Below, one piece after another: positions 1 to 64,000 of a stretch of DNA of 64,000 nucleotides; position 1 is the first letter of the stretch, and every line of letters starts with the position of its first letter. The notes beneath the pieces are model-generated. The model was not told the origin of the DNA, did not search any database, and was given only the letters and a program-made list of their open reading frames with translations. A program made the position numbers and the translations under genes. The DNA comes from Spirochaetes bacterium ADurb.Bin133 (GTDB taxonomy: Bacteria > Spirochaetota > GWE2-31-10 > MWDO01). The DNA is taken from contig MWDO01000010.1 of the NCBI GenBank assembly GCA_002070605.1, positions 1 through 64,000 of the forward strand, given 5' to 3'.

Positions 1-80
1 TCTTTTAACAGAAAATCTATGACTTTACTATTCATAGATTCTGACACTATAAAGTGAAATAAATGTTTTTTGTTTTTCAT
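1..80 (-). CDS. Putative ribbon-helix-helix protein, 5' part only
   Basis: Reading leftwards from an ATG at 78-80, the first 26 codons begin MKNKKHLFHFIVSESMNS and match the start of the complete gene at 13044-13550 with one substitution visible (K for N after MNS). The rest lies beyond the window edge. The upstream DNA, to about 185, is also nearly identical to the DNA upstream of the copy at 13550, including the ribosome-binding sequence AAGGAG. It is therefore a recent duplicate of that gene. The DNA-binding fold is inferred from the complete paralogues. Confidence 0.75.
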   Translation of the reverse strand, partial: MKNKKHLFHFIVSESMNSKVIDFLLK

Positions 81-112
81 AAAGTTTTCTCCTTATTTCT
101 TTGTATATAAAT

Positions 113-132
113 AACAACTAAAAGTAGAAAAC
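113..132 (-). promoter_or_regulatory. Conserved 20-bp block upstream of the DNA-binding-like gene
   Basis: The plus-strand sequence AACAACTAAAAGTAGAAAAC lies 32 bases upstream of the start codon at 80. The identical 20-mer occurs at 13581-13600 and 52571-52590, at nearly the same distance from two paralogous genes. Position fits a promoter or autoregulatory operator; the exact role is inferred. Confidence 0.6.
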
Positions 133-184
133 TCTTTACAAAAATTTGTATAAATTTTTAGAAAATGACAATTAATTTACTAAT

Positions 185-309
185 TAAAAAAAATGACACA
201 TATGCGCCGATTTTCCCTCTACTTTCCAAAGCGCTAAAAGCGCTGAAATTACTTTATCCGAAAATATCTGTTTCATATGTGTCATTTCCCTCTCGCCCAA
301 AAAACTGAC
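185..309. repeat. CATATG-motif element, inverted motif pair
   Basis: TGACACATATG near 193 and its reverse complement CATATGTGTCA near 274 face each other across about 70 bases, followed by CCCAAAAAACTGAC (296-309), which matches the right end of the short inverted-repeat elements elsewhere in the window. A matching left end is not visible; on that side the element abuts the conserved leader of the gene at 1-80. Confidence 0.6.
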
Positions 310-374
310 AAGCTACTATTTACTCAAAATTTATTATAGTCTCGGACGAGCGCAATGGTTAGGGTAAATTTATA

Positions 375-2558
375 TTAGTATATTTTAAAAAGGCAACTGA
401 ATCCGCCGCTTTCGTAGACGCTATAACTATCGTCCCCGTTTGTAACGACAATGTCGCTCGTTCTGCTTTTTGCGTTTTTCAGACTCTCTTTTGTAAAAAT
501 ACCGTTATGCAAAAACAGCGGCGCAGAATAGGTTGATTCGATCTGAAACAACGGAAAATTTGTATTGTTCTTTAGATATTCAAAATTTTTTGAGTTTCCT
601 TCAATCCAGTAATATGCGAATAAAACTTTCGAGCGATCGATAGATTTATTCGACAAGGTAAACCGGTTTGCCGTATAAAAATAGAGGTCTAAAAAGAAAT
701 ATACGTTTTTGTATTTCCCAAGCCGTTCGATAAATTTCAGATGACTTATATTATTTATTCCGAGGAATATCGTATTAGAACTGTTGTTTTTTATGAAGCT
801 CTCGATCTTTTTATAATATGTCGTATCGTAATTTATTGGTTTCATCGAAATAAAATAGTATTTCACAAAAATCTCTAAAGAACTGAAATCTGTTTTGTTC
901 CCCAAGAAAAACGGGAATTCTCGTTTTTTAATATTAATATTTGAACGCTTTTTTATAAACTCTGCGACCTCGGGATAATCGTAAATTGTTTTTGCGGGCT
1001 TTGGAGCGCTAAAATTATTAAGATAGTTCATAATTTGGGCGATTTGCGTTGCGTCTGTTTCTTCGTTAATTTTTTCAAGATTTTGATATAGATTTTTGGC
1101 TATGCCCTGCAACATTGTGTTTGAAAAGTAAAAATAGTCCTCGTTAACCGAAGTTTCGTTTTTAATCCCGGTTATCTCGACAAAATAAAACGTATCCGCT
1201 TCGGCGGATAGAGCTTTTTGAATCCTGTCCTTAAATCCTTTGTCCTTGCAAAATGTTTCAGACGCCGCGGGATATTCAAAGCTATACCGCTCGCGGTCGA
1301 TAAAACAGTCGATTCTTAGCGCATACTTATCCCGCGCTAAAAAAGTAATCTCCGCATTTATCTTTTTTTTGTACGCCGGAAAAGCTCGGCGCGTAACGCC
1401 CGGGAGTTCAAGATTTTTTGAGTACGCCTTATATATTTTTTGTCCCTTTTTAGGAATTTTATCGCAATAAATTGTTACAAATTTATCGTCTTGATTAAGG
1501 CGTCTTACGGGGATTTTATATGGAATGTTTTCAGATTTATTCAAGAAAAATAATAAAACGTCGTTTATCTCAATTTTTGATTTAGTTTTAAAAGAAAATG
1601 AATCTTTCGAGGTTTTTGCAACGAATCCTACAGGAGAGCCCATATTTCTGGGATATTTCTCCGTTATAATTTGAGTATTTCGATTTCTGAATAAATATCC
1701 GGTCGTTTTCTGTCTGGAGAATACAAATTCGCAATTTTGAAGAAGAACGTTATATATCTTTTTATCTATTTTTCCGTTATTATCAATTAGATATCTGTAT
1801 AGTTTAACGGTATTGTAGGTATACTCCGGATTTTTCTGCCGACCTTCTATTTTTAAACTATGCGTCCCTATATCTATAAGTTTCCCGATAAGCTTTCCGG
1901 TAGAAAGGTCTCTGCATGAAAAGTAAGCGCTCGTTTTGCCGTTATGAGTATATTTTTCTCTACACGGTTGCGTACATTCGCCGCGGTTGCCGGACTTACC
2001 CCTGATAAGTCCCGACGACAAACATAGTCCCGAATATGAATAACAAAGCGAGCCGTGAATAAATACTTCAAATTCCATCTCTCTGTATTTTTTTATGAAG
2101 TTTCCGACTGCGCTAACGGGCAACTCTCGCGGCAGAACGATTCGTCTAACGCCCAGTTCGATCGCTTTCTCTATTCCGTACTCGTTATGAATCGCCATTT
2201 GCGTCGACGCGTGGACGATAATATCGGGATAAAACTTTCTCAACAATTCCAAAACTCCAAAGTCTTGAACTATTACCGCGTCGACTTCCAACCTGTCTAT
2301 AAACTGCAAATTTTTGATCAGATTTTCCAGTTCTTCGTCCATAACGACAGTATTGATTGCGACGTATATTTTTCTGTTAAGATCGAGGGCAATTTTTTTT
2401 AATTTTAGAAGTTCGTTGTCGTTGAAATTTTGGGCGGACTTTCTGGCAGAGAAATCCGTTAATCCCAAATATACCGCGTCGGCCCCAGCCTGATAAGCGT
2501 AATACGCCGACATAAACGACCCCGCCGGCGCAAGTAATTCCGGTTTTTTATCTATCAT
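375..2558 (-). CDS. Peptidase U32 family protein, RlhA-like
   Basis: 727 residues. The N-terminal U32 domain (about 5-330) is clear: PELLAPAGS at 6-14, ELGVRRIVLPREL at 134-146, and the family signature EVFIHGSLCYSYSGLC at 164-179. Cysteines 172, 179, 195 and 199 lie in the region that supplies cofactor ligands in this family. The long C-terminal part fits the DUF3656-type extension of E. coli RlhA, which hydroxylates C2501 of 23S rRNA with prephenate-derived chemistry; length agrees (RlhA is about 650-670 residues). Other U32 members act on tRNA or were called collagenases, so substrate is inferred. It stands alone on the minus strand. Confidence 0.85.
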   Translation of the reverse strand: MIDKKPELLAPAGSFMSAYYAYQAGADAVYLGLTDFSARKSAQNFNDNELLKLKKIALDLNRKIYVAINTVVMDEELENLIKNLQFIDRLEVDAVIVQDFGVLELLRKFYPDIIVHASTQMAIHNEYGIEKAIELGVRRIVLPRELPVSAVGNFIKKYREMEFEVFIHGSLCYSYSGLCLSSGLIRGKSGNRGECTQPCREKYTHNGKTSAYFSCRDLSTGKLIGKLIDIGTHSLKIEGRQKNPEYTYNTVKLYRYLIDNNGKIDKKIYNVLLQNCEFVFSRQKTTGYLFRNRNTQIITEKYPRNMGSPVGFVAKTSKDSFSFKTKSKIEINDVLLFFLNKSENIPYKIPVRRLNQDDKFVTIYCDKIPKKGQKIYKAYSKNLELPGVTRRAFPAYKKKINAEITFLARDKYALRIDCFIDRERYSFEYPAASETFCKDKGFKDRIQKALSAEADTFYFVEITGIKNETSVNEDYFYFSNTMLQGIAKNLYQNLEKINEETDATQIAQIMNYLNNFSAPKPAKTIYDYPEVAEFIKKRSNINIKKREFPFFLGNKTDFSSLEIFVKYYFISMKPINYDTTYYKKIESFIKNNSSNTIFLGINNISHLKFIERLGKYKNVYFFLDLYFYTANRFTLSNKSIDRSKVLFAYYWIEGNSKNFEYLKNNTNFPLFQIESTYSAPLFLHNGIFTKESLKNAKSRTSDIVVTNGDDSYSVYESGGFSCLFKIY

Positions 2559-2723
2559 ACGGTTATTTTTTTAGATATACCTTATCTTGCTAATATTTAA
2601 CTTCCGATAATTATAATAAACTTTGCTATCTTAGTCAAGATTTTATCAATTATCGGCGTTTTGATTTTATATTTTGTTGGGATTTATTATTATAGTACTA
2701 TAATAATAAATCTGCAATAGCGC

Positions 2724-2950
2724 TCCGTCGGTATTTTTTTGTGGTTGGAAAATAAATTGACGCATATGCGACGCTGTATTTTATCCTAATTTTAACGCAT
2801 ATGCGACGGATTGAGACAGCCTCTATAAAATGACACATATGCGATAATAAGAGGTTGATCTATCTCGAGAGAAGTCAAACGCCTCTTTTATTTCATAGAT
2901 TATGGAAAAACAGCATATGTGTCATTTTTATTCCCCAAAAAAACCGACGA
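2724..2950. repeat. Terminal-inverted-repeat element with four CATATG motifs
   Basis: The left end resembles CCGTCGG followed by a T run and GTGG (2724-2744); the right end is CCCCAAAAAAACCGACG (2934-2950). Inside are TGACGCATATGCG near 2758, AACGCATATGCG near 2799, TGACACATATGCG near 2829 and CATATGTGTCA near 2915. This element occupies most of the 510-base gap between the U32 gene and the ankyrin gene; I see no convincing gene in the rest of that gap. Confidence 0.7.
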
Positions 2951-3070
2951 AATACATCTCAATCTACGGAAAAACTAAAACAAAAACATCACGCTATATT
3001 ATAGTAATAGAGTAATCGCGTTTAAAATAAAAACATTCAATACGCCCGGCAATAAACTATAAAGCGTCGT

Positions 3071-5302
3071 TTAAAGGATATTATGCTTAATAGCCGCGTC
3101 GATAATAGTTTTATGTCTAATATTGCCTGTATTTTTGAAAATATCTAAGAATTTGGCAAACTCCTCGACGCGTTTTGAAAAAAAACTATCAAATATTTTT
3201 TTAAAATCGGACGTTATGGATCTGTACGAGTAGCTATATAGCGGTATTCCTTTTACCGCTTTTTCTCCGTACATCGATATTATATCCCGAGCGGATTTTA
3301 GCCGAATATTTTCGTTGGGACTATTAAGAAGGATAGAGTATAGCGAGTCCCAATTGTTGTTTATAATATAATAGTCCATAACGCTTTCGACGGCGTATGA
3401 AAAGCAATTTTCTTTAATATGCGGCGGGTTTTCTTTTAGCGGATTGATAAACGACTTTATAATGGCTTCGTATCTGCCGTTCAACTCCTCAAGCTCGCCC
3501 GTTTTACCCAGGTCAAAAAGCGCTTGCTTTAAGCAAACGAGGTTTATTCTTTGAAAGCGCTGAATTATAGACGGACCTGAAATGAAGACGTCTTCTGAGT
3601 CGATAGAATGATATTGGTAGTAATAGGTCCCGCAGTTTACGCATCTCATAATCAACTTGGTATCGTCGCAATAGCGCTCCGCTTGGCTATATTCCGAATG
3701 AACGACTTCCAAACCTTTAAAACTTTCCGGAGTTGTAGTTCTGCCCAAATCTTTTTGATCCGGCAGATATTGGCATATTTCGCAGTCGAGGATAGAGAAA
3801 TACGGCTCGCTCTCTTCGCGCATTTTTATCGATCTTTCTTGCGCGCCGTAAGATTTAAGGAGATTGATAAGCTTTTCAGAGCCGTTATAAATGGCAAGCG
3901 TCAGAGCCGTGGCGCCTTTTTCTTTATCGACGAGGTTTGTAAGCGAGCCGGCTTTAAGGAGGAGCTCCGCCGTATCGTAACGGCCTTCGACGCAGGCTTG
4001 CATTAGCGCATTCCAATTAAAGTTGTTAGTCTCGTTAACGTCGGCGCCGCGGTCTATCAATTCCTTAACGACCGCGGTATGACCTCCCCACGCCGCGTGA
4101 AGCAGCGCCGCGTTTCCCCGTTCGTCTTTCATCTTTACGTCGGCGCCGTTATCTAAAAGGTATTTAACGGCGTTAAGTTTACCGTGATAAGCCGCTTTCA
4201 TAAGAGGGGTTTCGGACGCCCAAGTTGAGAGTTCGTTAACGTCGAAGCCCGATTCGATCAACATTTTAAGAGTTTCAACATCCCCTTTTTTAGCCGCTTC
4301 GTTTAGACTTCCCAAAGACGATTTGTCTTTGCCGGATAACTTCGATAATATTTGTCTTACGAAATCTTTATCGCCCCGCCTTGTAGCGTACTCCAATAAA
4401 CTAAAACCCATTTGACCTTGAGAATCGGGCTTCGCGCCTTTATTGAAAAGAAATTTAACCGCGTCGATTTTATTTTGCGACATTGCTTTGATTATCGGAG
4501 TATTGCCGTAAGCGTCCTTCTCTTCAATATTAAAACCATATTCCAACAAAACCTCGATTATATTTGTTTTTCCGCAAAACGCCGCCCAATGAAGAGCCGT
4601 CATTTTATAATTGTTTTTTAAGTCTTTTTTTATCCCGTTATCCAGTAAAATTTTTGCGATCTCCGCGTTAGACTCTTCGCGAGTTATCAACTCGAATAGA
4701 GCGTTTTCTCCAGAGTCGTTCGTCGCGTTAACGTCGGCGCCCGAATCGATAAGAAATTTGACCATTTCAGGCAAACGCGCCGACGACGCGCTGTAAATTA
4801 ACGGCGTTCTTCCGTAGTTTCCTTTGACGTTAACGTCGGCGCCGTTTTGAACCAGCAGTTTTACCGCTTCGGGTTGGTTGTACATAGCGGCGCAGTGAAG
4901 AGGACCATCCTTTCCTTTGTCGTAAATATTGAGATCGGCTCCGTTATCAAGTAAAAGTTTAACCATATCGTCGATGGGGGGCAATTTGTATGCGCTGCAA
5001 GCGATTTTAAGCGGCGTCTCCCCGTTTATGGAAATCTTATTAACGTTTGCTCCCGATTCGATAAGTAAGCGAGCAATATCGATATTTTTCAGATATACGG
5101 CGTAGCAAAGAGGCGTATAGCCCCACGAGGAGCCGGACGTATTATTTACGTCTACGTCCGTCTTCAAAAGTCCATTAATTGCGTCTATATCCCGCGTTTT
5201 TATGGCGTTTTCAAGAAGAATATTTAGCTCTTCAACTGTTTTGCCGGATAACTCGCTATTTTTGATGTTTTTGTCTTTATTTTCGTCTTCGCGGGCGTTC
5301 AT
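3071..5302 (-). CDS. Ankyrin-repeat protein with Cys-rich C-terminal domain
   Basis: 743 residues without signal peptide or membrane segment, so probably cytoplasmic. From about residue 55 to 480 there is a long run of 33-residue ankyrin repeats, with recurring patterns such as GxTPLxxA, LLxxGADVN and IxxLLxxG. The C-terminal 250 residues are different: a CxxC pair (DCEICQYL) and a second (RCVNCGTYYYQYHS) look like a zinc-binding knuckle, followed by helical sequence. Its ATG overlaps the stop of the upstream amidohydrolase gene by four bases (ATGA), so the two are likely translationally coupled. Partner proteins are unknown. Confidence 0.88.
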   Translation of the reverse strand: MNAREDENKDKNIKNSELSGKTVEELNILLENAIKTRDIDAINGLLKTDVDVNNTSGSSWGYTPLCYAVYLKNIDIARLLIESGANVNKISINGETPLKIACSAYKLPPIDDMVKLLLDNGADLNIYDKGKDGPLHCAAMYNQPEAVKLLVQNGADVNVKGNYGRTPLIYSASSARLPEMVKFLIDSGADVNATNDSGENALFELITREESNAEIAKILLDNGIKKDLKNNYKMTALHWAAFCGKTNIIEVLLEYGFNIEEKDAYGNTPIIKAMSQNKIDAVKFLFNKGAKPDSQGQMGFSLLEYATRRGDKDFVRQILSKLSGKDKSSLGSLNEAAKKGDVETLKMLIESGFDVNELSTWASETPLMKAAYHGKLNAVKYLLDNGADVKMKDERGNAALLHAAWGGHTAVVKELIDRGADVNETNNFNWNALMQACVEGRYDTAELLLKAGSLTNLVDKEKGATALTLAIYNGSEKLINLLKSYGAQERSIKMREESEPYFSILDCEICQYLPDQKDLGRTTTPESFKGLEVVHSEYSQAERYCDDTKLIMRCVNCGTYYYQYHSIDSEDVFISGPSIIQRFQRINLVCLKQALFDLGKTGELEELNGRYEAIIKSFINPLKENPPHIKENCFSYAVESVMDYYIINNNWDSLYSILLNSPNENIRLKSARDIISMYGEKAVKGIPLYSYSYRSITSDFKKIFDSFFSKRVEEFAKFLDIFKNTGNIRHKTIIDAAIKHNIL

Positions 5303-6093
5303 AGAGTTACCTCCAGTAATTTAGCGGCGTTTTGGGACAATATTTTATCCAGTTCCTCTTCCGATAAACCGAGATTTAATATCATATCCAACTCTTTTTG
5401 ATGCGACCACATCGGGTAATCCGACCCAAAAAGAATCTTATCTACTCCGTGTTTATTTATAATCGATAACGTCTCTTTTTTTGATAAAAACGAGAGCGAA
5501 CTCGACGTGTCCAAGTATATATTTGATCCGATCAGATATTCTTGCGACTCTTTCCACATTTGATAGCCGCCAAAATGCGCCGCGATAACAACTAAATCGG
5601 GGAATTTATCCAGGATCGACCTCAATCTTTTGGGGCTTGACGAATCTTTGTTCGCGTCGCCCATGTGAATAAGCAACGGGGCTTTGCCTTCGATTGTTTT
5701 ATATATCCAAAACATCTTCGCGTCGTCTATATTAAAATTCTGGAATTCCGGGTGTAATTTTATTCCTTTAACGCCCAAACCTACGATTCTGTCAAATTCG
5801 GCTTCAATATCGTCAAAATCAGGATGAAGAGTTCCAAAACCGACAAGATCGGCGTTATTTCGCGTTTCCCCCGTTATAAAATTATTGATCGTAACGACCA
5901 AATCCGGCCGAACTGCCGAAGAATTTATAACGTATCTTGAAACGCCTATCTTTGAACCGGAGTCGATCAAGTCCCGAACGGTCCCAAGTCCCGCCATCGG
6001 GAGACTGTAATAATCTCCAATCGACGCTACCGCCTTTTCGGCGGTCTTTTCGGGGAAAACGTGAGCGTGAACGTCGATAATTTTTCTTGTCAT
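5299..6093 (-). CDS. Amidohydrolase-family metal-dependent hydrolase
   Basis: 264 residues in a TIM-barrel amidohydrolase arrangement (amidohydrolase 2 / TatD-like). Visible metal-ligand motifs are DVHAHVFP near residue 7, GIKLHPE near 115, LLIHMG near 138, AHFGG near 168 and the C-terminal FGSDYPMW near 220, in the expected order for binuclear or mononuclear metal hydrolases. The substrate cannot be read from sequence. It is the first gene of a two-gene minus-strand operon with the ankyrin protein (four-base overlap), which suggests that the two work together, but that is inference. Confidence 0.85.
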   Translation of the reverse strand: MTRKIIDVHAHVFPEKTAEKAVASIGDYYSLPMAGLGTVRDLIDSGSKIGVSRYVINSSAVRPDLVVTINNFITGETRNNADLVGFGTLHPDFDDIEAEFDRIVGLGVKGIKLHPEFQNFNIDDAKMFWIYKTIEGKAPLLIHMGDANKDSSSPKRLRSILDKFPDLVVIAAHFGGYQMWKESQEYLIGSNIYLDTSSSLSFLSKKETLSIINKHGVDKILFGSDYPMWSHQKELDMILNLGLSEEELDKILSQNAAKLLEVTL

Positions 6094-6175
6094 ACAAAAA
6101 ATGCCCTTGAGAGCGCAATATAATATAAAATAAAAAATAAGTCAAAAACAATATTTTATCGGGGGCAACCCTTTA

Positions 6176-6215
6176 GTTTTTTGGAGAATAAAATTGACAC
6201 ATATGCGTCAATTTT
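6176..6215. repeat. Remnant CATATG element
   Basis: TTTTTTGGAGAATAAAA is a degenerate left end, followed by TGACACATATGCGTCA near 6194, one of the most complete palindromic copies of the motif. No right end is visible because the element runs into the terminator at 6233. Confidence 0.55.
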
Positions 6216-6232
6216 TTATTTTAGAGCAAATA

Positions 6233-6270
6233 AAAAAGGCATACTTTACCGCAGTAGAGTATGCCTTTTT
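6233..6270. terminator. Intrinsic terminator hairpin
   Basis: A perfect 13-bp stem (AAAAAGGCATACT at 6233-6245 paired with AGTATGCCTTTTT at 6258-6270) with a 12-base loop. The stem begins with A and ends with T, so it can terminate in both directions. It separates the amidohydrolase promoter region from the parA leader. Confidence 0.8.
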
Positions 6271-6362
6271 AAACTATAAAGTATCGGCGGCGCGCTCATT
6301 TTCGCCTCCCAGTTAAAAACGATAGGAAGTATATCGTTTATTTTTTATTTTTTCAAGAAAAA

Positions 6363-6497
6363 CTTCACGGAATAGTCAAAAAAGTTGTTAGTTCGTGAAG
6401 AAAATCTCAAAAATATCAAAAAACATATTGTATTACAATAAAAGTTGTGGTATTTATATTGAGAGTTATTTTGGAAATTTAGGATTTCAATATAAAT
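6363..6497. promoter_or_regulatory. Inverted repeats in the parA leader
   Basis: Three dyads lie just upstream of parA: CTTCACG (6363-6369) with CGTGAAG (6394-6400); ATTGTATTACAAT (6427-6439); and ATTTATATTGA (6452-6462) with TCAATATAAAT (6487-6497), a perfect 11-bp pair. Type Ia ParA proteins with an N-terminal HTH repress their own operon by binding such repeats, so an operator or a centromere-like site is plausible. A strong ribosome-binding site GGGAGG precedes the ATG at 6517. Confidence 0.55.
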
Positions 6498-6516
6498 ATA
6501 ATATTCGGGAGGAAAA

Positions 6517-7449
6517 ATGAATTTAATATCGATAAAGGAGGCTTGCGGATTAATTAATATTCCGGACAGTACTATGAGGGACTGGATAGAGGAGGGGAAG
6601 ATTGAAAAACATAAAAACGAGAAGGGGTTTATATGCGTAGATAAGCTGCAAGTTTTAAAACTTATACCCACGATATTTTCGTTTTATAACTATAAAGGAG
6701 GCGTTTCCAAAACGTCGCTGTCTTTGTTATTAAGCGATTATTACGAAAAAAAAGGGGATAAGATATTGGTTGCGGATTTTGATCCGCAAGCGAATCTGAC
6801 CAAAAGTTTTTTCTCGGAAGAAGAGTTGATGGAAGGAGCCAATTACAAACCGACTTTGTACGACTTTTTTAATGAAAGGAAGCCGCTATCAAGAATTGTT
6901 TTGAATTATAACGATAATATAGACGTATTGCCTTCAAGGTTAGAAATGATGGAGAAGGCGTATATCAAAGATTTTGATCTGATAGAGTATAAAGAAGATT
7001 TTTATAATCTTTTCAGAAAATATAGCGTCGTTATAATTGATTGTCCGCCGGCTCTTAACGCGTTTACCACTATGGCTCTGCTTTTATCAAATTACGTTTT
7101 GATACCGTTTATTCCGGAGCCTTACGCTTACGACGGGTTGATCTCTATGATGAAGGCGATGCTTAAGATCGCTCCGTATAACAAAGATTTTATCGATTAT
7201 AGGATCATATATTCAAGAATAAAAGGACAAAAAATTATAATTCACGAAAATTACATAGACGCGGTAAACGCTCAAATGAAAGATAAGATAGTTTCAAAAA
7301 TGGTTCCTGAGTTTATCGGTATTGTGGAAAGAGGGGCGAAGAAGAAAAATATTTTCGACCTGTATCCTTCCGAAAAAGCCGTCGATAAAATTAAAGAGGT
7401 TTTTACCGAAGTTGATAAAATCGCGTACGACTATAGGGGAGAAAAATGA
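6517..7449 (+). CDS. parA: ParA-type partition ATPase with N-terminal HTH
   Basis: 310 residues. Residues 1-50 form a MerR/excisionase-like helix-turn-helix (SIKEACGLINIPDSTMRDWI). The P-loop ATPase follows: deviant Walker A KGGVSKTS at 60-67, with serine where most chromosomal ParA proteins have glycine, ADFDPQAN near 86 and VVIIDCPPA as Walker B. A leading HTH plus a KGGVxKT loop is typical of plasmid type Ia ParA proteins such as P1 ParA and SopA rather than chromosomal Soj. It overlaps the next gene by four bases. Likely role: DNA segregation and self-repression through the inverted repeats upstream. Confidence 0.88.
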   Translation: MNLISIKEACGLINIPDSTMRDWIEEGKIEKHKNEKGFICVDKLQVLKLIPTIFSFYNYKGGVSKTSLSLLLSDYYEKKGDKILVADFDPQANLTKSFFSEEELMEGANYKPTLYDFFNERKPLSRIVLNYNDNIDVLPSRLEMMEKAYIKDFDLIEYKEDFYNLFRKYSVVIIDCPPALNAFTTMALLLSNYVLIPFIPEPYAYDGLISMMKAMLKIAPYNKDFIDYRIIYSRIKGQKIIIHENYIDAVNAQMKDKIVSKMVPEFIGIVERGAKKKNIFDLYPSEKAVDKIKEVFTEVDKIAYDYRGEK

Positions 7450-8240
7450 GTAAGAAAAGTTTTGATCCGATTCAGCGCGGCGGAAATCTGTCGGCTCTCA
7501 AAGCCGAGTTGAATAAAACTATGGAAAACGCCACCGTAGAGACTCTTGAAAAAATATTGATCGAACCCAGCAAAGCAAATATTGTGAATTCTATAAGCGC
7601 GATTAAATCAGATAGCGCGATGACGGAACGGGATAAAGAGCGCCTAATAGAGGTTTTGAAAAAAGATTATATCGACATATTTAACTTTGATAATTGCCCC
7701 GACGATTACGATTCGCTCAAAAAGGAGGCGAAGTTCTTGTCGGATATAACGCAGTATTCGTTGATATTGATGGCTCAAAGACTTTTAAAGATACGAGACG
7801 GCGCTCTATATAGGAAAGACGGATATACGGATTTTAAGTCGTTCATTGAGAATGAGATGAACGTATCGAGGAGAACAGTATATAACTATATAGAAATCGT
7901 CGAGTATTTCGGCGCGCAACTGGTTGCGCGCGCGGGAAATCTGGAATACTCAAAACTTCTTCCGGCGATTCCTCTATTAAAATCCGATATTGCCGATATT
8001 CCTAAAGAGGAGATACGAGATAAATTTATTCGGGATATGAACGAGAAATCTAAATACGAGGTTCTCGAAGAAGCGAGAAGATTAAAGATGAAATACGGAC
8101 TGATAACCGATAACAAAGAAGATAAACTCGTATCGAGTATTGAAAAATTTAAGAAGTCTCTACCCCGCAAGCCTTCGGAAAAAGAGTTAAATATTTTGGA
8201 CGAATTTATAAGTTATTTAACGGCAAACTATATGAAATAG
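7446..8240 (+). CDS. Putative partition partner (ParB-like role)
   Basis: 264 residues, starting inside the parA stop (ATGA overlap), which is the usual place for a ParB-type partner. I see no canonical ParB N-terminal domain. The central section around 115-150 (YRKDGYTDFKSF, NVSRRTVYNYIEI) looks like a helix-turn-helix and resembles the DNA-binding section of Borrelia plasmid partition proteins that accompany ParA. The N-terminal segment (KSFDPIQRGGNL) could contact ParA. The function is inferred mainly from position and this resemblance. Confidence 0.6.
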   Translation: MSKKSFDPIQRGGNLSALKAELNKTMENATVETLEKILIEPSKANIVNSISAIKSDSAMTERDKERLIEVLKKDYIDIFNFDNCPDDYDSLKKEAKFLSDITQYSLILMAQRLLKIRDGALYRKDGYTDFKSFIENEMNVSRRTVYNYIEIVEYFGAQLVARAGNLEYSKLLPAIPLLKSDIADIPKEEIRDKFIRDMNEKSKYEVLEEARRLKMKYGLITDNKEDKLVSSIEKFKKSLPRKPSEKELNILDEFISYLTANYMK

Positions 8241-8385
8241 ACGCGGCGGCGCGTTCTTGAAAGAAAAAAAGCAAGAGCGCCGCGGTATTTGCAACGAGTA
8301 TTGGAGCGCGCCGCCGCAGATCCAACTTGCCGCAGTCTATGCGCCCAATAGGACTGTTTTCTATCTCTGCAAAGTTCTCCGCAAT

Positions 8386-8486
8386 CCGTCAGTTTTTTGG
8401 GGAATAAAAAATATTTGTTCCATATGTGTCATTTTTTTTGAGATAGAGTCGCGTTATCTATTTTCTTACCCCAAAAAACTGACGGG
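8386..8486. mobile_element. Compact MITE-like element with 17-bp terminal inverted repeats
   Basis: CCGTCAGTTTTTTGGGG at 8386-8402 is exactly complementary to CCCCAAAAAACTGACGG at 8469-8485. The roughly 100-base unit has no gene; its centre carries CATATGTGTCA near 8420. It is the cleanest example of the repeat family in this window and serves as its type copy. A nominal ORF across it is not a real gene. Confidence 0.75.
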
Positions 8487-8547
8487 ACACAAGTTCTCCG
8501 TTTATTTTTCTTGCTTGCGCATTAACCGTTCGGGGACGTAAGGCGGA

Positions 8548-8817
8548 CTAAGAAATAGCGTTAATTATCTTTCTAATCTTATCGTCCTCAACTTTATAGC
8601 AAACCCGCTGACCTTTTTTAGCAGATTTTACCAAACGAGTTCTTCTTAAAATTGCCAGATGTTGAGATAAATTTGATTGAGATATATTAAACCTATCGAT
8701 CATTTTGGAAACGTCGGTTTCGCCTTTTTCTACGAGTTCTTTTACGATCTCCAATCTAGTAGGGTGGCCTAGAGCTTTAAAAATCTCGGCGTAATTGACT
8801 AATTCGTCTTCAGTCAT
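8548..8817 (-). CDS. ArsR/SmtB-family transcriptional regulator
   Basis: 89 residues forming one winged helix-turn-helix. IFKALGHPTRLEIVKEL near residue 12 and the recognition section ISQSNLSQHLAILRRTRLV near 45 are typical of ArsR repressors; the wing contains KKGQRVCYKV. The ELCVCDL-type arsenic-binding motif is absent and there is only one cysteine, so the inducer is unknown. An inverted repeat upstream (8838-8874) is a likely autoregulatory operator. No obvious target gene lies next to it. Confidence 0.9.
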   Translation of the reverse strand: MTEDELVNYAEIFKALGHPTRLEIVKELVEKGETDVSKMIDRFNISQSNLSQHLAILRRTRLVKSAKKGQRVCYKVEDDKIRKIINAIS

Positions 8818-8837
8818 ATTAAATCTCCTTTTGAAAT

Positions 8838-8874
8838 TCTAAATATTATAATCGTCAAAACTTCTATATTTAGA
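8838..8874 (-). promoter_or_regulatory. Operator-like inverted repeat upstream of arsR
   Basis: TCTAAATAT (8838-8846) and ATATTTAGA (8866-8874) form a 9-bp dyad about 20 bases upstream of the ArsR-family start codon. The spacing and position suit autorepression by a dimeric winged-helix protein. Confidence 0.55.
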
Positions 8875-8952
8875 TTAATATTTTAAACTTATTTACGCTT
8901 ATATTTATATCATAAAAAATAAAACGCCGCAATATAAATTTTAAAAAATCGT

Positions 8953-9243
8953 ACCGGTCGGTATCTTAGGGAATAAAATTAACGCATATGCGGTAGGTTG
9001 GGACTGTCTTTTTAAAATGACGCACATGTGTCAAAAAAAAATTGACACATATGCGCCCCGCCGTATTTAAAAATGATGCATATACGACGCCGTGTAAAAA
9101 TTGACCGACGCCTTGCCGGCGTTACGACAAACAGCGGGGCGCAACCCACTGTTTTTAAAAAAAGCAACATATGTGTCAAATCAAAAACGCATATGTGTCA
9201 TTTTCGTATGCATCGTTTTCCCGCTCCAAATTTACCGACGGAG
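8953..9243. repeat. Degenerate CATATG-motif cluster
   Basis: The left end (ACCGGTCGGTATCTTAGGG) and right end (CTCCAAATTTACCGACGG, about 9226-9243) are degenerate versions of the family ends. Motif copies lie near 8982, 9020 (variant with CACATGTG), 9042, 9168 and 9189. The cluster fills nearly all of the gap between the ArsR promoter and the M48 gene; no credible gene lies in it. Confidence 0.55.
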
Positions 9244-9247
9244 GGAC

Positions 9248-9275
9248 AAAAAAATCCGCCGATTATCGGCGGATT
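9248..9275 (-). terminator. Intrinsic terminator of the M48 gene
   Basis: A 10-bp hairpin (AATCCGCCGA at 9253-9262 with TCGGCGGATT at 9266-9275, loop of three) is followed on the minus strand by a run of seven T (9248-9254). It lies about 50 bases past the M48 stop codon at 9324. Confidence 0.85.
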
Positions 9276-9323
9276 AAATTTGGAAGAAAAATTATTAAAA
9301 AATACTATCAATATAAGGAGATT

Positions 9324-10220
9324 TTACTTCTCCGGCGGCAGTATACTCCTCAAATTAGCGTTGTAATCCGACTTCCATGCGTCTAAATCCGCTTGAGTTG
9401 GTTCGGCTATACCCGCCGAGCTTATAAGAGCGTCGACTTTAGCTACTCTTTCGGAATCTTTCGGGTGCGTGGAGAGCAGATCGTCAAGAATACCGCCGTC
9501 TTGCGTTCCGTAAACATCTTCTATTTTGTTGAAAAAATATTTTATACCCCCGGGATAATATTTCGGGTGATCGTTATATATCGATTTTAAATATTTATAA
9601 GAATATTCGTCCGCTTCAAATTCGTCCTTTTGGCTATTTTTTAACAAAGCGACGCTCGCTAATACTTCGGCTATTTTAGCGGTATTATCGCTAAGAAGTA
9701 ATCCGAACATAAAAGAGAGTCCGTATTGTTTAGTTAGTCTCTGCGTCGAGTGTCTTCTTTCGGCGTGAGCGATCTCGTGAGCCAGAACCGCCGCTAAAGT
9801 CGCGTCGTTTTCGACAAATCGCAATAGTCCCGTATAAACGTAAATGTATCCCCCCGGAGCGCAGAATGCGTTGACGGTCTTGTCGTCGTGAATGATCTCC
9901 ACCCTGTCGTAGGCAAAAAGTTTTTCGTACTGAACTTCCGGAGCTTTAATAATGTCGTTTACAATATTCTGTACATAAGTCTTTACTCCTGGATACTGCG
10001 CGTGGTCTAATATCGGATATTCGAGTTTGTTTTCGTCCGTCGTCGCCTCTCTTATCTGTTTGTCCAAATCGGCTCCTAATTCGACGTCGTCTTCTACGGA
10101 GAACAGATTAAAACCGCCGCCTCCGTCTCCGGCAGTATCGCATGCGCCGGTAAATAATACCGTAGTTATAAGCGACGCCCCTACGATAAACAGATAGATT
10201 TTTTGTTTAAAAGATTTCAT
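9324..10220 (-). CDS. M48-family metalloprotease lipoprotein
   Basis: 298 residues with a lipoprotein signal ending at TGAC (Cys27), followed by a Gly-rich linker. The protease core has the zinc motif HEIAH (148-152) and a downstream third ligand in EFEAD (E200-D204). ILDDLLSTHPKDSERV near 245 is the usual M48 substrate-cleft segment. The layout matches periplasmic quality-control proteases of the BepA/LoiP kind, which degrade or help to assemble outer-membrane proteins. It stands alone and ends before an intrinsic terminator. Confidence 0.88.
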   Translation of the reverse strand: MKSFKQKIYLFIVGASLITTVLFTGACDTAGDGGGGFNLFSVEDDVELGADLDKQIREATTDENKLEYPILDHAQYPGVKTYVQNIVNDIIKAPEVQYEKLFAYDRVEIIHDDKTVNAFCAPGGYIYVYTGLLRFVENDATLAAVLAHEIAHAERRHSTQRLTKQYGLSFMFGLLLSDNTAKIAEVLASVALLKNSQKDEFEADEYSYKYLKSIYNDHPKYYPGGIKYFFNKIEDVYGTQDGGILDDLLSTHPKDSERVAKVDALISSAGIAEPTQADLDAWKSDYNANLRSILPPEK

Positions 10221-10319
10221 ATTTCCACCCCTGTAAATATTAGATACTACAATTTATATAAAACTCGCATAAATGTCAATACTAAATAGGCGAAAATAAT
10301 CTATATTTCAGAGAGCGTC

Positions 10320-10979
10320 TTAAGAATCCTCTTCAATTTTCCAGACGTATATCTCTTCGGCTATATCTTTTTCAACGGCAATTTCCGTTTGTTCAAATAA
10401 AATACAGAATGTCGGCGATTTTTGGGCAAGTTTAACGCGTTGTCCGGGAATAAGCCCAAAAGCAGTAAGTTTCATTAGTCTATTATGATTTTTAGGCTTG
10501 ATATAAGCGATTTTACCCTCGTCTCCCGGGTTAAGTTCGGCTACGCTAATTAAGGTTTTTTCAATTTTTCTGCTTTTTTGAATACAACATTTCCCCGGCG
10601 GAACCGGTTTGCCGTCGGGCGCCGTGTCGGGATGTCCCAGTAAAGCGCATATCGACTCTTCCACTTCGGGGAGTAGCGTGTGTTCCATCTCGCAGGCGAC
10701 TTTCTCCATAGCGTCCGGAGATATGTTTAAAACGTAGCCCATGAGGCATTCGGCTAAACGATGCCTTCTCACTACCTGAACGGCTAACTCTCGCCCTTTA
10801 CTTGTCATAGAAATTTTATCGTTTTGCATCGTTATAAATCCGTCTTCGCAGAGCGCCGCGAGTTCGTCCGGTTTAACCCTCTCTTTTGAAATCCCCACTT
10901 TTATATGCTCGACGGAGCAATTCCCGCGCTCTTCGGCTTCCATTATCGCCTCAAGTATCTCTTCTTTATATGTTTCCAC
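10320..10979 (-). CDS. DtxR-family iron regulator fused to FeoA
   Basis: 219 residues. The N-terminal part (about 1-75) is a winged HTH; residues 75-125 contain the DtxR dimerisation and metal-site region (CEMEHTLLPEVEESICALLGH). A FeoA/SH3-like domain follows (about 145-215: LNPGDEGKIAYI, LTAFGLIPGQRVKL). DtxR/IdeR/MntR proteins sense ferrous iron or manganese and repress uptake; FeoA assists FeoB. It lies nine bases downstream of feoB in the same operon, so it probably both regulates and assists ferrous-iron import. Confidence 0.88.
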   Translation of the reverse strand: METYKEEILEAIMEAEERGNCSVEHIKVGISKERVKPDELAALCEDGFITMQNDKISMTSKGRELAVQVVRRHRLAECLMGYVLNISPDAMEKVACEMEHTLLPEVEESICALLGHPDTAPDGKPVPPGKCCIQKSRKIEKTLISVAELNPGDEGKIAYIKPKNHNRLMKLTAFGLIPGQRVKLAQKSPTFCILFEQTEIAVEKDIAEEIYVWKIEEDS

Positions 10980-10988
10980 AAAATCCTC

Positions 10989-12929
10989 CTACAATTGAAC
11001 TTTTAACGACGTTAATATAAAATTTACGACCGCTCCGACCAGTAGAGCGTAGGGAATAACGAAACCGATTATGCCGAGACCGGTTTTAACTCCGCGTTCC
11101 TTAAAAATCACAATCATCGAGTTAATACAGGGCGTTAAAAACGTCATAATCAATAGCATTACTACGGTTTGCGTTCCGTTAAATATTCCCGAATCAAAAA
11201 ACAGACTTAATAACGCCGCGCCCGCCTCTCTTCTAACGATTGTCATTAAGATTATCTCTACGCTTTCGACCGGCAATCCCAGCAACTTCAACGTAACGGG
11301 CTTTAGAGAGGCGCGGAAAAGGTCTAAGCCGCCGGCTTTATCAAACAAAAAAAGCGCAAACGATGCGATCAAGAATATCGGAACGGCTTCTATCAAAAAT
11401 GTTTTGATGCGAAGAGTCGCCTTTTTTAAAATAGGTAAAAACGAGGGGAGACGAAGCGGCGGCGCCTCGATGATAAAATCGCCCCTGTCGCCCGGAAGAA
11501 TTTTGTTTAACAAAAGTCCGGATAAAATCACCTGAAAAAGAATGACGCCAAAAACTATAACCGCCGCGCTCCAATGGAGTTTGCCAAAAAGCACAAACAT
11601 AACGGATAGCAGCGGAGCGCAGGGAAGTCCCAAAATAAGCAGAAAAGAGGCTATTATTTTTTCTTTTTTTGTATCAAGCATCCTTGTAGTCAACAGCGCC
11701 ATAGTTATACAACTAAATCCCATAATCAACGGGAAAACCCCTTTGCCGTTAAGACCGATTACTCTTAGAGCTTTATCCAGCAATATCGAGACTCTCGGAA
11801 GGTAACCGGAGTCCTCAAGGTATCCGAAGAAAATATAGAAAGTAAAAAGTACCGGTAGAACTACCCCGAAAGATAGCGTTATCCCGACGCTTATTAGTCC
11901 GAATTCTCCGCAAAAAAGATCCGTTATGAAAGAACTGTTAAATACTTTAAGAATATTTTTCAAAAAGGGGATGATAATCCCGTTGAAAAGTTTGCCTTCC
12001 AAAAGATCGACGAGGAATTCCGCTCCAAATTTACCGACGAATAAAAACATAAGCAGAGCGACAAAAATAGCGATAGGAATACCCGGAAATAATCTGGAAG
12101 TCCATCGGCTTAACTTAAATTTTCTATCGGACAAATCGCATTTTACTTTTTTAGAAACGCTATCGGTTATACGATTCGCTTGGAAGTAATATGTCTCAGA
12201 AATTATAACGTCTAACGGTTTGGCGTGTTTTTTTTCGAGATTATTAACGATTTTTTTGCATTTTTGAAGAGTGTTATCGCCGAATTTGTCGGAAACATAT
12301 TTTTCAATGATTTTATCTTTTATTACGAGCAATATAGCCAAAGCTCTTTTCGACGGTTCGTCGTCGCCAAAAAACGCCGATATGTCTACTATCGCGCTCT
12401 CTATATCTTCCGGGAATACCGCTCGAACGGAAGGAAGCCTCGCTTTATCGATCGACGAGATTAATTTTCCTGTTCCCTCGCGTTCGTTTGCAATCGTATC
12501 GATAACTTCCAGATTTAATCGCTCGGAAAGTTTACGCGAATCAATTTTAACGCCCCTGACCTGAGCTTCGTCTATCATATTGAGAGCTATTATGGTCGGT
12601 ATGCCGAATTCCGCGATTTGCAACGTCAACGCCAGACTCCGCAACAAATTCTTCGCGTCGACGACCTGTATTATAGTATCGACGCTCTTATTTAATAGTA
12701 GATTAATGGCGGTTTTTTCCTCTTCAGCGCATATAGTCAGTCCGGATATGTCGGGAATGTCGTAAACCGGTTTGGACGAGCCCTTTATAGTCGCTTTAAA
12801 GTAGGAAATCGAAGTCTCCTTATCTTTTACCTCTTTCAGCTCTTTTCCGGTAATATTATTGAATATTGTCGTCTTACCTACGTTGACGTTTCCTATCAAT
12901 ATAGCCGGTTTTTTTATCGCTGCAACCAT
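10989..12929 (-). CDS. feoB: Ferrous iron transporter FeoB
   Basis: 646 residues. The N-terminal G domain shows the P-loop GNVNVGKT at 13-20, a G3-like DIPDISGL and the G4 motif ALNMIDEA. A helical insertion follows, then a multi-pass membrane domain with the two Gate regions (GFSCITMALLTTRMLDTKKE, and RREAGAALL near 560) and paired cysteines typical of FeoB. It imports Fe(II) across the inner membrane. The DtxR-FeoA fusion is directly downstream. CGAAGGAAGAG before the ATG provides the ribosome-binding site. Confidence 0.95.
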   Translation of the reverse strand: MVAAIKKPAILIGNVNVGKTTIFNNITGKELKEVKDKETSISYFKATIKGSSKPVYDIPDISGLTICAEEEKTAINLLLNKSVDTIIQVVDAKNLLRSLALTLQIAEFGIPTIIALNMIDEAQVRGVKIDSRKLSERLNLEVIDTIANEREGTGKLISSIDKARLPSVRAVFPEDIESAIVDISAFFGDDEPSKRALAILLVIKDKIIEKYVSDKFGDNTLQKCKKIVNNLEKKHAKPLDVIISETYYFQANRITDSVSKKVKCDLSDRKFKLSRWTSRLFPGIPIAIFVALLMFLFVGKFGAEFLVDLLEGKLFNGIIIPFLKNILKVFNSSFITDLFCGEFGLISVGITLSFGVVLPVLFTFYIFFGYLEDSGYLPRVSILLDKALRVIGLNGKGVFPLIMGFSCITMALLTTRMLDTKKEKIIASFLLILGLPCAPLLSVMFVLFGKLHWSAAVIVFGVILFQVILSGLLLNKILPGDRGDFIIEAPPLRLPSFLPILKKATLRIKTFLIEAVPIFLIASFALFLFDKAGGLDLFRASLKPVTLKLLGLPVESVEIILMTIVRREAGAALLSLFFDSGIFNGTQTVVMLLIMTFLTPCINSMIVIFKERGVKTGLGIIGFVIPYALLVGAVVNFILTSLKVQL

Positions 12930-13043
12930 AACTCTTCCTTCGGATAATAATAGCCGTCATCATAATACTTTTAGAATTTAAAGCCAAATGAAATTTTTAT
13001 AAAAATGTACCCCGCTTGTTTTTTTGTGAAACAACAAATAATT

Positions 13044-13550
13044 TTACGTATATCTGGGGTAATTTTCGATTACGAGCGCGTATAATAGCTGTTTTTGAGC
13101 GGTTATATTTAACAGTTGTGTCATTTTACCCAAAAAATCATTTTTCAATTTATCAACTTTCAATTTCTTACCAACAATCCCAAGAAATCCTTCCAATCCG
13201 TATTTTGTAACGCCGTTATAGAAAAACAGTATAATATCTCGAACCGTCGAAGCCATACCAAATTCGTTATACAAAGAATGCCATCTTTTTATTCGAAGAT
13301 AATCCGCTTCGCTGATCCTGAGGTATTTATCCAATCTTTTATCGTCGGTATTATCTATAACGGCGTATTCGGAGCGGCAATTTCCGATTATTCTCTTCAT
13401 TTTTGGAATTTTTTTGTTGATAAGATGGAACATTGTTTCAAACAGTTTGCTGAACGTATTAATTTTGAACTCTTTTAGTAAGAAATCTATGACGTTACTA
13501 TTCATAGATTCAGATACTATAAAATGGAATAAGTGTTTTTTGTTTTTCAT
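13044..13550 (-). CDS. Putative tandem ribbon-helix-helix protein
   Basis: 168 residues, basic, no signal peptide. I do not recognise a named family. Two sections have a strand-helix-helix pattern like ribbon-helix-helix DNA-binding proteins: the N-terminal FHFIVSESMNSNVIDFLLKE and a second around 85-125 (YLRISEADYLRIKRW, then a helix with VRDIILFF). The gene at 1-80 is nearly identical over its visible part, and the protein at 52040-52537 has the same layout but diverged sequence. All three have a common 20-bp block upstream. A role in DNA binding is inferred. Confidence 0.65.
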   Translation of the reverse strand: MKNKKHLFHFIVSESMNSNVIDFLLKEFKINTFSKLFETMFHLINKKIPKMKRIIGNCRSEYAVIDNTDDKRLDKYLRISEADYLRIKRWHSLYNEFGMASTVRDIILFFYNGVTKYGLEGFLGIVGKKLKVDKLKNDFLGKMTQLLNITAQKQLLYALVIENYPRYT

Positions 13551-13580
13551 AAAGTTTTCTCCTTTTTCTTTAATATATAT

Positions 13581-13600
13581 AACAACTAAAAGTAGAAAAC
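13581..13600 (-). promoter_or_regulatory. Conserved 20-bp block (second copy)
   Basis: Identical 20-mer to 113-132 and 52571-52590, located 30 bases upstream of the ATG at 13548-13550. The surrounding 100 bases are nearly identical to those upstream of the copy at the left edge. Confidence 0.6.
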
Positions 13601-13663
13601 TCTTTACAAAAATTTGAATAAATTTTTAGAAAATGACAAATAATTTGCTAATCAAAAAAATTG

Positions 13664-13700
13664 TTCCATATGTGTCATTTCTTAATACTCCAAAAAACTC
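13664..13700. repeat. CATATG motif with partial element end
   Basis: CATATGTGTCA near 13667 is followed by CTCCAAAAAACTC, a degenerate right end of the repeat family. It lies about 115 bases upstream of the start of the DNA-binding-like gene, the same distance as the motif upstream of the copy at 1-80. Confidence 0.5.
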
Positions 13701-13827
13701 AAATCATTCGAGAATTTCTTACTTGCCTTCATTGATGAACATTATCAAGCGTGAAGCGACGACAGTATCTTCGGAGTTTTTTTCGTTTGACAACCAATTT
13801 GCCTCTATAAAGATAGAGTCAATACAA

Positions 13828-14511
13828 CTATTTCGTCTCCGCCCCAAATTCGATTAATCGGGAGATTATCCTTATTTGATCTTTTGTCGAAGTTACCTGT
13901 TGTATCATTTTTTTTCCGGAGTTGTCTATATGTTTAACGTTAGCCCCGGCTTTTAAGAGTTTATCTACAGTCTCAAAATGTCCCGCATTACAGGCATATA
14001 TAAGCGCCGTTTTCCCTTCGTTATCGGCAATTTCAATATCGGCGCCTTCTTTGATAAGGTCTCCGGCGATAAAATGTTTTCGATTTTCGCAGGCGATCAT
14101 GAGCGGAGTTTTACCTTCGGAATCTTGATAATTCAGGTTAGGAGCGTAGTATAAAATCTCTTCAAGTTCAAGAGCGTAATGGTCAAGAGTAGGAATTCTC
14201 GACATTAAATATTTTGCAATTTCATCTTCTTCAACTAATCCGCTTTTTTTTATCTCTTCATCGCAGATTGAGATAAGATTTTCAATGTTTTCTATCCTTT
14301 TTTTCTTGCTTTGACTTAAAACGACTTTTGTAATAACCCGCAATTCAATTTTCATTTTGATTTTAGCGAGAATATATTTTTTATCGTCGACTAATTTTTT
14401 ATATCTTGCGTCCGTCTCTTTTTTTTTAATTTCAGAAAAATGTCCTAAAGTAAAGATAAAGATTAATATAACAATAAAGATTACTAATACTACTATACCT
14501 ATCGGTTTCAT
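13828..14511 (-). CDS. Membrane-anchored ankyrin-repeat protein
   Basis: About 227 residues from the ATG at 14509-14511, chosen because GGGAGA lies six bases upstream; an upstream TTG has no such support. The N-terminus (MKPIGIVVLVIFIVILIFIF) is one membrane segment, followed by a charged coil. Residues from about 125 hold three ankyrin repeats (LNYQDSEGKTPLMIAC, DIEIADNEGKTALIYAC, VKHIDNSGKK). It probably faces the cytoplasm and presents the repeats for protein binding. It is unrelated in sequence to the large ankyrin protein apart from the repeats. Confidence 0.75.
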   Translation of the reverse strand: MKPIGIVVLVIFIVILIFIFTLGHFSEIKKKETDARYKKLVDDKKYILAKIKMKIELRVITKVVLSQSKKKRIENIENLISICDEEIKKSGLVEEDEIAKYLMSRIPTLDHYALELEEILYYAPNLNYQDSEGKTPLMIACENRKHFIAGDLIKEGADIEIADNEGKTALIYACNAGHFETVDKLLKAGANVKHIDNSGKKMIQQVTSTKDQIRIISRLIEFGAETK

Positions 14512-14622
14512 AAACTCTCCCGCGTTCAATGATTAAGCGCATAATTCAGCGCTATGAAAAGAGAGCGTTTTTCCGGCATAAGGTTAAAAAAAACAAAAAA
14601 TATCAGAAGGAGACGCTCTTAA

Positions 14623-14730
14623 ATGAATAATAACAAAAACAAGAAATATTCGCAAATAAAATTTGAGGGTAATCCGTCAGTTTTTTGGGGTGGGGAAATG
14701 ACGCATATGTATCCATTGAACCCTCGATAG
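14623..14730 (+). pseudogene. ORF start interrupted by a repeat element
   Basis: An ATG at 14623 with AAGGAG ten bases upstream opens a frame of 35 codons. The first 17 or so codons (MNNNKNKKYSQIKFEG) precede the left end of the element at 14674; the remainder simply translates the element. This looks like a gene start cut by insertion. It may instead be a chance reading frame. Confidence 0.3.
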
Positions 14731-14832
14731 AAATTCAACGCATATGAGACAAATAAAATGACACATATGACGTTAAGAATAAAATTGACACATATGAAAC
14801 AAATATTTTTAATTTCCCAAAAAACCGACGGG
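14674..14832. mobile_element. Terminal-inverted-repeat element with four CATATG motifs
   Basis: CCGTCAGTTTTTTGGGG (14674-14690) pairs with CCCAAAAAACCGACGGG (14816-14832), with one mismatch. Inside are four motif copies in one orientation, near 14699, 14739, 14759 and 14786. There is no gene inside. The 400-base gap between the ankyrin gene and the PBP gene is mostly this element plus the PBP promoter. Confidence 0.72.
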
Positions 14833-14900
14833 CTTTGGTAAAATTGAATTTTCCTTGCCCAAGAAAACAGTTTCCTCGTTGTAAAAAATTTATATAACTA

Positions 14901-14929
14901 TTGACATATCGGCAATAAAAAAATATTAT
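14901..14929 (+). promoter_or_regulatory. Sigma-70-like promoter of pbp1A
   Basis: TTGACA at 14901-14906 and TATTAT at 14924-14929 are separated by 17 bases, about 24 bases before the PBP start. Confidence 0.65.
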
Positions 14930-14952
14930 GTAATTCTTTCGCGAGGTGAAAT

Positions 14953-17886
14953 TTGCAATCCGATAGAGACAATATTGTTCGTTCTTCAATGATTAAAATG
15001 ATAATCCTCATATCCGTCGCTTTTGTCGTCGCCATATCTTTAGGTTTGACATTAAGCAAAATTAACAATATGGAGGAGATAGAGACTCTTTTAGAAACGA
15101 AAAAGCCCTCTTTGCCGAGCGTTTTGTTGGATAAGAACGGCGAGGTAATAACAGAATTTTATTCCGATGAAAAAAGAGATATGGTAACTCTCGATATGGT
15201 TCCGGATTTTGCCGTTAAGGCGTTGATTTTATGGGAGGACTCCGGTTTTTATAAACATCACGGATTTAATCCGTTTGCTATTTTTCGCGCGGCTGTAAAT
15301 AATTTTTTGGGGAAAGCGGTAAGCGGGGCGAGCACGTTAACTCAGCAATTGGCAAGAACGTTGTTTTTAACTAACGAATTTTCTTTAAACAGAAAAATCA
15401 AAGAGTTGTGGTTGTCTATACAACTTGAAAAGAAGTATACTAAAAATGAGATATTAACTTTATATCTTAATCACGTTCCTTTTGGTTACGGAACAAACGG
15501 AATTCAGGCGGCGAGCAAGTTGTTTTTTAACAAAGAGGTAACCGATTTAACGTACTCTGAGGCGGCGTCGCTTATAACCGTTATTTCAAATCCTACTTAT
15601 TACTCCTTTATTAAGTTTCCTAAAAATCATAAAGTTAAGCAGAAAGAAGTTCTTAAAAGGATGGTAAAAGCGGGAATTATATCTAAAATTGACGCGGATA
15701 ACAGTTTTAATGAATTTTGGTTGAGATGGCAGTCTTCCGCCGAATCCTCAAGAGGGGCTTTTTACAACAGGGAAGACAAGGCGCCGTATTTTAGCGATTG
15801 GGTCTTAAATGAAATAGAGAAAAAACTTCCAAACGTAAACGTTTTTAGAGACGGGCTTGTTATTCATAGTACGCTTGATTTGAAAGCTCAGCTTTTTGCG
15901 AGTTCTCTTATGAGCGCCGTGTTAGATAAGCAACAAAAAATTTTTGAGGATTATCAATTAAGAAATTACAGAATAGTTCAAAATTCATACATAGACACTT
16001 TAGCTCTGCTTGGGGACGCGTTTTCTTTAACAAACGTTAATGTCGACGGCAACCGCAATATCAATAGAGCTATTACCGAATACCAAAAAAATATAAATCC
16101 TCCGCTAAATCTTACCGCCCAAATACTTGGATTAAATTTGATCGATACCGTTACGGAAGCGATGTTTGATAAAGCTGATAAGAGCGTGAATTTATTATCG
16201 CAAGTTCAGGGCGCTTTTATCGCTTTAGATAATAGTACGGGGCAGATTGTCGTAATGGTCGGCGGTAAGAAGTTTGATCCCAATAATAGATTTAACTACG
16301 CTATGCAGAGCAGGAGACAGCCGGGGTCTTCGTTTAAGCCGCTGATCTATTCTTATGCGCTAGACAGCGGTTTATATAACGCCTCTTCGATTTTCATCGA
16401 TAAGCCCTACGTTTTTACGTTCGATTCGGAAGACCCCGACGATTGGTACAAACCGCATAATTACGGAGGAGTTTATTACGGTAAGTTAACGTTTAGAAGA
16501 GCGCTTAGAAAAAGTTTAAATATACCGTCGTGTCAGATGTTTTATTCTGTCGGCAAGGATAATAACTATAAATATCCTCTAGATAGAGCGGCTCTGTTGC
16601 TTGGAATTAATTCTCAAAAAGAGATTAACGAGAGACTTAAGCCGGAAGTTAGCACCGTACTAGGGACTGGGTCCGTATCGCCCGTAGAAATGGCTACCGC
16701 ATTTTCAACTTTTGCTAATCTCGGTCAGAGAAAAATTCCTAACTGTATACTTTTTGTTGAAAACAGAGAGGGGAAGGTCATTTACGAACCGTGGAAAGAG
16801 ATTGAAAAGTATTATAGAGATAACGTTAAAAAATTGCAGATTATATCGCCTGAAAACGCTTTTATTATGACCTCGATCTTAAAAGATACCGTTCACAATC
16901 CCGAAGGATTTTTATGTTACAGAAAGAGTTTGATAGACAATTTCCCGCCGGTTGAGATTGCGGCTAAAACCGGGACGACCCAAAATTTTAACGACGTATC
17001 GATAATCGGTTTTACTCCGGAAGTTACCGTGGCAATGTGGTGCGGTTTTAAGGAGTACGGTTTGAGCCTTGGCAACGGACAGCCCGCCGAGCCGGTTTTG
17101 GGCAACTCTTTCTTAGAATTTATGAAATATTATCATCTAAACAAGGAGCCTTTAAAGTTCAAACGGCCGCCGGGCGTGTTGGAAATAAAAGTATGTTCTG
17201 AATCGGGTTTGTTGCCGTCGGAAGATTGCTCTGAAAATACTCTCTATTTTGAATACTATATACCGGAATTTGTTCCAAAAGGCGAATGTCGGGCTTGTAA
17301 AATGAAAAAGGAACAGAAAAAAACTACTATTGACAAATTTATTGAAAAATATGAAAAAATTGACGGTAATTTAGGCTATTTTGAAGATAACATTAATATT
17401 AATAAATCTCTGTTAAAAGAATACGAAGCGCTATATAGCGACGTGGATATCGAAGGATTGTTAAATATCAATCTCTTTGAGGACGATACGGTAACGAACG
17501 TAGTTCCCGATTCCGATATAGATCCCGATACAAAAGAGGGCGAAGAGAAGGTCGATAAAAAATCGAACATAGACTTGTCTTCGGACGGTAAAAATAATTT
17601 ATCGGAAGAGACGACTGCGGAAGGCGAACTGAGCAAGGTTACTACTACTACTACTACTACTACGGTTGCGCCTAAGCGCGCGGATACAAAATTGGAAACG
17701 ACTGTTACGACTATAAAAGCGGATAAGCCCGTCGAGGTTAAATCGATAGACGCTGAAAGCGATGCGCGCGCGAGCGATATTATAAAACAGAACGATCTGA
17801 TAATCGACGACGGGGCTATTATCGACGTTATAGCCGACGACAGATCGCCGGTCGTTAAAGATTTATCCGGAGATAATAATAATTAG
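14953..17886 (+). CDS. Class A penicillin-binding protein (PBP1A type)
   Basis: 977 residues from a TTG start with GAGGTG six bases upstream. One membrane segment (14-34) anchors the protein. The glycosyltransferase domain has EDSGFYKHHG (catalytic E95) and GASTLTQQLART; the transpeptidase has SSFK (active Ser459), KSLN and KTG at 672-674. It polymerises and cross-links peptidoglycan in the periplasm. The C-terminal 190 residues are unusual: acidic, low complexity, with eight consecutive threonines encoded mostly by ACT repeats (17641-17664). The gcv operon begins 11 bases downstream. Confidence 0.93.
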   Translation: MQSDRDNIVRSSMIKMIILISVAFVVAISLGLTLSKINNMEEIETLLETKKPSLPSVLLDKNGEVITEFYSDEKRDMVTLDMVPDFAVKALILWEDSGFYKHHGFNPFAIFRAAVNNFLGKAVSGASTLTQQLARTLFLTNEFSLNRKIKELWLSIQLEKKYTKNEILTLYLNHVPFGYGTNGIQAASKLFFNKEVTDLTYSEAASLITVISNPTYYSFIKFPKNHKVKQKEVLKRMVKAGIISKIDADNSFNEFWLRWQSSAESSRGAFYNREDKAPYFSDWVLNEIEKKLPNVNVFRDGLVIHSTLDLKAQLFASSLMSAVLDKQQKIFEDYQLRNYRIVQNSYIDTLALLGDAFSLTNVNVDGNRNINRAITEYQKNINPPLNLTAQILGLNLIDTVTEAMFDKADKSVNLLSQVQGAFIALDNSTGQIVVMVGGKKFDPNNRFNYAMQSRRQPGSSFKPLIYSYALDSGLYNASSIFIDKPYVFTFDSEDPDDWYKPHNYGGVYYGKLTFRRALRKSLNIPSCQMFYSVGKDNNYKYPLDRAALLLGINSQKEINERLKPEVSTVLGTGSVSPVEMATAFSTFANLGQRKIPNCILFVENREGKVIYEPWKEIEKYYRDNVKKLQIISPENAFIMTSILKDTVHNPEGFLCYRKSLIDNFPPVEIAAKTGTTQNFNDVSIIGFTPEVTVAMWCGFKEYGLSLGNGQPAEPVLGNSFLEFMKYYHLNKEPLKFKRPPGVLEIKVCSESGLLPSEDCSENTLYFEYYIPEFVPKGECRACKMKKEQKKTTIDKFIEKYEKIDGNLGYFEDNININKSLLKEYEALYSDVDIEGLLNINLFEDDTVTNVVPDSDIDPDTKEGEEKVDKKSNIDLSSDGKNNLSEETTAEGELSKVTTTTTTTTVAPKRADTKLETTVTTIKADKPVEVKSIDAESDARASDIIKQNDLIIDDGAIIDVIADDRSPVVKDLSGDNNN

Positions 17887-17897
17887 GAGAGAGCAAT

Positions 17898-19010
17898 ATG
17901 GAAGAGATCAAGAAGACGCCTCTGTATGAGACGCATAAAAAGCTAAATGGCAATATTGTAGATTTTCACGGAGTATATCTACCGGTATTTTACAGTTCGA
18001 TACAGGAGGAGCACGAAGCCGTACGAAATGGAGTCGGAATATTCGACGTGTCGCATATGGGCAACATTATCTTAAAATTTCAGAGTAGAGACGACGCCGT
18101 TAAGAGTTTAAATTATCTGCTTCCTAACGACTATTCAAAAATAAAACCGGGGAAGATTATATATTCGACTATGTTGAACGATAGGGGGGGAGTTATAGAC
18201 GATCTTTTGGTTATGTCGATAAGCGACGAACTGTATCACGTAGTAGTTAATTCGACCAGGAAAGATATAGATTACGAGTGGATAAAAAAGTCTTTGAAAC
18301 TAAACGATCAAAATTGCGTAAACAGATCGGAAGAGCTTGCGATTATAGCCGTACAGGGACCTCTTGCGGTGAAACTTTTAACCGATTTGTCTTATAACGT
18401 TTCGGAATTGAAGCCCTTTGAAGTTAAAACTTTTTCTTACGAAGGATCGGAACTTTTAATATCCAGAACCGGATATACCGGGGAGGACGGATTTGAACTG
18501 ATTATTGAGAACGCAAAGTCGGTAAAACTTTTTGAATATATTCTTGAGAAAGGAAAAAAGTATAATATCAAACCGTGCGGGCTCGGTTGTAGAGATACTT
18601 TAAGACTTGAAGCGGGATTACCGCTTTACGGTTCGGAATTTGACGAAAATCATTCTCCTTTGCAGACTATGGTCAAATGGAGCGTTAAACTAAATAAAGA
18701 CTCCGATTTTATAGGAAAGAGAGCTATTGTGGACAATAAGGACTCGATTTACGGCGATCAAATAATCGGATTTGAGGTTGAGGGGAGATCTATTCCCAGA
18801 ACGGGTATGGAAATATTAGACAATACGGGGAAAACTATCGGAGTAGTTACTTCGGGAACGTATTCGCCGACGTTAAAGAAAAATATCGGTCTTGCGTATG
18901 TTAATAAAGAATATGTAAATTCATTCGATTTGTCGATAAAAATACGAAATAAGGTTGAAAAAATAATAAAAATGGATATACCTTTCTATAAAAGGGTAAA
19001 AGGAGCTTAA
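17898..19010 (+). CDS. gcvT: Glycine cleavage system T protein (aminomethyltransferase)
   Basis: 370 residues, the usual family length. Recognisable features are the N-terminal HGVYLPVFYSS and GIFDVSHMG, the folate-binding region with RTGYTGEDGFEL and the C-terminal GRSIPRTGMEI and TSGTYSPTLKKNIGLAYV. It transfers the aminomethyl carbon from lipoylated H protein to tetrahydrofolate, giving methylene-THF and ammonia. It is directly followed by gcvPA with no spacer. No gcvH lies between gcvT and gcvPA, where many operons of this type carry it. Confidence 0.95.
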   Translation: MEEIKKTPLYETHKKLNGNIVDFHGVYLPVFYSSIQEEHEAVRNGVGIFDVSHMGNIILKFQSRDDAVKSLNYLLPNDYSKIKPGKIIYSTMLNDRGGVIDDLLVMSISDELYHVVVNSTRKDIDYEWIKKSLKLNDQNCVNRSEELAIIAVQGPLAVKLLTDLSYNVSELKPFEVKTFSYEGSELLISRTGYTGEDGFELIIENAKSVKLFEYILEKGKKYNIKPCGLGCRDTLRLEAGLPLYGSEFDENHSPLQTMVKWSVKLNKDSDFIGKRAIVDNKDSIYGDQIIGFEVEGRSIPRTGMEILDNTGKTIGVVTSGTYSPTLKKNIGLAYVNKEYVNSFDLSIKIRNKVEKIIKMDIPFYKRVKGA

Positions 19011-20345
19011 ATGTCGTACTATCCGCACAGCGACCATGAAATAAATCGGGCGCTTAAAGTTATCGGGAAAAAAGATCTTGAAAGTTTGACCGACCCGATA
19101 CCGTCGAAATTCAAATCTAAAGTTATAAATATCGGCTCCGGAAAGAGCGAAATAGAGACAATGAAATATTTTGAGGAGATCGCTTCTAAAAACCGTCGAT
19201 ATAAATCAATATTTATGGGCGCCGGAGCCTATAACCATTATATACCGGCGGCGGTAGACGAGATTGCGGGACGTCAAGAGTTTTATACGGCGTACACGCC
19301 TTATCAAGCGGAAATTTCTCAGGGGACTCTTCAGGCGATATTTGAGTACCAAACTTATATTTGCGCTCTAACGGGGATGGACGCGTCAAACGCGTCAATG
19401 TACGACGGGGCTACGGCGTGTTGCGAAGCGGCTTCTCTCTCCGCTAATCATACGAGAGCTAAAAAGATTTTGGTTGATAAGTATATTCATCCGGATTATC
19501 TCAAAACTCTTTATACCTATATGGGGGCTCTTGGGGTATCTATCGATATTTACGACAACGACGGTTATACTTTCGATTTGGAATATTTTAAATCTGTGTG
19601 GAATAAAGATTACGCTTGCTTTATACAATCCTCGCCGAATTTTCTTGGCTCTATTATAGATTATTCTGAAGCGGCGAAAATTGTTCATAACGATAGACGC
19701 TTGGTTATTCAGGCGTTGTGGGAGATATTATCCTTAACGGTAATAAAGAAACCTTCGGATTTCGGCGCGGATATAGTAGTCGGCGAGGCTCAGAGTTTGG
19801 GAATTCCGCTTAGTTTTGGCGGACCTTATCTGGGATTTTTGGCTGCTACAAAAGAGTATTTTAGGAAAATGCCTGGAAGAATCGTCGGTCAGACTAAGGA
19901 CTCCGCCGGCGCTATAGTTTATACTTTGACTTTGACCGCCAGAGAGCAACATATAAGAAGAGAGTTGGCTTCGTCGAATATTTGTTCGAATCACGGATTA
20001 TGCGCTTTTAGAGCGGGCGTCTATATGTCGATACTTGGCAAGAGCGGCATGAGGAGTTGCGGATTAAGAAACTTACAGATGTCGCGCTTGGCGAGAGATA
20101 AAATATCCAAATTGAAGAATTTTGCAATTGTTGAGAATCAGATTTTTTTTAACGAGTTCGCGGTCAAAACTGATATTAATTACGATAAAATATCTAAAGC
20201 TCTTGAGGCGAACGATATTTTATCTTTTTATCCTTTAGGAAAACATTACGACGAAATGAAGGGGTATTATTTAGTATCGGCGACCGAAATGAATACGGTT
20301 GAAGAGATAGATAATCTGGTTAAAACGTTGGAGAGTATACAATGA
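19011..20345 (+). CDS. gcvPA: Glycine dehydrogenase (decarboxylating) subunit 1
   Basis: 444 residues, matching the alpha subunit of the split P protein found in many anaerobes. Typical stretches are FMGAGAYNHYIPAAV near 63, YTPYQAEISQGTLQAIFEYQT near 95 and ASNICSNHGLCA near 320. With GcvPB it forms the PLP enzyme that decarboxylates glycine and loads the aminomethyl group onto H protein. It starts immediately after the gcvT stop and overlaps gcvPB by four bases, indicating one transcript. Confidence 0.95.
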   Translation: MSYYPHSDHEINRALKVIGKKDLESLTDPIPSKFKSKVINIGSGKSEIETMKYFEEIASKNRRYKSIFMGAGAYNHYIPAAVDEIAGRQEFYTAYTPYQAEISQGTLQAIFEYQTYICALTGMDASNASMYDGATACCEAASLSANHTRAKKILVDKYIHPDYLKTLYTYMGALGVSIDIYDNDGYTFDLEYFKSVWNKDYACFIQSSPNFLGSIIDYSEAAKIVHNDRRLVIQALWEILSLTVIKKPSDFGADIVVGEAQSLGIPLSFGGPYLGFLAATKEYFRKMPGRIVGQTKDSAGAIVYTLTLTAREQHIRRELASSNICSNHGLCAFRAGVYMSILGKSGMRSCGLRNLQMSRLARDKISKLKNFAIVENQIFFNEFAVKTDINYDKISKALEANDILSFYPLGKHYDEMKGYYLVSATEMNTVEEIDNLVKTLESIQ

Positions 20346-21784
20346 TAGATAAAAACTTAATATTTGAAAAATCAAACGACAGTTTGTCTTCCTATAATTT
20401 TTTTAAAGAAGACGGTTTTGATATTACAAAACATTTGCCTCAAAATTTAATCAGGGAGGAGCTGGAAGTTTTTCCGGATATGAGCGAGGGAGAAGTTGTG
20501 AGGCATTATATTCGATTGTCAAACAGAAATTTTGGCGTGGATACCGGCTTTTATCCTTTAGGCAGTTGCACGATGAAATATAATCCTAAAATTAATGAAA
20601 AGATTTCAAAAATGGATCCTTTTGCCAATATGCATCCTTATTCGTCGGAAGATCGAGTTCAGGGCAATCTCGAAGTTATGTACAAAGCGGCGCAAGATTT
20701 GGCGGAGATTACCGGTATGGACGAAGTTTCTATCGCCCCTTGCGCCGGAGCTCACGGCGAATTGACGGGATTATATGTTATAGACGCATACTTTAAGGAT
20801 AAAGGGGAGGTTAGGGACGTTATACTTGTTCCGGACTCGGCTCACGGCACAAACCCCGCGTCGGCGAACGTAGCGGGATTTAAAGTCGTTACGGTAAAGT
20901 CCGACGCTAACGGTTTTGTATCGATCGAGGATCTTCAAGTAAAAATCGGCGATAACGTCGCGGCTCTTATGCTAACCAATCCAAATACGTTGGGGCTATA
21001 CGAAAAAAATATTGAAACAATTGTAGATATTTGCCATAAAAAAGATATTCAGCTCTATTACGACGGGGCGAACCTTAACGCGATATTGGGGATTTCGAGA
21101 CCCGGAGACGCGGGATTCGACGTAGCGCATCTCAATCTGCATAAATCGCTTTCAACGCCCCACGGTGGAGGAGGACCCGGCTCCGGTCCGGTTGGAGTAA
21201 AAAAACATCTAAAAGCTTTTTTGCCGAATGAAAAAGTAACCTTTGCAGACAAAAAATATAAAATTACGGGAAGAGGCGATAAATCCATCGGTAAAGTAAG
21301 GGCGTTTTATTGCAATTTTTCGGTAATTATAAAATCTTACGCCTATATTGTTACTCTTGGAGCGGAAGGGCTGAGAAAAAGCGGTTTATTAGCGCTTTTA
21401 AACGCCAATTATCTGGGATATTTACTGAAAGATAAGTTTGATATCGCAACCAAAGATCATATAATGCATGAATTTGTAATTTTGCTTGAAAAAGAGCTTC
21501 GCGATTCGGGGCTTGGAATAATGGATTTTGCAAAAAGAATTTTAGATTACGGTTATCACGCTCCTACGGTGAGTTTTCCGCTTCATAACTGTTTGATGAT
21601 CGAGCCTACCGAAACGGAAACTATAGAGGTTCTGGATAAATTTGCCGAAACTATGTTAAAAATATACGACGAAATGAAAAACGCGCCGGATTTGCTAAAA
21701 AATTCTCCTACAAAAACTCCCATTAAAAGAGTAGACGATATTACCGCGGCGCGTCAACCTATTTTAAAATATGATTTTCAGTAG
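20342..21784 (+). CDS. gcvPB: Glycine dehydrogenase (decarboxylating) subunit 2
   Basis: 480 residues. The PLP-binding lysine is K268 in HLNLHKSLSTPHGGGGPG, the family hallmark; FYPLGSCTMKYNP and the glycine-rich loop that follows are also conserved. It is the catalytic beta subunit of glycine decarboxylase. It overlaps gcvPA by four bases. The operon may serve glycine oxidation or, run in reverse together with formate assimilation, glycine synthesis; the formate dehydrogenase at 28.8-33.8 kb makes either direction thinkable. Confidence 0.95.
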   Translation: MIDKNLIFEKSNDSLSSYNFFKEDGFDITKHLPQNLIREELEVFPDMSEGEVVRHYIRLSNRNFGVDTGFYPLGSCTMKYNPKINEKISKMDPFANMHPYSSEDRVQGNLEVMYKAAQDLAEITGMDEVSIAPCAGAHGELTGLYVIDAYFKDKGEVRDVILVPDSAHGTNPASANVAGFKVVTVKSDANGFVSIEDLQVKIGDNVAALMLTNPNTLGLYEKNIETIVDICHKKDIQLYYDGANLNAILGISRPGDAGFDVAHLNLHKSLSTPHGGGGPGSGPVGVKKHLKAFLPNEKVTFADKKYKITGRGDKSIGKVRAFYCNFSVIIKSYAYIVTLGAEGLRKSGLLALLNANYLGYLLKDKFDIATKDHIMHEFVILLEKELRDSGLGIMDFAKRILDYGYHAPTVSFPLHNCLMIEPTETETIEVLDKFAETMLKIYDEMKNAPDLLKNSPTKTPIKRVDDITAARQPILKYDFQ

Positions 21785-21797
21785 TTAGGGCCGGGTT

Positions 21798-22178
21798 ATG
21801 AAAGTAAAAATATCCGATATTAAAGTTCCCAAAAAAAGGCTTAGAGCAGATATTGGCGATTTATCGTCGTTGATGAAATCCATGTCGAATTATGGGCTTT
21901 TACAGCCTATTGTGATAAATAACGATTATATATTAATCGCCGGCTATAGACGATATTTGGCGGCTAAAAGACTTAATTGGTTTGAGATAGACGCTAAAAT
22001 AGTCGACGTAAAAAATAAATTAGACAGACTTGAGTTGGAAATCGACGAAAATACGGTAAGAAAAGATTTTACATTCGACGAAATTAATAACGCTATCGAA
22101 GTAAAAGAGAAACTCTCCCGCCCTTCAATATTTGCCGTTATCGCAAACTTTTTTAAAAGACTATTTGGAATCAGGTAA
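21798..22178 (+). CDS. ParB N-terminal-domain protein
   Basis: 126 residues. Residues 1-75 form a ParB/sulfiredoxin-type N-terminal domain: IRD-type start MKVKISDIKVPKKRLR, a central LMKSMSNYGLLQPIVI and the nucleotide-binding AGYRRYLAAKRL. ParB proteins use this fold as a CTP switch, but the HTH and dimerisation domains of a full ParB are missing. The last 20 residues (SIFAVIANFFKRLFGIR) look like an amphipathic membrane-associating helix. It lies 13 bases after gcvPB and may share its transcript. Function unknown. Confidence 0.7.
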   Translation: MKVKISDIKVPKKRLRADIGDLSSLMKSMSNYGLLQPIVINNDYILIAGYRRYLAAKRLNWFEIDAKIVDVKNKLDRLELEIDENTVRKDFTFDEINNAIEVKEKLSRPSIFAVIANFFKRLFGIR

Positions 22179-22220
22179 AAGAGCGTTTGTAAGATTTGCG
22201 AGACTGTATATAAGTAAGTT

Positions 22221-22258
22221 AAAATATTCAAAACGGGAATTCCCGTTTTGAATATTTT
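22221..22258. repeat. Perfect 38-bp palindrome, left copy
   Basis: The left arm ends AAAACGGGAA and the right arm begins TTCCCGTTTT, with AT-rich outer arms; all 19 positions pair. The same palindrome recurs at 24202-24243, and its left half recurs in the units at 39011, 39613 and 39811. It abuts the left end of the element carrying the GNAT gene. Confidence 0.85.
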
Positions 22259-22294
22259 GATATGGCGTCTCGCCGGTTTTTTGGGGATGGGGAA

Positions 22295-23305
22295 ATGAAT
22301 ATTAAATATGTATTAAAAAAAGATGCATTAATCATTGCTGGATTAAATAAATATTTTCATGATAATCTTTTAAAAAACAATTCTGATCTTTTTGTTGATT
22401 TTGACTATGATAAAACATTAGAAGGTTTTGTTAATTTCTTGAAAAATGACAGATTTTACTCATATATAGTATTTGACGACTTATATCCTATTGGTTATGC
22501 AATATTTGGTTTTCACAATTTTCCCGAACCAATTTTTAAAAATGATAAAAAAAAATTGTTTATAGGCGAATTACTAATTTTACCTGATTATCAAAATAAA
22601 AATATTGGGACAATATTATTAAATCTTATCAAAGATTTTGCAAAAGAAAATAATGTAAATAGAGTAGAAACAGATTTTTGGGTACCAAATAATCAATCTA
22701 TATCTTTTTTTTCTAAAAATTTATTTAAAACAGAAGTTACAGAAATGCATTTAAATGTATTAAATAATCATTCGGAAATCAAAATAAAATCATTTAAAGA
22801 AAACAGTAATCTACAAAACAATAATTCAGTTTATAAATTTGAATACAAAAAAGATATTGATGTTATAACTAATTTAAGTAAAATTGCTCATTTGGATTTA
22901 GAGAATAACTATCCTGATATTATAGATAAGTATGATTATAAAAAATTTTATAAAATGTTTGAAAATCAACTAAAAAATGATAATTATTATAGTATTATTG
23001 TATATGATGATAAAACACCTATTGGTCTAGCAGTTTTTCAAGAGTTTTCCTATCCTTCACCGCCATTTAAAAATAATATAAAATGTTTTCATATTGATCA
23101 TTTTGATGTTATTTATGAATATCAAAATAAAGGAATAGGATCAAAATTAATTGATGAAATAAAAAATAAAGCTATTGATAATGGTATAAGTAGAATTGCT
23201 TTACATGTATGGGAAACAAATTATCAAGCAAAGAATTTTTATATCAAAAAAGGTTTTAAAGATGTAAAAATTTGTATGATAAATAATTTAAAAAATTTAT
23301 TATAA
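22295..23305 (+). CDS. Tandem GNAT-family acetyltransferase
   Basis: 336 residues from ATG 22295, preceded by GGGGATGGGGAA; an upstream ATG at 22262 would read through the repeat end and is less likely. Two GNAT domains are present: the first with YQNKNIGTILLNLIKDFA near 113 and the second with YQNKGIGSKLIDEIKNKA near 280, both with the pyrophosphate-binding Q/R-x-x-G-x-G/A type loop. It should move an acyl group from acyl-CoA to an amine; the substrate is unknown. The codons are strikingly AT-rich and lack the TCG/ACG/GCG codons common around it, indicating transfer from elsewhere. Confidence 0.85.
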   Translation: MNIKYVLKKDALIIAGLNKYFHDNLLKNNSDLFVDFDYDKTLEGFVNFLKNDRFYSYIVFDDLYPIGYAIFGFHNFPEPIFKNDKKKLFIGELLILPDYQNKNIGTILLNLIKDFAKENNVNRVETDFWVPNNQSISFFSKNLFKTEVTEMHLNVLNNHSEIKIKSFKENSNLQNNNSVYKFEYKKDIDVITNLSKIAHLDLENNYPDIIDKYDYKKFYKMFENQLKNDNYYSIIVYDDKTPIGLAVFQEFSYPSPPFKNNIKCFHIDHFDVIYEYQNKGIGSKLIDEIKNKAIDNGISRIALHVWETNYQAKNFYIKKGFKDVKICMINNLKNLL

Positions 23306-23400
23306 AATTATTATTTGTAGTTTGTTGCGCAAGCAACAGCGTCTCCATATGCGTCGAATTTTTATACGACAATTGTCGCGCGTTATCGACGCGACGCGTC

Positions 23401-23441
23401 TGGAATAAAATTTGACACATATGCGTCAAATTTTTATTCCA
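23401..23441. repeat. Near-perfect palindrome centred on CATATG
   Basis: GGAATAAAATTTGACACATA and its near-complement meet at the centre CATATG, with only one base difference and one extra T. It shows the full palindromic form of the family motif and lies just inside the right end of the GNAT element. Confidence 0.7.
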
Positions 23442-23505
23442 CAAAAAACCGACGGAGTACGCGATTTTAAGCTTTTAAAGTTGATTTTTGATGTTATTTG
23501 TTGTA

Positions 23506-23534
23506 TTGACTAGTTATATTTAGATTTATATAAG
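23506..23534 (+). promoter_or_regulatory. Sigma-70-like promoter
   Basis: TTGACT (23506-23511) and TATAAG (23529-23534) with a 17-base spacer, upstream of the putative cassette and the DUF5071-like gene. Confidence 0.5.
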
Positions 23535-23564
23535 CCAGCCGCCAACTTCGGCAACCGGCGAGGC

Positions 23565-24099
23565 GTTAGATGAAAGTTTTTGCCGAGATTAGTTATGAAT
23601 AACAAAGACGATATTGAAATATTAATTGATAATCTTAACAGTTTCTATGAAGGGAATATTCCAAAAGAGATTCAAGAAAATTCAATAAATAAACTTGCCG
23701 AAATAATTGAAGACGACGATCTTGTTCGTTTGGCGCAACCTAGAGGAAAAGGGTATTGGGAAAATTCTGCAAAAGTATTAAAAAAAATTGGTTTTCCTCG
23801 TTTATTGATAATTGCCGATAAAATGATGAATTGGTTAGCGGATCTTAATTGGCCCGGAGCTTTAATAATTTATAACATCTTTCTAAATTTGGAAACTGAA
23901 ACTTTACAACCAATCGTTGAAAGAGCATTAATTGAGGCGGATATAGAAAAAGATACAGTCTGGATATATTGGATAAACGAGTTGATTGAAGAAAAAAAAA
24001 TTAAAGATAGATTTGGAAAAAAATATCAAATAATTTTGGATAAAAAAGATTGATATTTTAAAAAAGCGGCAAAAACGTCGTTTACGGCAAACGTTAGAT
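23565..24099 (+). other. Possible gene-cassette unit
   Basis: CGTTAGATGAAA occurs at both ends (core GTTAGAT at 23565-23571 and 24093-24099) in the same orientation and encloses one ORF. GTTAGAT fits the GTTRRRY core of integron attC sites, and a GC-rich stretch able to fold (GCCGCC, CTTCGGC) precedes the first copy. However, I cannot find a clear RYYYAAC partner for either copy, so true attC sites are not proven. Confidence 0.3.
23595..24053 (+). CDS. DUF5071-like HEAT-fold protein
   Basis: 152 residues from the ATG at 23595 (an upstream TTG is less likely). Acidic helical protein; LAQPRGKGYWENSAKVLKKI, ADKMMNWLADLNWPGALI and WIYWINELI resemble DUF5071 domain proteins, small HEAT-like helical proteins of unknown function. 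It lies alone between two identical 12-base repeats and downstream of a recognisable promoter, in the same AT-rich foreign segment as the GNAT gene. Confidence 0.6.
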   Translation: MNNKDDIEILIDNLNSFYEGNIPKEIQENSINKLAEIIEDDDLVRLAQPRGKGYWENSAKVLKKIGFPRLLIIADKMMNWLADLNWPGALIIYNIFLNLETETLQPIVERALIEADIEKDTVWIYWINELIEEKKIKDRFGKKYQIILDKKD

Positions 24100-24201
24100 G
24101 AAATTGGATCAATGGCTTATTTGATTTCCTAGACTGTATGGTTTATTATTAATTTTGAAATGCGAGTTTTTCTCCGATTTGCGACGTAAATCTGCGAAAC
24201 G

Positions 24202-24243
24202 TCAAAATATTCAAAACGGGAATTCCCGTTTTGAATATTTTGA
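24202..24243. repeat. Perfect 42-bp palindrome, right copy
   Basis: Same core as 22221-22258 (AAAACGGGAATTCCCGTTTT), here extended to 21 paired positions per arm. The two copies bracket the 2-kb AT-rich segment. On the minus strand it lies just downstream of the membrane protein gene that ends at 24265 and could also act in transcript ending, but there is no T run. Confidence 0.85.
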
Positions 24244-24264
24244 TACTTTGATATGCCTATAAAT

Positions 24265-26853
24265 CTACTTAAAATTTAATCTATTATAATCGTTGTTTCT
24301 TGTATGGTTGTATCTATTAGTAATATAGTCGTAGATACGTTTGGCTTCCTCTTTTTTATTTTGATTAAGGAGAATACGCGCTTTCATCATATAGAACGAG
24401 TATATTTGCGCGTTGTCGTATTTATCAAGCATATCTACGGTCGCGTATTTGTTGGCAATATCCAGCGCTTTTTGATAATTTTGCTCTTTGTAAAACAGCG
24501 TTTCTGCTCTTTTTTGATCGAGAGGTATCTTTCGAGCCTCGGTAAGGGTTTCAAATAGAAGAACAATCGCAATAAGCGCGACAAGCGTTATCGCGATTCT
24601 ATTAACAATCTCCACGCGAGGTATAGTTACAGCTTCTATTTTTTTTCTAAATATAATTATTGGAATAATAAGAAGGGTAACTATGAGACCGATAATTTCA
24701 TAAATATTTCTTCCGTAGTTGATAACTACATCCTCTTCGCTTGGGATAATCATCATAAATCCGGGAGATACGGGATATATTTTGTCTCCGTTTTTAGCTT
24801 TAAAATTTGGCGAGTAGGTAATATTAATAATATGCGGTTTTCCAATCTCTTTAGTTTTGAATTGGATTTTAAAATTTTGAACGTTTTCTTCGCTAATCGA
24901 GGTTTTATATTTATAATTTTCAAGCCATGAGTTGAAATCAAAGTCGGGGTCAAAAAATTTGTTTCTGTACTCGTCGTAATTGTTAAAATAATTTGCCGTT
25001 TTCAAACCTTTTGCGTATTTACCGGTAATAAAGGGGTAGTCGAATAATTCGTAATCCCTAAAAGCGCGGTAAAAATCGGTTTTAAATCCGTATTTATTGC
25101 TTTTAACGACAGATAGATTCTCATTGTCTACTATTCTGATATACGATTTAGGATGATATTTAAAAGTATATATGGAGAATTTACCAAATTCGCCGGTTTT
25201 CTCAAAATCCGTATGATTATCAAACTTTTGCTTGATTTCTTTTGAATATACAATGATGTCTTTAGAATTTGTCTGATAAAACCTGACGGGCCAAACTTTG
25301 GGATTGACGACGGAGTACAATCTGTGCGACTCGGGGTCGACGGGATTAAGCGAATATTCGCTCTGCATATATGTCGTCGCTCTCGCCATGAAACTTGAAC
25401 CGTAATGAACTCCTTCCGTAGAGGGACGTCCGGTAAATAGGTACAGATTTTCAAAGGCTCGTTCCGATCCAAAATCGGCGTTGTCGTTTTGATTTTGCTT
25501 CTCCCAAAGTATTCTACCGGTATTAATATCGCCTTTGTACTGTTCGATAATTTTTTTGAGGTTGGGCCACTCTTTTTTTGCTTCGTATCCTGAATAATTC
25601 CAGTTGTACCATGAGACTACGTTTTTTGGTAGTTTATTTACTAAAATAAAAGAAGAAACGACTATAATTAAATAGAGAATAGGCCGAACTATCGGGTAGT
25701 TTTTGTTGAAGAAATATTCCGGGAAAAAGTTCAAGAAAATAGTTATCGAAAAAAGCGCTATTATAAGCGCGGGAGGAACAAACCTTATATCGGGTATTTG
25801 TAAAAAGGTCGATATGATATAGAAAAAAATTGTTACTAAAAAGAGATAAAAGAAGAGAAAAGAGATAATTCTGTCTTTTTTTGAATTAATAAGTAAAAAA
25901 ATATTTAGGGCTACGCCGAGGAAAAACAAACCGAAGAACGTTTGTCTAAAAAAGTCTTTTATATCGGCAAATCGCCAAATCATAGATATAGATTGGGAAA
26001 ATTCCCGCGTAAATATCAACGGAATCAACCAAAAAGCCATTATTACAAAGTTTATTATATAGATCAGTACAATTTTTTCGGAGATTTTGTCGCTTGAAAA
26101 TTCTATATCGACGGCGTCGCCGGTCTTTTGTTTAGATATTTTTTTTGGAGGCGCGACGCTGTTTTTGATTTTATCTGCAAATATGAAGAAAAATGGAACG
26201 AAAAAGGCGACCATATATACAAAAAGATGAGATAAACCGATTAGTCCTAATAAAATGCCGGGTATAATAGGACTTTTGCCTTTTTGAAAAGTCTCAAAAC
26301 AGACTCCGAGAAAAAAAACAAAAATCGACAGCGAGATCGAATATGCAAATTCTCCCGCAAAAGTTGAAAGAAAATTACCGCCGTACATAGTGTAAGACTC
26401 GTTAAATAAAAAAATAAGACTTAAAAACGAAGCGGATAACGAAATCCAAAGATTTTTAGTAAATTTGTTTGCCGTATAATAAAAAGCTATAGGAAGAGAT
26501 AGAATTCCGGCTAAAGTCGTTATTTTTAGAGCTACGGTAAGCGGCATAACAAGACTTAAAATTACCGAGATCAAAAACGGTATGGTAAAATAATATTGCA
26601 GTTCGTTGTATCCGAAAAAGTTAGCCATAGTCCAACCGAAGAGACGCCCGTTAGGGATAAATATTTCTTTGAGGGACTTAGCCGATTGATACCAGCTTGC
26701 GGTATCGCCTCCGGTTATTATAGTATCGCTAAAAAGCAATTTGACGTCGATTTTTATAAAAATAAGTAAATATAATAGTAAAAAAGATATAATAACGGCA
26801 AATATTTTGCGCTTTTCAATTAAAGAAATAATATTGTCGATTTTTTTTAGCAT
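24265..26853 (-). CDS. Large polytopic membrane protein, PTPS-related type
   Basis: About 862 residues from the ATG at 26851-26853, preceded by AGAGGAC; an upstream TTG is possible. Around 12 membrane segments occupy residues 15-430. TGGDTASWYQSAKSLKEIF and the region around YGGNFLSTFAGEFAYS resemble the 6-pyruvoyl-tetrahydropterin synthase-related membrane domain, a family of GT-C-like glycosyltransferase-type proteins without an assigned reaction. An extracytoplasmic region follows, then two more membrane segments and a C-terminal TPR-like helical stretch (YQKALDIANKYA). Probably acts in envelope glycan or lipid handling; inferred only from fold. Confidence 0.65.
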   Translation of the reverse strand: MLKKIDNIISLIEKRKIFAVIISFLLLYLLIFIKIDVKLLFSDTIITGGDTASWYQSAKSLKEIFIPNGRLFGWTMANFFGYNELQYYFTIPFLISVILSLVMPLTVALKITTLAGILSLPIAFYYTANKFTKNLWISLSASFLSLIFLFNESYTMYGGNFLSTFAGEFAYSISLSIFVFFLGVCFETFQKGKSPIIPGILLGLIGLSHLFVYMVAFFVPFFFIFADKIKNSVAPPKKISKQKTGDAVDIEFSSDKISEKIVLIYIINFVIMAFWLIPLIFTREFSQSISMIWRFADIKDFFRQTFFGLFFLGVALNIFLLINSKKDRIISFLFFYLFLVTIFFYIISTFLQIPDIRFVPPALIIALFSITIFLNFFPEYFFNKNYPIVRPILYLIIVVSSFILVNKLPKNVVSWYNWNYSGYEAKKEWPNLKKIIEQYKGDINTGRILWEKQNQNDNADFGSERAFENLYLFTGRPSTEGVHYGSSFMARATTYMQSEYSLNPVDPESHRLYSVVNPKVWPVRFYQTNSKDIIVYSKEIKQKFDNHTDFEKTGEFGKFSIYTFKYHPKSYIRIVDNENLSVVKSNKYGFKTDFYRAFRDYELFDYPFITGKYAKGLKTANYFNNYDEYRNKFFDPDFDFNSWLENYKYKTSISEENVQNFKIQFKTKEIGKPHIINITYSPNFKAKNGDKIYPVSPGFMMIIPSEEDVVINYGRNIYEIIGLIVTLLIIPIIIFRKKIEAVTIPRVEIVNRIAITLVALIAIVLLFETLTEARKIPLDQKRAETLFYKEQNYQKALDIANKYATVDMLDKYDNAQIYSFYMMKARILLNQNKKEEAKRIYDYITNRYNHTRNNDYNRLNFK

Positions 26854-26948
26854 AAAAGTCCTCTTTTGGTAATTATATTCTAAGTTTTTATCATATTTAA
26901 GGATATTTTGCAAATAATAAAATCAATTTAGGGGCGCTATATTTTTTC

Positions 26949-27813
26949 TGACACATATGATGTTAAATTTATTCTTAACATCATATGGGGACGAGGGAGA
27001 CGTAGATAAAATAAGGAGAATATATGTTTACAAAAAATCTAAAGTTAATCGCTACAATCTTTGGCGCGATTGCGCCGCTTTTGAGCGCGCCCCACGAACT
27101 CAAGATACAACTAGGGCATTCGAGCGGCGTTCGTTCCGTCGCGTTCTCCCCGGACGGTAAATATGCGCTATCGGGTTCGCAGGATAAGACGCTTAAACTG
27201 TGGGACGTCGCGAGCGGAAAAGAGTTAAGAGCGCTGATCGGACATTCCGACTATGTCCTCTCCGTCGCCTTTTCTCCCGACGGTAAATATGCGCTATCGG
27301 GTTCGCGAGATAGGACGCTTAAACTTTGGGACGTCTCGAGCGGTAAAGAAGTAAGAACGATGAGCGGACATTTTAGACCGTTGCATATTATTCAAAGAAT
27401 AATAAACCGGATATATGGTAAAAAAGCGGGAATGGCGGACGGGCATTTTTACGGAGTCTCCTCCGTCGCGTTCTCTCCGGACGGAAAACATGCGCTGTCG
27501 GGGTCTTATGATGGAACAATTAAATATTGGAACGCCCTAACAGGCGAGCTTATCTACTCCGCTGTTGTTACTCGCGAAGGAGGATCTTTCGCATGGATTC
27601 CGGAGGGCTTCCTTTCAGGCAGCGAGAAATTGGCGCGCGAGATGGTTTATATATTAGACGGCATGAAAGTCGTCGATACAGACCAACTCCTTGACGCATA
27701 TTACCGCCCGGACATTGTAACGGCAAAAGCCGGGGGGAAGACATAAAAATAAAATAAGGTATCCCGTCAGTTTTTTTGGAGAATAAAAAAAATATTTAAC
27801 ATCATATGTGTCA
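26949..27813. repeat. 20-bp perfect inverted repeats enclosing the WD40 gene
   Basis: TGACACATATGATGTTAAAT at 26949-26968 is exactly complementary to 27794-27813. Both carry the CATATG family motif, but the ATGTTAAAT extension is unique to this pair. The left copy also forms a local hairpin with a 13-bp stem (26954-26966 with 26975-26987). The WD40 gene is the only gene between them. Confidence 0.75.
27024..27746 (+). CDS. WD40-repeat protein, probably shortened
   Basis: 240 residues with an N-terminal signal-like segment. Three WD40 repeats are visible, each with SVAFSPDGK(Y/H)ALSGS and DxTxKxW; the third is separated from the second by an insert of about 28 residues (beginning FRPLHIIQRI). 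The end (GSFAWIPEGFLSG, then DQLLDAYYRPDIV) resembles sequence that in longer WD40 proteins links the propeller to a caspase-like or other effector domain. Three repeats cannot close a seven-blade propeller alone, so this is probably a remnant or an oligomer-forming fragment. AAGGAG precedes the ATG. Confidence 0.75.
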   Translation: MFTKNLKLIATIFGAIAPLLSAPHELKIQLGHSSGVRSVAFSPDGKYALSGSQDKTLKLWDVASGKELRALIGHSDYVLSVAFSPDGKYALSGSRDRTLKLWDVSSGKEVRTMSGHFRPLHIIQRIINRIYGKKAGMADGHFYGVSSVAFSPDGKHALSGSYDGTIKYWNALTGELIYSAVVTREGGSFAWIPEGFLSGSEKLAREMVYILDGMKVVDTDQLLDAYYRPDIVTAKAGGKT

Positions 27814-27843
27814 ATTTCTCTTCCTCCCCAAAAAACTGACGGG
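27763..27843. mobile_element. Short terminal-inverted-repeat element
   Basis: CCCGTCAGTTTTTTTGGA (27763-27780) and CCCCAAAAAACTGACGGG (27826-27843) are the two ends, about 80 bases apart in total, with CATATGTGTCA near 27803 inside. Same organisation as the copy at 8386-8486. Confidence 0.75.
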
Positions 27844-27995
27844 ACGCAGAATTGAATCTTAATGGTATTAAAACGTCGGCTAGAGGTTTTTTTTTGAATT
27901 TTAAGCGGTTTTATTAAATAAATTCTTGATTATTTCCTAAAAAAAAATTATATTATGTTGTTTTCTTGTTAATTTTGGATTTTTTTTTGAAAAGA

Positions 27996-28739
27996 ATGAA
28001 ATTTATTGGCAAATTGACGGGACTTCTCGTCGGTTTTGCGGTTACAAACAACATTTTTGCTTCTTTCTTACTAGCCGCTATGGGGCATTTTTTATTTGAC
28101 TACGAGGACGCGCCCGAAGTTGATTCGGAGGAGCTGTTTGTCGACAACGAGATACCCTCCAAAAACCTTCTGTTCCTCAAGACTATTATCGATCTCTGTT
28201 GCGGTTTGATCAATTTGAAAGGCAACATTATTCTATCTGAAGTATCATTAATAAAAGATTTCCTCGCTAATGTGATGAAATTTGATAAAAGAGAGCTTCA
28301 ATATGTTATAACGGTCTTTAACAACTACGATAAATCGACCGCGGTCGTAAATTTAGAGAGGTCGACAAGACTGATTAATCAATTTTGTCTTTACGAGGAA
28401 AAACTAAATATCTTGCAACTTCTATTCGCTCTATCCATAGCCGACGCGTCTATTACCAAAAACGAATACGACTTTATTTTCAAAGTATCTCAGGAGATTG
28501 AGATACAGTCCGGCGATTTTAACAAACTTAAAGAGCATTTTATTCCGGAAGAGGAGGACTGTTTCAAAATACTGGGAGTTTCAAAGGACGCCGGTTACCC
28601 TGAAATAAAAAAAGCGTATAGAAAATTGGTTTCAGAACGCCATCCGGATAAAAACAAAAATTACGACAAAGAGGACTTCCAAAAAATCGTTAACGCATAC
28701 CGCTATTTAATGAAAGCAAAAAAGAAAACGTCCGATTGA
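27996..28739 (+). CDS. DjlA-like membrane J-domain co-chaperone
   Basis: About 247 residues from the ATG at 27996; an upstream TTG at 27966 is also possible and neither has a strong ribosome-binding site. An N-terminal membrane-inserting, Gly-rich section (LTGLLVGFAVTN) is followed by a TerB-like helical domain (about 60-170) and a C-terminal J domain with DCFKILGVSKDAGYPEIKKA and the essential HPD in SERHPDKN. This is the architecture of DjlA, which recruits DnaK to the membrane. It stands alone. Confidence 0.8.
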   Translation: MKFIGKLTGLLVGFAVTNNIFASFLLAAMGHFLFDYEDAPEVDSEELFVDNEIPSKNLLFLKTIIDLCCGLINLKGNIILSEVSLIKDFLANVMKFDKRELQYVITVFNNYDKSTAVVNLERSTRLINQFCLYEEKLNILQLLFALSIADASITKNEYDFIFKVSQEIEIQSGDFNKLKEHFIPEEEDCFKILGVSKDAGYPEIKKAYRKLVSERHPDKNKNYDKEDFQKIVNAYRYLMKAKKKTSD

Positions 28740-28783
28740 ATTTAAATTGAATCTAAAAATCTATTTTCTCCTTAATTAATTGT

Positions 28784-28812
28784 TTGACTTTGGGATGATA
28801 TTTTTTTAATAT
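28784..28812 (+). promoter_or_regulatory. Sigma-70-like promoter of the formate dehydrogenase operon
   Basis: TTGACT (28784-28789), 17-base spacer, TAATAT (28807-28812), 35 bases upstream of the NuoE-like gene. Confidence 0.6.
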
Positions 28813-28847
28813 CTCTCTATCTTAACAAACTGGACAAGCGGACGTTT

Positions 28848-29333
28848 ATGGAAGAGATAAAGACAAGCAATATAGTCGATAATATTTTAAAGAAATATGA
28901 AAATCCCAAGAAAAGCGATCTGAGTAAAGCGCTTTTGGACGCTCAAAACGAATTTGGATATTTAAACGAAGATATTCTAAAAAAAATCAGCGCCTACATC
29001 GGCGTATCCGCGACCGAGGCGTACGGATTTGCCTCGTTTTATTCTATGTATAATCTTGAAAAACCGGGAAAGTATATATTTAAAATTTGTAAAGGGACGG
29101 CGTGCCACATTAAAGGCGCTAAAAGGCTTATTAATGAGATAGAACAGTATCTGGGTATCAAAGAGGGGGAGACTACTCCCGACGGGCTTATTAAACTGGA
29201 GACCTCTTCGTGTCTCGGAGTCTGCGCTCTCTCTCCCGTTCTTATCATAAACGACAAAACTTATGTCAGAGTTAATTCTAAGATCGTCAAATCATTAATC
29301 GACGAAATAAGGGCGGAGAACTTCAATGGGTAA
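28848..29333 (+). CDS. NuoE-like [2Fe-2S] subunit of NAD-linked formate dehydrogenase
   Basis: 161 residues, thioredoxin-like [2Fe-2S] protein. Ligands C81 and C86 (CKGTAC) and C122 and C126 (CLGVC) have the NuoE/HoxE spacing. It belongs to the diaphorase module that passes electrons between NAD(H) and the catalytic subunit. It is the first of three overlapping or adjacent genes; the next starts eight bases before its stop. In other anaerobes the same module also serves electron-bifurcating hydrogenases, but here the third gene is a formate dehydrogenase. Confidence 0.9.
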   Translation: MEEIKTSNIVDNILKKYENPKKSDLSKALLDAQNEFGYLNEDILKKISAYIGVSATEAYGFASFYSMYNLEKPGKYIFKICKGTACHIKGAKRLINEIEQYLGIKEGETTPDGLIKLETSSCLGVCALSPVLIINDKTYVRVNSKIVKSLIDEIRAENFNG

Positions 29334-31119
29334 GAAAGAGCCGATAGTGATATGTTCAAATTCCGCTTGTCTCAGCTCCGGCGGAGTAGACGTTTTTATA
29401 GCGATGTTTAGCGAGGTTTTTAACAACCCCGATCTTAATGAAAAATACGAAGTAAAAAAAGGGGGGTGCCACGGATTCTGCGAAGTCGGACCTACCGCTA
29501 TAGTCGGTTTTGATAGGATATTCTATATAAAACTCGACGTTAACAAAGTTAAAGATATAATAAACGAACACCTGATTAATGGCTCTATTATCGAAAAATA
29601 TCTCTATTTTGACACAATAAATAAGAAAAGAGTCGTATATTACGACGATCTCTCCTTTTTTAAAAAACAAGAGCGTCTTTTACTAAAATCAAGCCCTTTC
29701 GTCAATCCCGAATCTTTAGAAGACTATCTGAACAACGGCGGATTTAAAGCGCTGGAAAAAGCTCTCGACGAATACGACCCGTTTCAATTATGCGACCTTA
29801 TCAAACAATCGGGGCTTAGAGGGAGAGGGGGGGGCGGATATCCGACCGGAGACAAATGGAGAGCTCAAGCCGAAGCGATATCGCAGCCAAAATACGTTAT
29901 ATGCAACGGCGACGAAGGGGACCCGGGGACCTTTATGAACAAATATACGCTCGAAGGGGATCCCTTTAGAGTCCTTGAAGGAATACTAATTGCCGGATAC
30001 GCGACAATGTCAAACTACGGAATTATTTTTATAAGGAAGGAGTACGATCTTGCCGCGCAACGGGTCGAAAACGCCATTAAAGAACTTTATGAGAAGAATA
30101 TTCTCGGTAATTCTGTAATGGGACGGGCTTTCGCTTTTGATATAAAGATAGAATACGCCCCCGGAGCTTACGTAAGCGGCGAGGAAACGGCTTTATTCGC
30201 CGCAATAGAGTCAAAACGAGGCAATCCGAGGGTTAAACCGCCGTTTCCTACCGAAAAGGGGCTTTTTGATTCGCCGACTCTCATAAATAACGTAGAAACG
30301 TTTGCAAATATAAGAGAAATTATCAATCTTGGAGTAGACGAGTACCGGAAAATTGGGACGGAAGAGTCGAAAGGGACTAAAATATTTTCATTATCCGGAG
30401 TAGTTAGAAACAGCGGGCTTGTCGAAGCCCCTTTTGGCATAACGTTTGATAAAATCATCAACGATATAGGCGGGGGAATGCTAAAGGTTTCAAATCTTAA
30501 AGCTATTCAGATAGGCGGGGCTTCCGGAGGGATAATTCCCGCCGCGTTTATTAACGAAGAGATATCTTACGAAAATCTTAACCGGCTTGATTCCTCTTTG
30601 GGAGCCGGCGGGGTAGTAGTTTTAGACGAATGCACATGTTCGGTTGAAATTGCGCGTTACTATGTAGAATTTGCCCAAAACGAATCGTGCGGATTTTGCG
30701 TTCCATGCCGCGAAGGAACGCAAAAATTGTTGGCGATTCTGGATAAAATTATCGACGGAGCCGGAGCGTTGGAGGATATAGAAAAAATAAGAAACATATC
30801 TGAAGTAATGTATCAAACTTCTCTCTGCGGACTTGGAAGAGAAGCGATAAATCCCGTTGTAAGTATGCTGAAATATTTTGAAGACGAATTGGTTGAGCAT
30901 ATCGTTGAAAAAAAGTGCAGAGCCGGCGTTTGTCCGAAACTTGTGCGATATACAATCGAACAGAAAAACTGTATAGGTTGCGGGGCGTGTAAACTCAACT
31001 GTCCTTCCAACGCCATAACCGGTATTCATGGACAGTATCACACCATAGATAAAGAGATGTGTATAAGATGCGGTCAGTGTTTTAAAATATGTCCAAGAGA
31101 CGCGATAATCAGGAGCTAG
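29326..31119 (+). CDS. NuoF-like flavoprotein (diaphorase) subunit
   Basis: 597 residues with three parts: an N-terminal thioredoxin-like [2Fe-2S] domain (C10, C15, C48, C52), the NuoF core with the FMN/NAD loop GRGGGGYPTGDKW (166-178), NGDEGDPG (194-201) and the [4Fe-4S] motif ESCGFCVPCREGT near 452, and a C-terminal 2x[4Fe-4S] ferredoxin (CIGCGACKLNCP; CIRCGQCFKICP). This domain order is typical of HydB/FdhB-type subunits of soluble anaerobic complexes, which exchange electrons with NAD(H) and sometimes ferredoxin. Confidence 0.92.
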   Translation: MGKKEPIVICSNSACLSSGGVDVFIAMFSEVFNNPDLNEKYEVKKGGCHGFCEVGPTAIVGFDRIFYIKLDVNKVKDIINEHLINGSIIEKYLYFDTINKKRVVYYDDLSFFKKQERLLLKSSPFVNPESLEDYLNNGGFKALEKALDEYDPFQLCDLIKQSGLRGRGGGGYPTGDKWRAQAEAISQPKYVICNGDEGDPGTFMNKYTLEGDPFRVLEGILIAGYATMSNYGIIFIRKEYDLAAQRVENAIKELYEKNILGNSVMGRAFAFDIKIEYAPGAYVSGEETALFAAIESKRGNPRVKPPFPTEKGLFDSPTLINNVETFANIREIINLGVDEYRKIGTEESKGTKIFSLSGVVRNSGLVEAPFGITFDKIINDIGGGMLKVSNLKAIQIGGASGGIIPAAFINEEISYENLNRLDSSLGAGGVVVLDECTCSVEIARYYVEFAQNESCGFCVPCREGTQKLLAILDKIIDGAGALEDIEKIRNISEVMYQTSLCGLGREAINPVVSMLKYFEDELVEHIVEKKCRAGVCPKLVRYTIEQKNCIGCGACKLNCPSNAITGIHGQYHTIDKEMCIRCGQCFKICPRDAIIRS

Positions 31120-31122
31120 ATT

Positions 31123-33822
31123 TTGAGTAACGAATTGATCGTATGCGTTATAGACGGAGTTGAAATATTTTGCGAAGAGGGATGGACGATCCTTGACGCG
31201 GCAAATTCCGTCGGAATATACATACCTACTCTATGTTATTTTAAAGATATAACTACAATCGGTTCTTGCAGAGTATGCTCCGTTGAAATCGTCGGAGATA
31301 AACTCCTTCATACGGCATGCTCGACGCCGGTTAGAAACGGCATGAACGTTTTAACAAACTCAGAGAGAGTAACAAACGCCAGAAAATTAATTATCGAAAT
31401 GATATTAAGCAGGCATTTTGGGGATTGCCTCGTTTGCGACGCGTCGGGCGAGTGTCTGCTTGAAAAATATTCTTACGATTTTGGAGTATCCGGTAATTTA
31501 TTCGTTAAGAACGAGTTTAAAGAGAATATTCATGGAATAGACGACAAGAATCCGCTTATTATACACGACCGCGGAAAATGCATACTTTGCGGAATATGCG
31601 TCAAGGTCTGCGCCGAGTGGACGCACAGAGACGCGCTCTCGTTTGTAAATAAAGGGAGTAAGATCATGGTTTCTACCCTTTACAATCAAGGGCTTGAAAA
31701 AAACAAAGAGTGCATATATTGCGGAAATTGCATTACGTCTTGTCCGGTCGGAGCTTTGGGGGAAAAAAACGCCGTCGGTCGCGGTAGAGCGCCGGAGGTA
31801 CAAAAAGTCCGAACTATCTGTCCGTATTGCGGCGTCGGTTGCGGTATTGTCGTTTATCAAAAAGCGAATAAAATAGTAAAAGTTCGGGGAGATTTAAAAT
31901 CAAACGTCTCCGGCGGACGGCTTTGCATTAAAGGTAAGTTCGGACTGGATTTTGTCAACTCTAAAGAGCGTTTGACAAAACCGCTTATCAGGGACGAAAA
32001 CGGAAATTTCAAAGAAGTTGAATTTATCGACGCTATTTTAGCGGTTAAGCATAAAATCGAGGAGATACAACGAAAAAAAGGCGGTTTTGCCGGTTTATCT
32101 TCTGCGAGATGTACAAACGAAGATAATTATGTGTTTCAAAAATTTTTCAGGACAATTATCAAATCGGATAATATCGACCACTGCGCTCGAATCTGCCACT
32201 CTCCGACGGTTTCGGGGCTGACCCAAACGCTTGGCTCAGCGGCTATGACTAATCCTATCGAAGATATCGAGCGCGTAGATTGTTTTTTTATCATTGGAAG
32301 CAACATGACTTCGTCGCACCCCGTATTGTCCTGGAAAATAATAAGTAGAGTAAAACAGGGAGCGATACTTATCCTTGTCGATCCCCGAAAGAGCCCTCTC
32401 TCCAAATACGCCACTCTGCATTTACAGTTGAACCCCGGTAGCGACGTATCGCTTCTTAACGCTATGTGCAAGATAATCTACGAGGAGCGGATGTACGACT
32501 TTGATATGCTTGAGAATAGAACCGAGAATTATAAAGATTTCTTCAAATCTCTTGAAGAGGCTGACTTAGATAAGCTTGCGGCGGACTCGGGCATCGACGA
32601 AAGCGATATACGTCTCGCCGCGCGTTTATACGCAATCAGCGGGGCTTCCAGCATTTACTACGCAATGGGGATCACCCAGCACTCTTTTGGGACTTCCAAC
32701 GTTATAAGTCTGACAAATCTTGCCATAATGTGCGGTAAAGTCGGCTTCGGTCCTATGGGGGTAAATCCGCTCAGAGGTCAAAATAACGTCCAGGGGGCGT
32801 GCGACATGGGCGCTCTTCCGGGAGTATTGCCGGGTTATAAAAATATTGAGAATCCGGCTGATAGAAAATTTTTTGAAGACCTTTGGCAGACGACGCTTCC
32901 CGAAAAAAAAGGGAAAACGTTGATTGAAATAATGAACGCTATATTAGACGGAGAAATTAATTTTCTCTACATTATGGGGGAAAATCCGGTAATATCCGAT
33001 CCTAACTCCAATAAAACTCTATCCGCTCTTGAAAAAGTTGATTTTTTAGTCGTTCAAGATATTTTTCTAACGGAAACGGCGGCTTTAGCGGATATTGTGA
33101 TTCCCGCGACCTCTTTTGCCGAAGTAGATGGGACTTTTACAAATACCGAAAGAAGAGTCCAAAAAGTAAACAAAGTTATCGAGCCGATCTCCAAAGGCTT
33201 GGTCGACGATTGGGGGATTATCAATAAGATAGCCGAGCTTTTTGGAATCGATTGGGGATACAAAGGATGGAAGGATATATTTAACGAGATAAAGAGAGCC
33301 GTCGGCGTCTATTCGCATATCGATCCTGATTTGCTTGAATCAAAACAGTATTTTTGGCCCGGCGACGAGTACGGTCAATCGGTAAAACGGCTTCATCAAA
33401 ATAAATTTTCGCGAGGTAAAGCGATTTTATCATATCAAGAACCGAATATTCCGTATAAGATTACCCCCGAATACCCTTATTTGTTGATCATAGGAAGACT
33501 TTACGAACATTATCATACCGGAACGATGACGAGAAAATCTTCCGGAATCGAGTCCTTAAAACCGTATACTCAAGTCTATATCAATCCAAAAGACTCGATG
33601 AAATTGAAATTGAAAAACGACGATTGGGTGAAAATAACTTCGGCTAACGGCGAAATAAAGGCGCGCGTCTTGATTTCTCTCGAAGTTAAACCGAGCAACT
33701 TGTTTATCTCGTTTCACTACAAAGAAGCGATCGCCAATAAATTGACCGACAGTTCCAACCTCGACGCGCTGAGTAAAATGGCGCCGTTAAAAGTTACGCC
33801 GGTTAATCTTGAAGCGCTGTAA
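31123..33822 (+). CDS. Formate dehydrogenase catalytic subunit, cysteine type
   Basis: 899 residues from a TTG start with AGGAG eight bases upstream. The N-terminal part is NuoG-like: [2Fe-2S] (C38, C49, C52, C66), an HxxxC-type [4Fe-4S] and two further [4Fe-4S] motifs (CILCGICVKVC; CIYCGNCITSC). The molybdopterin domain starts at CPYCGVGC (233-240). The active-site segment DHCARICHSPTV places C358 where FdhF has selenocysteine, followed by H359. It should oxidise formate to CO2, or reduce CO2, with Mo or W bound to two pterins. Codon 358 is TGC, so no selenocysteine is needed. Confidence 0.92.
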   Translation: MSNELIVCVIDGVEIFCEEGWTILDAANSVGIYIPTLCYFKDITTIGSCRVCSVEIVGDKLLHTACSTPVRNGMNVLTNSERVTNARKLIIEMILSRHFGDCLVCDASGECLLEKYSYDFGVSGNLFVKNEFKENIHGIDDKNPLIIHDRGKCILCGICVKVCAEWTHRDALSFVNKGSKIMVSTLYNQGLEKNKECIYCGNCITSCPVGALGEKNAVGRGRAPEVQKVRTICPYCGVGCGIVVYQKANKIVKVRGDLKSNVSGGRLCIKGKFGLDFVNSKERLTKPLIRDENGNFKEVEFIDAILAVKHKIEEIQRKKGGFAGLSSARCTNEDNYVFQKFFRTIIKSDNIDHCARICHSPTVSGLTQTLGSAAMTNPIEDIERVDCFFIIGSNMTSSHPVLSWKIISRVKQGAILILVDPRKSPLSKYATLHLQLNPGSDVSLLNAMCKIIYEERMYDFDMLENRTENYKDFFKSLEEADLDKLAADSGIDESDIRLAARLYAISGASSIYYAMGITQHSFGTSNVISLTNLAIMCGKVGFGPMGVNPLRGQNNVQGACDMGALPGVLPGYKNIENPADRKFFEDLWQTTLPEKKGKTLIEIMNAILDGEINFLYIMGENPVISDPNSNKTLSALEKVDFLVVQDIFLTETAALADIVIPATSFAEVDGTFTNTERRVQKVNKVIEPISKGLVDDWGIINKIAELFGIDWGYKGWKDIFNEIKRAVGVYSHIDPDLLESKQYFWPGDEYGQSVKRLHQNKFSRGKAILSYQEPNIPYKITPEYPYLLIIGRLYEHYHTGTMTRKSSGIESLKPYTQVYINPKDSMKLKLKNDDWVKITSANGEIKARVLISLEVKPSNLFISFHYKEAIANKLTDSSNLDALSKMAPLKVTPVNLEAL

Positions 33823-33836
33823 AAAGGAGATATTTT

Positions 33837-35057
33837 ATGTTAAATGGTAAAAATTTGGTTCTCTGCGTTACCGGCGGAATATCCGCGTATAAATCGGTCT
33901 ATTTAGCTTCTAAATTGAAGAAATTAGGGGCGAACGTTATAACCGTTATGTCTAAAAACGCCGTAAAGTTTGTATCTCCTTTGACTTTTAAAAGCGTAAC
34001 GGCTAATAAAGTTACCGTCGAGATGTTTGACGAAAGCGATTTTATACCGCACATAAAGTTGAGCGATCTCGCCGATATAGTCGTCGTAGCTCCGGCGACG
34101 GCGAATATTATAGCCAAAGCGGCTTGCGGCATCGCCGACGATATGATATCGTCTCTTTTACTTTCCGTCAAGTCTCCTATTTTGATGGTTCCCGCTATGA
34201 ATACCAATATGTATCAAAATAAAATATTTCAGGATAATTTAGATAAAATCGTCGAATTTGGCTTTCATACTATAACGCCGGCGATAGGGGAGCTCGCTTG
34301 CGGAACTTCCGGGATAGGCAGATTTCCCGAAATTGATACCGTCGTCGGTAAAATCGAAAAGATATTATATAAAAAATCCCCGCTGTTTTCCGGGAAAAAG
34401 GTCGTTATTACGCTTGGCGGAACTATCGAAGATATCGATCCCGTACGATATATTTGCAACGGATCGAGCGGCAAAATGGGTTTAGCTTTTGCCGAAGAGT
34501 TCATTTTGAGGGGAGCCGAGGTCTCTATTATCGCCGGCAACGTCGACGAGCTCGCGCTCAATAAATTCAGGCTGAAATTTCCGGATATAGACGGCGCGCG
34601 CGTTAGAAGCGCAAAGGAGTTAAAAGAGGCTCTGCTTAAAAAGGAAACTTTTTGCGACGTTATCTTTATGTGCGCCGCCGTTGCGGATTATAAACCTGCA
34701 TATAGCGAAAATAAGATAAAGAAGACGGACGAAGAGCTTAATCTAAAATTATTCAGAACCGAAGACGTCGTCGGCGGCTTAAACAAATCCCCAAACAAAC
34801 TTTATATCGCTTTCAGCGCCGAATCGGAGAATCTTATAGCGAACGCCTATCATAAATTATTAAGTAAAAAGGTCGACTTTATTATTGCGAACGAAACCGT
34901 CGGCGAAAAAAAAGCGATCGGCGGAGACAACGCCGAGGTAGTATTGCTAAACAGGTGGAACGATAATCTCTTTAAAGTCGAATACTCCGATAAAAGGTCT
35001 GTTTCGATAAAAACTTTAGATGAAATAGAAAAAATATATTTAGCTAACCGTTCATAA
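33837..35057 (+). CDS. coaBC: Bifunctional CoaBC (coenzyme A synthesis)
   Basis: 406 residues. The CoaC half (phosphopantothenoylcysteine decarboxylase) shows the flavin-binding VTGGISAYKS at 11-20, the catalytic His75 region in FIPHIKLSD, PAMNTNMY and ACGTSGIGRF. The CoaB half (phosphopantothenate-cysteine ligase) begins near 185 with VVITLGGTIEDIDPVRYI and includes CAAVADYKP. The two halves together convert phosphopantothenate to phosphopantetheine. It lies 14 bases after the formate dehydrogenase gene with its own AAGGAG site. Confidence 0.95.
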   Translation: MLNGKNLVLCVTGGISAYKSVYLASKLKKLGANVITVMSKNAVKFVSPLTFKSVTANKVTVEMFDESDFIPHIKLSDLADIVVVAPATANIIAKAACGIADDMISSLLLSVKSPILMVPAMNTNMYQNKIFQDNLDKIVEFGFHTITPAIGELACGTSGIGRFPEIDTVVGKIEKILYKKSPLFSGKKVVITLGGTIEDIDPVRYICNGSSGKMGLAFAEEFILRGAEVSIIAGNVDELALNKFRLKFPDIDGARVRSAKELKEALLKKETFCDVIFMCAAVADYKPAYSENKIKKTDEELNLKLFRTEDVVGGLNKSPNKLYIAFSAESENLIANAYHKLLSKKVDFIIANETVGEKKAIGGDNAEVVLLNRWNDNLFKVEYSDKRSVSIKTLDEIEKIYLANRS

Positions 35058-35060
35058 TTC

Positions 35061-35089
35061 TTGACAATATTTGCCGAATATGATATAAA
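35061..35089 (+). promoter_or_regulatory. Strong sigma-70 promoter of the rplU operon
   Basis: Consensus TTGACA (35061-35066), exactly 17 bases, TATAAA (35084-35089). It lies right after the coaBC stop and about 40 bases before rplU. Confidence 0.8.
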
Positions 35090-35130
35090 ATCTGGTTGAT
35101 TAATTAAAGAGTAACGCAGGAGCTACAAAA

Positions 35131-35445
35131 ATGAAAGCAATATTCGAAGATAGAGGCAATCAATATACGGCGTCGGAAGGGGACGTCATTGCTATCGATC
35201 TTATGCAGGATAAAAAAGAGAACGATAAACTAGAGTTCTCAAACGTATTACTGTTAAACGATGGGAACGACGTCAAAATCGGAACTCCTTACGTCGAGAA
35301 AGCTGTGGTAAAAGCCGTAGTAGTTGAAAATACCAGAGATAAGAAAGTTTTAGTTTTTAAATTTAAGAGTAAAAAAAACTATAGCAGAACAAAAGGTCAT
35401 AAACAACCTTATACAATGATAAAAATCGAGTCTATATCGGCTTAA
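35131..35445 (+). CDS. rplU: Ribosomal protein bL21
   Basis: 104 residues, full family length. MKAIFEDRGNQYTASEGDVI at the start and the C-terminal KFKSKKNYSRTKGHKQPYTMIKI are conserved bL21 sequence. It binds 23S rRNA in the large subunit. It is first in an operon with prp and rpmA, the usual order in Gram-positives and several other phyla, read from the promoter at 35061. Confidence 0.97.
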   Translation: MKAIFEDRGNQYTASEGDVIAIDLMQDKKENDKLEFSNVLLLNDGNDVKIGTPYVEKAVVKAVVVENTRDKKVLVFKFKSKKNYSRTKGHKQPYTMIKIESISA

Positions 35446-35446
35446 A

Positions 35447-35773
35447 GTGATCGGCGTTACGGTTGAAATAGACGATAAGGATATTGTAAGACAATATTCG
35501 GTCAAAGGGCACGGCGGTTTTGACGATGTAGGGAGGGATATAGTATGCTCCGCAGTATCGGTTTTGTCTTTGACCTCCTGTTTGTCGATACGCGACGTCG
35601 TGGGGGAGAATATAGAGATAGAGGACGACGTTGATTTTTTTTACAGAGTCGGTTATTATAAATCGGAAGACTGCGATCTTTTGAGAGGAATATCTCTATT
35701 TTTGCTTAACGGGCTGATAGAGATTAACAAAAAGTATCGCGAATATATAGATTTAAAGATTGTAAGGAGTTAA
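35447..35773 (+). CDS. prp: Ribosomal-processing cysteine protease Prp
   Basis: 108 residues from a GTG start one base after the rplU stop. The catalytic pair is visible: His in VKGHGGF (about residue 22) and Cys in [10 protein letters not shown] (about residue 34). In Firmicutes Prp removes an N-terminal extension from bL27. Here the adjacent bL27 has no such extension, so its substrate in this organism is an open question. Confidence 0.9.
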
Positions 35774-35775
35774 AA

Positions 35776-36030
35776 ATGGCTCATCATAAGGGCGGCGGTA
35801 GTTCGCGAAACGGAAGAGATAGTCAGGCAAAAAGACTTGGCGTTAAAAGATTTGGCGGGATGGTTGTCAGCGCCGGTAGTATTTTAGTAAGACAAAGAGG
35901 CACAAGATATCACCCCGGAAAGAATGTTGGTTTAGGTAAGGATTATACTCTTTTTGCTTTGATCGACGGCGTAGTAAAATTTGAAAGAAAAGGAAAATTC
36001 AAAAAAGCTATCAGCGTATACGGTCAATAA
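35776..36030 (+). CDS. rpmA: Ribosomal protein bL27
   Basis: 84 residues beginning [16 protein letters not shown], the short form found in E. coli. The start is fixed by AAGGAG seven bases upstream, and the frame cannot be extended usefully upstream because it would run into the end of prp. bL27 contacts the peptidyl-transferase centre through its N-terminus. Confidence 0.97.
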
Positions 36031-36036
36031 TATTTA

Positions 36037-37035
36037 ATGCAACGTTTCGTCGATGAAGTTATTATAAACGCCAAATCCGGAAAGGGCGGTCCTGGTTGCG
36101 TAAGTTTTAGAAGGGAGAAGCGAGTTCCTTTTGGCGGACCGGACGGAGGCGACGGCGGGCGCGGCGGATCTGTAATAGTTAACGTCAAAAATAACATAAG
36201 AACTCTATATAACCTCTATCTTAAAAGAAAATTCTACGCCGGCGACGGTTTGCCCGGAATGGGATCTCAAAAAAGCGGAAAAATGGGGAACGACGTTATA
36301 ATCGAAGTCCCCGCCGGAACTATTATATACGACGACGATACGGGAGAATTGATCAGGGATTTTACCGAGGTGGGGGAGGAGTATCTCCTTCTAAAAGGGG
36401 GCAAAGGGGGGCGCGGCAATATGCATTTCGCCACTTCCGTTAATCAAGCTCCGAGATACGCCCAACCCGGTCTGCCCGGGCAGGAGGCGCGCTTGCGGAT
36501 CGAGCTAAAAATGATCGCCGACGTTGGATTGGTCGGATTCCCAAACGCCGGCAAATCCACTCTGCTAAGCGTCGTTACAAAAGCCAATCCTAAAATTGCA
36601 AATTATCCGTTTACTACTTTGACGCCCAATTTAGGCGTTTTTTCGGTTGAAGACGAGCGCTTTGTTATGGCGGATATTCCGGGCATTATAGAAGGGGCGT
36701 CTCAAGGAGCCGGGCTCGGGCTTGAATTCTTAAAACATATTGAGAGGACTAAACTTCTGCTTTATCTTATCGATTTGTCGGACGAGGGCTACCTTGATCA
36801 ATTTGGCAAGTTGGAAAACGAAATTAAAACATATTCGGAAGAACTTTCAAAAAAACCGAGGCTGATCGTAGCCTCAAAAAACGACGTCGAAAATTCGAGC
36901 GCATACGTCGCCGAATTACAAAAAGCCGTCGGCGAAGATATTGTTTCTATATCTTCAATAACGCATCGCGGTATAGATAAACTTTTGTATATTTTGAAAG
37001 ATAAAATCCATGAAATTGAAAACAAAGAGTCTTAA
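36037..37035 (+). CDS. obgE: Obg GTPase
   Basis: 332 residues. The N-terminal Obg domain is rich in glycine (GGPDGGDGGRGGS near 30-42); the G domain starts near residue 158 with the P-loop GFPNAGKST near 167, then DIPGII and the G4 motif SKND. The C-terminal OCT domain of some homologues is absent. It acts in large-subunit assembly and stress signalling. It lies six bases after rpmA and overlaps nadD by 26 bases. Confidence 0.95.
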   Translation: MQRFVDEVIINAKSGKGGPGCVSFRREKRVPFGGPDGGDGGRGGSVIVNVKNNIRTLYNLYLKRKFYAGDGLPGMGSQKSGKMGNDVIIEVPAGTIIYDDDTGELIRDFTEVGEEYLLLKGGKGGRGNMHFATSVNQAPRYAQPGLPGQEARLRIELKMIADVGLVGFPNAGKSTLLSVVTKANPKIANYPFTTLTPNLGVFSVEDERFVMADIPGIIEGASQGAGLGLEFLKHIERTKLLLYLIDLSDEGYLDQFGKLENEIKTYSEELSKKPRLIVASKNDVENSSAYVAELQKAVGEDIVSISSITHRGIDKLLYILKDKIHEIENKES

Positions 37036-37612
37036 TAATAAAAACGTCGCGCTTTTCGGCGGAACTTTCAACCCTATTCACAGCGGTCATATACTTACCG
37101 CTCTGGACGTATTGGAAAAAACCGATTACGACGTCGTCGTATTTATACCGACAAGCATACCTATTCACAAAGAGACGACGGAGTTGATAGATCCGTATCG
37201 CCGGCTGGATATGGTAAACATAGCCGTCAAAGGCGTTGATCGCTTTTTGTCGTCCGACGTCGAGATAAAAAAAGGGGGATTTAGCAGAACTATCGACACG
37301 GTCGAATATTTTAAGAATACCTTTCCGGATATCAAAAAAATCGGAGTAGTTTTCGGCGACGATCTTCTCGACGGTCTCAATACGTGGAAAGGGATTGACA
37401 AACTCGAGGAGATTACAGAGTTGTTATGTTTAACGAGAAATATTACCGATACGCCTAAGTCAAACTACAAAATAACGTTTTTAAAAAATAGAGTTATCGA
37501 GCTTAGCTCGTCCGAGATTCGAAATAGGGTCAAACTTGGATTAAAAATCAATTGCATGGTTCCGGAAAAAGTTATAAAATACATTTATAAAAATAGTCTT
37601 TACAAAGGATAA
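37010..37612 (+). CDS. nadD: Nicotinate-nucleotide adenylyltransferase
   Basis: 200 residues. The nucleotidyltransferase motif GGTFNPIHSGH near 17 and the C-terminal SSSEIRNR (ISSTxIR equivalent) identify NadD, which makes nicotinate adenine dinucleotide in NAD synthesis. The start overlaps the end of obgE by 26 bases; an internal alternative start is not obvious. The obg-nadD-lytR order is common in bacteria. Confidence 0.93.
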   Translation: MKLKTKSLNNKNVALFGGTFNPIHSGHILTALDVLEKTDYDVVVFIPTSIPIHKETTELIDPYRRLDMVNIAVKGVDRFLSSDVEIKKGGFSRTIDTVEYFKNTFPDIKKIGVVFGDDLLDGLNTWKGIDKLEEITELLCLTRNITDTPKSNYKITFLKNRVIELSSSEIRNRVKLGLKINCMVPEKVIKYIYKNSLYKG

Positions 37613-37615
37613 ATT

Positions 37616-38824
37616 ATGGGTAAAAAACCTAAGCAAACTTCCAGAGGAAATTTTACGGGCTGGATAATATTGTCCGCAATCGTATTAATGATCGGGGGGG
37701 CTATTTTTGCCGGAAGATTTTTTAAAAGCGAAGAAAAACTTAAAGCGTCGTTAAAAACCGGACAAAACATATCGTTTTTGATCGTAGCGCATAATGAAAA
37801 AAAAATAGTAACCGGAACCGCCATTGTCGTATTTAATTCTCAAACAAACAGATCGGCGACTATTACTCTGCTTCCCAAAACGTTTTTGTCGTACGGTAAA
37901 ATGGAAAGTTTTACTATGGAAGAAGCGTTGACAAAAAAGATCGGCGGCGAAGAGCTGATCTTAGCGCTTTCCAATCTGGTCGGCGTAAAGATAGACTACT
38001 ACTTCTTTATTGATAAAAATAATTTTGTGAGACTTATCGATATGCTTGGAGGAGTCGAGATTTACAGCGAAAGAATAAAAGTTCCGGAGAAAAACGTCTA
38101 TATTCCGAGCGGAATTACGCTAATGGACGGCGACAAATCCGTTGAATATCTTAGTTTCATTGAAAATAAAAATAACGACGAAGAGTACAATCAACTAAAA
38201 AGACTCAACAACTATATCCGAAGTTTTGTTAAGTTAAAATACGATTTTTGCGAAACTTTTACCGATAAAATTACCTCTAACTATCTTTTCAAAACGGTCG
38301 ACTCTAATATGTCTCTTCACGACTTTTTGATATTTTTCAACGAAATAAAGTCTAGGCATCATAAAAATAATGTAGATTTTAGCAAAGGAATGGTAAATCT
38401 GATACTTTATTGCGATAAAAAGGAAATTCCGGGGTACAACTATATTCTCCAGCCAAAAAGGTCGGGAAACTGGATAAAAAGCGAAGTCGCCGAAGCGCTT
38501 GAAAGCATAAAGAAAGAGTACGCGTCGGAAGAAGAAGGGAAGATCGTAGTAGAGATACTAAACGGAACGGATATTGTCGGATTTGCCGCGAGAACCAGAC
38601 GGTATTTAACGACGTTTGGGCTGGACGTCCTTGAAGCGGGCAACGCCCAACATGAAAATTACGAAAACACCGTAGTAATTATTAGAAATTCGGAGCAGAA
38701 AGCTTCAAAATTGGCGGATCTGATTCAATGTAAACGCATTGTTAAAGGCGAAGAGTCAAAAGATAAAAAAATCGACGTTACATTGATATTAGGAAGAGAT
38801 TTTAACGGAAAAGTAGTTAAATAG
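37616..38824 (+). CDS. LytR-CpsA-Psr family protein
   Basis: 402 residues with one N-terminal membrane segment (about 17-35). The LCP domain covers about 50-200; conserved sequence includes TLLPKTFLSYG and LIDMLGGVEI. A LytR_C domain follows near 305-395 (VVEILNGTDIVGFAARTRRYL). LCP enzymes attach glycopolymers to peptidoglycan. It closes the operon that starts at rplU; a rsfS gene, often next in this order, is not present here. Confidence 0.85.
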   Translation: MGKKPKQTSRGNFTGWIILSAIVLMIGGAIFAGRFFKSEEKLKASLKTGQNISFLIVAHNEKKIVTGTAIVVFNSQTNRSATITLLPKTFLSYGKMESFTMEEALTKKIGGEELILALSNLVGVKIDYYFFIDKNNFVRLIDMLGGVEIYSERIKVPEKNVYIPSGITLMDGDKSVEYLSFIENKNNDEEYNQLKRLNNYIRSFVKLKYDFCETFTDKITSNYLFKTVDSNMSLHDFLIFFNEIKSRHHKNNVDFSKGMVNLILYCDKKEIPGYNYILQPKRSGNWIKSEVAEALESIKKEYASEEEGKIVVEILNGTDIVGFAARTRRYLTTFGLDVLEAGNAQHENYENTVVIIRNSEQKASKLADLIQCKRIVKGEESKDKKIDVTLILGRDFNGKVVK

Positions 38825-38830
38825 TTATAT

Positions 38831-38874
38831 TCGTCCATCCATCTAACCCTCGAGAGGGTTAGATGGATGGACGA
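38831..38874. repeat. Perfect 21-bp hairpin after lytR
   Basis: TCGTCCATCCATCTAACCCT plus one C (38831-38851) pairs perfectly with 38854-38874, leaving two unpaired bases at the tip. There is no T run, so it is not a standard intrinsic terminator, yet its place at the operon end suggests transcript ending or mRNA protection. Confidence 0.7.
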
Positions 38875-38881
38875 TCAATCC

Positions 38882-39053
38882 GACGCATATGCGTCAATAT
38901 TCATCAGGAAGCGACGCGGCGCATATAGCTCCATATGTGTCAAATTTTGTTGGGGAGCGGCGCGAGCCCGATAAGGTCTCGGTACGAAGAGGGTTTTAGT
39001 ATTTTAGTATATTCAAAACGGGAATTCCCGCTTTTATCGCGCCGCATATGCGA
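38882..39053. repeat. Repeat unit A (about 170 bp)
   Basis: It starts with the perfect palindrome GACGCATATGCGTC, carries CATATGTGTCA near 38931, the conserved stretch AGCGGCGCGAGCCC, and the left half of the EcoRI-centred palindrome (ATTCAAAACGGGAATTCCCG at 39011-39030), and ends at CGCATATGCG near 39043. Units B and C at 39477-39895 have the same order. The unit ends seven bases from the antitoxin stop codon. Confidence 0.75.
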
Positions 39054-39059
39054 TAATTC

Positions 39060-39278
39060 TCACCAATCTAATTCATCTTCGGTAGTATAATTTTCAATAG
39101 GCTCATTCGACGCTTTTATTATGCTTTCTTCTATACCTTTTACGCTTCTTATATATTCGTCGTCGCTTATATAATTCGTTTTATCTAATATTTCAATCTC
39201 ATTTCTTGAAAAATGATTTAAAAACCATATAAATTTATCGCTTACGCTATCATTTACTTTTAAAGTTATCGTTTTCAT
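39060..39278 (-). CDS. Orphan antitoxin-like protein
   Basis: 72 residues: MKTITLKVNDSVSDKFIWFL at the start and a charged tail ending EDELDW resemble small antitoxins paired with RelE/ParE toxins. Such antitoxin genes normally sit directly before the toxin gene. Here the sequence after the stop codon is repeat unit A, and no toxin frame is present. It may be a remnant or may act on a toxin elsewhere. AAGGGAG-like sequence precedes the ATG. Confidence 0.6.
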   Translation of the reverse strand: MKTITLKVNDSVSDKFIWFLNHFSRNEIEILDKTNYISDDEYIRSVKGIEESIIKASNEPIENYTTEDELDW

Positions 39279-39476
39279 AAAACTCCCTTTTTATATCTTT
39301 TTTAAAATAATCTCCCCAAAATATTTTACTACTTAAATATAAACAATTTATGAATAATAATCAATATTGTTGATGAAAAATCCCCGAATAAAATATAACA
39401 GCCATTATATTTGACATCCGCGGACAGACTAGCGTCGGCGAGCGTTTTTTTACCCTGAAGACAGGAATTCTAAATT

Positions 39477-39895
39477 GACGCATATGTGCCAAAATTTTTT
39501 CATCGGAGAGCGCGCCGCGGCGAGTATAGCTCCATATGTGTCAAATTTTGTCGAGGAGCGGCGCGAGCCCCGATAAGGTCTTGGTATGAAGATGGTTTTA
39601 GTATTTTAGTATATTCAAAACGGGAATTCCCGCTTTTATCGCGCCGCATATAGCTCCATATGTGTCGATTTATTTTCGGTATCATATGCGTCAATTTTCT
39701 ATCAGAAAGCGCCGCGGCGGCTATGAGACCCATATGTGTCAAATTTTGTCGGGGAGCGACGCGAGCCCTGTTAAGGTCTCGGTACAAAGAGTGTTTTAGT
39801 ATTTTATTATATTCAAAACGGGAATTCCCGCTTTTATCGCGTCGCATGTAGTTCCATATGTGTCAATTTTATTCCGCCACATAAAACCGACGGGA
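39477..39895. repeat. Repeat units B and C in tandem
   Basis: Unit B (39477-39668) and unit C (39682-39870) repeat unit A with point changes; their palindrome cores at 39613 and 39811 are 198 bases apart. CATATG motifs lie near 39477, 39532, 39657, 39683, 39731 and 39855. The right side closes with ACATAAAACCGACGGG, a degenerate family end (to 39895). Long frames across this region are translations of the repeat and not genes. Confidence 0.75.
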
Positions 39896-40016
39896 TATGC
39901 AGTTTTATGTTTTTATTGTTGCTTTTTGAAATTATTTTTAGTATTATGGGTTACGATAATCGAGCCGTCAATTTTATTAACTTGAGCGTCGATATATGTA
40001 GTCGTAGGAGCTAAAT

Positions 40017-40361
40017 ATGAGCGATAGCGCGAAGGATAGAAGAAAACACCCCAGATTTGAAATAAATCAGATTGTCAAAATATCGTTATTAAAAGAGACT
40101 TTTTTTAATGCGGAAAGCGTTAATATCAGCGAGGGGGGGATTTTATGCAAATCCCGATACGAAGCCGAGCCGCTGTCGCAAATATTTATTATGTTTGATT
40201 TGTTTCTTAAAGATAAAACTTATTCGATAAAGAGCGACGGCGTAGTAGTTCATTGCGACAGAGACTCAGACGGATTGTTTTTGATAGGTATTCAATTTGT
40301 AGACATCGACGGCGAAGATCGAGATAAGATAAGAGAGTTTTTAGAAGAAAATCGCGAGTAA
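40017..40361 (+). CDS. PilZ-domain protein
   Basis: 114 residues, essentially one PilZ domain. The c-di-GMP-binding signature is intact: the arginine motif DRRKHPRF at 7-14 and NISEGGI near 38. It likely acts as a stand-alone c-di-GMP receptor, for example in motility or envelope control. The upstream gap from 39895 contains no other gene; GTAGGAGC lies before the ATG. Confidence 0.88.
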   Translation: MSDSAKDRRKHPRFEINQIVKISLLKETFFNAESVNISEGGILCKSRYEAEPLSQIFIMFDLFLKDKTYSIKSDGVVVHCDRDSDGLFLIGIQFVDIDGEDRDKIREFLEENRE

Positions 40362-40374
40362 TACTTTTTATAAT

Positions 40375-41481
40375 CTATTCCACCGCGCGCCTAAAGACTC
40401 TTGCGCTAACCCCCGTAGTTATCTCATAAGAGATTGTTCCTATCTGTTTTGCGAGCGATTTTGCGTCGTTTGGCGCTACGGATTTATTGCCGAATATAAC
40501 GACCTCGTCGCCGATTTTTACCGATTCGTCGACTTCGATAACCATGAGATCCATAGAGATCGTCCCGATCTGTTTGTAGGGCTTATTGTTAATATTCACA
40601 ATCAAATTGTTTGATAATTTGCGCGGTATTCCGTCGCCGTAGCCGGCCGCTATCGTCGCGATTAATGTATCTTTCGACGTCGTATAAGCGTGATTATAAC
40701 TAACTCCCGTATTGGCCGGAATTTTTTTAATTTCTATAATTTGAGTAATAAAAGTCATAACCGGTATAAGACCGAGACTGTCCTCGTCGTCGAACGGCGA
40801 GTATCCGTACGCAGATATTCCGGGTCTTATTGCCCAGTTATCGCATTTTTCAAAATCTCCTAATATGCCTCCGGAGTTATAAATATGACAAAATTCCGGC
40901 GTTAGATTCGCGCTTTTTAATAAAGCAAGTCCGTTTTTAAAACTTTTGATCTGCTCGTTGGTAAATTCTACGCTATCGTCGCTTCGGGCGAGGTGGGTAT
41001 AAAAACTTTTTAAGTTGAGATGGTCGGAATTTCGTATAAATAGAGCGATTTCAGACAAATTTTCTTCCAAACATCCCAGCCGTCTCATACCGGTGTCAAG
41101 TTTTATATGTATATTTACTTTTTTACTAAAAGAGCGGGCGGCGAGTTCGATAGATTTGAGATTATCCGGATCGCTAGCGGATAGTTCGATATCGTTTAGT
41201 AGGGCGGTTTTAATATTTTCTCCCGATTCTATTCCCAATAACATTATCGGAAGTCTTACGCCGTTTGACCTAAGTTTAAGACCTTCGCAAAGCCGGGCGG
41301 CGGCGAGATACTCTATACCTATTTTTTCGGCTTCCTTCGCTATTACGACGTCGCCGTGTCCGTAAGCGTTGGCTTTGACGGGAAGAATTATCCGGTTATT
41401 GGGATATTTATTTTTTATTATCGCTATATTATTTCTAAAAGCTTTCAAGTCTATATCAAGTCTAGGATACGTATTTGTCAT
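40375..41481 (-). CDS. alr: Alanine racemase
   Basis: 368 residues. The PLP lysine is K36 in PVKANAYGHG; the barrel motif KLDTGMRRLG, RPGISAYGYSP and the second-subunit tyrosine region GVSYNHAYTT are all present. It supplies D-alanine for peptidoglycan. It is monocistronic and divergent from the reductase gene at 41637. Confidence 0.95.
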   Translation of the reverse strand: MTNTYPRLDIDLKAFRNNIAIIKNKYPNNRIILPVKANAYGHGDVVIAKEAEKIGIEYLAAARLCEGLKLRSNGVRLPIMLLGIESGENIKTALLNDIELSASDPDNLKSIELAARSFSKKVNIHIKLDTGMRRLGCLEENLSEIALFIRNSDHLNLKSFYTHLARSDDSVEFTNEQIKSFKNGLALLKSANLTPEFCHIYNSGGILGDFEKCDNWAIRPGISAYGYSPFDDEDSLGLIPVMTFITQIIEIKKIPANTGVSYNHAYTTSKDTLIATIAAGYGDGIPRKLSNNLIVNINNKPYKQIGTISMDLMVIEVDESVKIGDEVVIFGNKSVAPNDAKSLAKQIGTISYEITTGVSARVFRRAVE

Positions 41482-41564
41482 AACGACAACATATAAAAAT
41501 CTTGAACTTTTGTCAATTGATATACGTCTTAAAAAGTTTTAAAAACAGGAACATATGTTACCGT

Positions 41565-41607
41565 CTAATATATTAGATAAAATGGTAGATTTTATCTAAT
41601 ATATTAG
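41565..41607. promoter_or_regulatory. Paired 12-bp palindromes, operator-like
   Basis: CTAATATATTAG occurs at 41565-41576 and again at 41596-41607, 31 bases centre to centre, close to three DNA turns. The two sit in a perfect 19-bp inverted repeat with a five-base spacer. It lies 30 bases before the reductase start. The palindrome GGAACATATGTTAC lies just upstream at 41548. Confidence 0.6.
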
Positions 41608-41636
41608 TTATACTATCGTTTTAGTATGGAGGAGAA

Positions 41637-42887
41637 ATGAAGAAATATTTTTATATCATAGCGCCGGCATTATTTTTTGCGTTTTTGTCATGTTTTGGAA
41701 ACGAAGTTAGCGGAATTTCGGATTTTTTTAGAAATGCCGGCAGAATTAGCGGGATATTGGGATTTTTGTTTATCGGTTTATCGATTTTTATCGGGACTTC
41801 TTCGCGGTTCCTTGATAAATATTTTGGATTGGAGAAAATATTGCGTTTTCATAGAATCTTTATGTTTGTATCGGTCGCAATACTGTTTCTTCACCCTTTT
41901 TTGTTGTCGGTATCAAATGTTTTAGAAGGCGATTATTTTGCTTTTGCCGAATACTTATGGGAATACCAATTTACTTTTGGGGTATTGGCGTTTATTTTTT
42001 TTGTTTTTGTAGTCGTTTCGTCTTACTATTTTTTTAAAAAGATAAATTTCACGATATGGATAATATTTCACAGGTTAACAATCGTTTTTTATTTTTTATC
42101 TTTTATTCACATTACATATTTTGCCGTTTTAACTTCAAGTTATCTATATGCAAAAATTATTATATATTTTGGCGTTTGTATTTTTTTATTAGGAGTAATA
42201 ATAAGAATATTTTTGTTTTTTATTAAGAGAAAAATAAAGAGCGTCGTCGTAGAAAATATTAAAGAGACCGGCGATACTTACTCGCTAAAGGTAAAAAAGC
42301 CCGAAAATTTTAGTTTTAACGCGGGGCAGTTTTGCTTTATATCTTTCAACGTCAAGGGTATGAGAAAACCGCATCCTTTTACTATATCGAGCTCTCCTCA
42401 AGACGAATTTTTACAGTTTACAATCAAGTCTTTAGGTAAGTTTACAAGCCGTATAAAAGATATAAAAATCGGCGAAACTATTATAATCGACGGACCATAC
42501 GGAGTTTTTACCTACAAGCGTAAAAACTCCGTATTTATAGCCGGCGGAGTCGGGATTACGCCGTTTAAGAGTTTTATATCGTCGTTTAAGGAGAAAGAGG
42601 CGAATTTTACGTTATTGTTCGGAAATAAAACAAAAGACGATATACTGTTTAAAAAAGAGCTGGATTCGGCTAGAGGCGGGAAAGTAATTCACGTTCTAAG
42701 TTCCGAGAAAATCGACGGGTATGAAAGCGGATTTATTTCAAAAGATATAATCTTAAAATATTGCGATTTGTCCGAAGATTTCTATCTTTGCGGTCCGCCG
42801 ATCTTAGTAAAAAATACTACGGCGATTTTGACCGAACTGGGGATAGAGAGAAGAAGGATATTTAATGAAAAACAATTCTGGTCTTAA
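41637..42887 (+). CDS. Ferric-reductase-like flavocytochrome
   Basis: 416 residues. The N-terminal 200 residues contain about six membrane segments with histidines suited to haem (FHRIFMFVSVAILFLHPFLL; FHRLTIVFYFLSFIHITYF). The C-terminal half is a ferredoxin-NADP reductase module: FAD motif HPFTISSSP near 246, NAD(P) loop GGVGITPFKSF near 302 and CGPP near 384. The whole resembles NOX/ferric reductases that move electrons from NAD(P)H across the membrane. Operator-like palindromes precede the gene. Confidence 0.85.
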   Translation: MKKYFYIIAPALFFAFLSCFGNEVSGISDFFRNAGRISGILGFLFIGLSIFIGTSSRFLDKYFGLEKILRFHRIFMFVSVAILFLHPFLLSVSNVLEGDYFAFAEYLWEYQFTFGVLAFIFFVFVVVSSYYFFKKINFTIWIIFHRLTIVFYFLSFIHITYFAVLTSSYLYAKIIIYFGVCIFLLGVIIRIFLFFIKRKIKSVVVENIKETGDTYSLKVKKPENFSFNAGQFCFISFNVKGMRKPHPFTISSSPQDEFLQFTIKSLGKFTSRIKDIKIGETIIIDGPYGVFTYKRKNSVFIAGGVGITPFKSFISSFKEKEANFTLLFGNKTKDDILFKKELDSARGGKVIHVLSSEKIDGYESGFISKDIILKYCDLSEDFYLCGPPILVKNTTAILTELGIERRRIFNEKQFWS

Positions 42888-42960
42888 TAAAAGAAAAATA
42901 TCGCTATTCGGAGATATAACTATCGATTTAGTACTAGATAAGACCGATGGAATTTACTAA
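42865..42960 (+). CDS. Small ORF overlapping the reductase 3' end
   Basis: 31 codons from an ATG at 42865, preceded by AAGG seven bases upstream. It begins [17 protein letters not shown] and overlaps the last 23 bases of the reductase gene out of frame. It ends by overlapping the stop of the convergent chemotaxis gene. No family recognised; may be chance. Confidence 0.25.
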
Positions 42961-45179
42961 GATATTTTGGATTTTAGATCTGCAACGCTTGCGAGGTTTT
43001 TCCCTATAATATTTTTTATAGAGTTAATTATTTGAAAGAGTTCTTCTTGTTTTTCTTTTTGTTCGTCAAGAGAGTCGTTGATTTTATTGAACGAGGTTTT
43101 GATTTGGTTAAGGTTTGAAATAATTCCTTCGTTTTCTTCTACGTCTTTTTCGGTCATATCTTTAATAGTAAGGGTATCCTCTAGAAGCGAGTCGACTCCG
43201 GCTAGGATTGCCGAAGATTCGCTATTTAGACTAGATATAAGAGCGTTTATGTTATCGATCATTTGGGCGGATTTATTGGAGTTATCAATAATCTCAAATA
43301 ATTTATCCGATACGATATCTGAAAATTCTTTACTGCTTATAATAATTTTAGACATCTCGTCTATCTGGGAAAAACTTTTGTCAAGACTTTGTTTTGATTG
43401 AAAAGCCAATTTACGTATCTCTTGAGCGACTACCGCAAAACCTTTTCCGCTCTCTCCGGCTCGAGCCGCTTCTATCGAAGCGTTTATGGATAACAGATTC
43501 GTTTTTGCTACGATATTTTCCAGAGAGTTTAGAACGTCCAATATAAAGCTGGAATATTGAGATATAGCGTCTATAGAATCTTTGGATTTTTGTACCGTTT
43601 CTTTACTTGCGGACGCTATCTGAGCAAGGTTTGACGCAAAATTATTTGACTCTTTAACGGAATTTGACGTAGAATCAATGTGGTTTGAAATGCTTTGAAG
43701 GGTCGCATTGATCTCTTTAACGCTTGAGCTCTGATTTACAACCGAATCGTTTATCTCCTTTCCCGAAAAAGATATTTTCTTTTTGATCCTATCTAATATA
43801 TTTTCGACGTTTTCAAACTGAGAGACGACGTTTTCCGAAATATCGCTCGTCTCTTTTTTATATTTATTGATAATGTCGTCAGCCGTAACGGTTAAATTTT
43901 TCAGCTCTTCGCCGGTCGTCGATATTTCAACGGACAAATTTGATATATCTGAAAAGAGCGAGTTTAGAGCTTCGTTTTGTTTTAACGCTTCGGCTCTGTT
44001 TTTTTCAGATTCTTTATAAACAATCGACTGTTCGTAGGATAAAAGAAAAAATATAAATAGTATCAAAAACAGATAGCCAAAGTTTACAAGATAGGTATAT
44101 GGAACTACCTTCATATTAACGTAAACAATATCGTGAATACTGGTTAAAATTATTAAAAACATTCCGGATAGTATTATTAGCGATCCTTTTTTTTGGCGTT
44201 TAAAGGCTGAAATCGCCAGCAAAACTATGATGAAAATTAGGAGAGGAGTTATAATAAAATTTGTAGTAATAAGAAAAATCTTATTAACGGCAACTCTGTA
44301 GTAAGCTATTATTTTAGCTATACTTAAAATTATTATTGGAATAGGTATTATAAGTTTTAATTTTTTTTTATCGTCAAGTATACCGGTATAGTTCATAGTA
44401 AAAAGAGATAAAAAATATAAGGTCGTCGGCAAACCGATTCTTGAAAAGAGTTCGAGAATATTTTCGTTATTTGAGTCAAATTGAAAAGCCATATTGGAGT
44501 AACTAAAGCCAAAGGCAAAGCAGAAGAGAGCAAAATAGAGATACTTACGCTCTTTAAATTTCCTCATTGCCAAAAGAAATAAAAAATATAATCCCAAGAC
44601 CAGCGTTAAAATTACATTCGCCTGAACCATAGTTACGTTAAAAAACTTTCGCCAAAATATTTTTGTATTGTTGTTATCAATGTTATCTATAACGGCGGTT
44701 CCGAATGGAGCAAAGTCTCCGTAAGAGAAGATTTCTATCGCTAAAATATTGGATTCGTCGCCGTATTTAAGAATATCTTTTGATAAATAGTAGTTTCTGG
44801 GTTCGTAAACAAAAGTGTTTCGAATATTACCGTATCTTCCTTGTTTGCCTATTAAAATTCCGTTAAGATATATATTGGCCGGATAAGTAATAGGTCCGAC
44901 GTATAGCGATAGATTTATATTTTTAGTCTTCTCTTTCAGCTGAAACTTTAGCTTTATAGTGTGCATTCTTTCGTCGTCGTCGATACCGGGATTTTTTGAG
45001 AGCTCTCTACGATCGTACGTCTCAAATAGAGAAAAGTCTTCGCCGATATATTTGCCAAAATCCATTTTACTTTCGTATATAAAAAAATCCCCGACGCTTA
45101 TCCCCTCGTCAGGATTTTGAGCGTTTAGTAAGACGATAGTTGAAGATAGTATTAAAAAAAGTAATTTTAATTTTGACAT
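42957..45179 (-). CDS. Methyl-accepting chemotaxis protein with 7TM-DISM sensor
   Basis: 740 residues. A signal peptide (1-20) precedes an extracytoplasmic jelly-roll-like domain (about 25-170), then seven membrane segments (about 180-390) of the 7TMR-DISM type, a coiled coil, and the MCP signalling domain. The hairpin tip is in [22 protein letters not shown] near 580. 7TM-DISM sensors are frequent in Spirochaetes and Bacteroidetes, often binding carbohydrates. It should control flagellar motility via CheA/CheW. It is monocistronic. Confidence 0.9.
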
Positions 45180-45193
45180 AATAGTTATAATTA

Positions 45194-45224
45194 AAATTTA
45201 ACGGCGGCGACCGCCGTTAAATTT
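45194..45224. terminator. Terminator hairpin after the ferritin gene
   Basis: A 14-bp perfect stem (AAATTTAACGGCGG at 45194-45207 with 45211-45224) and a three-base loop, followed by short T runs on both strands. It ends the oxygen-defence operon before the chemotaxis gene. Confidence 0.8.
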
Positions 45225-45233
45225 GTTAGTTTT

Positions 45234-45725
45234 TTATTCCCGCTTTCCCAATTTCGCGTCCATTTGCATTAGCCCGTTACGATTTTCGTTGATAAACTTT
45301 AGTTTTTCAACAATATTGGAGGCAGAATTTTCTTCTTCTACCTGTTCTTCAATGTAATAGGCGAGGAAATTTTCCGTAGCGTAATCTTTCTCCGCCTTTG
45401 CCGCTTCAAGAATTTTATAAATTGAGTCTGTTATAAATTTTTCATGTTCGTACGCTTCTTCAAAAGCCTCTAAAGGGGATTTCCATTCGGCTTTTGGCTT
45501 TTCAATCGCTTTTAACGTAACTTTTCCGCCCCTTTCATAAATATAGTTGAAGAACTTTATTGCGTGGCTGTTTTCCTCCTTTGATTGAAGTCTCATCCAA
45601 TGAGCGAATCCTTCAAAATTGATAGATTCAAAGTAGGCCGCCATTGAAAGATAAAGATATGAAGAAAAAAATTCTTTATTGATCTGTTCGTTAATAATGT
45701 CGTTAATTTTACTCGATATTACCAT
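45234..45725 (-). CDS. Ferritin (FtnA type)
   Basis: 163 residues, four-helix ferritin. Ferroxidase-site residues lie in EFFSSYLYLSMAAYFES near 20-36 and RLQSKEENSHAIKFF near 48-62, and further glutamates in IEEQVEEENSAS. It oxidises and stores iron, limiting Fenton chemistry. It is last in the operon with superoxide reductase and flavodiiron protein; AAAGGAG precedes its ATG. Confidence 0.93.
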   Translation of the reverse strand: MVISSKINDIINEQINKEFFSSYLYLSMAAYFESINFEGFAHWMRLQSKEENSHAIKFFNYIYERGGKVTLKAIEKPKAEWKSPLEAFEEAYEHEKFITDSIYKILEAAKAEKDYATENFLAYYIEEQVEEENSASNIVEKLKFINENRNGLMQMDAKLGKRE

Positions 45726-45741
45726 ATTTCTACTCCTTTAT

Positions 45742-45790
45742 AATTTATTTTGCTTGTAAAATTTATTTTGCTTGTAAAATTTATTTTGCT
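45742..45790. repeat. 18-bp tandem duplication at the superoxide reductase stop
   Basis: AATTTATTTTGCTTGTAA is repeated 2.7 times (45742-45759, 45760-45777, partial to 45790). The innermost partial copy contains the stop codon of the upstream gene. It fills the ferritin leader and probably arose by slippage. Confidence 0.8.
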
Positions 45791-46158
45791 ATCCATAGAG
45801 AGTGTAAGTTGCAATAAGCCTTTGCCGTAATCGAATTGGCGCTTATGCAGAAAGTCGCTTCCGGAGCGTCTCCGGGATTTAAGAATTTCACGTACGATGC
45901 GCCGTCCGCTACCAATTCTACCCACTCGATATAGTGCTTTTCCTCCATAGGGTGAGCGACGCTACCGACTTTAATCTTGAAACCGTTTCCCGTTTTTTCT
46001 ATAACGGGAACGTGCTTCTCTTGTGAAGCGTCTACGCTGTTTTCATTAATCAGCGTCATGTTTTGCCCGCAACATGCGAGTTTGCCGCCGGCTCCGCGCA
46101 TTACTTCGACTATGTTGCCGCATAATTCGCACTTGTATAGTTCGTATCTTTTTGCCAT
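45781..46158 (-). CDS. Desulfoferrodoxin (superoxide reductase, 2Fe type)
   Basis: 125 residues. The N-terminal desulforedoxin domain binds one iron through CELC near 10-13 and adjacent CC near 29-30. The C-terminal neelaredoxin domain has the active-site set: EKHVPV (Glu, His), [12 protein letters not shown] (two His) and CNLHSLW (Cys, His). It reduces superoxide to peroxide without making oxygen, using rubredoxin as donor; two rubredoxin sources lie upstream in the same operon. Confidence 0.95.
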
Positions 46159-46208
46159 AATTTGATCCTTATATGTTTAACGTATTAAAATCCGATAACA
46201 TCGGAAAT

Positions 46209-46616
46209 TTATTTTACTCCGCGTTCTATAAAAAAATCGGAATACTGCTTATCTATTCCGTTTATATGATTTATTAACCAATCTTTCAAGAAAAATAGTA
46301 ATTCTACCGTTATAAATATTTTCCCGTTTTTAAAGTCCTCTAAATACGTCGCTATTTTATCCGTGAAGAATTTGTGATATTTTTTTTGCTCTTCATATTT
46401 TGGATATTTATGATCTTTCATAAGGTTTTCTTCATTTTTAAAATGATATATCGTGTATTCCGATAATTCCGTCAATAATTTTTCAAGTATAGAGTGAGCG
46501 CTGGCGCTTAGCATAGAGCTGTGGAGTTCGTTTAAAAGCGACACCAATTTTTTATGCTCTTCGTCAATACTTGAAATTCCAACGCTATACTCGTCTTTCC
46601 ATATAAACAGAGCCAT
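46209..46616 (-). CDS. Bacteriohemerythrin
   Basis: 135 residues. The diiron ligand set is present in order: DEEHKKL (His), YHFKNEENLM (His, Glu), QKKYHKFF (His), and LINHINGIDKQY (His, His/Asp). It binds oxygen reversibly and may carry or store it for the flavodiiron protein encoded 11 bases upstream. Confidence 0.93.
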   Translation of the reverse strand: MALFIWKDEYSVGISSIDEEHKKLVSLLNELHSSMLSASAHSILEKLLTELSEYTIYHFKNEENLMKDHKYPKYEEQKKYHKFFTDKIATYLEDFKNGKIFITVELLFFLKDWLINHINGIDKQYSDFFIERGVK

Positions 46617-46627
46617 ATTAAGCTTCC

Positions 46628-47803
46628 TTAAAGATTTTTGTTTTTTTCTACAATAATTTCTATTAAATTGTCAAGTCTTTTGTAATCCTCGGCTTTGGCG
46701 ATACCTTTCGTCAAAACCGGCTCGATAAATTCCGCTTTTAAATTTGAAGTAAGAGAGGTTAACGTTTCAACTAATTTCCCCCCCCACCCGAAAGAGCCGA
46801 CTACGCTTATAAATCTTGTTTTCGGTCTGAGCGCATTAATCAAAACCGCCGCGCTTGCTACGGCAGGGTGGGGACCGGCCAATACCATAGGACTTCCTAT
46901 GATAATAGTAGAGGCATCCACAAGAGCCATAGCCAATTCGCCGCTATCGGTTTTGTTGAGATTAAAAGGTTTTACAAAAATCCCTTTTTCGCTGAATTTA
47001 TCGGTAAGATATTGAACTATATTCTCGACGCTGCCGTGCATCGAAGTATAAGGAATCAAAACTTCCGGTTTTACCTTATCGGATATCCAATCTTTGTATG
47101 CGTCGATAATCATTTTAGGATTTTTATAAATCGGTCCATGACTTGGAGCGATCATTTTTATATCAAGCCCCTCGACGACCTCGATATTCTTTCCAATCTG
47201 AATCCTAAACGGCAGCATTATCTCCGCAAAATATCGTTTTGCGCTACGATATACGGCGCTTTCGTCCGTAACGAATAGATCGCTGGTCGCAAAATGAGAA
47301 CCAAAAAAATCGCAACTGAACAGAATCTTATCCTCGACCAGATATGTTGCCATAGTCTCGGGCCAATGAACCCAGGGCGTCATGAAAAACTGTAACGTTT
47401 TACCGCCAAGCGATAGCGTCTCTTTATCTCCAATAACTAAAAACTTATCGTCGTCGATAACTAAAAGCTCTTTAAGAAAATCCTTGCATTTTTGGTTAGT
47501 TACTACTTTCGCTTCGTGGTATTTTTCCAAGACGTACGGCAGGCAACCTGAATGATCCTGTTCCGCGTGGTTTGTTATAATATAATCTATTTTTTTTACG
47601 GTCGTATTTTTTAGATAATTCATATAAATATCTTTTTTATCGGGATCGGCCGTATCGATAAGAGCGGTCTTCTCTTTACCTACAACCAGGTATGAATTGT
47701 AAGTCGTCCCTTCGGGAAGCGGTATCAGCTCGTCGAACAATCTTCTATCCCAATCTCTGATTCCGACGTAGTATATCTCTTCGTTTATCTTTATACCGGA
47801 CAT
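46628..47803 (-). CDS. fprA: Flavodiiron protein (FprA type)
   Basis: 391 residues. The beta-lactamase-like domain carries the diiron motif HAEQDHSG near 80 and a later SHGPIY; residues from about 250 form a flavodoxin domain (YTSMHGSVENIVQYL). This two-domain class A protein reduces oxygen to water or NO to N2O. Electrons should come from the rubredoxin encoded directly upstream with zero spacing (TAG then ATG), whose last codons contain the AAGGAG site for this gene. Confidence 0.95.
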   Translation of the reverse strand: MSGIKINEEIYYVGIRDWDRRLFDELIPLPEGTTYNSYLVVGKEKTALIDTADPDKKDIYMNYLKNTTVKKIDYIITNHAEQDHSGCLPYVLEKYHEAKVVTNQKCKDFLKELLVIDDDKFLVIGDKETLSLGGKTLQFFMTPWVHWPETMATYLVEDKILFSCDFFGSHFATSDLFVTDESAVYRSAKRYFAEIMLPFRIQIGKNIEVVEGLDIKMIAPSHGPIYKNPKMIIDAYKDWISDKVKPEVLIPYTSMHGSVENIVQYLTDKFSEKGIFVKPFNLNKTDSGELAMALVDASTIIIGSPMVLAGPHPAVASAAVLINALRPKTRFISVVGSFGWGGKLVETLTSLTSNLKAEFIEPVLTKGIAKAEDYKRLDNLIEIIVEKNKNL

Positions 47804-47965
47804 CTATCTCTCCTTAATGAATTTATCTCTCCTAGCGCCGCATATCGGACACGTCCACGATTCGGGAAGATCGTCAAAAGCGCAGATCGGCGCAACGCCC
47901 GAATCGGGATCCCCAATTTCGGGGTCGTAAACGTATCCGCATATCTTACACTTAGCTTTCTTAAT
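47804..47965 (-). CDS. Rubredoxin with a non-canonical start
   Basis: 53 residues. Two CxxCG motifs ([11 protein letters not shown] and CPICGARRDKF) and the core DPDSG and DDLPESWTC define a complete rubredoxin. No ATG, GTG or TTG lies in frame at the expected place; an ATT at 47963-47965 would give MKKAKCKICG, the usual family start. The frame opens seven bases after the stop of the upstream gene, whose own C-terminal rubredoxin domain is clearly related. Likely donor to FprA. If ATT is not used, it may be expressed by coupling or be decayed. Confidence 0.75.
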   Translation of the reverse strand: MKKAKCKICGYVYDPEIGDPDSGVAPICAFDDLPESWTCPICGARRDKFIKER

Positions 47966-47970
47966 AGTTT

Positions 47971-48672
47971 TTATTCGGCTTCAAAAGAATCTTTACCGAC
48001 TCCGCAGGTTGGGCATACCCAATCGTCCGGAATATCTTCAAAAGCTGTTCCGGCTTTAATACCCGAATCGGGATCTCCAACTTCCGGATCGTAAACGTAT
48101 CCGCAAACATTACAAACGTATTTTTTCATATTTTTTTTCTCCTTAGGTTTTTCGTTTGGTAATTTTGATTTATCTATATAAGTAGGAGCGGTCTTTGGAG
48201 AAAGCCCCTTCTTTATTTGACGGTAATTTGCGTAGGTTAGCGGCGAGCCCTCTTTTATCGTTTCAGCGTCGATAATCTCGGCGATAAACATTATATGCGT
48301 TCCTACGTCTACGCTATTAATAACCTTGCAATCCAGATACGCCAACGAGCAATCTGTTACAATGGGAGCCCCGCTGGCGCCGATTTTATAATTAACGTTT
48401 TCAAATTTATTAATATCTCTGCCGGATTTAAAACCGAAATTTCCGATAAATTTCATATCGGTATCTTCTTCAAGGATAGAAACTGAAAAAACTTTACTTT
48501 GGGCTATATAATCGCAAGTAAGATTCTGTTTGTTAGAGCATATAGCTAAAGTAGGGGGGGTAGAGGTCGTCTGAAAAACGGTATTTGAGACGTGACCGTT
48601 AAATTTATCCCCATTTTTAGAACTTACAACGTAGAGACCGTAACTGATTTTATAGAACGCTTCGATATTCAT
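47971..48672 (-). CDS. hrb: High-molecular-weight rubredoxin (flavin reductase-rubredoxin)
   Basis: 233 residues. Residues 1-155 are an FMN-binding flavin-reductase domain ([20 protein letters not shown] near 24). After a linker rich in lysine and proline, the last 52 residues are a rubredoxin ([26 protein letters not shown]). The same fusion in Moorella, Hrb, passes electrons from NADH to FprA. It is the first gene of the operon and has an inverted repeat upstream. Confidence 0.9.
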
Positions 48673-48706
48673 ATATCCCTTTTCCTATTGTTATCAATAT
48701 TTCAAT

Positions 48707-48740
48707 ATAAAATAATCTTACTAGATTATGATTATTTTAT
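48707..48740 (-). promoter_or_regulatory. Dyad upstream of the oxygen-defence operon
   Basis: ATAAAATAATC (48707-48717) and GATTATTTTAT (48730-48740) form a perfect 11-bp dyad. A second dyad, ATAATCT-tact-AGATTAT, is nested in it. It lies 35 bases before the hrb start and is a candidate site for an oxidative or nitrosative stress regulator. Confidence 0.5.
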
Positions 48741-48986
48741 CTATAATTGTCAAGTTTTATTGAAAAAATTTACTCTTAATTTAATAAAATTAAAGTCCGT
48801 ACGCGTTTTGTTAAATTACTAAAATTAAAATATATCTTATTAAATAAACAAAAAAATGTTGAAATATTGCAAGAATATTGTTAAACTCGGTTGTATCTGC
48901 GGCAGTATGCCGACGTTTGATTTTAATTGAGACGCAAAATTTCTTTATTTTTAAATTTAAGGTAAATCGAGATTCAAGGAGACGAT

Positions 48987-50429
48987 ATGTTTTATAAAAA
49001 AGCTTTTGTTTTTATATCGACCGTAATAGTTGCGGCGTCGCTATATTCTACCGAATTTACGTTCGATCCGAATAGTATTCCAAATCCGAGAGTAAATAAC
49101 GGCTGGATTACCGACGTGGGCGATTATATATCCGACGAGGACGAATTAAAAATTAATGAGATAATATCCGAAATAGAATCCGCAACTTCCGTTGAGATGG
49201 CGGTAGTCGTCGTTCCAAATTGCGGAGGAGATATTTTTGGCGCCGCTCAAGCTCTGGGAGAACTTTGGAAAGTCGGTAAGAAAGATAAGGACAACGGAGT
49301 AATAATAGTCGCGTCGATTGACGAGAGAGAATTTAGGACTCATACCGGTTACGGCGTTGAAGAAATTCTTCCGGATGGGCTGGTAAGGACGCTTCAAGAC
49401 GCATATGTGGTACCGTCTTTTAAAAGAGCGCGTTACGGCGAAGGGATATTAAGATATTTAGCGCAGTTAAAAAAAATATTCATTAATGACGAAGAAAGCG
49501 TATCGGAAAATTCCGGTTTAGTTGAAGACGTTAACCAGGGGAGTTTGAAAGATGAATATTTAGATAACTCGAATAAAATCTACAAATACAATATAAAAAA
49601 ACATCTTCTATATTGGTTGATTGCGTTTGCCGGATTGATATCAATTATCGTAGGAGTAATAAAGTATATAAAAAACTTGGCAAAGGCGGTCGCTCTTGGT
49701 CAAAAATATCAAGACTATACGGCAGTTAAGAGATTAGATGAAAAAGGGTTTGTCGAGATTGATACGGCGGGGCAAACCTTGACTATGTTTTTGGGAAGTT
49801 TCGCCATAGCTACAGTCGGAGCTATTATGCTTGGCTCTTCCGGGCAAATATTTTATATGAAGGTCGTTAATTTTATCATGCTTATCGTGGGAATCGCATT
49901 TCCAATTACGGCAGTTTCAATTTTTAATTCTAGACTAGGCGTTATTAAAAAAAATATTATTTCAGATTGGAGAAAACGTCCAAAAAATTGCATGAAATGC
50001 TCAAATTCAATGACTAAGCTTAGCGAATCTGAAGACGACGCGTATTTATCAAAAATACAGGTTGCCGAAGAGCGGCTTAATTCCTTGGATTACGACGTTT
50101 GGATTTGCGACTCTTGTAAGAATACGGTTATTGAGAAATATATAGATAAAAACTTTTCAAGATATATAAAATGTTCCGGTTGCGGAGGAATTACCTCAAA
50201 AAGAACGGGCTCCGTTGTAACAAGACAACCTACTTATTATTCAACGGGGCAAAGAGAGATAACTTACGAATGTCAAGCGTGTTCAAGAAAAGAAAAAAAA
50301 TATGAGACGATTCCCAAGTTAGAACAGACTACGTCTTCATCCGGCGGATCTTATGGAGGCGGAGGTTCGTCCGGCGGATCTTATGGGGGAGGATCTTTCG
50401 GGGGCGGCGGAGCGACGTCGAAGTGGTAG
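48987..50429 (+). CDS. TPM-domain membrane protein with zinc ribbons
   Basis: 480 residues. A signal peptide is followed by a TPM domain (about 30-165: WITDVGDYISDEDE, TGYGVEEILPDG) on the outside. Membrane segments lie near 208-226, 265-285 and 290-312. The C-terminal part has CxxC pairs (CMKCSN, CDSC, CSGCGG, CQAC) that suggest zinc ribbons, and ends in a Gly/Ser-rich tail (SYGGGSFGGGG). TPM proteins have been linked to photosystem repair and phosphatase activity, but most bacterial ones are uncharacterised. Confidence 0.85.
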   Translation: MFYKKAFVFISTVIVAASLYSTEFTFDPNSIPNPRVNNGWITDVGDYISDEDELKINEIISEIESATSVEMAVVVVPNCGGDIFGAAQALGELWKVGKKDKDNGVIIVASIDEREFRTHTGYGVEEILPDGLVRTLQDAYVVPSFKRARYGEGILRYLAQLKKIFINDEESVSENSGLVEDVNQGSLKDEYLDNSNKIYKYNIKKHLLYWLIAFAGLISIIVGVIKYIKNLAKAVALGQKYQDYTAVKRLDEKGFVEIDTAGQTLTMFLGSFAIATVGAIMLGSSGQIFYMKVVNFIMLIVGIAFPITAVSIFNSRLGVIKKNIISDWRKRPKNCMKCSNSMTKLSESEDDAYLSKIQVAEERLNSLDYDVWICDSCKNTVIEKYIDKNFSRYIKCSGCGGITSKRTGSVVTRQPTYYSTGQREITYECQACSRKEKKYETIPKLEQTTSSSGGSYGGGGSSGGSYGGGSFGGGGATSKW

Positions 50430-50499
50430 CGTTGGATAAATTTTGAGGGGGTGGAATTTAGTAAGGAACATATGTTACTAGCGGTTTATGCATTTTACT

Positions 50500-51642
50500 T
50501 TATACCCCGAGTATTTTGCCTAGAAAAGGCGTTTTTACGTTTATCGCTTTGTGTGGACAAACTTCTTGACAACAGTAACATCTGATACATAGATTATAAT
50601 CAAAATTTGGCGGATTGTTTTTGCCGTTTCTAAAATTAACAGCTTTTTTATCAACCGGGCATTCTTCGACGCAGATCCCGCATTTTAAGCATAGTTTCGA
50701 GTTAATTACCGGTCTTCTGGCGAGTATCTTCTCAATGGGTCTAAAAACCTTCAGTGTAGTTTTACCCCTAATAGGCTTTCTTATTACTTTAAATTTTTTG
50801 TTTATAAAATTTTCTATAGGATCGCCAAAAAAATCTATTTGATCAGTAACATATGTTCCTAATCCATATTCTTTACCGTAAACGTTTGCGGCTATGTATT
50901 CGGGATTAATATCGACCATACGGCAAAAGGTAGCGTCCAGAGCGACAGGGTCGTTAGAAACTATTATTACGTTCATACGTATCGGATCGCCGCTAGAAGG
51001 GCCGTTGCCCTCCATTGCGATAATTCCGTCCATTATAAATAATCGAGGTTTGAGATAGTTATTTAAATCTACGAGAGCTTTGCAAAAATTTTCTCCATTT
51101 GGGATTTTAACGTGATACAGAGCTTTATTAAATCCGCAAATACAGCCAAATTGATTTTTAATCGCTCCCGTTATTCTAGCGAGCTGGTGGGTTTTCATTT
51201 TCGGAAGGCTAATTATTCCGTCGCATTCAAATACGGCGTTTACTATATTAAATTCTTTTGCAAATTTACCTTCCTGAAAAACGATGTTTCTACCTTTATC
51301 AAAATCGCCCAGCGTTATATTATATTTTTGGGCTATATCAAATAATCCGGACTTTTTTAAGCCGCTAATCGGGCTATCGTATCCGGGAGAATCGCCATAG
51401 TAGACGTTGATTTTATTTTCTAAAAGAATTTTTACAATTCCCTCAAAAACCGCCGGATGAGTTGTAACGGCTTTTTCCGGCGGTTTACCGGCAATAACGT
51501 TCGGTTTTAAAAGTATTTTTTCGCCTTCTGAACAAAATTGTTTAATTCCGCCGATAAGTTCTATTCCTTTCTTGATAGCTACATAAACATTTTCCGTATC
51601 GTAATCCATACAGCGAATAATGGCAACTTTTGATTTATTCAT
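50500..51642 (-). CDS. DUF362 protein with C-terminal ferredoxin
   Basis: 380 residues from the ATG at 51640-51642, which has AGGAAAG upstream; the longer frame adds an implausible 38-residue leader. The DUF362 domain (about 1-300) includes LLKPNVIAGKPPEKAVTTHP and SLPKMKTHQLARITGAIKN. The end is a 2x[4Fe-4S] ferredoxin (CLKCGICVEECP; CIRCYCCQEVCPHKA). Proteins of this build occur in anaerobes and probably carry electrons; the exact partner is unknown. Confidence 0.88.
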   Translation of the reverse strand: MNKSKVAIIRCMDYDTENVYVAIKKGIELIGGIKQFCSEGEKILLKPNVIAGKPPEKAVTTHPAVFEGIVKILLENKINVYYGDSPGYDSPISGLKKSGLFDIAQKYNITLGDFDKGRNIVFQEGKFAKEFNIVNAVFECDGIISLPKMKTHQLARITGAIKNQFGCICGFNKALYHVKIPNGENFCKALVDLNNYLKPRLFIMDGIIAMEGNGPSSGDPIRMNVIIVSNDPVALDATFCRMVDINPEYIAANVYGKEYGLGTYVTDQIDFFGDPIENFINKKFKVIRKPIRGKTTLKVFRPIEKILARRPVINSKLCLKCGICVEECPVDKKAVNFRNGKNNPPNFDYNLCIRCYCCQEVCPHKAINVKTPFLGKILGV

Positions 51643-51668
51643 TGATACTTTCCTAAAAATATATAAAA

Positions 51669-51944
51669 TTAAGAAATATTTTGATTTCTTTTTTCTATAA
51701 AGAAGTTTCTTATATACATAATAATATCTATCAATACCATAATGCAATTTAAACAATAAAAAAAAATAACGTAATCTTTGCTATTTAAAATTTTATGAAT
51801 AATTCCGGAAATATACCCGATAAAAACAATTATAAGGAAAAATAAACTTTTACCTTTATTAGTTCTGGCAATAAAAGATTTATAAATTGACAACGGCCAG
51901 GCTGAACCGAAAGCGATAAGCATCAATGTTTCGAATATCGACAT
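51669..51944 (-). CDS. Small PQ-loop (MtN3/SWEET-like) membrane protein
   Basis: 91 residues from the ATG at 51942-51944, chosen because AAGGAAA lies just upstream. Three membrane segments and the PQ-loop-like AWPLSIYKSFIARTNKGKS resemble bacterial semiSWEET-type proteins, which work as dimers moving sugars or other small solutes. It ends 26 bases before the DUF362 start and may be co-transcribed with it. Confidence 0.65.
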   Translation of the reverse strand: MSIFETLMLIAFGSAWPLSIYKSFIARTNKGKSLFFLIIVFIGYISGIIHKILNSKDYVIFFYCLNCIMVLIDIIMYIRNFFIEKRNQNIS

Positions 51945-52039
51945 AATATTTCCTTGTTTTACAAATCTACCTATTATCACATATTTAAATTATTATCAAA
52001 CAATTTAAAATGAAATAGTAAAAAACTGTCTAAAACGTA

Positions 52040-52537
52040 TTATAGTAATAAAATATTCGAGAGCTCTCTTTGCGGGGAAAACGATAATATAATGCTGGGT
52101 TGATTTTTAAATAGGCTCATATGGGACTTATCCCAAGCCTTTTTCCTGGATTTCTCTATTTCCCATTTGGTCTTCATACTTTCTAAAACGCTTTCAATTA
52201 ACCTGCTCTTTGATTTCTCTTTAATTTCAAAAAAAGTTCTGAGGATAAATCTTAAAACTTGAGCTTTGCTATATAATTTTAGAGAATCTTGAACGTTGGC
52301 AATCAATAAGTAGTTTTCTATATCGAGGTTGATAAAAATGTCTTTATCGGCGTTGATTTTATTATACTTAAAATAGAGAGGGTGGGATTCAAACTGCATT
52401 TTTTCTATAGCAAAACGCATGTTTTTCAATATTTTTCTGATACATTTAGATACGCTGATATTGCTATCGCGGGCCTCCTTTTTTATTAAATTTAATAGCT
52501 TTGAGTTAATGACAAAATGAAATTTGTGTAAATCCAT
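52040..52537 (-). CDS. Putative tandem ribbon-helix-helix protein (diverged paralogue)
   Basis: 165 residues, basic. KFHFVINSKLLNLIKKEARD followed by SVSKCIRKILKNM near 28 is a good ribbon-helix-helix pattern; a second one follows near 70-110 (DIFINLDIENYLLIANVQD, then QVLRFILRTFFEI). It has the same length and layout as the protein at 13044-13550 and the same 20-bp upstream block, although the proteins have diverged widely. No named family recognised; DNA binding is inferred. Confidence 0.65.
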   Translation of the reverse strand: MDLHKFHFVINSKLLNLIKKEARDSNISVSKCIRKILKNMRFAIEKMQFESHPLYFKYNKINADKDIFINLDIENYLLIANVQDSLKLYSKAQVLRFILRTFFEIKEKSKSRLIESVLESMKTKWEIEKSRKKAWDKSHMSLFKNQPSIILSFSPQRELSNILLL

Positions 52538-52570
52538 ACATAGTCCTTAAAAAATATTTTTATTATTAAT

Positions 52571-52590
52571 AACAACTAAAAGTAGAAAAC
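52571..52590 (-). promoter_or_regulatory. Conserved 20-bp block (third copy)
   Basis: Exact copy of the 20-mer at 113-132 and 13581-13600, 33 bases upstream of the ATG at 52535-52537. The flanks differ from the other two copies, so the block itself is under selection. A CATATG sequence (GGAACATATGAG) lies about 40 bases further upstream. Confidence 0.6.
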
Positions 52591-52644
52591 GTTATACAAA
52601 AAAATGAAAATAATTTAAAAAAAATTAAGGAACATATGAGACAA

Positions 52645-52674
52645 CAAAAAAGACCGCCTCAAACTGAGACGGTC
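52645..52674 (-). terminator. Intrinsic terminator of the ABC/DUF4340 operon
   Basis: A nine-pair stem with one G-U type pair (GACCGCCTC at 52652-52660 with GAGACGGTC at 52666-52674) followed by six T on the minus strand. It lies 18 bases after the DUF4340 stop. Confidence 0.85.
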
Positions 52675-52692
52675 CGTAACGACCAAAGGAAA

Positions 52693-53685
52693 TTACTCTT
52701 TTTTCATCAACTCTTCGTTTGTTTTTATGATTTTTTTAAGATCGTCTTCATGGATCAGATAAAGATAGTCGTCAAAGTCCGCGTCGATAATAAAATTGCC
52801 TACGTCGTCGGTATCCGCATTATAAAAATCCAGAGTTGAGGTTTTGCCGTTTTTTAGCGTGATTTTTATTGAGGCGACTTTTGTTCTGCCTGAAACGGAG
52901 CCGTTCAATTTGTATTCGCTAATTTGGATGTTCAGCAGATTTTTAACGATATTTTGAAGAGCGTAGTCTTCTAATATTCTGGATAACGGCGTTTCTAGTT
53001 CAAACGCGTCCTTCGACCCCGTTTCTGCGTTATCGGATTTTTCTTTTGCTAAAATGTTGTAATTGCCGGAAAACCATGAAGTTGTCGAGTTGATTTCGCA
53101 GGTTTTAACGTCGGTATCGAGGATATTGACAAATATATTTCTTTTAGCCCAATTTATGGGTTGGTTTGAAGTCTCCGTTGCTAAAGAGGATTTGACTTCT
53201 CTGATTTTTTTTTCGGAGCCGTTTTTTATGTAGGAGGTTCCTCTTTTTGATCCGGAATTGCCGATAGTCAGTAAATATTGTTTATTTTTATTGTTAGTAA
53301 CGATAAGTTCTTGTCTGTTTTTTTCGTCAAATCCAAAGTGGTTATCGCTAGATTGATCCAATCCGTTATAAACGACCACCCCTTGATTCAGCGATTCGAT
53401 ATCGTTAATGTAGTTGTTTACTTTTGTCTGATTAGCCGGTATGAAATTTTCGCCGATTTTAACAAACCAAACCGAATCTTTTTTTACTAACGAGAAGCTA
53501 TCCATATAGTCTTTTATTTCAAAACTTACGATGGAGCCTTTTTTCAGACCGGAAATGAGTTGTTTATTAATCTGCCTTAATTTAATATTTTGAAATGAGA
53601 AGAAGTAAAAGAAGGCTATTAAAACTATTTGAATTAAAAGGAGTCCGGAAAGCCCTGCGATTAACTGTTTTCTTGATATTTTCAT
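52693..53685 (-). CDS. DUF4340 protein
   Basis: 330 residues with one N-terminal membrane segment (8-28) and a large extracytoplasmic region of repeated beta-rich units (WFVKIGENFIPANQTKVNNYI; NHFGFDEKNRQELIV). DUF4340 proteins regularly follow GldA/F/G-type ABC genes, as here (18-base gap), and are taken as accessory parts of the exporter. The substrate is unknown. Confidence 0.85.
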   Translation of the reverse strand: MKISRKQLIAGLSGLLLIQIVLIAFFYFFSFQNIKLRQINKQLISGLKKGSIVSFEIKDYMDSFSLVKKDSVWFVKIGENFIPANQTKVNNYINDIESLNQGVVVYNGLDQSSDNHFGFDEKNRQELIVTNNKNKQYLLTIGNSGSKRGTSYIKNGSEKKIREVKSSLATETSNQPINWAKRNIFVNILDTDVKTCEINSTTSWFSGNYNILAKEKSDNAETGSKDAFELETPLSRILEDYALQNIVKNLLNIQISEYKLNGSVSGRTKVASIKITLKNGKTSTLDFYNADTDDVGNFIIDADFDDYLYLIHEDDLKKIIKTNEELMKKE

Positions 53686-53703
53686 AAAATTATACTCCTA
53701 TTT

Positions 53704-55326
53704 TTAAGATTTTATATCTTTATTATAAAATTCGTGTATTTTTTTGTTTCTGGAATTTCTCAGTATAAACAGTATTACTCCGATAAGGATAAAAATAATT
53801 GGTATTACGTAAGTGGTAAATCCGATTATAAAGGATTTTAAGAAGTTATGAACGTTTACGTCCTTTACCTTATCCAGCGGTTTACTGAATTTACCCTTAT
53901 TTCTGATTTCGATTAGCGAGTTGTCTTTAGAGAGCCAATCGATTGCGTTCATTAAAAATATAAATTCATCGTTGCCTGCAAAATTATCCTGAATAAACTG
54001 TTCGTTACCGATTACTACAAATTTTGTAGTTCCCGCGTCGGTTTTACTTCCGGTAAACTGTTCTCCGTTTTCATTTTTTGGAACCGCTTTATCCTTAAAA
54101 AAGCTGTTTATAGCTCCGTCGAAGGCGGCGGCCAGCGAGTAGTCTTTTTTGCCTTCTTGAATAGGATATTTATACGTTTCAAGATCTAGTTTGAAATTCT
54201 CCGTTTGATTCCACGCGCCTTTTGTAGTAGAAAAAAGCGTCTGCGCTTTATCCTTTGAGTAGTCGAGTATCTCTACGGACGACGACCAGAGAAGATTGAT
54301 TCGTTCTATTTCGCTAACCATAACGTTCTTTTTATTGAAATTAGCCGATTTAACTTTGATCCAGAGCGGATATCTAGCTAGGGACAACCCCTGTCTTATA
54401 GGATTATACGATTGATTATCGCCGACTAGATCTCGGTTTATCCTTACGCCGTAGTGAGCGAGTAATTCAAATACCTTACTGTCTCCGGGAATGCCGTAAA
54501 TGCCGTATTCGGAAGCGAGGACGTTTATACCGTTGACCGCGAAGAGCGCGTTTCCGCCGTTCATTAGAAATTGATCTATCTGGAAAACGTCAAAATCCGT
54601 TAGATTTTCTCCTCCTACTATGAGGAGTATCGTAACGTCTTGAGGGATCGATTGTCCCGCGTACATCCTATGAATATTTTTAAATTCTCTTTCGGTTACC
54701 TGTTTTAAGTATCTAAAATCTTTTTCTAACGTTCTATCTTTGGCGTTAAAATATATGCCGAGTCTTTCGTCGCCGCCGCCGACTATTTTCTTTATCTCGA
54801 CGTCCAGGCGAAATTCGAATCCCTGATCGTTGTAGATTGCCGGAATAACCGACTGATTTTCTTTGTACGTTAAGAGCATTCCGGAGAATCCCAAAAGACT
54901 TTTAGACTCGGTCGAGCCGGATTCGCTTAGCGCAAATTGTTGAATGCCTTTTTGTTCAATTTCGGCAATAAGAGCCTGGTCTTTTGGTTTTTCATAGCTA
55001 AGCTCTTTAATTACGACGTTAACCAGACCTTTTCCGGCATTTTCGTATTCTTTCAACATATCCTCTACGTATTGGATTACTTGCGCTACTTCCTTTACTT
55101 CCTTGCTCTTATCGTTGTAGTAGTACTCTAGAATAAGATTGTTATCCAGTTTTTTTAGCAGATCTTTAGTGGCTTTGCTAATCGAATATTTTTGCCCTTC
55201 GGTCATATCTATCCTAAAGTATAGTTTATTGGATAAAACTATGAAGGCGACGATATTGAGTATAGCCAAACCAAAAATAATCCACGACTGGACTTTTTTA
55301 TTAGTAAGTTTATCGTTATTTTTCAT
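53704..55326 (-). CDS. GldG-like ABC auxiliary protein
   Basis: 540 residues with membrane segments near 14-32 and 505-527. Between them lies the ABC_transp_aux domain (about 40-300, MTEGQKYSISKATKDLLKKL at the start), extracytoplasmic in this family. It corresponds to GldG, part of a three-component exporter named after gliding genes in Bacteroidetes but widespread in non-gliding bacteria. It begins three bases after the permease gene ends. Confidence 0.88.
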   Translation of the reverse strand: MKNNDKLTNKKVQSWIIFGLAILNIVAFIVLSNKLYFRIDMTEGQKYSISKATKDLLKKLDNNLILEYYYNDKSKEVKEVAQVIQYVEDMLKEYENAGKGLVNVVIKELSYEKPKDQALIAEIEQKGIQQFALSESGSTESKSLLGFSGMLLTYKENQSVIPAIYNDQGFEFRLDVEIKKIVGGGDERLGIYFNAKDRTLEKDFRYLKQVTEREFKNIHRMYAGQSIPQDVTILLIVGGENLTDFDVFQIDQFLMNGGNALFAVNGINVLASEYGIYGIPGDSKVFELLAHYGVRINRDLVGDNQSYNPIRQGLSLARYPLWIKVKSANFNKKNVMVSEIERINLLWSSSVEILDYSKDKAQTLFSTTKGAWNQTENFKLDLETYKYPIQEGKKDYSLAAAFDGAINSFFKDKAVPKNENGEQFTGSKTDAGTTKFVVIGNEQFIQDNFAGNDEFIFLMNAIDWLSKDNSLIEIRNKGKFSKPLDKVKDVNVHNFLKSFIIGFTTYVIPIIFILIGVILFILRNSRNKKIHEFYNKDIKS

Positions 55327-55329
55327 ACA

Positions 55330-56157
55330 TTAACTCCATTTCCTGCTCTCTAGCGAGCGTAAATTTAGATAAGAAAAAATTCCGGTAACTCCGACGTAAT
55401 ATAAAATATCTCTGGAATCTATGACTCCCTTACTGAAATTAGAAAAGTGCGTCGAAAGACTAGTCCATACAAATACTTTTCTGAGCCACTCCAACCATCC
55501 CGGAAAACTTACGACGGACGGCAGATAAGCTATAATTGTCAATATTAAAAGAAGAGCGGCGCTCAATAGGAAAGAGTCGATAAGTTCCATCGTGAGACTT
55601 GAAAGGAAAAAGGTTATCGCGATGTAGCAACCCGATAAAAAAATTACTCCTATATATTGAGTAACGATCTGCCCCCAGTCGAAGTCTCCGAGGAAAATCT
55701 GAGTCAACAACGGTATAAACAGCGCGCTAAATAGAGCGATCAAAACCAGAGTAAGCGCCGCTAAGAATTTACCGATAAGTATCTGCCATTCGGATACGGG
55801 AAACGTAAATAAAAGTTCGATAGTTCCGCTGTTCTTTTCTTTAGCCCAGCTTCCCATAGTCAAGCCCGGTATAAAAATTATAAAAACGTACGGCAGCATT
55901 GAGAAAAATCTTCTCATAGAGGCAAGGTCTTCCTTAAAGATACCTCCGAAGAAGTGAAAAAACATTATATTAGGAACTATGACAAATAAAGCTAAAAATA
56001 CGTAAGCTATCGACGAGTGAAAATATCCGCCGATCTCTTTTTTGTACATAGCTCTGACGCCGTTTGGCAACAGCGCAAGCGGTAGTCCGATAATCAAAGC
56101 CGGAACTCCAAATAATACGATAGAATTAACAATTATCTCGATTATACTTTTCATCAT
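55330..56157 (-). CDS. GldF-like ABC-2 permease
   Basis: 275 residues, about six or seven membrane segments, with the ABC-2 permease pattern (FIPGLTMGSWAKEKNSGTIE and LLFTFPVSEWQILIGKF). It pairs with the ATPase gene upstream, which it overlaps by four bases. Confidence 0.9.
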   Translation of the reverse strand: MMKSIIEIIVNSIVLFGVPALIIGLPLALLPNGVRAMYKKEIGGYFHSSIAYVFLALFVIVPNIMFFHFFGGIFKEDLASMRRFFSMLPYVFIIFIPGLTMGSWAKEKNSGTIELLFTFPVSEWQILIGKFLAALTLVLIALFSALFIPLLTQIFLGDFDWGQIVTQYIGVIFLSGCYIAITFFLSSLTMELIDSFLLSAALLLILTIIAYLPSVVSFPGWLEWLRKVFVWTSLSTHFSNFSKGVIDSRDILYYVGVTGIFSYLNLRSLESRKWS

Positions 56158-57104
56158 TTATCTTCCTCCTCGCCGGCAAGTTTTAAGAATATCTCTTCAA
56201 GATTAGCCTCCCCGGTTTCAAAGGAGGTAAGTTTCCAGCCTTTAGAATTGATAAATTCTTTCAGGTTGTTTTTAAAATCCGATCCTTTTGATACCAAAGC
56301 TTTAAACTTGAATATCTTCTTGCTCTCTTTTTTTACAAATTCTATTTTCCATGCGCCTTTAACTTTTGAAATTTCCAGTTCGACCTCCAGCAGGTTATCC
56401 GCCTCGACGCTAAAATCGACGTATTGATCGTCGGAATAGGTTTCAATAAGATTTTGTATGGCGTCGTTTGCGACGATCTTGCCGTTGTTGATAATAATTA
56501 CTCTTTCGCATATAGCCTCGATTTCGGACAAAATATGGGTCGATAGTATGATTGTCTTTTTTTCGCTGAGGCGTCTTAATATTTTTCTGAAAGTAATTAT
56601 CTGATTGGGATCGAGTCCCGAAGTAGGCTCGTCTAATATCAGAATTTTCGGATCGTGAATCATTACCGAAGCTAGTCCGACCCTTTTTTTATACCCTTTA
56701 GACAACTGTCCGATCTTTTTTGAGACGACTTTTTCAAGCGAACTGAGCTTGATCATTTTTGAAATAGAGTCGCCTATAAGCGTCTTCTCGATACCTCTGA
56801 TCTCGGCGGTAAATTTTAGATATTCATAAACCGTCATATCGTCGTATTGCGGCGAATTCTCCGGTAAATATCCGATAAGTTTTTTTACGTATAGGGGATC
56901 GTCCACGGTATTTCTACCGTCTATCTCTATAGTTCCCGAACTCGGATTCATAAAACAGGTCAACATTTTCATAATAGTGGTTTTGCCGGCGCCGTTAGGT
57001 CCCAGCAGTCCGACTATTTCTCCTTTCTCAATATCGAACGAAACCCCTTTGACCGCCGGTTCGGAGTTGCCGTACGACTTGACCAAATTTCTAACGTTTA
57101 TCAT
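56154..57104 (-). CDS. GldA-like ABC ATPase
   Basis: 316 residues. Walker A GPNGAGKTT near 35, the signature LSKGYKKR near 134 and Walker B LILDEPTSGLD near 152 are intact; the C-terminal 90 residues form the extension seen in GldA/NatA-like exporters. It energises the operon's exporter. First gene of four. Confidence 0.93.
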   Translation of the reverse strand: MINVRNLVKSYGNSEPAVKGVSFDIEKGEIVGLLGPNGAGKTTIMKMLTCFMNPSSGTIEIDGRNTVDDPLYVKKLIGYLPENSPQYDDMTVYEYLKFTAEIRGIEKTLIGDSISKMIKLSSLEKVVSKKIGQLSKGYKKRVGLASVMIHDPKILILDEPTSGLDPNQIITFRKILRRLSEKKTIILSTHILSEIEAICERVIIINNGKIVANDAIQNLIETYSDDQYVDFSVEADNLLEVELEISKVKGAWKIEFVKKESKKIFKFKALVSKGSDFKNNLKEFINSKGWKLTSFETGEANLEEIFLKLAGEEEDK

Positions 57105-57254
57105 AGCGTAGCTCCACTTAAAATAGATATTTCTTTATATAATAGCAATATAATAGCATAATAGCAAAAAAAATTAATTACATTTTAATTACAATTAATG
57201 AAAAGCATAGTCAAAATGATTTACAAAATATTTAAACTATAAACAACAATTCGT

Positions 57255-57470
57255 TTACTGACGAATCGAGATTATTTTTGTCAGAAGCTGATTTAATCTT
57301 TTTTTTATCTTTTCTTTGTTTTTTTGATTATAACCGTCAATTTTATTTTCAATAATACTCAATTCGTTTTTAGCCAAAATTATAATATTTCTTATATCTT
57401 GCTCTAAAGAAATATTCTCGTCGATATTGAGGTTGTTAATCTCTTCCTGAGAAAAAATATTTCCGTCCAT
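57255..57470 (-). CDS. Small hypothetical helical protein
   Basis: 71 residues from an ATG with AAAGGGGGA five bases upstream, which supports real expression. The start, MDGNIFSQEEINNLN, recalls the short N-terminal peptide with SQ(D/E)EI found in FliM; the rest is a lysine-rich helix likely to form a coiled coil. No family recognised and no flagellar genes adjoin. Confidence 0.5.
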   Translation of the reverse strand: MDGNIFSQEEINNLNIDENISLEQDIRNIIILAKNELSIIENKIDGYNQKNKEKIKKRLNQLLTKIISIRQ

Positions 57471-57589
57471 CGAGTCCCCCTTTGCGCCAATCCGTTATTT
57501 TGCAAACGGCTATATTGTAGCAAAAATATAATAAATAATAAACACAAATCGATTTTTTTTATTATATCGCAAATTATTACAAATATTTC

Positions 57590-57619
57590 TTGACCTTGTT
57601 TTGTCGCTTATGCTAAAAT
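57590..57619 (+). promoter_or_regulatory. Promoter of the STAS-LysM-flavodoxin genes
   Basis: TTGACC (57590-57595), 18 bases, TAAAAT (57614-57619), 33 bases upstream of the STAS gene. Confidence 0.55.
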
Positions 57620-57652
57620 GGTGCAGAATATTCCACATAATAGGCGCGGCAA

Positions 57653-57994
57653 ATGGAACTTTTAGACAGAATTCAGGACGACGTTGTAATATTTGAGATA
57701 TCCGGAGAGGTAGATATTTACAACTGCGGACAGATAAAAGAACTCTTCCTCAATAAATTAGATTCGGGGAGCAGAAAATTTTTGATTAATTTAGGCAAAG
57801 TATCGTATATAGACTCTTCGGGCATAGGGGTGCTTATTTTTATTAAGACCTCGGTAGCCAAATATAATGGGGAGCTCGTTTTGGTTAATATTAAGGACTC
57901 GGTAAAAAAGATATTTGATCTTACGAAGCTTGCGTCTTATTTTACCATAAGAGAAGACTTGCCGGACGGCGTCAAATATTTTAAACAAAAATAA
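57653..57994 (+). CDS. STAS-domain anti-sigma factor antagonist
   Basis: 113 residues, a single STAS domain. The phosphorylatable serine region is intact in GKVSYIDSSGIGVLIF near 47-62. Such proteins bind anti-sigma kinases of the RsbW/SpoIIAB type in partner-switch control, though no kinase or sigma gene adjoins. It is first in a plus-strand series with the LysM lipoprotein and flavodoxin. Confidence 0.88.
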   Translation: MELLDRIQDDVVIFEISGEVDIYNCGQIKELFLNKLDSGSRKFLINLGKVSYIDSSGIGVLIFIKTSVAKYNGELVLVNIKDSVKKIFDLTKLASYFTIREDLPDGVKYFKQK

Positions 57995-58018
57995 AATTAA
58001 ATATTTAAGGAAATAACG

Positions 58019-59365
58019 ATGAGAAAAGAAAAAATTTACGGATTGACGATTATTCTTTTTATTATACTTACGGCGTTTAGCTGTAAGACAAAACCCGAAG
58101 TTCCCGAAGCGACTACTACGACTTCAACGGTTGCGACTACTACCACTACGACTACGACTGTTTTAGCGACTACCACCACGACGACTATCGACAGAATGGC
58201 GGAGACAATTTCAGACAAGGAGTTTGCAGACGCGCAGAGTCTTATCGATAAAGCCAGAATGGCCGAAGCGGATAGATACGACCGCGAAAATTTGATTAAA
58301 GCGGAGGAGTTTCTGCGAACCGCCTATCAAAAAAACGGAACCGACGGAAAAGCGACAAAGGAAGCTCTGGAACAATCAAAAAAATATTCGGATTTGGCTT
58401 ATAAGAATGCGTTTAAAAAGAGAGCAGAGTTGAAGAGAGCCGAATGCGATAAACTTTTTTCTGAAGCCGACGCGTTGGGGATAAAAAATTTGATGAAAGA
58501 CAATATAGATCAGTCGAGAGCGATTTATAACGAAGGCAATCAAAAGTACTCTTCGGAGGACTACGTCGCCGCGTACTCAAAATATTCGGATTGCGAGAGT
58601 TCGTTGAAAAGCGCCGTAAATAAGATGAAAGCGACCAGGTCCGAGTATGATAACAAAATCGGTTATATTAATAAATTGATAGACGAAGCCAAAAAGATCG
58701 GCGCCGAAACGTACGCTCCGGCCGATCTCGAAAGCGCGATAGAAAACTTAAACAAAGGCAAAGCCGAGTTGTCAAATTTTGACTATACAAATTCGCAAAC
58801 AAGTTTGGAAGTCGCTGAAAAAAGCGCTATCTCGGCGATCGATAAGACAAAATTTGCCATAAAAGAGAAGAAGCGAAAAGAGGCGCTTAGAGCTATAATG
58901 GAAGCGGGGGCTACCGTAGAGGAGGCTTCTCAGACTAACATAGGCGAATATGAAAAAAGCGACGGCGGGTATAACTTTGAATTTGACGGGGAGATTAAAG
59001 ATATGAACAACTCTCCCGACGACATGAGCTCTTCTATATCTTATAGAGACCTTTTGAATAAAGCTATAGAGTATATAGACAAAGCGAAACAAGCTTACAG
59101 AGCCGAAGACTACGATATGGCGATACAATACGCTAATATCGCTAAAAGGATAGCTTTGTCGTATAAAGAGGGGGGGAATAAGACCAAATATACGGTAAGA
59201 TTGTTGCCGGATAAGCGCGATTGTCTCTGGAGAATATCCGAGTATTCTTTTATTTACGGCTCCCCGTTTTTATGGCCAAGAATCTGGAAAGCGAACAAAG
59301 AGCAGATTTTAAATCCGGATTTGATATATCCCGGTCAGGTTTTACTAATTCCGAACGTCGATTGA
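58019..59365 (+). CDS. LysM lipoprotein with poly-threonine linker
   Basis: 448 residues. A lipoprotein signal ends at Cys22 (TAFSC). Two runs of threonine (8 and 6 residues) follow, then long helices with TPR-like spacing (residues 65-375) and a C-terminal LysM-like domain (about 395-447: RDCLWRISEYSFIYGSPFLWPRIWKANK). LysM binds peptidoglycan. The design, lipid anchor to helical spacer to LysM, would link a membrane to the wall, and very similar C-termini occur in treponemes. Confidence 0.85.
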   Translation: MRKEKIYGLTIILFIILTAFSCKTKPEVPEATTTTSTVATTTTTTTTVLATTTTTTIDRMAETISDKEFADAQSLIDKARMAEADRYDRENLIKAEEFLRTAYQKNGTDGKATKEALEQSKKYSDLAYKNAFKKRAELKRAECDKLFSEADALGIKNLMKDNIDQSRAIYNEGNQKYSSEDYVAAYSKYSDCESSLKSAVNKMKATRSEYDNKIGYINKLIDEAKKIGAETYAPADLESAIENLNKGKAELSNFDYTNSQTSLEVAEKSAISAIDKTKFAIKEKKRKEALRAIMEAGATVEEASQTNIGEYEKSDGGYNFEFDGEIKDMNNSPDDMSSSISYRDLLNKAIEYIDKAKQAYRAEDYDMAIQYANIAKRIALSYKEGGNKTKYTVRLLPDKRDCLWRISEYSFIYGSPFLWPRIWKANKEQILNPDLIYPGQVLLIPNVD

Positions 59366-59382
59366 TTTAACGGGATACATTA

Positions 59383-59868
59383 ATGAACGTTCTTATTGCT
59401 TACGCAAGTTATTACGGCTCTACGGAGAGATGCGCTTATAAGATAAAAGAGAGACTCAGATATCTCTCTTCCATAGTAAACGTCTCTTATTTTAGCGCCG
59501 ACAGATTGCAAGATTACGATGCGGTTATAATAGGGAGTCCTATACATATCGGCAGGATTCATAGAGCCGTGAGGAAATTCTTAGAGTCTAATAAGACGGC
59601 TTTGGCGGAGAAGGATATCTATCTGTTTCTTTGCGGGTTGGATACGGACATTCCCGAAAGCGTTATGAAAGATATACCGGATGAAATCAAAAACAAGATA
59701 GTATTTAAATCTTTATTGGGGGGCGAGATTGTAAAAGACAACTTGTCGGGATTTGAGAAAATGGGGATTGAGACGATGGAGAAAAAGATGAAAACCGACT
59801 TCTCCAATCTGAAAACTATCGACGATAATAAAATTGAAGAATTTATTGGGAAAATTAACGAAGTTTAG
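59383..59868 (+). CDS. Flavodoxin-domain protein
   Basis: 161 residues with the FMN phosphate loop ASYYGSTERCAY near 9-20 and SPIHIGRIHRAVRKFL near 52, typical of the HemG/flavodoxin_5 group. In E. coli HemG is a protoporphyrinogen oxidase; in an anaerobe without visible haem genes nearby it is safer to call it a flavodoxin-like electron carrier. Its stop overlaps the stop of the convergent ComFB gene. Confidence 0.82.
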   Translation: MNVLIAYASYYGSTERCAYKIKERLRYLSSIVNVSYFSADRLQDYDAVIIGSPIHIGRIHRAVRKFLESNKTALAEKDIYLFLCGLDTDIPESVMKDIPDEIKNKIVFKSLLGGEIVKDNLSGFEKMGIETMEKKMKTDFSNLKTIDDNKIEEFIGKINEV

Positions 59869-60602
59869 GAGTTTTTACTCGCCGGCGACAGGTAAATTTC
59901 ATTTAATCGAAAGACTTGTTCTTTGTTAATTGTTTCGTCCAAATTTGGCGTTGATTCGCTTTCAATTTCAAAAGATTTGCACATTGTTTCGTATCCTTCT
60001 TTTTCCAGAGTAACGAACATTACAAAAGCCGTTTTTTTGTTTTTATCGTCGGTCGGTATTGAGACCGGCCAAAATGAAAAAAAACCGTCCATCTGGTCGT
60101 TTATAAGCGCCGGATTTTGCCAATTTACATTAAACATTGCTATTTTATCGTTAGTATCGCCGTTATGCAGCGTTACCTTCGCGTCGCAGATCGGCTCTAA
60201 GTTGTCGCTGTCTATGACTCTTCCCACAATCTGAGGAAAATTGTAATAATAACTTCCGTTTTTATCAGGCGACGTATTTTGAATTTTATTTCCCGCTTTG
60301 TCTTTATTTATATCTTTTTTGTTATGACGCATAGTTTGGGAAACTACCTGTATAGCTTCCATAGCTAAAGTATAAATATCTATATATTCCTGATTGTCTT
60401 TAATTTTGTTTTTTTCGTAATGAACTATTCCTCTTGAAGATAAAACATATCTAGGCTGTACTTTGTTAAGGATATAACACGCCATATCTAATCTACATTG
60501 ATCGCATTTACATATATCGTTTTTTTCCTTTAGAACGTCTTCTAAACAAAATAAAACAATGTCTTCCATTGTGTTATGTAAAATTGCGTTATTTAAATTC
60601 AT
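59865..60602 (-). CDS. ComFB protein with C-terminal beta domain
   Basis: 245 residues from the ATG at 60600-60602, preceded by CGGAGA. The ComFB domain (about 1-90) has NLNNAILHNTMEDIV, the Cys cluster CKCDQCRLDMACYILN and QPRYVLSSRG. ComFB proteins have been reported as cyclic-dinucleotide receptors. The C-terminal part (about 125-240, PQIVGRVIDSDNLEPICDAK) looks like a carboxypeptidase-regulatory-like beta sandwich, an unusual addition. No signal peptide. Confidence 0.75.
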   Translation of the reverse strand: MNLNNAILHNTMEDIVLFCLEDVLKEKNDICKCDQCRLDMACYILNKVQPRYVLSSRGIVHYEKNKIKDNQEYIDIYTLAMEAIQVVSQTMRHNKKDINKDKAGNKIQNTSPDKNGSYYYNFPQIVGRVIDSDNLEPICDAKVTLHNGDTNDKIAMFNVNWQNPALINDQMDGFFSFWPVSIPTDDKNKKTAFVMFVTLEKEGYETMCKSFEIESESTPNLDETINKEQVFRLNEIYLSPASKNS

Positions 60603-60667
60603 AATAATCTCCGAAAAATATTTCATTATAATTGACATTTTTTATAAAAAAAAGCAAGATAAATATT

Positions 60668-61174
60668 ATGATTAGCGTCGCGTTATATGAACCTCAAATA
60701 CCTCAAAATACCGGAAATATTGCTAGATTAGCGGTAGGACTTGATATCGAGCTGTATCTTGTAGGAAAACTGGGATTTAGTATCGACGATAAGTATTTGA
60801 AAAGAGCGGGACTCGATTATTGGGAGAACTTAAAACTTAAAGTTTACGATAACTACGGCGACTTTGCCTCCGATACCGGGGAGCGCCGTAAAATATTTGC
60901 AACGACAAAGGGCGCTACTCCGTATTTTAAATTTAATTACAGAGTAGGCGATATAGTGGTTTTTGGATCGGAAACAAAAGGTCTGCCGTCGAATTTGTTA
61001 ATCGATAACGTTGGGCAGACTGTTACTATTCCGATGCCGGGATCGGTAAGATCTCTCAATTTATCAAATTCTGCGTCGATAATAGCGTATCATTCATTAA
61101 TTGAACTTGGATATTTCTCAGATTTTACGGTAAATAGGAATTACGGCGAGTTTTTTCATAAAACGTTAGCGTAA
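60668..61174 (+). CDS. trmL: tRNA (cytidine/uridine-34-2'-O)-methyltransferase
   Basis: 168 residues from the ATG at 60668; an upstream frame is open but matches no homologue. SPOUT fold: YEPQIPQNTGNIARL near 6-20, FGSETKGLP near 100 and IPMPGSVRSLNLSNSASI near 121-138, the knot that binds S-adenosylmethionine. It methylates the wobble base of certain leucine tRNAs. The gene ends inside a terminator. Confidence 0.93.
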   Translation: MISVALYEPQIPQNTGNIARLAVGLDIELYLVGKLGFSIDDKYLKRAGLDYWENLKLKVYDNYGDFASDTGERRKIFATTKGATPYFKFNYRVGDIVVFGSETKGLPSNLLIDNVGQTVTIPMPGSVRSLNLSNSASIIAYHSLIELGYFSDFTVNRNYGEFFHKTLA

Positions 61175-61188
61175 ATAACGTTTTTTTT
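61161..61188 (+). terminator. Intrinsic terminator overlapping the trmL stop
   Basis: AAACGTTA (61161-61168) and TAACGTTT (61176-61183) form an eight-pair stem, followed by T run to 61188. The trmL stop codon at 61172-61174 lies in the loop. Confidence 0.75.
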
Positions 61189-61206
61189 CTCGAAAAATCT
61201 AATTGT

Positions 61207-61235
61207 TTGACAAAAAATAATTTTTGATTTATAAT
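61207..61235 (+). promoter_or_regulatory. Consensus sigma-70 promoter
   Basis: TTGACA (61207-61212), 17 bases, TATAAT (61230-61235): perfect consensus, 40 bases before the lipoprotein gene. Confidence 0.8.
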
Positions 61236-61275
61236 ATTCATACAAAAAGATTATGGAGAACGCAGAAATAGAAAG

Positions 61276-63228
61276 ATGAGTTTGATTAAGAAAATTTTGA
61301 CTAAGAGAATATTGCTGATATTTTTACTTCCTGTATTTTTTCAATGCGAAAAGTACGGTTCTTTTGACTTGATATCGGATCTTTCTTTAGACGGAGTCAG
61401 AGGCGTCAAGGTCGTAGATATAGAGTCGTACCTCAATCTATCGGGGAGCGTAACTATTAAATGGAGACCGCTCTCCTACGCTTTGGAATACATAGTTTAT
61501 AAATCCGATACTTCCGACGATCTAAGTTTTAGCGCTATCGGTAAATTGTATCAAAACAGTTATTCGCCCGACGTTTATCCGGAGTTTTCAGACGAAGAGA
61601 TAGAGAGCGGTAAAACTTACTTTTATAAAATAAGAGCCTTGTTGAAATCCGGAAAATTTTCTGATTTTAGCAAAACTTTGGCTCACGAAACAAAGCTGCC
61701 GCAGTTTACGCTAACCTATAACGACCAAGAGATTAAAAATGAATCTGTAAATTATCTTACAAGAATAAATTTCGGCGAAGAGACGGCTGTTTCTTTTAAA
61801 ATTTTAAATCGCGGCGTTGCCGAACTAATCTTATCCTCAAATCCTGTTATTGATACGACTGGGGATGTCGACGGCAGTTTTACTATAATAAATCCTGTTA
61901 TAAACGTTATTAAAGAGGGAGAAGAGACGGAATTTAGCGTAATTTACAGTCCGAAAAGCGACGGCGAGAAATTTGTTACCGTTTTTATAAAAAATAACGA
62001 TCTTTTTAAAAAAGATTTTAAATTTTACCTCTGTTCTACTTCGTACTACGATAAAACGATAGATTACAATGAGAATTCCGACGATCTTATCGGAATTAAA
62101 ATCGGCGAAGATAACTCGCCCGTCGTCGTCGGATTTTCGAAGTCGGATAACTATTCAAATTGGTTTATTAAAAAATACGACGCCTCCGGCGACGAATTAT
62201 GGGAAAAAGTATTTGATAATCCCTACGAAGTTGTCGAGACTTTTTTAGTCGATAAGTATAACAATATTGTCGTCGTCGGACGTACTGAAGGACTTTTTAG
62301 CGCCGTTTCAAAAAACGACGTATGGTTGAGGAAATTTAACGGCGCCGGCGTTGAAAATAGATTTTGGTATAAAAAATATGATTTTAATAATAACGACGAC
62401 TACCCTCTGGTTATAAAAACGGATTCGGCTAATAACGTCTATGCGGTGGGAAGAACTAACGACGGAAAGCGCGATAAAATATTTATTAAAAAGATAAATA
62501 GCAAAGGATACGAAGATAAAGAGTATCAAACTTCTATATTAGGCGTCGATAACGGCTCTATTTCGCCGAATTCGATAACTTTTGACGACGAAAACAACCT
62601 TTATATAGCCGGAGTCGAAAATCCGGATACTGCGACTGATTGTTATAATTCGGCGAATTCAGGATGGTTTGTCAAAAAATTTGATCCGACGGGAGTTGAA
62701 AATACTTCAGATTGGGATAAAACTATATCGGGAGAGTTTCAAAATTATCGCTCTTGCGCGATATCTTACAATAGTCTTATGGGGATTGTTTTAACGGGCG
62801 TTGTTGAGGACGACGAATCAAATAAAAAAGTCGTCGTAAAAAGATATAATACAAACGGATTGGAAAATATCGAAATCGGCTTTGAGTTTGGCGATAACGG
62901 CTTGGCGGCCGGCGGAGAGATAAAATCGACCATAACGGGCGCCGATACGATTTTTACAGATAAATCCGAACTGATCTTAGCCGTCTTCAAAAAAGGCGGG
63001 ATTACAATAAAGAAAATTAATAACGACGGCTCGACGGCGGATTTTTATACTCCGGTTTCGTTTAGAGAAGATTTATCGGTTGAAACGAAGTTTATCGAGA
63101 AAGATCGATTTGGAATAATATATATCGCCGGGATTTCGATTGATTCGCCCGCCGGTAGAGACGATAGCGATATCCGGATAAAAAGTTTCTATCCTGAAGA
63201 TAAATCAAAGACCGATCTAGCGCCCTAA
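61276..63228 (+). CDS. Large surface lipoprotein with beta-propeller-like repeats
   Basis: 650 residues. A lipoprotein signal ends at Cys24 (VFFQC). Residues 40-145 look like a fibronectin III domain (SGSVTIKWRPLSYALEYIVY), 150-250 like an immunoglobulin-like domain of the HYDIN/choice-of-anchor sort, and 260-640 contain repeated units such as WFIKKYDASGDELWEKVF, VWLRKFNGAGVEN and WFVKKFDPTGVEN, as in SBBP-type beta propellers. Probably displayed at the cell surface. The strong promoter upstream suggests high expression. Function unknown. Confidence 0.75.
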   Translation: MSLIKKILTKRILLIFLLPVFFQCEKYGSFDLISDLSLDGVRGVKVVDIESYLNLSGSVTIKWRPLSYALEYIVYKSDTSDDLSFSAIGKLYQNSYSPDVYPEFSDEEIESGKTYFYKIRALLKSGKFSDFSKTLAHETKLPQFTLTYNDQEIKNESVNYLTRINFGEETAVSFKILNRGVAELILSSNPVIDTTGDVDGSFTIINPVINVIKEGEETEFSVIYSPKSDGEKFVTVFIKNNDLFKKDFKFYLCSTSYYDKTIDYNENSDDLIGIKIGEDNSPVVVGFSKSDNYSNWFIKKYDASGDELWEKVFDNPYEVVETFLVDKYNNIVVVGRTEGLFSAVSKNDVWLRKFNGAGVENRFWYKKYDFNNNDDYPLVIKTDSANNVYAVGRTNDGKRDKIFIKKINSKGYEDKEYQTSILGVDNGSISPNSITFDDENNLYIAGVENPDTATDCYNSANSGWFVKKFDPTGVENTSDWDKTISGEFQNYRSCAISYNSLMGIVLTGVVEDDESNKKVVVKRYNTNGLENIEIGFEFGDNGLAAGGEIKSTITGADTIFTDKSELILAVFKKGGITIKKINNDGSTADFYTPVSFREDLSVETKFIEKDRFGIIYIAGISIDSPAGRDDSDIRIKSFYPEDKSKTDLAP

Positions 63229-63307
63229 TTTCCTGTTTCAACTGATAACGAATTTTACAACTATCCGCCGCGCGCCGCCTGATAGAAAATTAATATTTGT
63301 TAGTCGA

Positions 63308-64000
63308 TTACTTATCTTGACGTTTTAATATCTCATTGAGAATTAGCTCTTTACTGTCTAAATCTTCTTGAGTTATTGCATAGCCCGGGGCGAGATTTTT
63401 ATTGATCTCGTCTAATAGAGATAAAAGTTCGTCAATCTCCATATTAATAAGGTTGACTGCTTTTATTTTGGTATATTTCAAGGGGATCGTCGAGGTAGTA
63501 GTAGTAATTAACGCATATGTTGTCGTTGTTACGGGGATGGTTGTCGTCGGCGCGGGAATGGTTGTCGTCGTAGTAGGAATTGTCGTCGTCGTAGTGGTAG
63601 TTGACACATATGTTGTCGTTGAAGTCGTAGACGTAGTAGTCGACGTAGAAGTTGACGCATACGTTGTTGTCGTCGGCGCGGGGATGGTCGTCGTCGTAGT
63701 AATTGACACATATGTTGTCGTTGAAGTCGTAGACGTCGAAGTTGACGTAGAGGTTGACGCATACGTTGTTGTTGTCGTCGCGGGGATGGTTGTCGACGTT
63801 GTCGTAATTGACACATATGTTGAAGTCGTAGACGAAGTAGTCGACGTAGAGGTTGACGCATACGTTGTTGTCGTCGGCGCGGGGATGGTTGTAGTCGTAA
63901 TTGACGCATATGTTGTTGTCGTTGTAGTAGTCGGCTCTTCAAAGACTGTCGTCGTAGTCGACGTACCAACGGTTTTTTTTGATTTTTTAGGCTTTAAATA
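63308..64000 (-). CDS. Threonine-rich repeat protein, 5' end beyond the window
   Basis: The frame is open to the right edge, so the start is missing; 230 codons are visible. The first visible residues are charged (YLKPKKSKKTVGT), then about 160 residues of Thr/Ser repeats with units such as TTTTYASTSTST and TTTYVSITTTTTIPAP, and a C-terminal 56-residue helical section (MEIDELLSLLDEINKNL). The repeats are DNA-level tandem units of about 60-100 bases. TYVS and TYAS are encoded by ACATATGTGTCA and ACGTATGCGTCA, the same half-motif found between genes. Likely a secreted or surface linker protein; function unknown. Confidence 0.7.
   Translation of the reverse strand, partial: YLKPKKSKKTVGTSTTTTVFEEPTTTTTTTYASITTTTIPAPTTTTYASTSTSTTSSTTSTYVSITTTSTTIPATTTTTYASTSTSTSTSTTSTTTYVSITTTTTIPAPTTTTYASTSTSTTTSTTSTTTYVSTTTTTTTIPTTTTTIPAPTTTIPVTTTTYALITTTTSTIPLKYTKIKAVNLINMEIDELLSLLDEINKNLAPGYAITQEDLDSKELILNEILKRQDK

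Follow-up and report, generated by a model that had tools for sequence, protein, structure and literature searches.

A candidate MITE-derived two-gene cassette at a terminator-like palindrome of a Spirochaetes genome

A small island in the genome of Spirochaetes bacterium ADurb.Bin133 (G000; 2.99 Mb, 103-contig assembly), consisting of an acetyltransferase gene and a DUF5071 gene between two near-identical palindromes, is absent from the corresponding site of a genus-mate, where a single palindrome is found. We suggest, with a probability of about one half, that positions 22265-24246 represent a non-autonomous cassette derived from IS66-like MITEs and inserted into a terminator-like palindrome already in place, in its right arm. 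Coordinates given without a contig name refer to the window, that is, the whole 64,000-nt stretch of contig C10 that was analyzed. The comparators were the genus-mate G001 (MAG Go_SlDig_bin_318) and the genomes G002 and G003.

According to the proposed scenario, a non-autonomous transposon with the left end of the G000 MITE family would have delivered 22265-24246 into the right arm of the left palindrome (P) in a single step, with the AT-rich foreign genes as cargo, an IS66-type transposase acting in trans, and GATAC as the right end. The insertion would have duplicated the sequence TTTGATATG. The right end of the insert would carry the second palindrome (P'), now the likely terminator between the DUF5071 gene and the convergent host gene, so that both host transcription units would remain insulated.

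The island and the corresponding site in a related genome

The original prediction described two perfect palindromes with the same core around a segment of about 2 kb, and the sequence bears this out. Palindrome P (38 bp with 19-bp arms, 22221-22258) is an apparently resident terminator-like hairpin, present as a single copy at the orthologous site of G001. Palindrome P' (42 bp with 21-bp arms, 24202-24243), situated between the DUF5071 gene and its right neighbor, is a second terminator-like copy by its fold and by a terminator scan (passed at 24201-24244). The arms of both are 100% complementary, the common 45-nt block is 98% identical, and the spacing is 1983; none of the shuffled windows gives a 28-bp core, even with up to 3 mismatches allowed.

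Between the boundaries there are only two passenger genes and no transposase. The first of them (22295-23305, forward strand) is one ORF of 336 aa that matches Acetyltransf_1 in two stretches (3.4e-29); what had been called a tandem GNAT gene is thus one gene whose product has two GNAT domains, the predicted GNAT and DUF5071 content being otherwise correct. The second gene (23595-24053, forward strand, 152 aa) belongs to the DUF5071 family (PF16804, 6.6e-08). The GNAT gene was also said to differ from the rest of the window in base composition, and the GC and codon statistics agree: its GC content is 0.204 and its GC3 0.104, compared with ORF means of 0.389 and 0.417 in the window (z -4.4 and -6.5), and its codon usage deviates more strongly than that of any of the 49 other ORFs. 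The DUF5071 gene is a low outlier as well (GC 0.290, GC3 0.229; z -2.4 and -3.9). Neither G001 nor G002 contains a match to the GNAT protein at E 1e-10, G003 has just a 37% partial match, and the DUF5071 protein had no match in these three genomes at E 1e-5, its best relatives being 45% identical proteins of distant Spirochaetes from another family of the phylum. A plasmid or phage source of the cargo was rejected, the matches being weak only, and defense-system models gave no match.

The interval that houses the island in the window is found in contig C481 of G001, which contains the end of gcvPB, the ParB-like gene, and the 882-aa gene. The left neighbor of the island, a ParB_N-domain gene (21798-22178, forward strand; PF02195, 5.7e-09), aligns with its counterpart in C481, and the right neighbor, a gene of a conserved 882-aa membrane protein (24265-26913, reverse strand), is 91% identical in G001. 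In C481 these two genes are convergent and their sole spacer is one palindrome, TTAAAATAAAAAAACGGGAATTCCCGTTTTTTTTATTTTAA, with no island. Measured against the nearest relative that was available, the island is thus an insertion, and this is the comparison that the original prediction had called for. The same two genes at the same place in relatives free of the repeats, which would have spoken against an island, were not encountered: G001 and G002 lack both genes, and 393 Spirochaetes genomes showed no orthologue. Since the neighbors in G001 enclose a single palindrome and no island, the left palindrome probably came first and the island was gained at a resident terminator-like palindrome, a loss in G001 being less likely. 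On this sequence comparison P would be the resident target, and P' would either have been brought in by the insert or have acquired its similarity through conversion. The window contains no Rfam family and no tRNA.

Two repeats elsewhere in the window are of a different kind: degenerate tandem repeats of the GTCGTAGTAGTTGACGCATATGTTGTCG type with units of 46-102 nt (63308-63921), and a 75-nt coding repeat on the reverse strand, present in two diverged copies side by side, that putatively resembles a rubredoxin motif (47898-48136).

The MITE family and the boundaries of the insert

The dispersed repeat family whose end coincides with the start of the island is a MITE. Its end sequence has 157 + 169 = 326 matches in G000 and 0 in the reversed control. 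The 75 paired elements in the loci examined are short (about 75-420 bp), with inverted repeats and no ORF. Their tips are GTAAT (36 cases) and GTATC (24 cases), followed by CCGTCRGTTTTTTGGGG, and GCGTC/GCGCC tips also occur. Perfect direct duplications of 8-9 bp (mode 9) lie beside the tips, and the family is mobile, two ordinary copies having clean empty sites in G001. IS66 elements produce 8-bp target duplications and have GTAA ends, and the duplications and the GTAAT/GTATC tips of the dispersed family follow this rule. As the MITE ends are similar to those of an IS66-family IS of G003 (GTAATCCCTTAGTTTTTGGTGGG, with the 8-bp duplication GAAAATAT), we consider them to be probably of IS66 type. 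A single-ORF IS66-family IS with MITE-like ends (G003 C79 1319-2824, 462-aa frame) is a candidate autonomous relative; the search for an IS66 transposase gave one in G003 and none in G000 or G001.

The left boundary of the insert coincides exactly with a family end. The MITE left end, GCGTC-TCGCCGG-TTTTTTGGGG (the consensus being tip + CCGTCRG + TTTTTTGGGG), occupies 22265-22286 on the forward strand in register with the family. It is preceded by TTTGATATG (22256-22264), situated inside and beside the right arm of P, and a copy identical at 9/9 positions is found at 24247-24255; 9 bp is the commonest duplication length of the MITE family. At the latter copy, similarity to the G001 flank TTTAATATTCC resumes. 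A pre-insertion model (J1) joining 22264 to 24256 leaves no gap at the junction when compared with G001, and the junction alignment to G001 is better for model J1 (65.5) than for a crossover within the palindromes (60.5). That the insertion had duplicated the resident palindrome in full, flanks included, was rejected, because the identity hardly exceeds the palindrome and J1 fits better.

The right end is degenerate. Its candidate tip, GATAC (24242-24246, reverse strand), is equivalent to GTATC, the second commonest MITE tip; the inner 12 bp of the right inverted repeat are absent, the repeat beyond GATAC being replaced by P', and the island is not bracketed by two IS inverted repeats. Between the cargo genes there is a MITE right part on the reverse strand (23346-23460), composed of CATATGNGTC modules followed by ..AAAAAACCGACGG-AGTAC and similar to more than 50 stretches at other G000 loci; its family end, ..ACAAAAAACCGACGG-AGTAC, finishes at 23460.

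The GNAT gene had been placed inside family ends at 22273 and 23455. Both ends are real, but no target duplication links them (GATATGGC versus GCGATTTT), and they bound no clean cargo element, since the right end of the insert is a 5-bp GATAC tip behind P'. A clean GNAT transposon bounded by these two ends was therefore rejected, the more so as gene-sized pairs of family ends with duplications occur at chance level: among about 800 tested, 2 were found versus 2.5 expected, one of the 2 being the G003 IS, and the search for further clean elements of gene size with a family end on either side gave none. Given an internal MITE right end (23455-23460) that has no matching duplication, we favor one composite element with a degenerate right end, a reading whose strength is limited by its reliance on a single comparator genome.

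A 3.9-kb insert in G000 (C55:~9588-13510), absent from G001, supports the existence of inserts that carry genes and have a single good MITE end. It opens with the family end GCGCC-CCGCCGG, followed by TCTTTTGGGG, and closes with CGCGGGGCGC; part of the target (GAATTATTC in G001) recurs as a duplication of 6-9 bp, and the right inverted repeat is largely missing here too. The insert encodes a toxin-like pair with a PIN domain as well as a protein with RHS repeats. The proposal that the family can carry cargo is thus partly upheld: the island starts at a family end and has a 9-bp duplication, with the C55 insert behaving likewise, but gene-sized end pairs are no commoner than chance.

The left MITE end (22262-22286) also folds as a small terminator-like hairpin, GGCG-TCT-CGCC, followed by a T run and then, immediately ahead of the GNAT start codon, by an SD-like GGGGA. 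This GGGGA and the ATG abut the MITE-end sequence (compare GGGGTGGGGAAATGA at 14674).

Dispersed palindromes and toxin-antitoxin modules

The 22-bp palindrome core, with up to 3 mismatches, has 101 copies in G000, and the longest perfect palindromes of the family reach 54 bp. A 21-bp half-site matches G001 42 times and 39 other Spirochaetes genomes not at all, that is, it is restricted to the genus among 41 genomes. Folded as RNA, either strand gives a hairpin of -22 to -28 kcal/mol (z -7 to -8.5). Several copies are kept at orthologous sites of G000 and G001 without any island, and at one orthologous position an arm change is compensated (T-A in G001 C485 versus G-C in G000 C43:16766). Conservation between species in the absence of an island points to an old, terminator-like palindrome that is not specific for insertions. 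Judged by its folding and distribution, the palindrome is most plausibly an old bidirectional terminator-like repeat of about 100 copies rather than a dedicated insertion mark, and the view that it marks insertion points was too strong. Roughly between 20% and a third of the copies are situated between divergent ORFs (crude ORF calls, genome-wide), so not every copy need be a terminator.

Where two palindromes are spaced by less than 3 kb, the segment between them mostly carries toxin-antitoxin genes. In G000 these are Phd/YafQ, ParE, HipAB, DUF433/DUF5615 (twice), RelE + PIN, RelE/RelB, and ParE-like modules. Palindrome-bracketed modules of G000 were noted at C3:39582-40278, C6:1880-2579, C6:25898-28280, C45:12865-15367, C61:13742-14877, C3:56141-59208, and positions 39010-39847 of the window. 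All three such segments found in G001 (in C14, C196, and C477) carry modules as well, namely HicBA and two ParE. The bracketing palindromes are mostly in direct orientation in both genomes. Four of the 12 ParE-family toxins of G000 fall in bracketed segments, which make up about 1% of the genome (P about 5e-6, with a search blind to palindromes), and a palindrome lies within 1.5 kb of 5/12 ParE-family toxins in G000 (P 0.006) and of 3/6 loci in G001 (P 0.002); these P values are guides only, as the association was noticed after looking and short brackets favor short operons. The window segment also contains a 72-aa antitoxin-like ORF (39060-39278) with no Pfam match.

Three modules (YafQ, HicBA, and RelE) occupy different loci in the two genomes, with homology approximately limited to the module. 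The relocated operons, 89-92% identical at the DNA level (HicBA only in part), are G000 C3:~39.6-40.3 kb versus G001 C267:34-634, G001 C477:~5.1-5.6 kb versus G000 C4:69.4 kb, and HicBA of G001 C14 versus G000 C1:56.5 kb. Two other modules were rejected as insertions: the HipAB unit as a second clean one, since a 103-bp HipA remnant in G001 indicates decay and not an empty site, and the RelE unit of G001 as a recent one, since a 3' RelE remnant persists in G000. The HipAB genes (G000 C6:25898-28280) lie between two identical MITEs of about 335 bp that contain the palindrome; the left one also has about 22 bp of the outer flank of the right copy, which suggests tandem duplication or aberrant transposition.

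The association of modules with palindromes may reflect recombination at palindromes, build-up of repeats around turnover-prone genes, or insulation by terminators. A broader and rather speculative idea is that in this genus the dispersed terminator palindrome is a portable boundary for cassettes (toxin-antitoxin, HipAB, and GNAT/DUF5071), which, lying between direct copies, would be exchanged between loci at palindromes and kept insulated, an integron-like economy with neither integrase nor attC. The literature searched, the coverage of which was partial, gave no account of toxin-antitoxin modules lying between terminator palindromes.

Alternative histories and known systems

Several features of the island sit uneasily with a single insertion. 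The right inverted repeat is missing save for its 5-bp tip, the shortage of right repeat being shared by the 3.9-kb insert; a standard MITE right end lies mid-island; an IS66 transposase is lacking in G000 and G001, as is a further clean gene-sized two-ended element; and gene conversion must be assumed for P and P', which are nearly identical over 42 bp. Some of these features fit a layered history, the main rival and a possible though somewhat doubtful alternative, by which a MITE of about 145 bp first entered the terminator arm, duplicating TTTGATATG, and the GNAT gene and then the DUF5071 gene with P' were added into or beside it, so that no 2-kb transposon ever existed. The MITE pieces 22265-22297 and 23346-23460 total a normal MITE size, the MITE right end between the cargo genes is complete, the GC contents of these genes differ (20% versus 29%), and two-ended gene-sized elements are no commoner than chance. 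The layered history nevertheless needs a subsequent insertion that hit precisely the boundary of the MITE tip with the right duplication, and no intermediates are known. We consider it unlikely that a fragment or circle carrying GNAT, DUF5071, and a palindrome recombined with the resident palindrome, leaving a direct repeat on both sides, with palindromes serving as portable homology for cassettes. The similarity of bracketing copies, which exceeds that of random ones (mean 42.9 versus 31.2 of 88; 0/20000 permutations), and the toxin-antitoxin modules between palindromes, three of them at different loci in the two genomes, agree with such a crossover. Its predicted junction, however, aligns worse to G001 and needs extra gaps. 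Moreover, two bracketed modules leave decayed remnants at the same sister locus, which implies that these modules predate the brackets or existed independently of them.

It is improbable that G001 lost an ancestral island when the two palindromes recombined with each other. Such a deletion between direct repeats would also leave one palindrome, and the outgroup does not polarize the direction, since the neighbors in G002 and G003 are on separate contigs; but neither gene occurs in G001 or G002, their composition is foreign, and the G001 palindrome has different arms (AAAATAAAAAAACGGG), and no remnant is left. An artefact of metagenome-bin assembly might be suspected from the 42-bp repeats at both boundaries and the 103 contigs, yet it is very improbable: a genome-specific MITE sequence lies between the foreign genes, the insert has its target duplication, and reads and k-mers are usually long compared with these repeats. 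The occurrence of CGTTAGATGAAA after each gene (at 23564 and 24092) prompted comparison with integron gene cassettes. Integron cassettes carry similar cargo types (GNAT, toxin-antitoxin). This reading of GTTAGATG was rejected and has almost no credibility: no RYYYAAC..GTTRRRY pair within 30-160 bp, and no attC, was found in the island, the best integrase candidate scores 198 compared with an integron-integrase cut-off of 265, and by our estimate a 12-bp repeat is expected by chance in 2 kb of such composition.

The single insertion of a MITE-derived composite that we favor has precedents. Mobile insertion cassettes (MIC231 of Bacillus cereus; mic-qnrD) contain passenger genes and no transposase between IS-type ends, have a target duplication, and presumably are moved in trans (PMC3913671). 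The island is similar in its passengers, IS-type end, and duplication, but the end is IS66-like and not of IS231, the right repeat is a 5-bp tip behind a palindrome, and mobilization in trans is putative. TIME-based mosaic non-autonomous transposons, in which miniature elements build larger gene-carrying units, share the general idea but have Tn3-family ends and duplications of 5-6 bp (PMC4133298). The MITE family of G000 is comparable to IS66-family IS and MITEs in its ends, duplications, and empty sites in G001, whereas its ordinary copies are geneless and G000 yielded no transposase. As with repeated intrinsic terminators and REP-like palindromes, the palindrome has about 100 short intergenic copies with stable hairpins, conserved sites, and a compensated arm change; it differs in the length of its perfect palindromes, its restriction to the genus, and its bracketing of toxin-antitoxin modules. 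Mobile insertion cassettes, MITE-built mosaics, and repeated terminators are known already, and the variant described here would be an IS66-like, one-good-ended form in a terminator-like palindrome.

The island, with its MITE end and target duplication, would provide an example of how a small set of foreign genes can enter the chromosome at a terminator without harm to the neighboring genes. More generally, the bracketed modules suggest that bidirectional-terminator repeats can act as boundaries of toxin-antitoxin and other accessory modules.

Follow-up and report, generated by a model that had tools for sequence, protein, structure and literature searches.

The gene at the end of the 64,000-nucleotide stretch of Spirochaetes bacterium ADurb.Bin133 DNA analyzed here (contig MWDO01000010.1; the window) encodes a repeated TYVS/TYAS peptide in a word that also occurs between genes, which raises the question of whether a dispersed DNA repeat was written into a protein or whether the codons chosen for a TYxS repeat match it by chance. 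The gene is a 510-codon frame on the minus strand (C10:63311-64840), and its 3' part is the ORF at 63308-64000, which is 5' open there. Throughout, G000 is the source genome, G001 is its congener, and C10, C92, and similar labels are contigs. The repeated coding motif named in the original prediction was present as eight TY(V/A)(S/L) units, seven of them exact copies of ACRTATGYGTCA and one a single-mismatch copy, ACATATGCGTTA. The parts of the gene are as follows.

63308-64000, minus strand: 3' part of the gene, whose product has an N-terminal domain that no Pfam family matches, a linker rich in Thr, and a C terminus that is short and conserved
63478-63945, minus strand: Thr/Ser-rich linker array with eight motif units and periods of about 51 and 102 bp
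63509-63520, minus strand: degenerate motif unit ACATATGCGTTA (TYAL)
63602-63613, minus strand: coding motif ACATATGTGTCA (TYVS)
63653-63664, minus strand: coding motif ACGTATGCGTCA (TYAS)
63704-63715, minus strand: coding motif ACATATGTGTCA (TYVS)
63755-63766, minus strand: coding motif ACGTATGCGTCA (TYAS)
63809-63820, minus strand: coding motif ACATATGTGTCA (TYVS)
63854-63865, minus strand: coding motif ACGTATGCGTCA (TYAS)
63902-63913, minus strand: coding motif ACATATGCGTCA (TYAS)

The same core marked intergenic elements of the window, as had also been proposed, with clusters at 6195, 23413, 38881-39880, and other positions. Thirty-seven one-mismatch matches to the motif were found in the window, compared to 0.43 expected from shuffles, and an Rfam search of the window gave no match. 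Intergenic carriers are listed below without strand.

6195-6210: full intergenic palindrome TGACACATATGCGTCA
23413-23428: full intergenic palindrome TGACACATATGCGTCA
8386-8485: MITE-like element, inverted repeats CCGTCAGTTTTTTGGGG / CCCCAAAAAACTGACGG enclosing one motif, with direct repeat AAGTTCTCC on the flanks
14674-14831: MITE-like element, inverted repeats CCGTCAGTTTTTTGGGG / CCCCAAAAAACTGACGG, three motif modules
2725-2950: MITE-like element, inverted repeats CCGTCAGTTTTTTGGGG / CCCCAAAAAACTGACGG, several motif modules
38881-39880: long intergenic mosaic, built of motif modules together with CGGGAATTCCCG palindromes

The motif proved to be a repeat of the whole genome and of a narrow lineage. 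In the 2.98-Mb source genome, a draft Spirochaetota MAG of 103 contigs, CATATGYGTCA was present 571 times in the forward and 667 times in the reverse orientation (1,238 in all), and a reversed-pattern control gave 0. Among the other genomes of the phylum, the congener (Go_SlDig_bin_318) had 65 copies and the remaining 39 genomes had 0 to 3 each. When 85,000 species genomes, from which the source genome's own records are possibly absent, were scanned for two motifs 9 to 14 bases apart, only single matches, taken as chance, were found beyond the congener; viral contigs yielded five single motif matches. Further statistics were based on 1.22 Mb of the genome, sampled as stretches and with simple ORF calls made for this analysis. 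Of the 470 exact copies in this sample, 428 (91%) were intergenic, 38 were in ORF calls, and 4 were at edges. The density of CATATG was 3.9 per kb in intergenic DNA versus 0.10 in coding DNA, at least one arm was exact or one mismatch from YGTCR in 96% of the intergenic CATATG copies, and the consensus of the dispersed motif was roughly G-N-Y-S-CATATGYGTCAAWTTT. Thr-rich linkers had 17 exact copies in 4.7 kb, and the 428 intergenic ones were spread over 141.6 kb; the density in other coding DNA was far lower. A DNA-uptake-type signal accumulating genome-wide, coding regions included, would likewise be a short word at very high copy number, as in Neisseria, where DUS number about 1,830 to 1,910 per meningococcal genome (PMC3898611). 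However, the sampled copies were overwhelmingly intergenic, clustered, and often within inverted-repeat elements, the copy number differed about 20-fold inside one genus, and the motif was tied to a gene family, and we regard an uptake signal as very improbable.

Many of the motif carriers, mostly 73 to 240 bp long, were bounded by inverted repeats, CCGTCRGTTTTTTGGGG, which were found 198 times in the source genome, twice in the congener, and 0 times in 11 other genomes. Paired terminal inverted repeats without a transposase numbered 46 to 48 in 1.22 Mb. Exact 5-mer repeats at one offset, as in target-site duplication, were present in 15 of 46 pairs versus 0.55 in shuffles, and the flanking direct repeats of several elements read as 8 to 9 bp. 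Since only 85 of the 470 sampled motifs lay between paired inverted repeats, most sit in other mosaics; the spacing of direct copies peaked near 22, 26 to 27, 37, and 47 to 48 bp. No multicopy transposase family with matching ends was found in the 41% of the genome that was sampled. A Y1_Tnp search of the genome gave one match only and no free-standing RAYT, and a RAYT was ruled out as the driver because this single domain lies inside a methylase-like ORF; the domain, of the REP-type transposase class, is at G000:C2:35627-35917, and the ORF exceeds 1,000 codons.

These carriers resemble several known systems in part. Like MITEs, they have terminal inverted repeats, a length of 73 to 240 bp, and flanking direct repeats of about 8 to 9 bp. 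Unlike MITEs, the larger versions hold a tandem ribbon-helix-helix gene, most motifs lie outside paired repeats, and no terminal inverted repeats were found around the coding motif in the window linker. REPs are high-copy short palindromes between genes, some of them inside genes (PMC3733652), but no dedicated RAYT (Y1_Tnp) gene flanked by repeats was present here. In Neisseria, hundreds of short palindromic dRS3 repeats, defined as ATTCCC(N8)GGGAAT, are separated by short spacers and together form mosaics between genes (PMC3898611). The present short palindromes and spacer modules form intergenic mosaics of the same kind as NIME/dRS3, but the consensus is unlike that of dRS3, and here the motif also has copies in linker coding sequence and is associated with a gene family whose protein is predicted to bind DNA.

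Through that family, the source of the motif is more than an intergenic repeat, being tied to a gene that is present in many copies and whose product is predicted to bind DNA. Two of its members lie in the window.

13044-13550, minus strand: gene for a 168-aa predicted tandem ribbon-helix-helix protein, with the motif 119 bp upstream of the start
3-80, minus strand: start of a second copy of the 168-aa gene, cut by the contig end, with an upstream motif cluster at 194-284

A further copy was seen at C10:68543-68887, and a divergent family member (MDLHKFHFVINSK...) lies at window positions 52040-52537 on the minus strand. A protein search with the 168-aa protein gave 72 matches in the source genome and 13 in the congener, some cut by contig ends, and a profile search gave 92 and 23, respectively, with at most 13 in other genomes of the order. 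Several copies were enclosed by the inverted repeats of the motif elements. A motif arm (CATATG) was located 100 to 194 bp upstream, mostly near 120 bp, in 32 of the 35 LFHF-type genes read, compared to 81 of 963 genes in general with an arm at -140 to -100. The predicted structure contained two beta-alpha-alpha units in one chain (pLDDT 76.5), and its best structural match was TraY of the F plasmid (Z of 8.1 to 8.6, 98 to 107 residues aligned, 6 to 7% identity), followed by AvtR and VirC2; the Foldseek E values for the model were weak. The likeness to TraY, VirC2, and AvtR is one of tandem ribbon-helix-helix fold in a predicted model of the 168-aa protein, and the difference, beside the low identity to TraY, is that here the gene is multicopy and lies within elements bounded by inverted repeats. 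The protein matched nothing in Pfam or NCBIfam and nothing significantly among the PHROGs. An association of ribbon-helix-helix genes with palindromic repeats was looked for in the literature and not found, the sole return being an unrelated casposon paper.

A second subfamily had a different palindrome, GGGAATTCC, at a similar upstream place in most members, and two further family members had GCGCATATGCGC upstream. Because the subfamilies have different upstream palindromes, cognate binding sites are suggested, and we infer that each palindrome may be the site of its own subfamily's predicted protein, the palindrome studied here probably being that of the TraY-like one. The GGGAATTCC-type palindrome was also dispersed, at 103 places in the source genome and 49 in the congener when one mismatch was allowed; on the same terms, one mismatched site was found in G004 and zero were found in three other genomes. 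In its ACGGGAATTCCCGT form and close variants, the second palindrome was seen in the window at 22233-22246, 24216-24229, 39019, 39621, and 39819, and ACGGGAATTCCCGT also lies about 110 to 125 bp upstream of the second subfamily's genes. GGAACATATGTTCC was looked for as an additional dispersed palindrome and was not found.

We compared the codons of the coding copies to those used elsewhere. In the linkers, TYVS was encoded as ACA TAT GTG TCA throughout, save for fuller or decayed forms (e.g., DTYVT). In long ORFs, GTG makes up 6% of Val codons and TCA makes up 12% of Ser codons. The probability of TAT GTG TCA given YVS was 0.005 from genome codon use, and where linkers encode Val elsewhere than in the motif, none of the 75 codons was GTG. 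Within the window array, codons were identical in 28 of 28 cases at Y, 13 of 13 at V/A, and 21 of 21 at S, whereas most nearby Thr columns agreed in roughly one-third to one-half of comparisons (e.g., 9 of 28), the exception being the ACA column immediately before the motif. Since tandem copies are not independent, these identities are descriptive; what carries the argument is that several unrelated genes with motif-bearing linkers agree (C10, C45/C32, C13, C27, and C92). The comparison with other Thr-rich genes that had been proposed as a check showed the same codons there, while (S/T)Y(V/A)S in gene calls outside linkers had motif codons at 4 of 16 sites and other codons at 12 of 16.

The similarity to the intergenic repeat extended beyond the peptide. 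The codon after TY(V/A)(S/L) in linkers was ATT or AAT (Ile or Asn) in 13 of 25 cases, whereas serines elsewhere in the linkers were followed by one of these codons in 2 of 149 (P = 3e-11, for instances that are not independent within or between linkers, which duplicate and may recombine). In intergenic copies, the motif most often ran on into ATT (183) or AAT (87). Bases 7 and 11 of the intergenic copies were paired as T..A in 351, T..G in 11, C..A in 77, and C..G in 96, which was mirrored in the linkers, where TYVS had TCA only and TYAS had TCA, TCG, or TCT. The flanking GAC bases, whose conservation beyond amino acid need had been proposed as a check, were missing in the window gene, which has ACA ACR before TAT, but this outer half of the palindrome was kept in other linkers, at C92 (ATT GAC ACA TAT GTA), C2 (ATT GAC GCA TAT GCG), and C7. 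Whichever strand they lay on, the 17 exact copies in linkers all read as D-(T/A)-Y-(V/A)-S. An alternative stop-free phase of the motif encodes LTHMCQ, and congener-type copies of the 168-aa gene itself have the LTHM phase at their 3' ends.

These results bear directly on the reading in which chance or selection on the peptide accounts for the linker units, TYxS being useful in Thr-rich linkers and its codons matching the motif coincidentally. TY(V/A)S does recur in the linkers of several genes, and a Tyr within a Thr-rich linker could matter to the protein. However, the codons GTG and TCA are rare and yet general in linker TYVS while adjacent Thr codons are scrambled, sites outside linkers mostly have other codons, and the motif continues in bases that the peptide does not need. 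Chance codon choice was rejected on the codon and flank data, and we find peptide-level selection scarcely credible as well. Domestication, the other explanation originally offered, is supported in the sense of entry into coding DNA: the motif has one phase in several unrelated linkers, with flanks kept and codons frozen.

We therefore assign a probability of about 0.76 to the reading in which a palindrome that is dispersed through the genome and specific to the genus (core TTGACRCATATGYGTCAA) entered coding DNA and gave rise to the coding units, the palindrome probably being bound by a ribbon-helix-helix protein. The number of copies, their placement in one phase, the frozen codons, the continuation of the flanks and their match to each lineage, and the association with the gene family were observed directly. 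Between genes, the palindrome often belongs to elements that proliferate and have inverted repeats at their ends, and some of these elements carry the predicted tandem ribbon-helix-helix (TraY-like) gene. Entry into coding DNA may have been by insertion, by conversion of a short stretch, or by mutations that produced the site. Copies landing in the Thr-rich linkers of exported or lipoprotein-like proteins would have been kept in the phase that gives the hydrophilic D-(T/A)-Y-(V/A)-S-(I/N), and in the window gene, tandem duplication within the linker helped raise the unit number.

The congener was informative about both the time and the route of entry. The ortholog of the window gene in G001 was 78% identical, with an equally long linker and zero motifs, so the motif is dispensable in the linker of this gene. 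That the congener was wholly without coding copies proved to be wrong, since its other linkers have the motif (9 exact copies in 4.5 kb, often in the fuller form GAC RCA TAT GYG TCA) and only the window-gene ortholog does not. The motif was much commoner in these linkers than predicted from its genome-wide density, and permissive neutrality alone is thus insufficient. ATT or AAT flanks were present at 11 of 16 linker copies versus 269 of 427 dispersed copies in the source genome and at 0 of 8 versus 5 of 41 in the congener; this lineage match favors capture into linkers after the two lineages split, on counts that are small and clustered. The linker copies consist of the motif alone, with no other part of the intergenic modules, and a plain transposition event is therefore not visible. 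In a conserved gene at C1:14986-15738 (minus strand), whose protein has a HELGHALFELGDEYGG motif, a full palindrome is present where the congener reads GACGCCCATATAGCAAAA, giving DAYASK versus DAHIAK. Insertion was ruled out there because the length is the same in both genomes, and insertion is thus not the sole route. C92:1-603 has three motif arms at a spacing of about 24 to 27 bp that read in frame as NDTYEVKENDTYGVDDKNDAYE, much as if a gene had captured an array of intergenic modules. Coding DNA may thus acquire the motif both by capture of modules and by sequence change at constant length.

Two further explanations must be weighed against these data. The coding copies could be DNA sites that are selected today, for example for the ribbon-helix-helix protein, with linkers as their cheapest location. 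Consistent with this are the synonymously frozen motif codons in an array whose neighboring codons are near saturation, the palindrome gained at unchanged length in a conserved protein, and the enrichment in congener linkers though the motif is otherwise rare in that genome. On the other hand, the window-gene ortholog lacks the motif, several linker copies have decayed (TTA, CCA, and ACT variants), and recent capture or homogenization would freeze codons too; present-day selection is possible but in our view doubtful. Alternatively, one or a few entries into linkers could have been followed by spread from gene to gene via recombination among similar Thr-rich linkers, as the linker blocks common to C45 and C32 and the recurrence of TIDAYASTTTTTT and TYVSNSTTT blocks in otherwise different genes might indicate. 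Yet at least four distinct forms exist (TYVSI, TYVSN, IDTYV, and IDAYAS), and the linker flanks of the congener differ and fit its own dispersed copies, which makes such spread a rather unlikely account.

Entry of the dispersed palindrome into coding DNA has a close parallel in the Rickettsia palindromic elements (RPEs), palindromic repeats that lie in frame within unrelated protein genes (PMC10969869). The likeness is one of principle: here too, a dispersed palindrome is in frame in unrelated genes. The principle is common to both, but the size is not, an RPE being a block of about 150 bp that encodes a long peptide, whereas the coding unit here is about 12 to 20 bp and only the motif is common to linkers and intergenic elements; the present copies are also concentrated in Thr-rich linkers, with one phase there, and belong to a different phylum. 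If this reading is true, a proliferating DNA repeat has been written into unrelated proteins outside Rickettsia, in a very small form of repeat capture in which one word the size of a binding site (about 16 bp) is taken up in a fixed phase. The repeat would moreover be linked to one particular multicopy protein family whose subfamilies each have a palindrome of their own, a link that would make both the spread of short words and any DNA function of the coding copies directly testable. It is conceivable, though we consider it speculative, that this is a new selfish system in which ribbon-helix-helix genes in inverted-repeat elements multiply subfamily-specific sites and also convert coding DNA without insertion, the target writing D-T/A-Y-V/A-S into host proteins. 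Five direct copies of the motif at a spacing of 22 bp were additionally seen in the congener at G001:C6:94-192.
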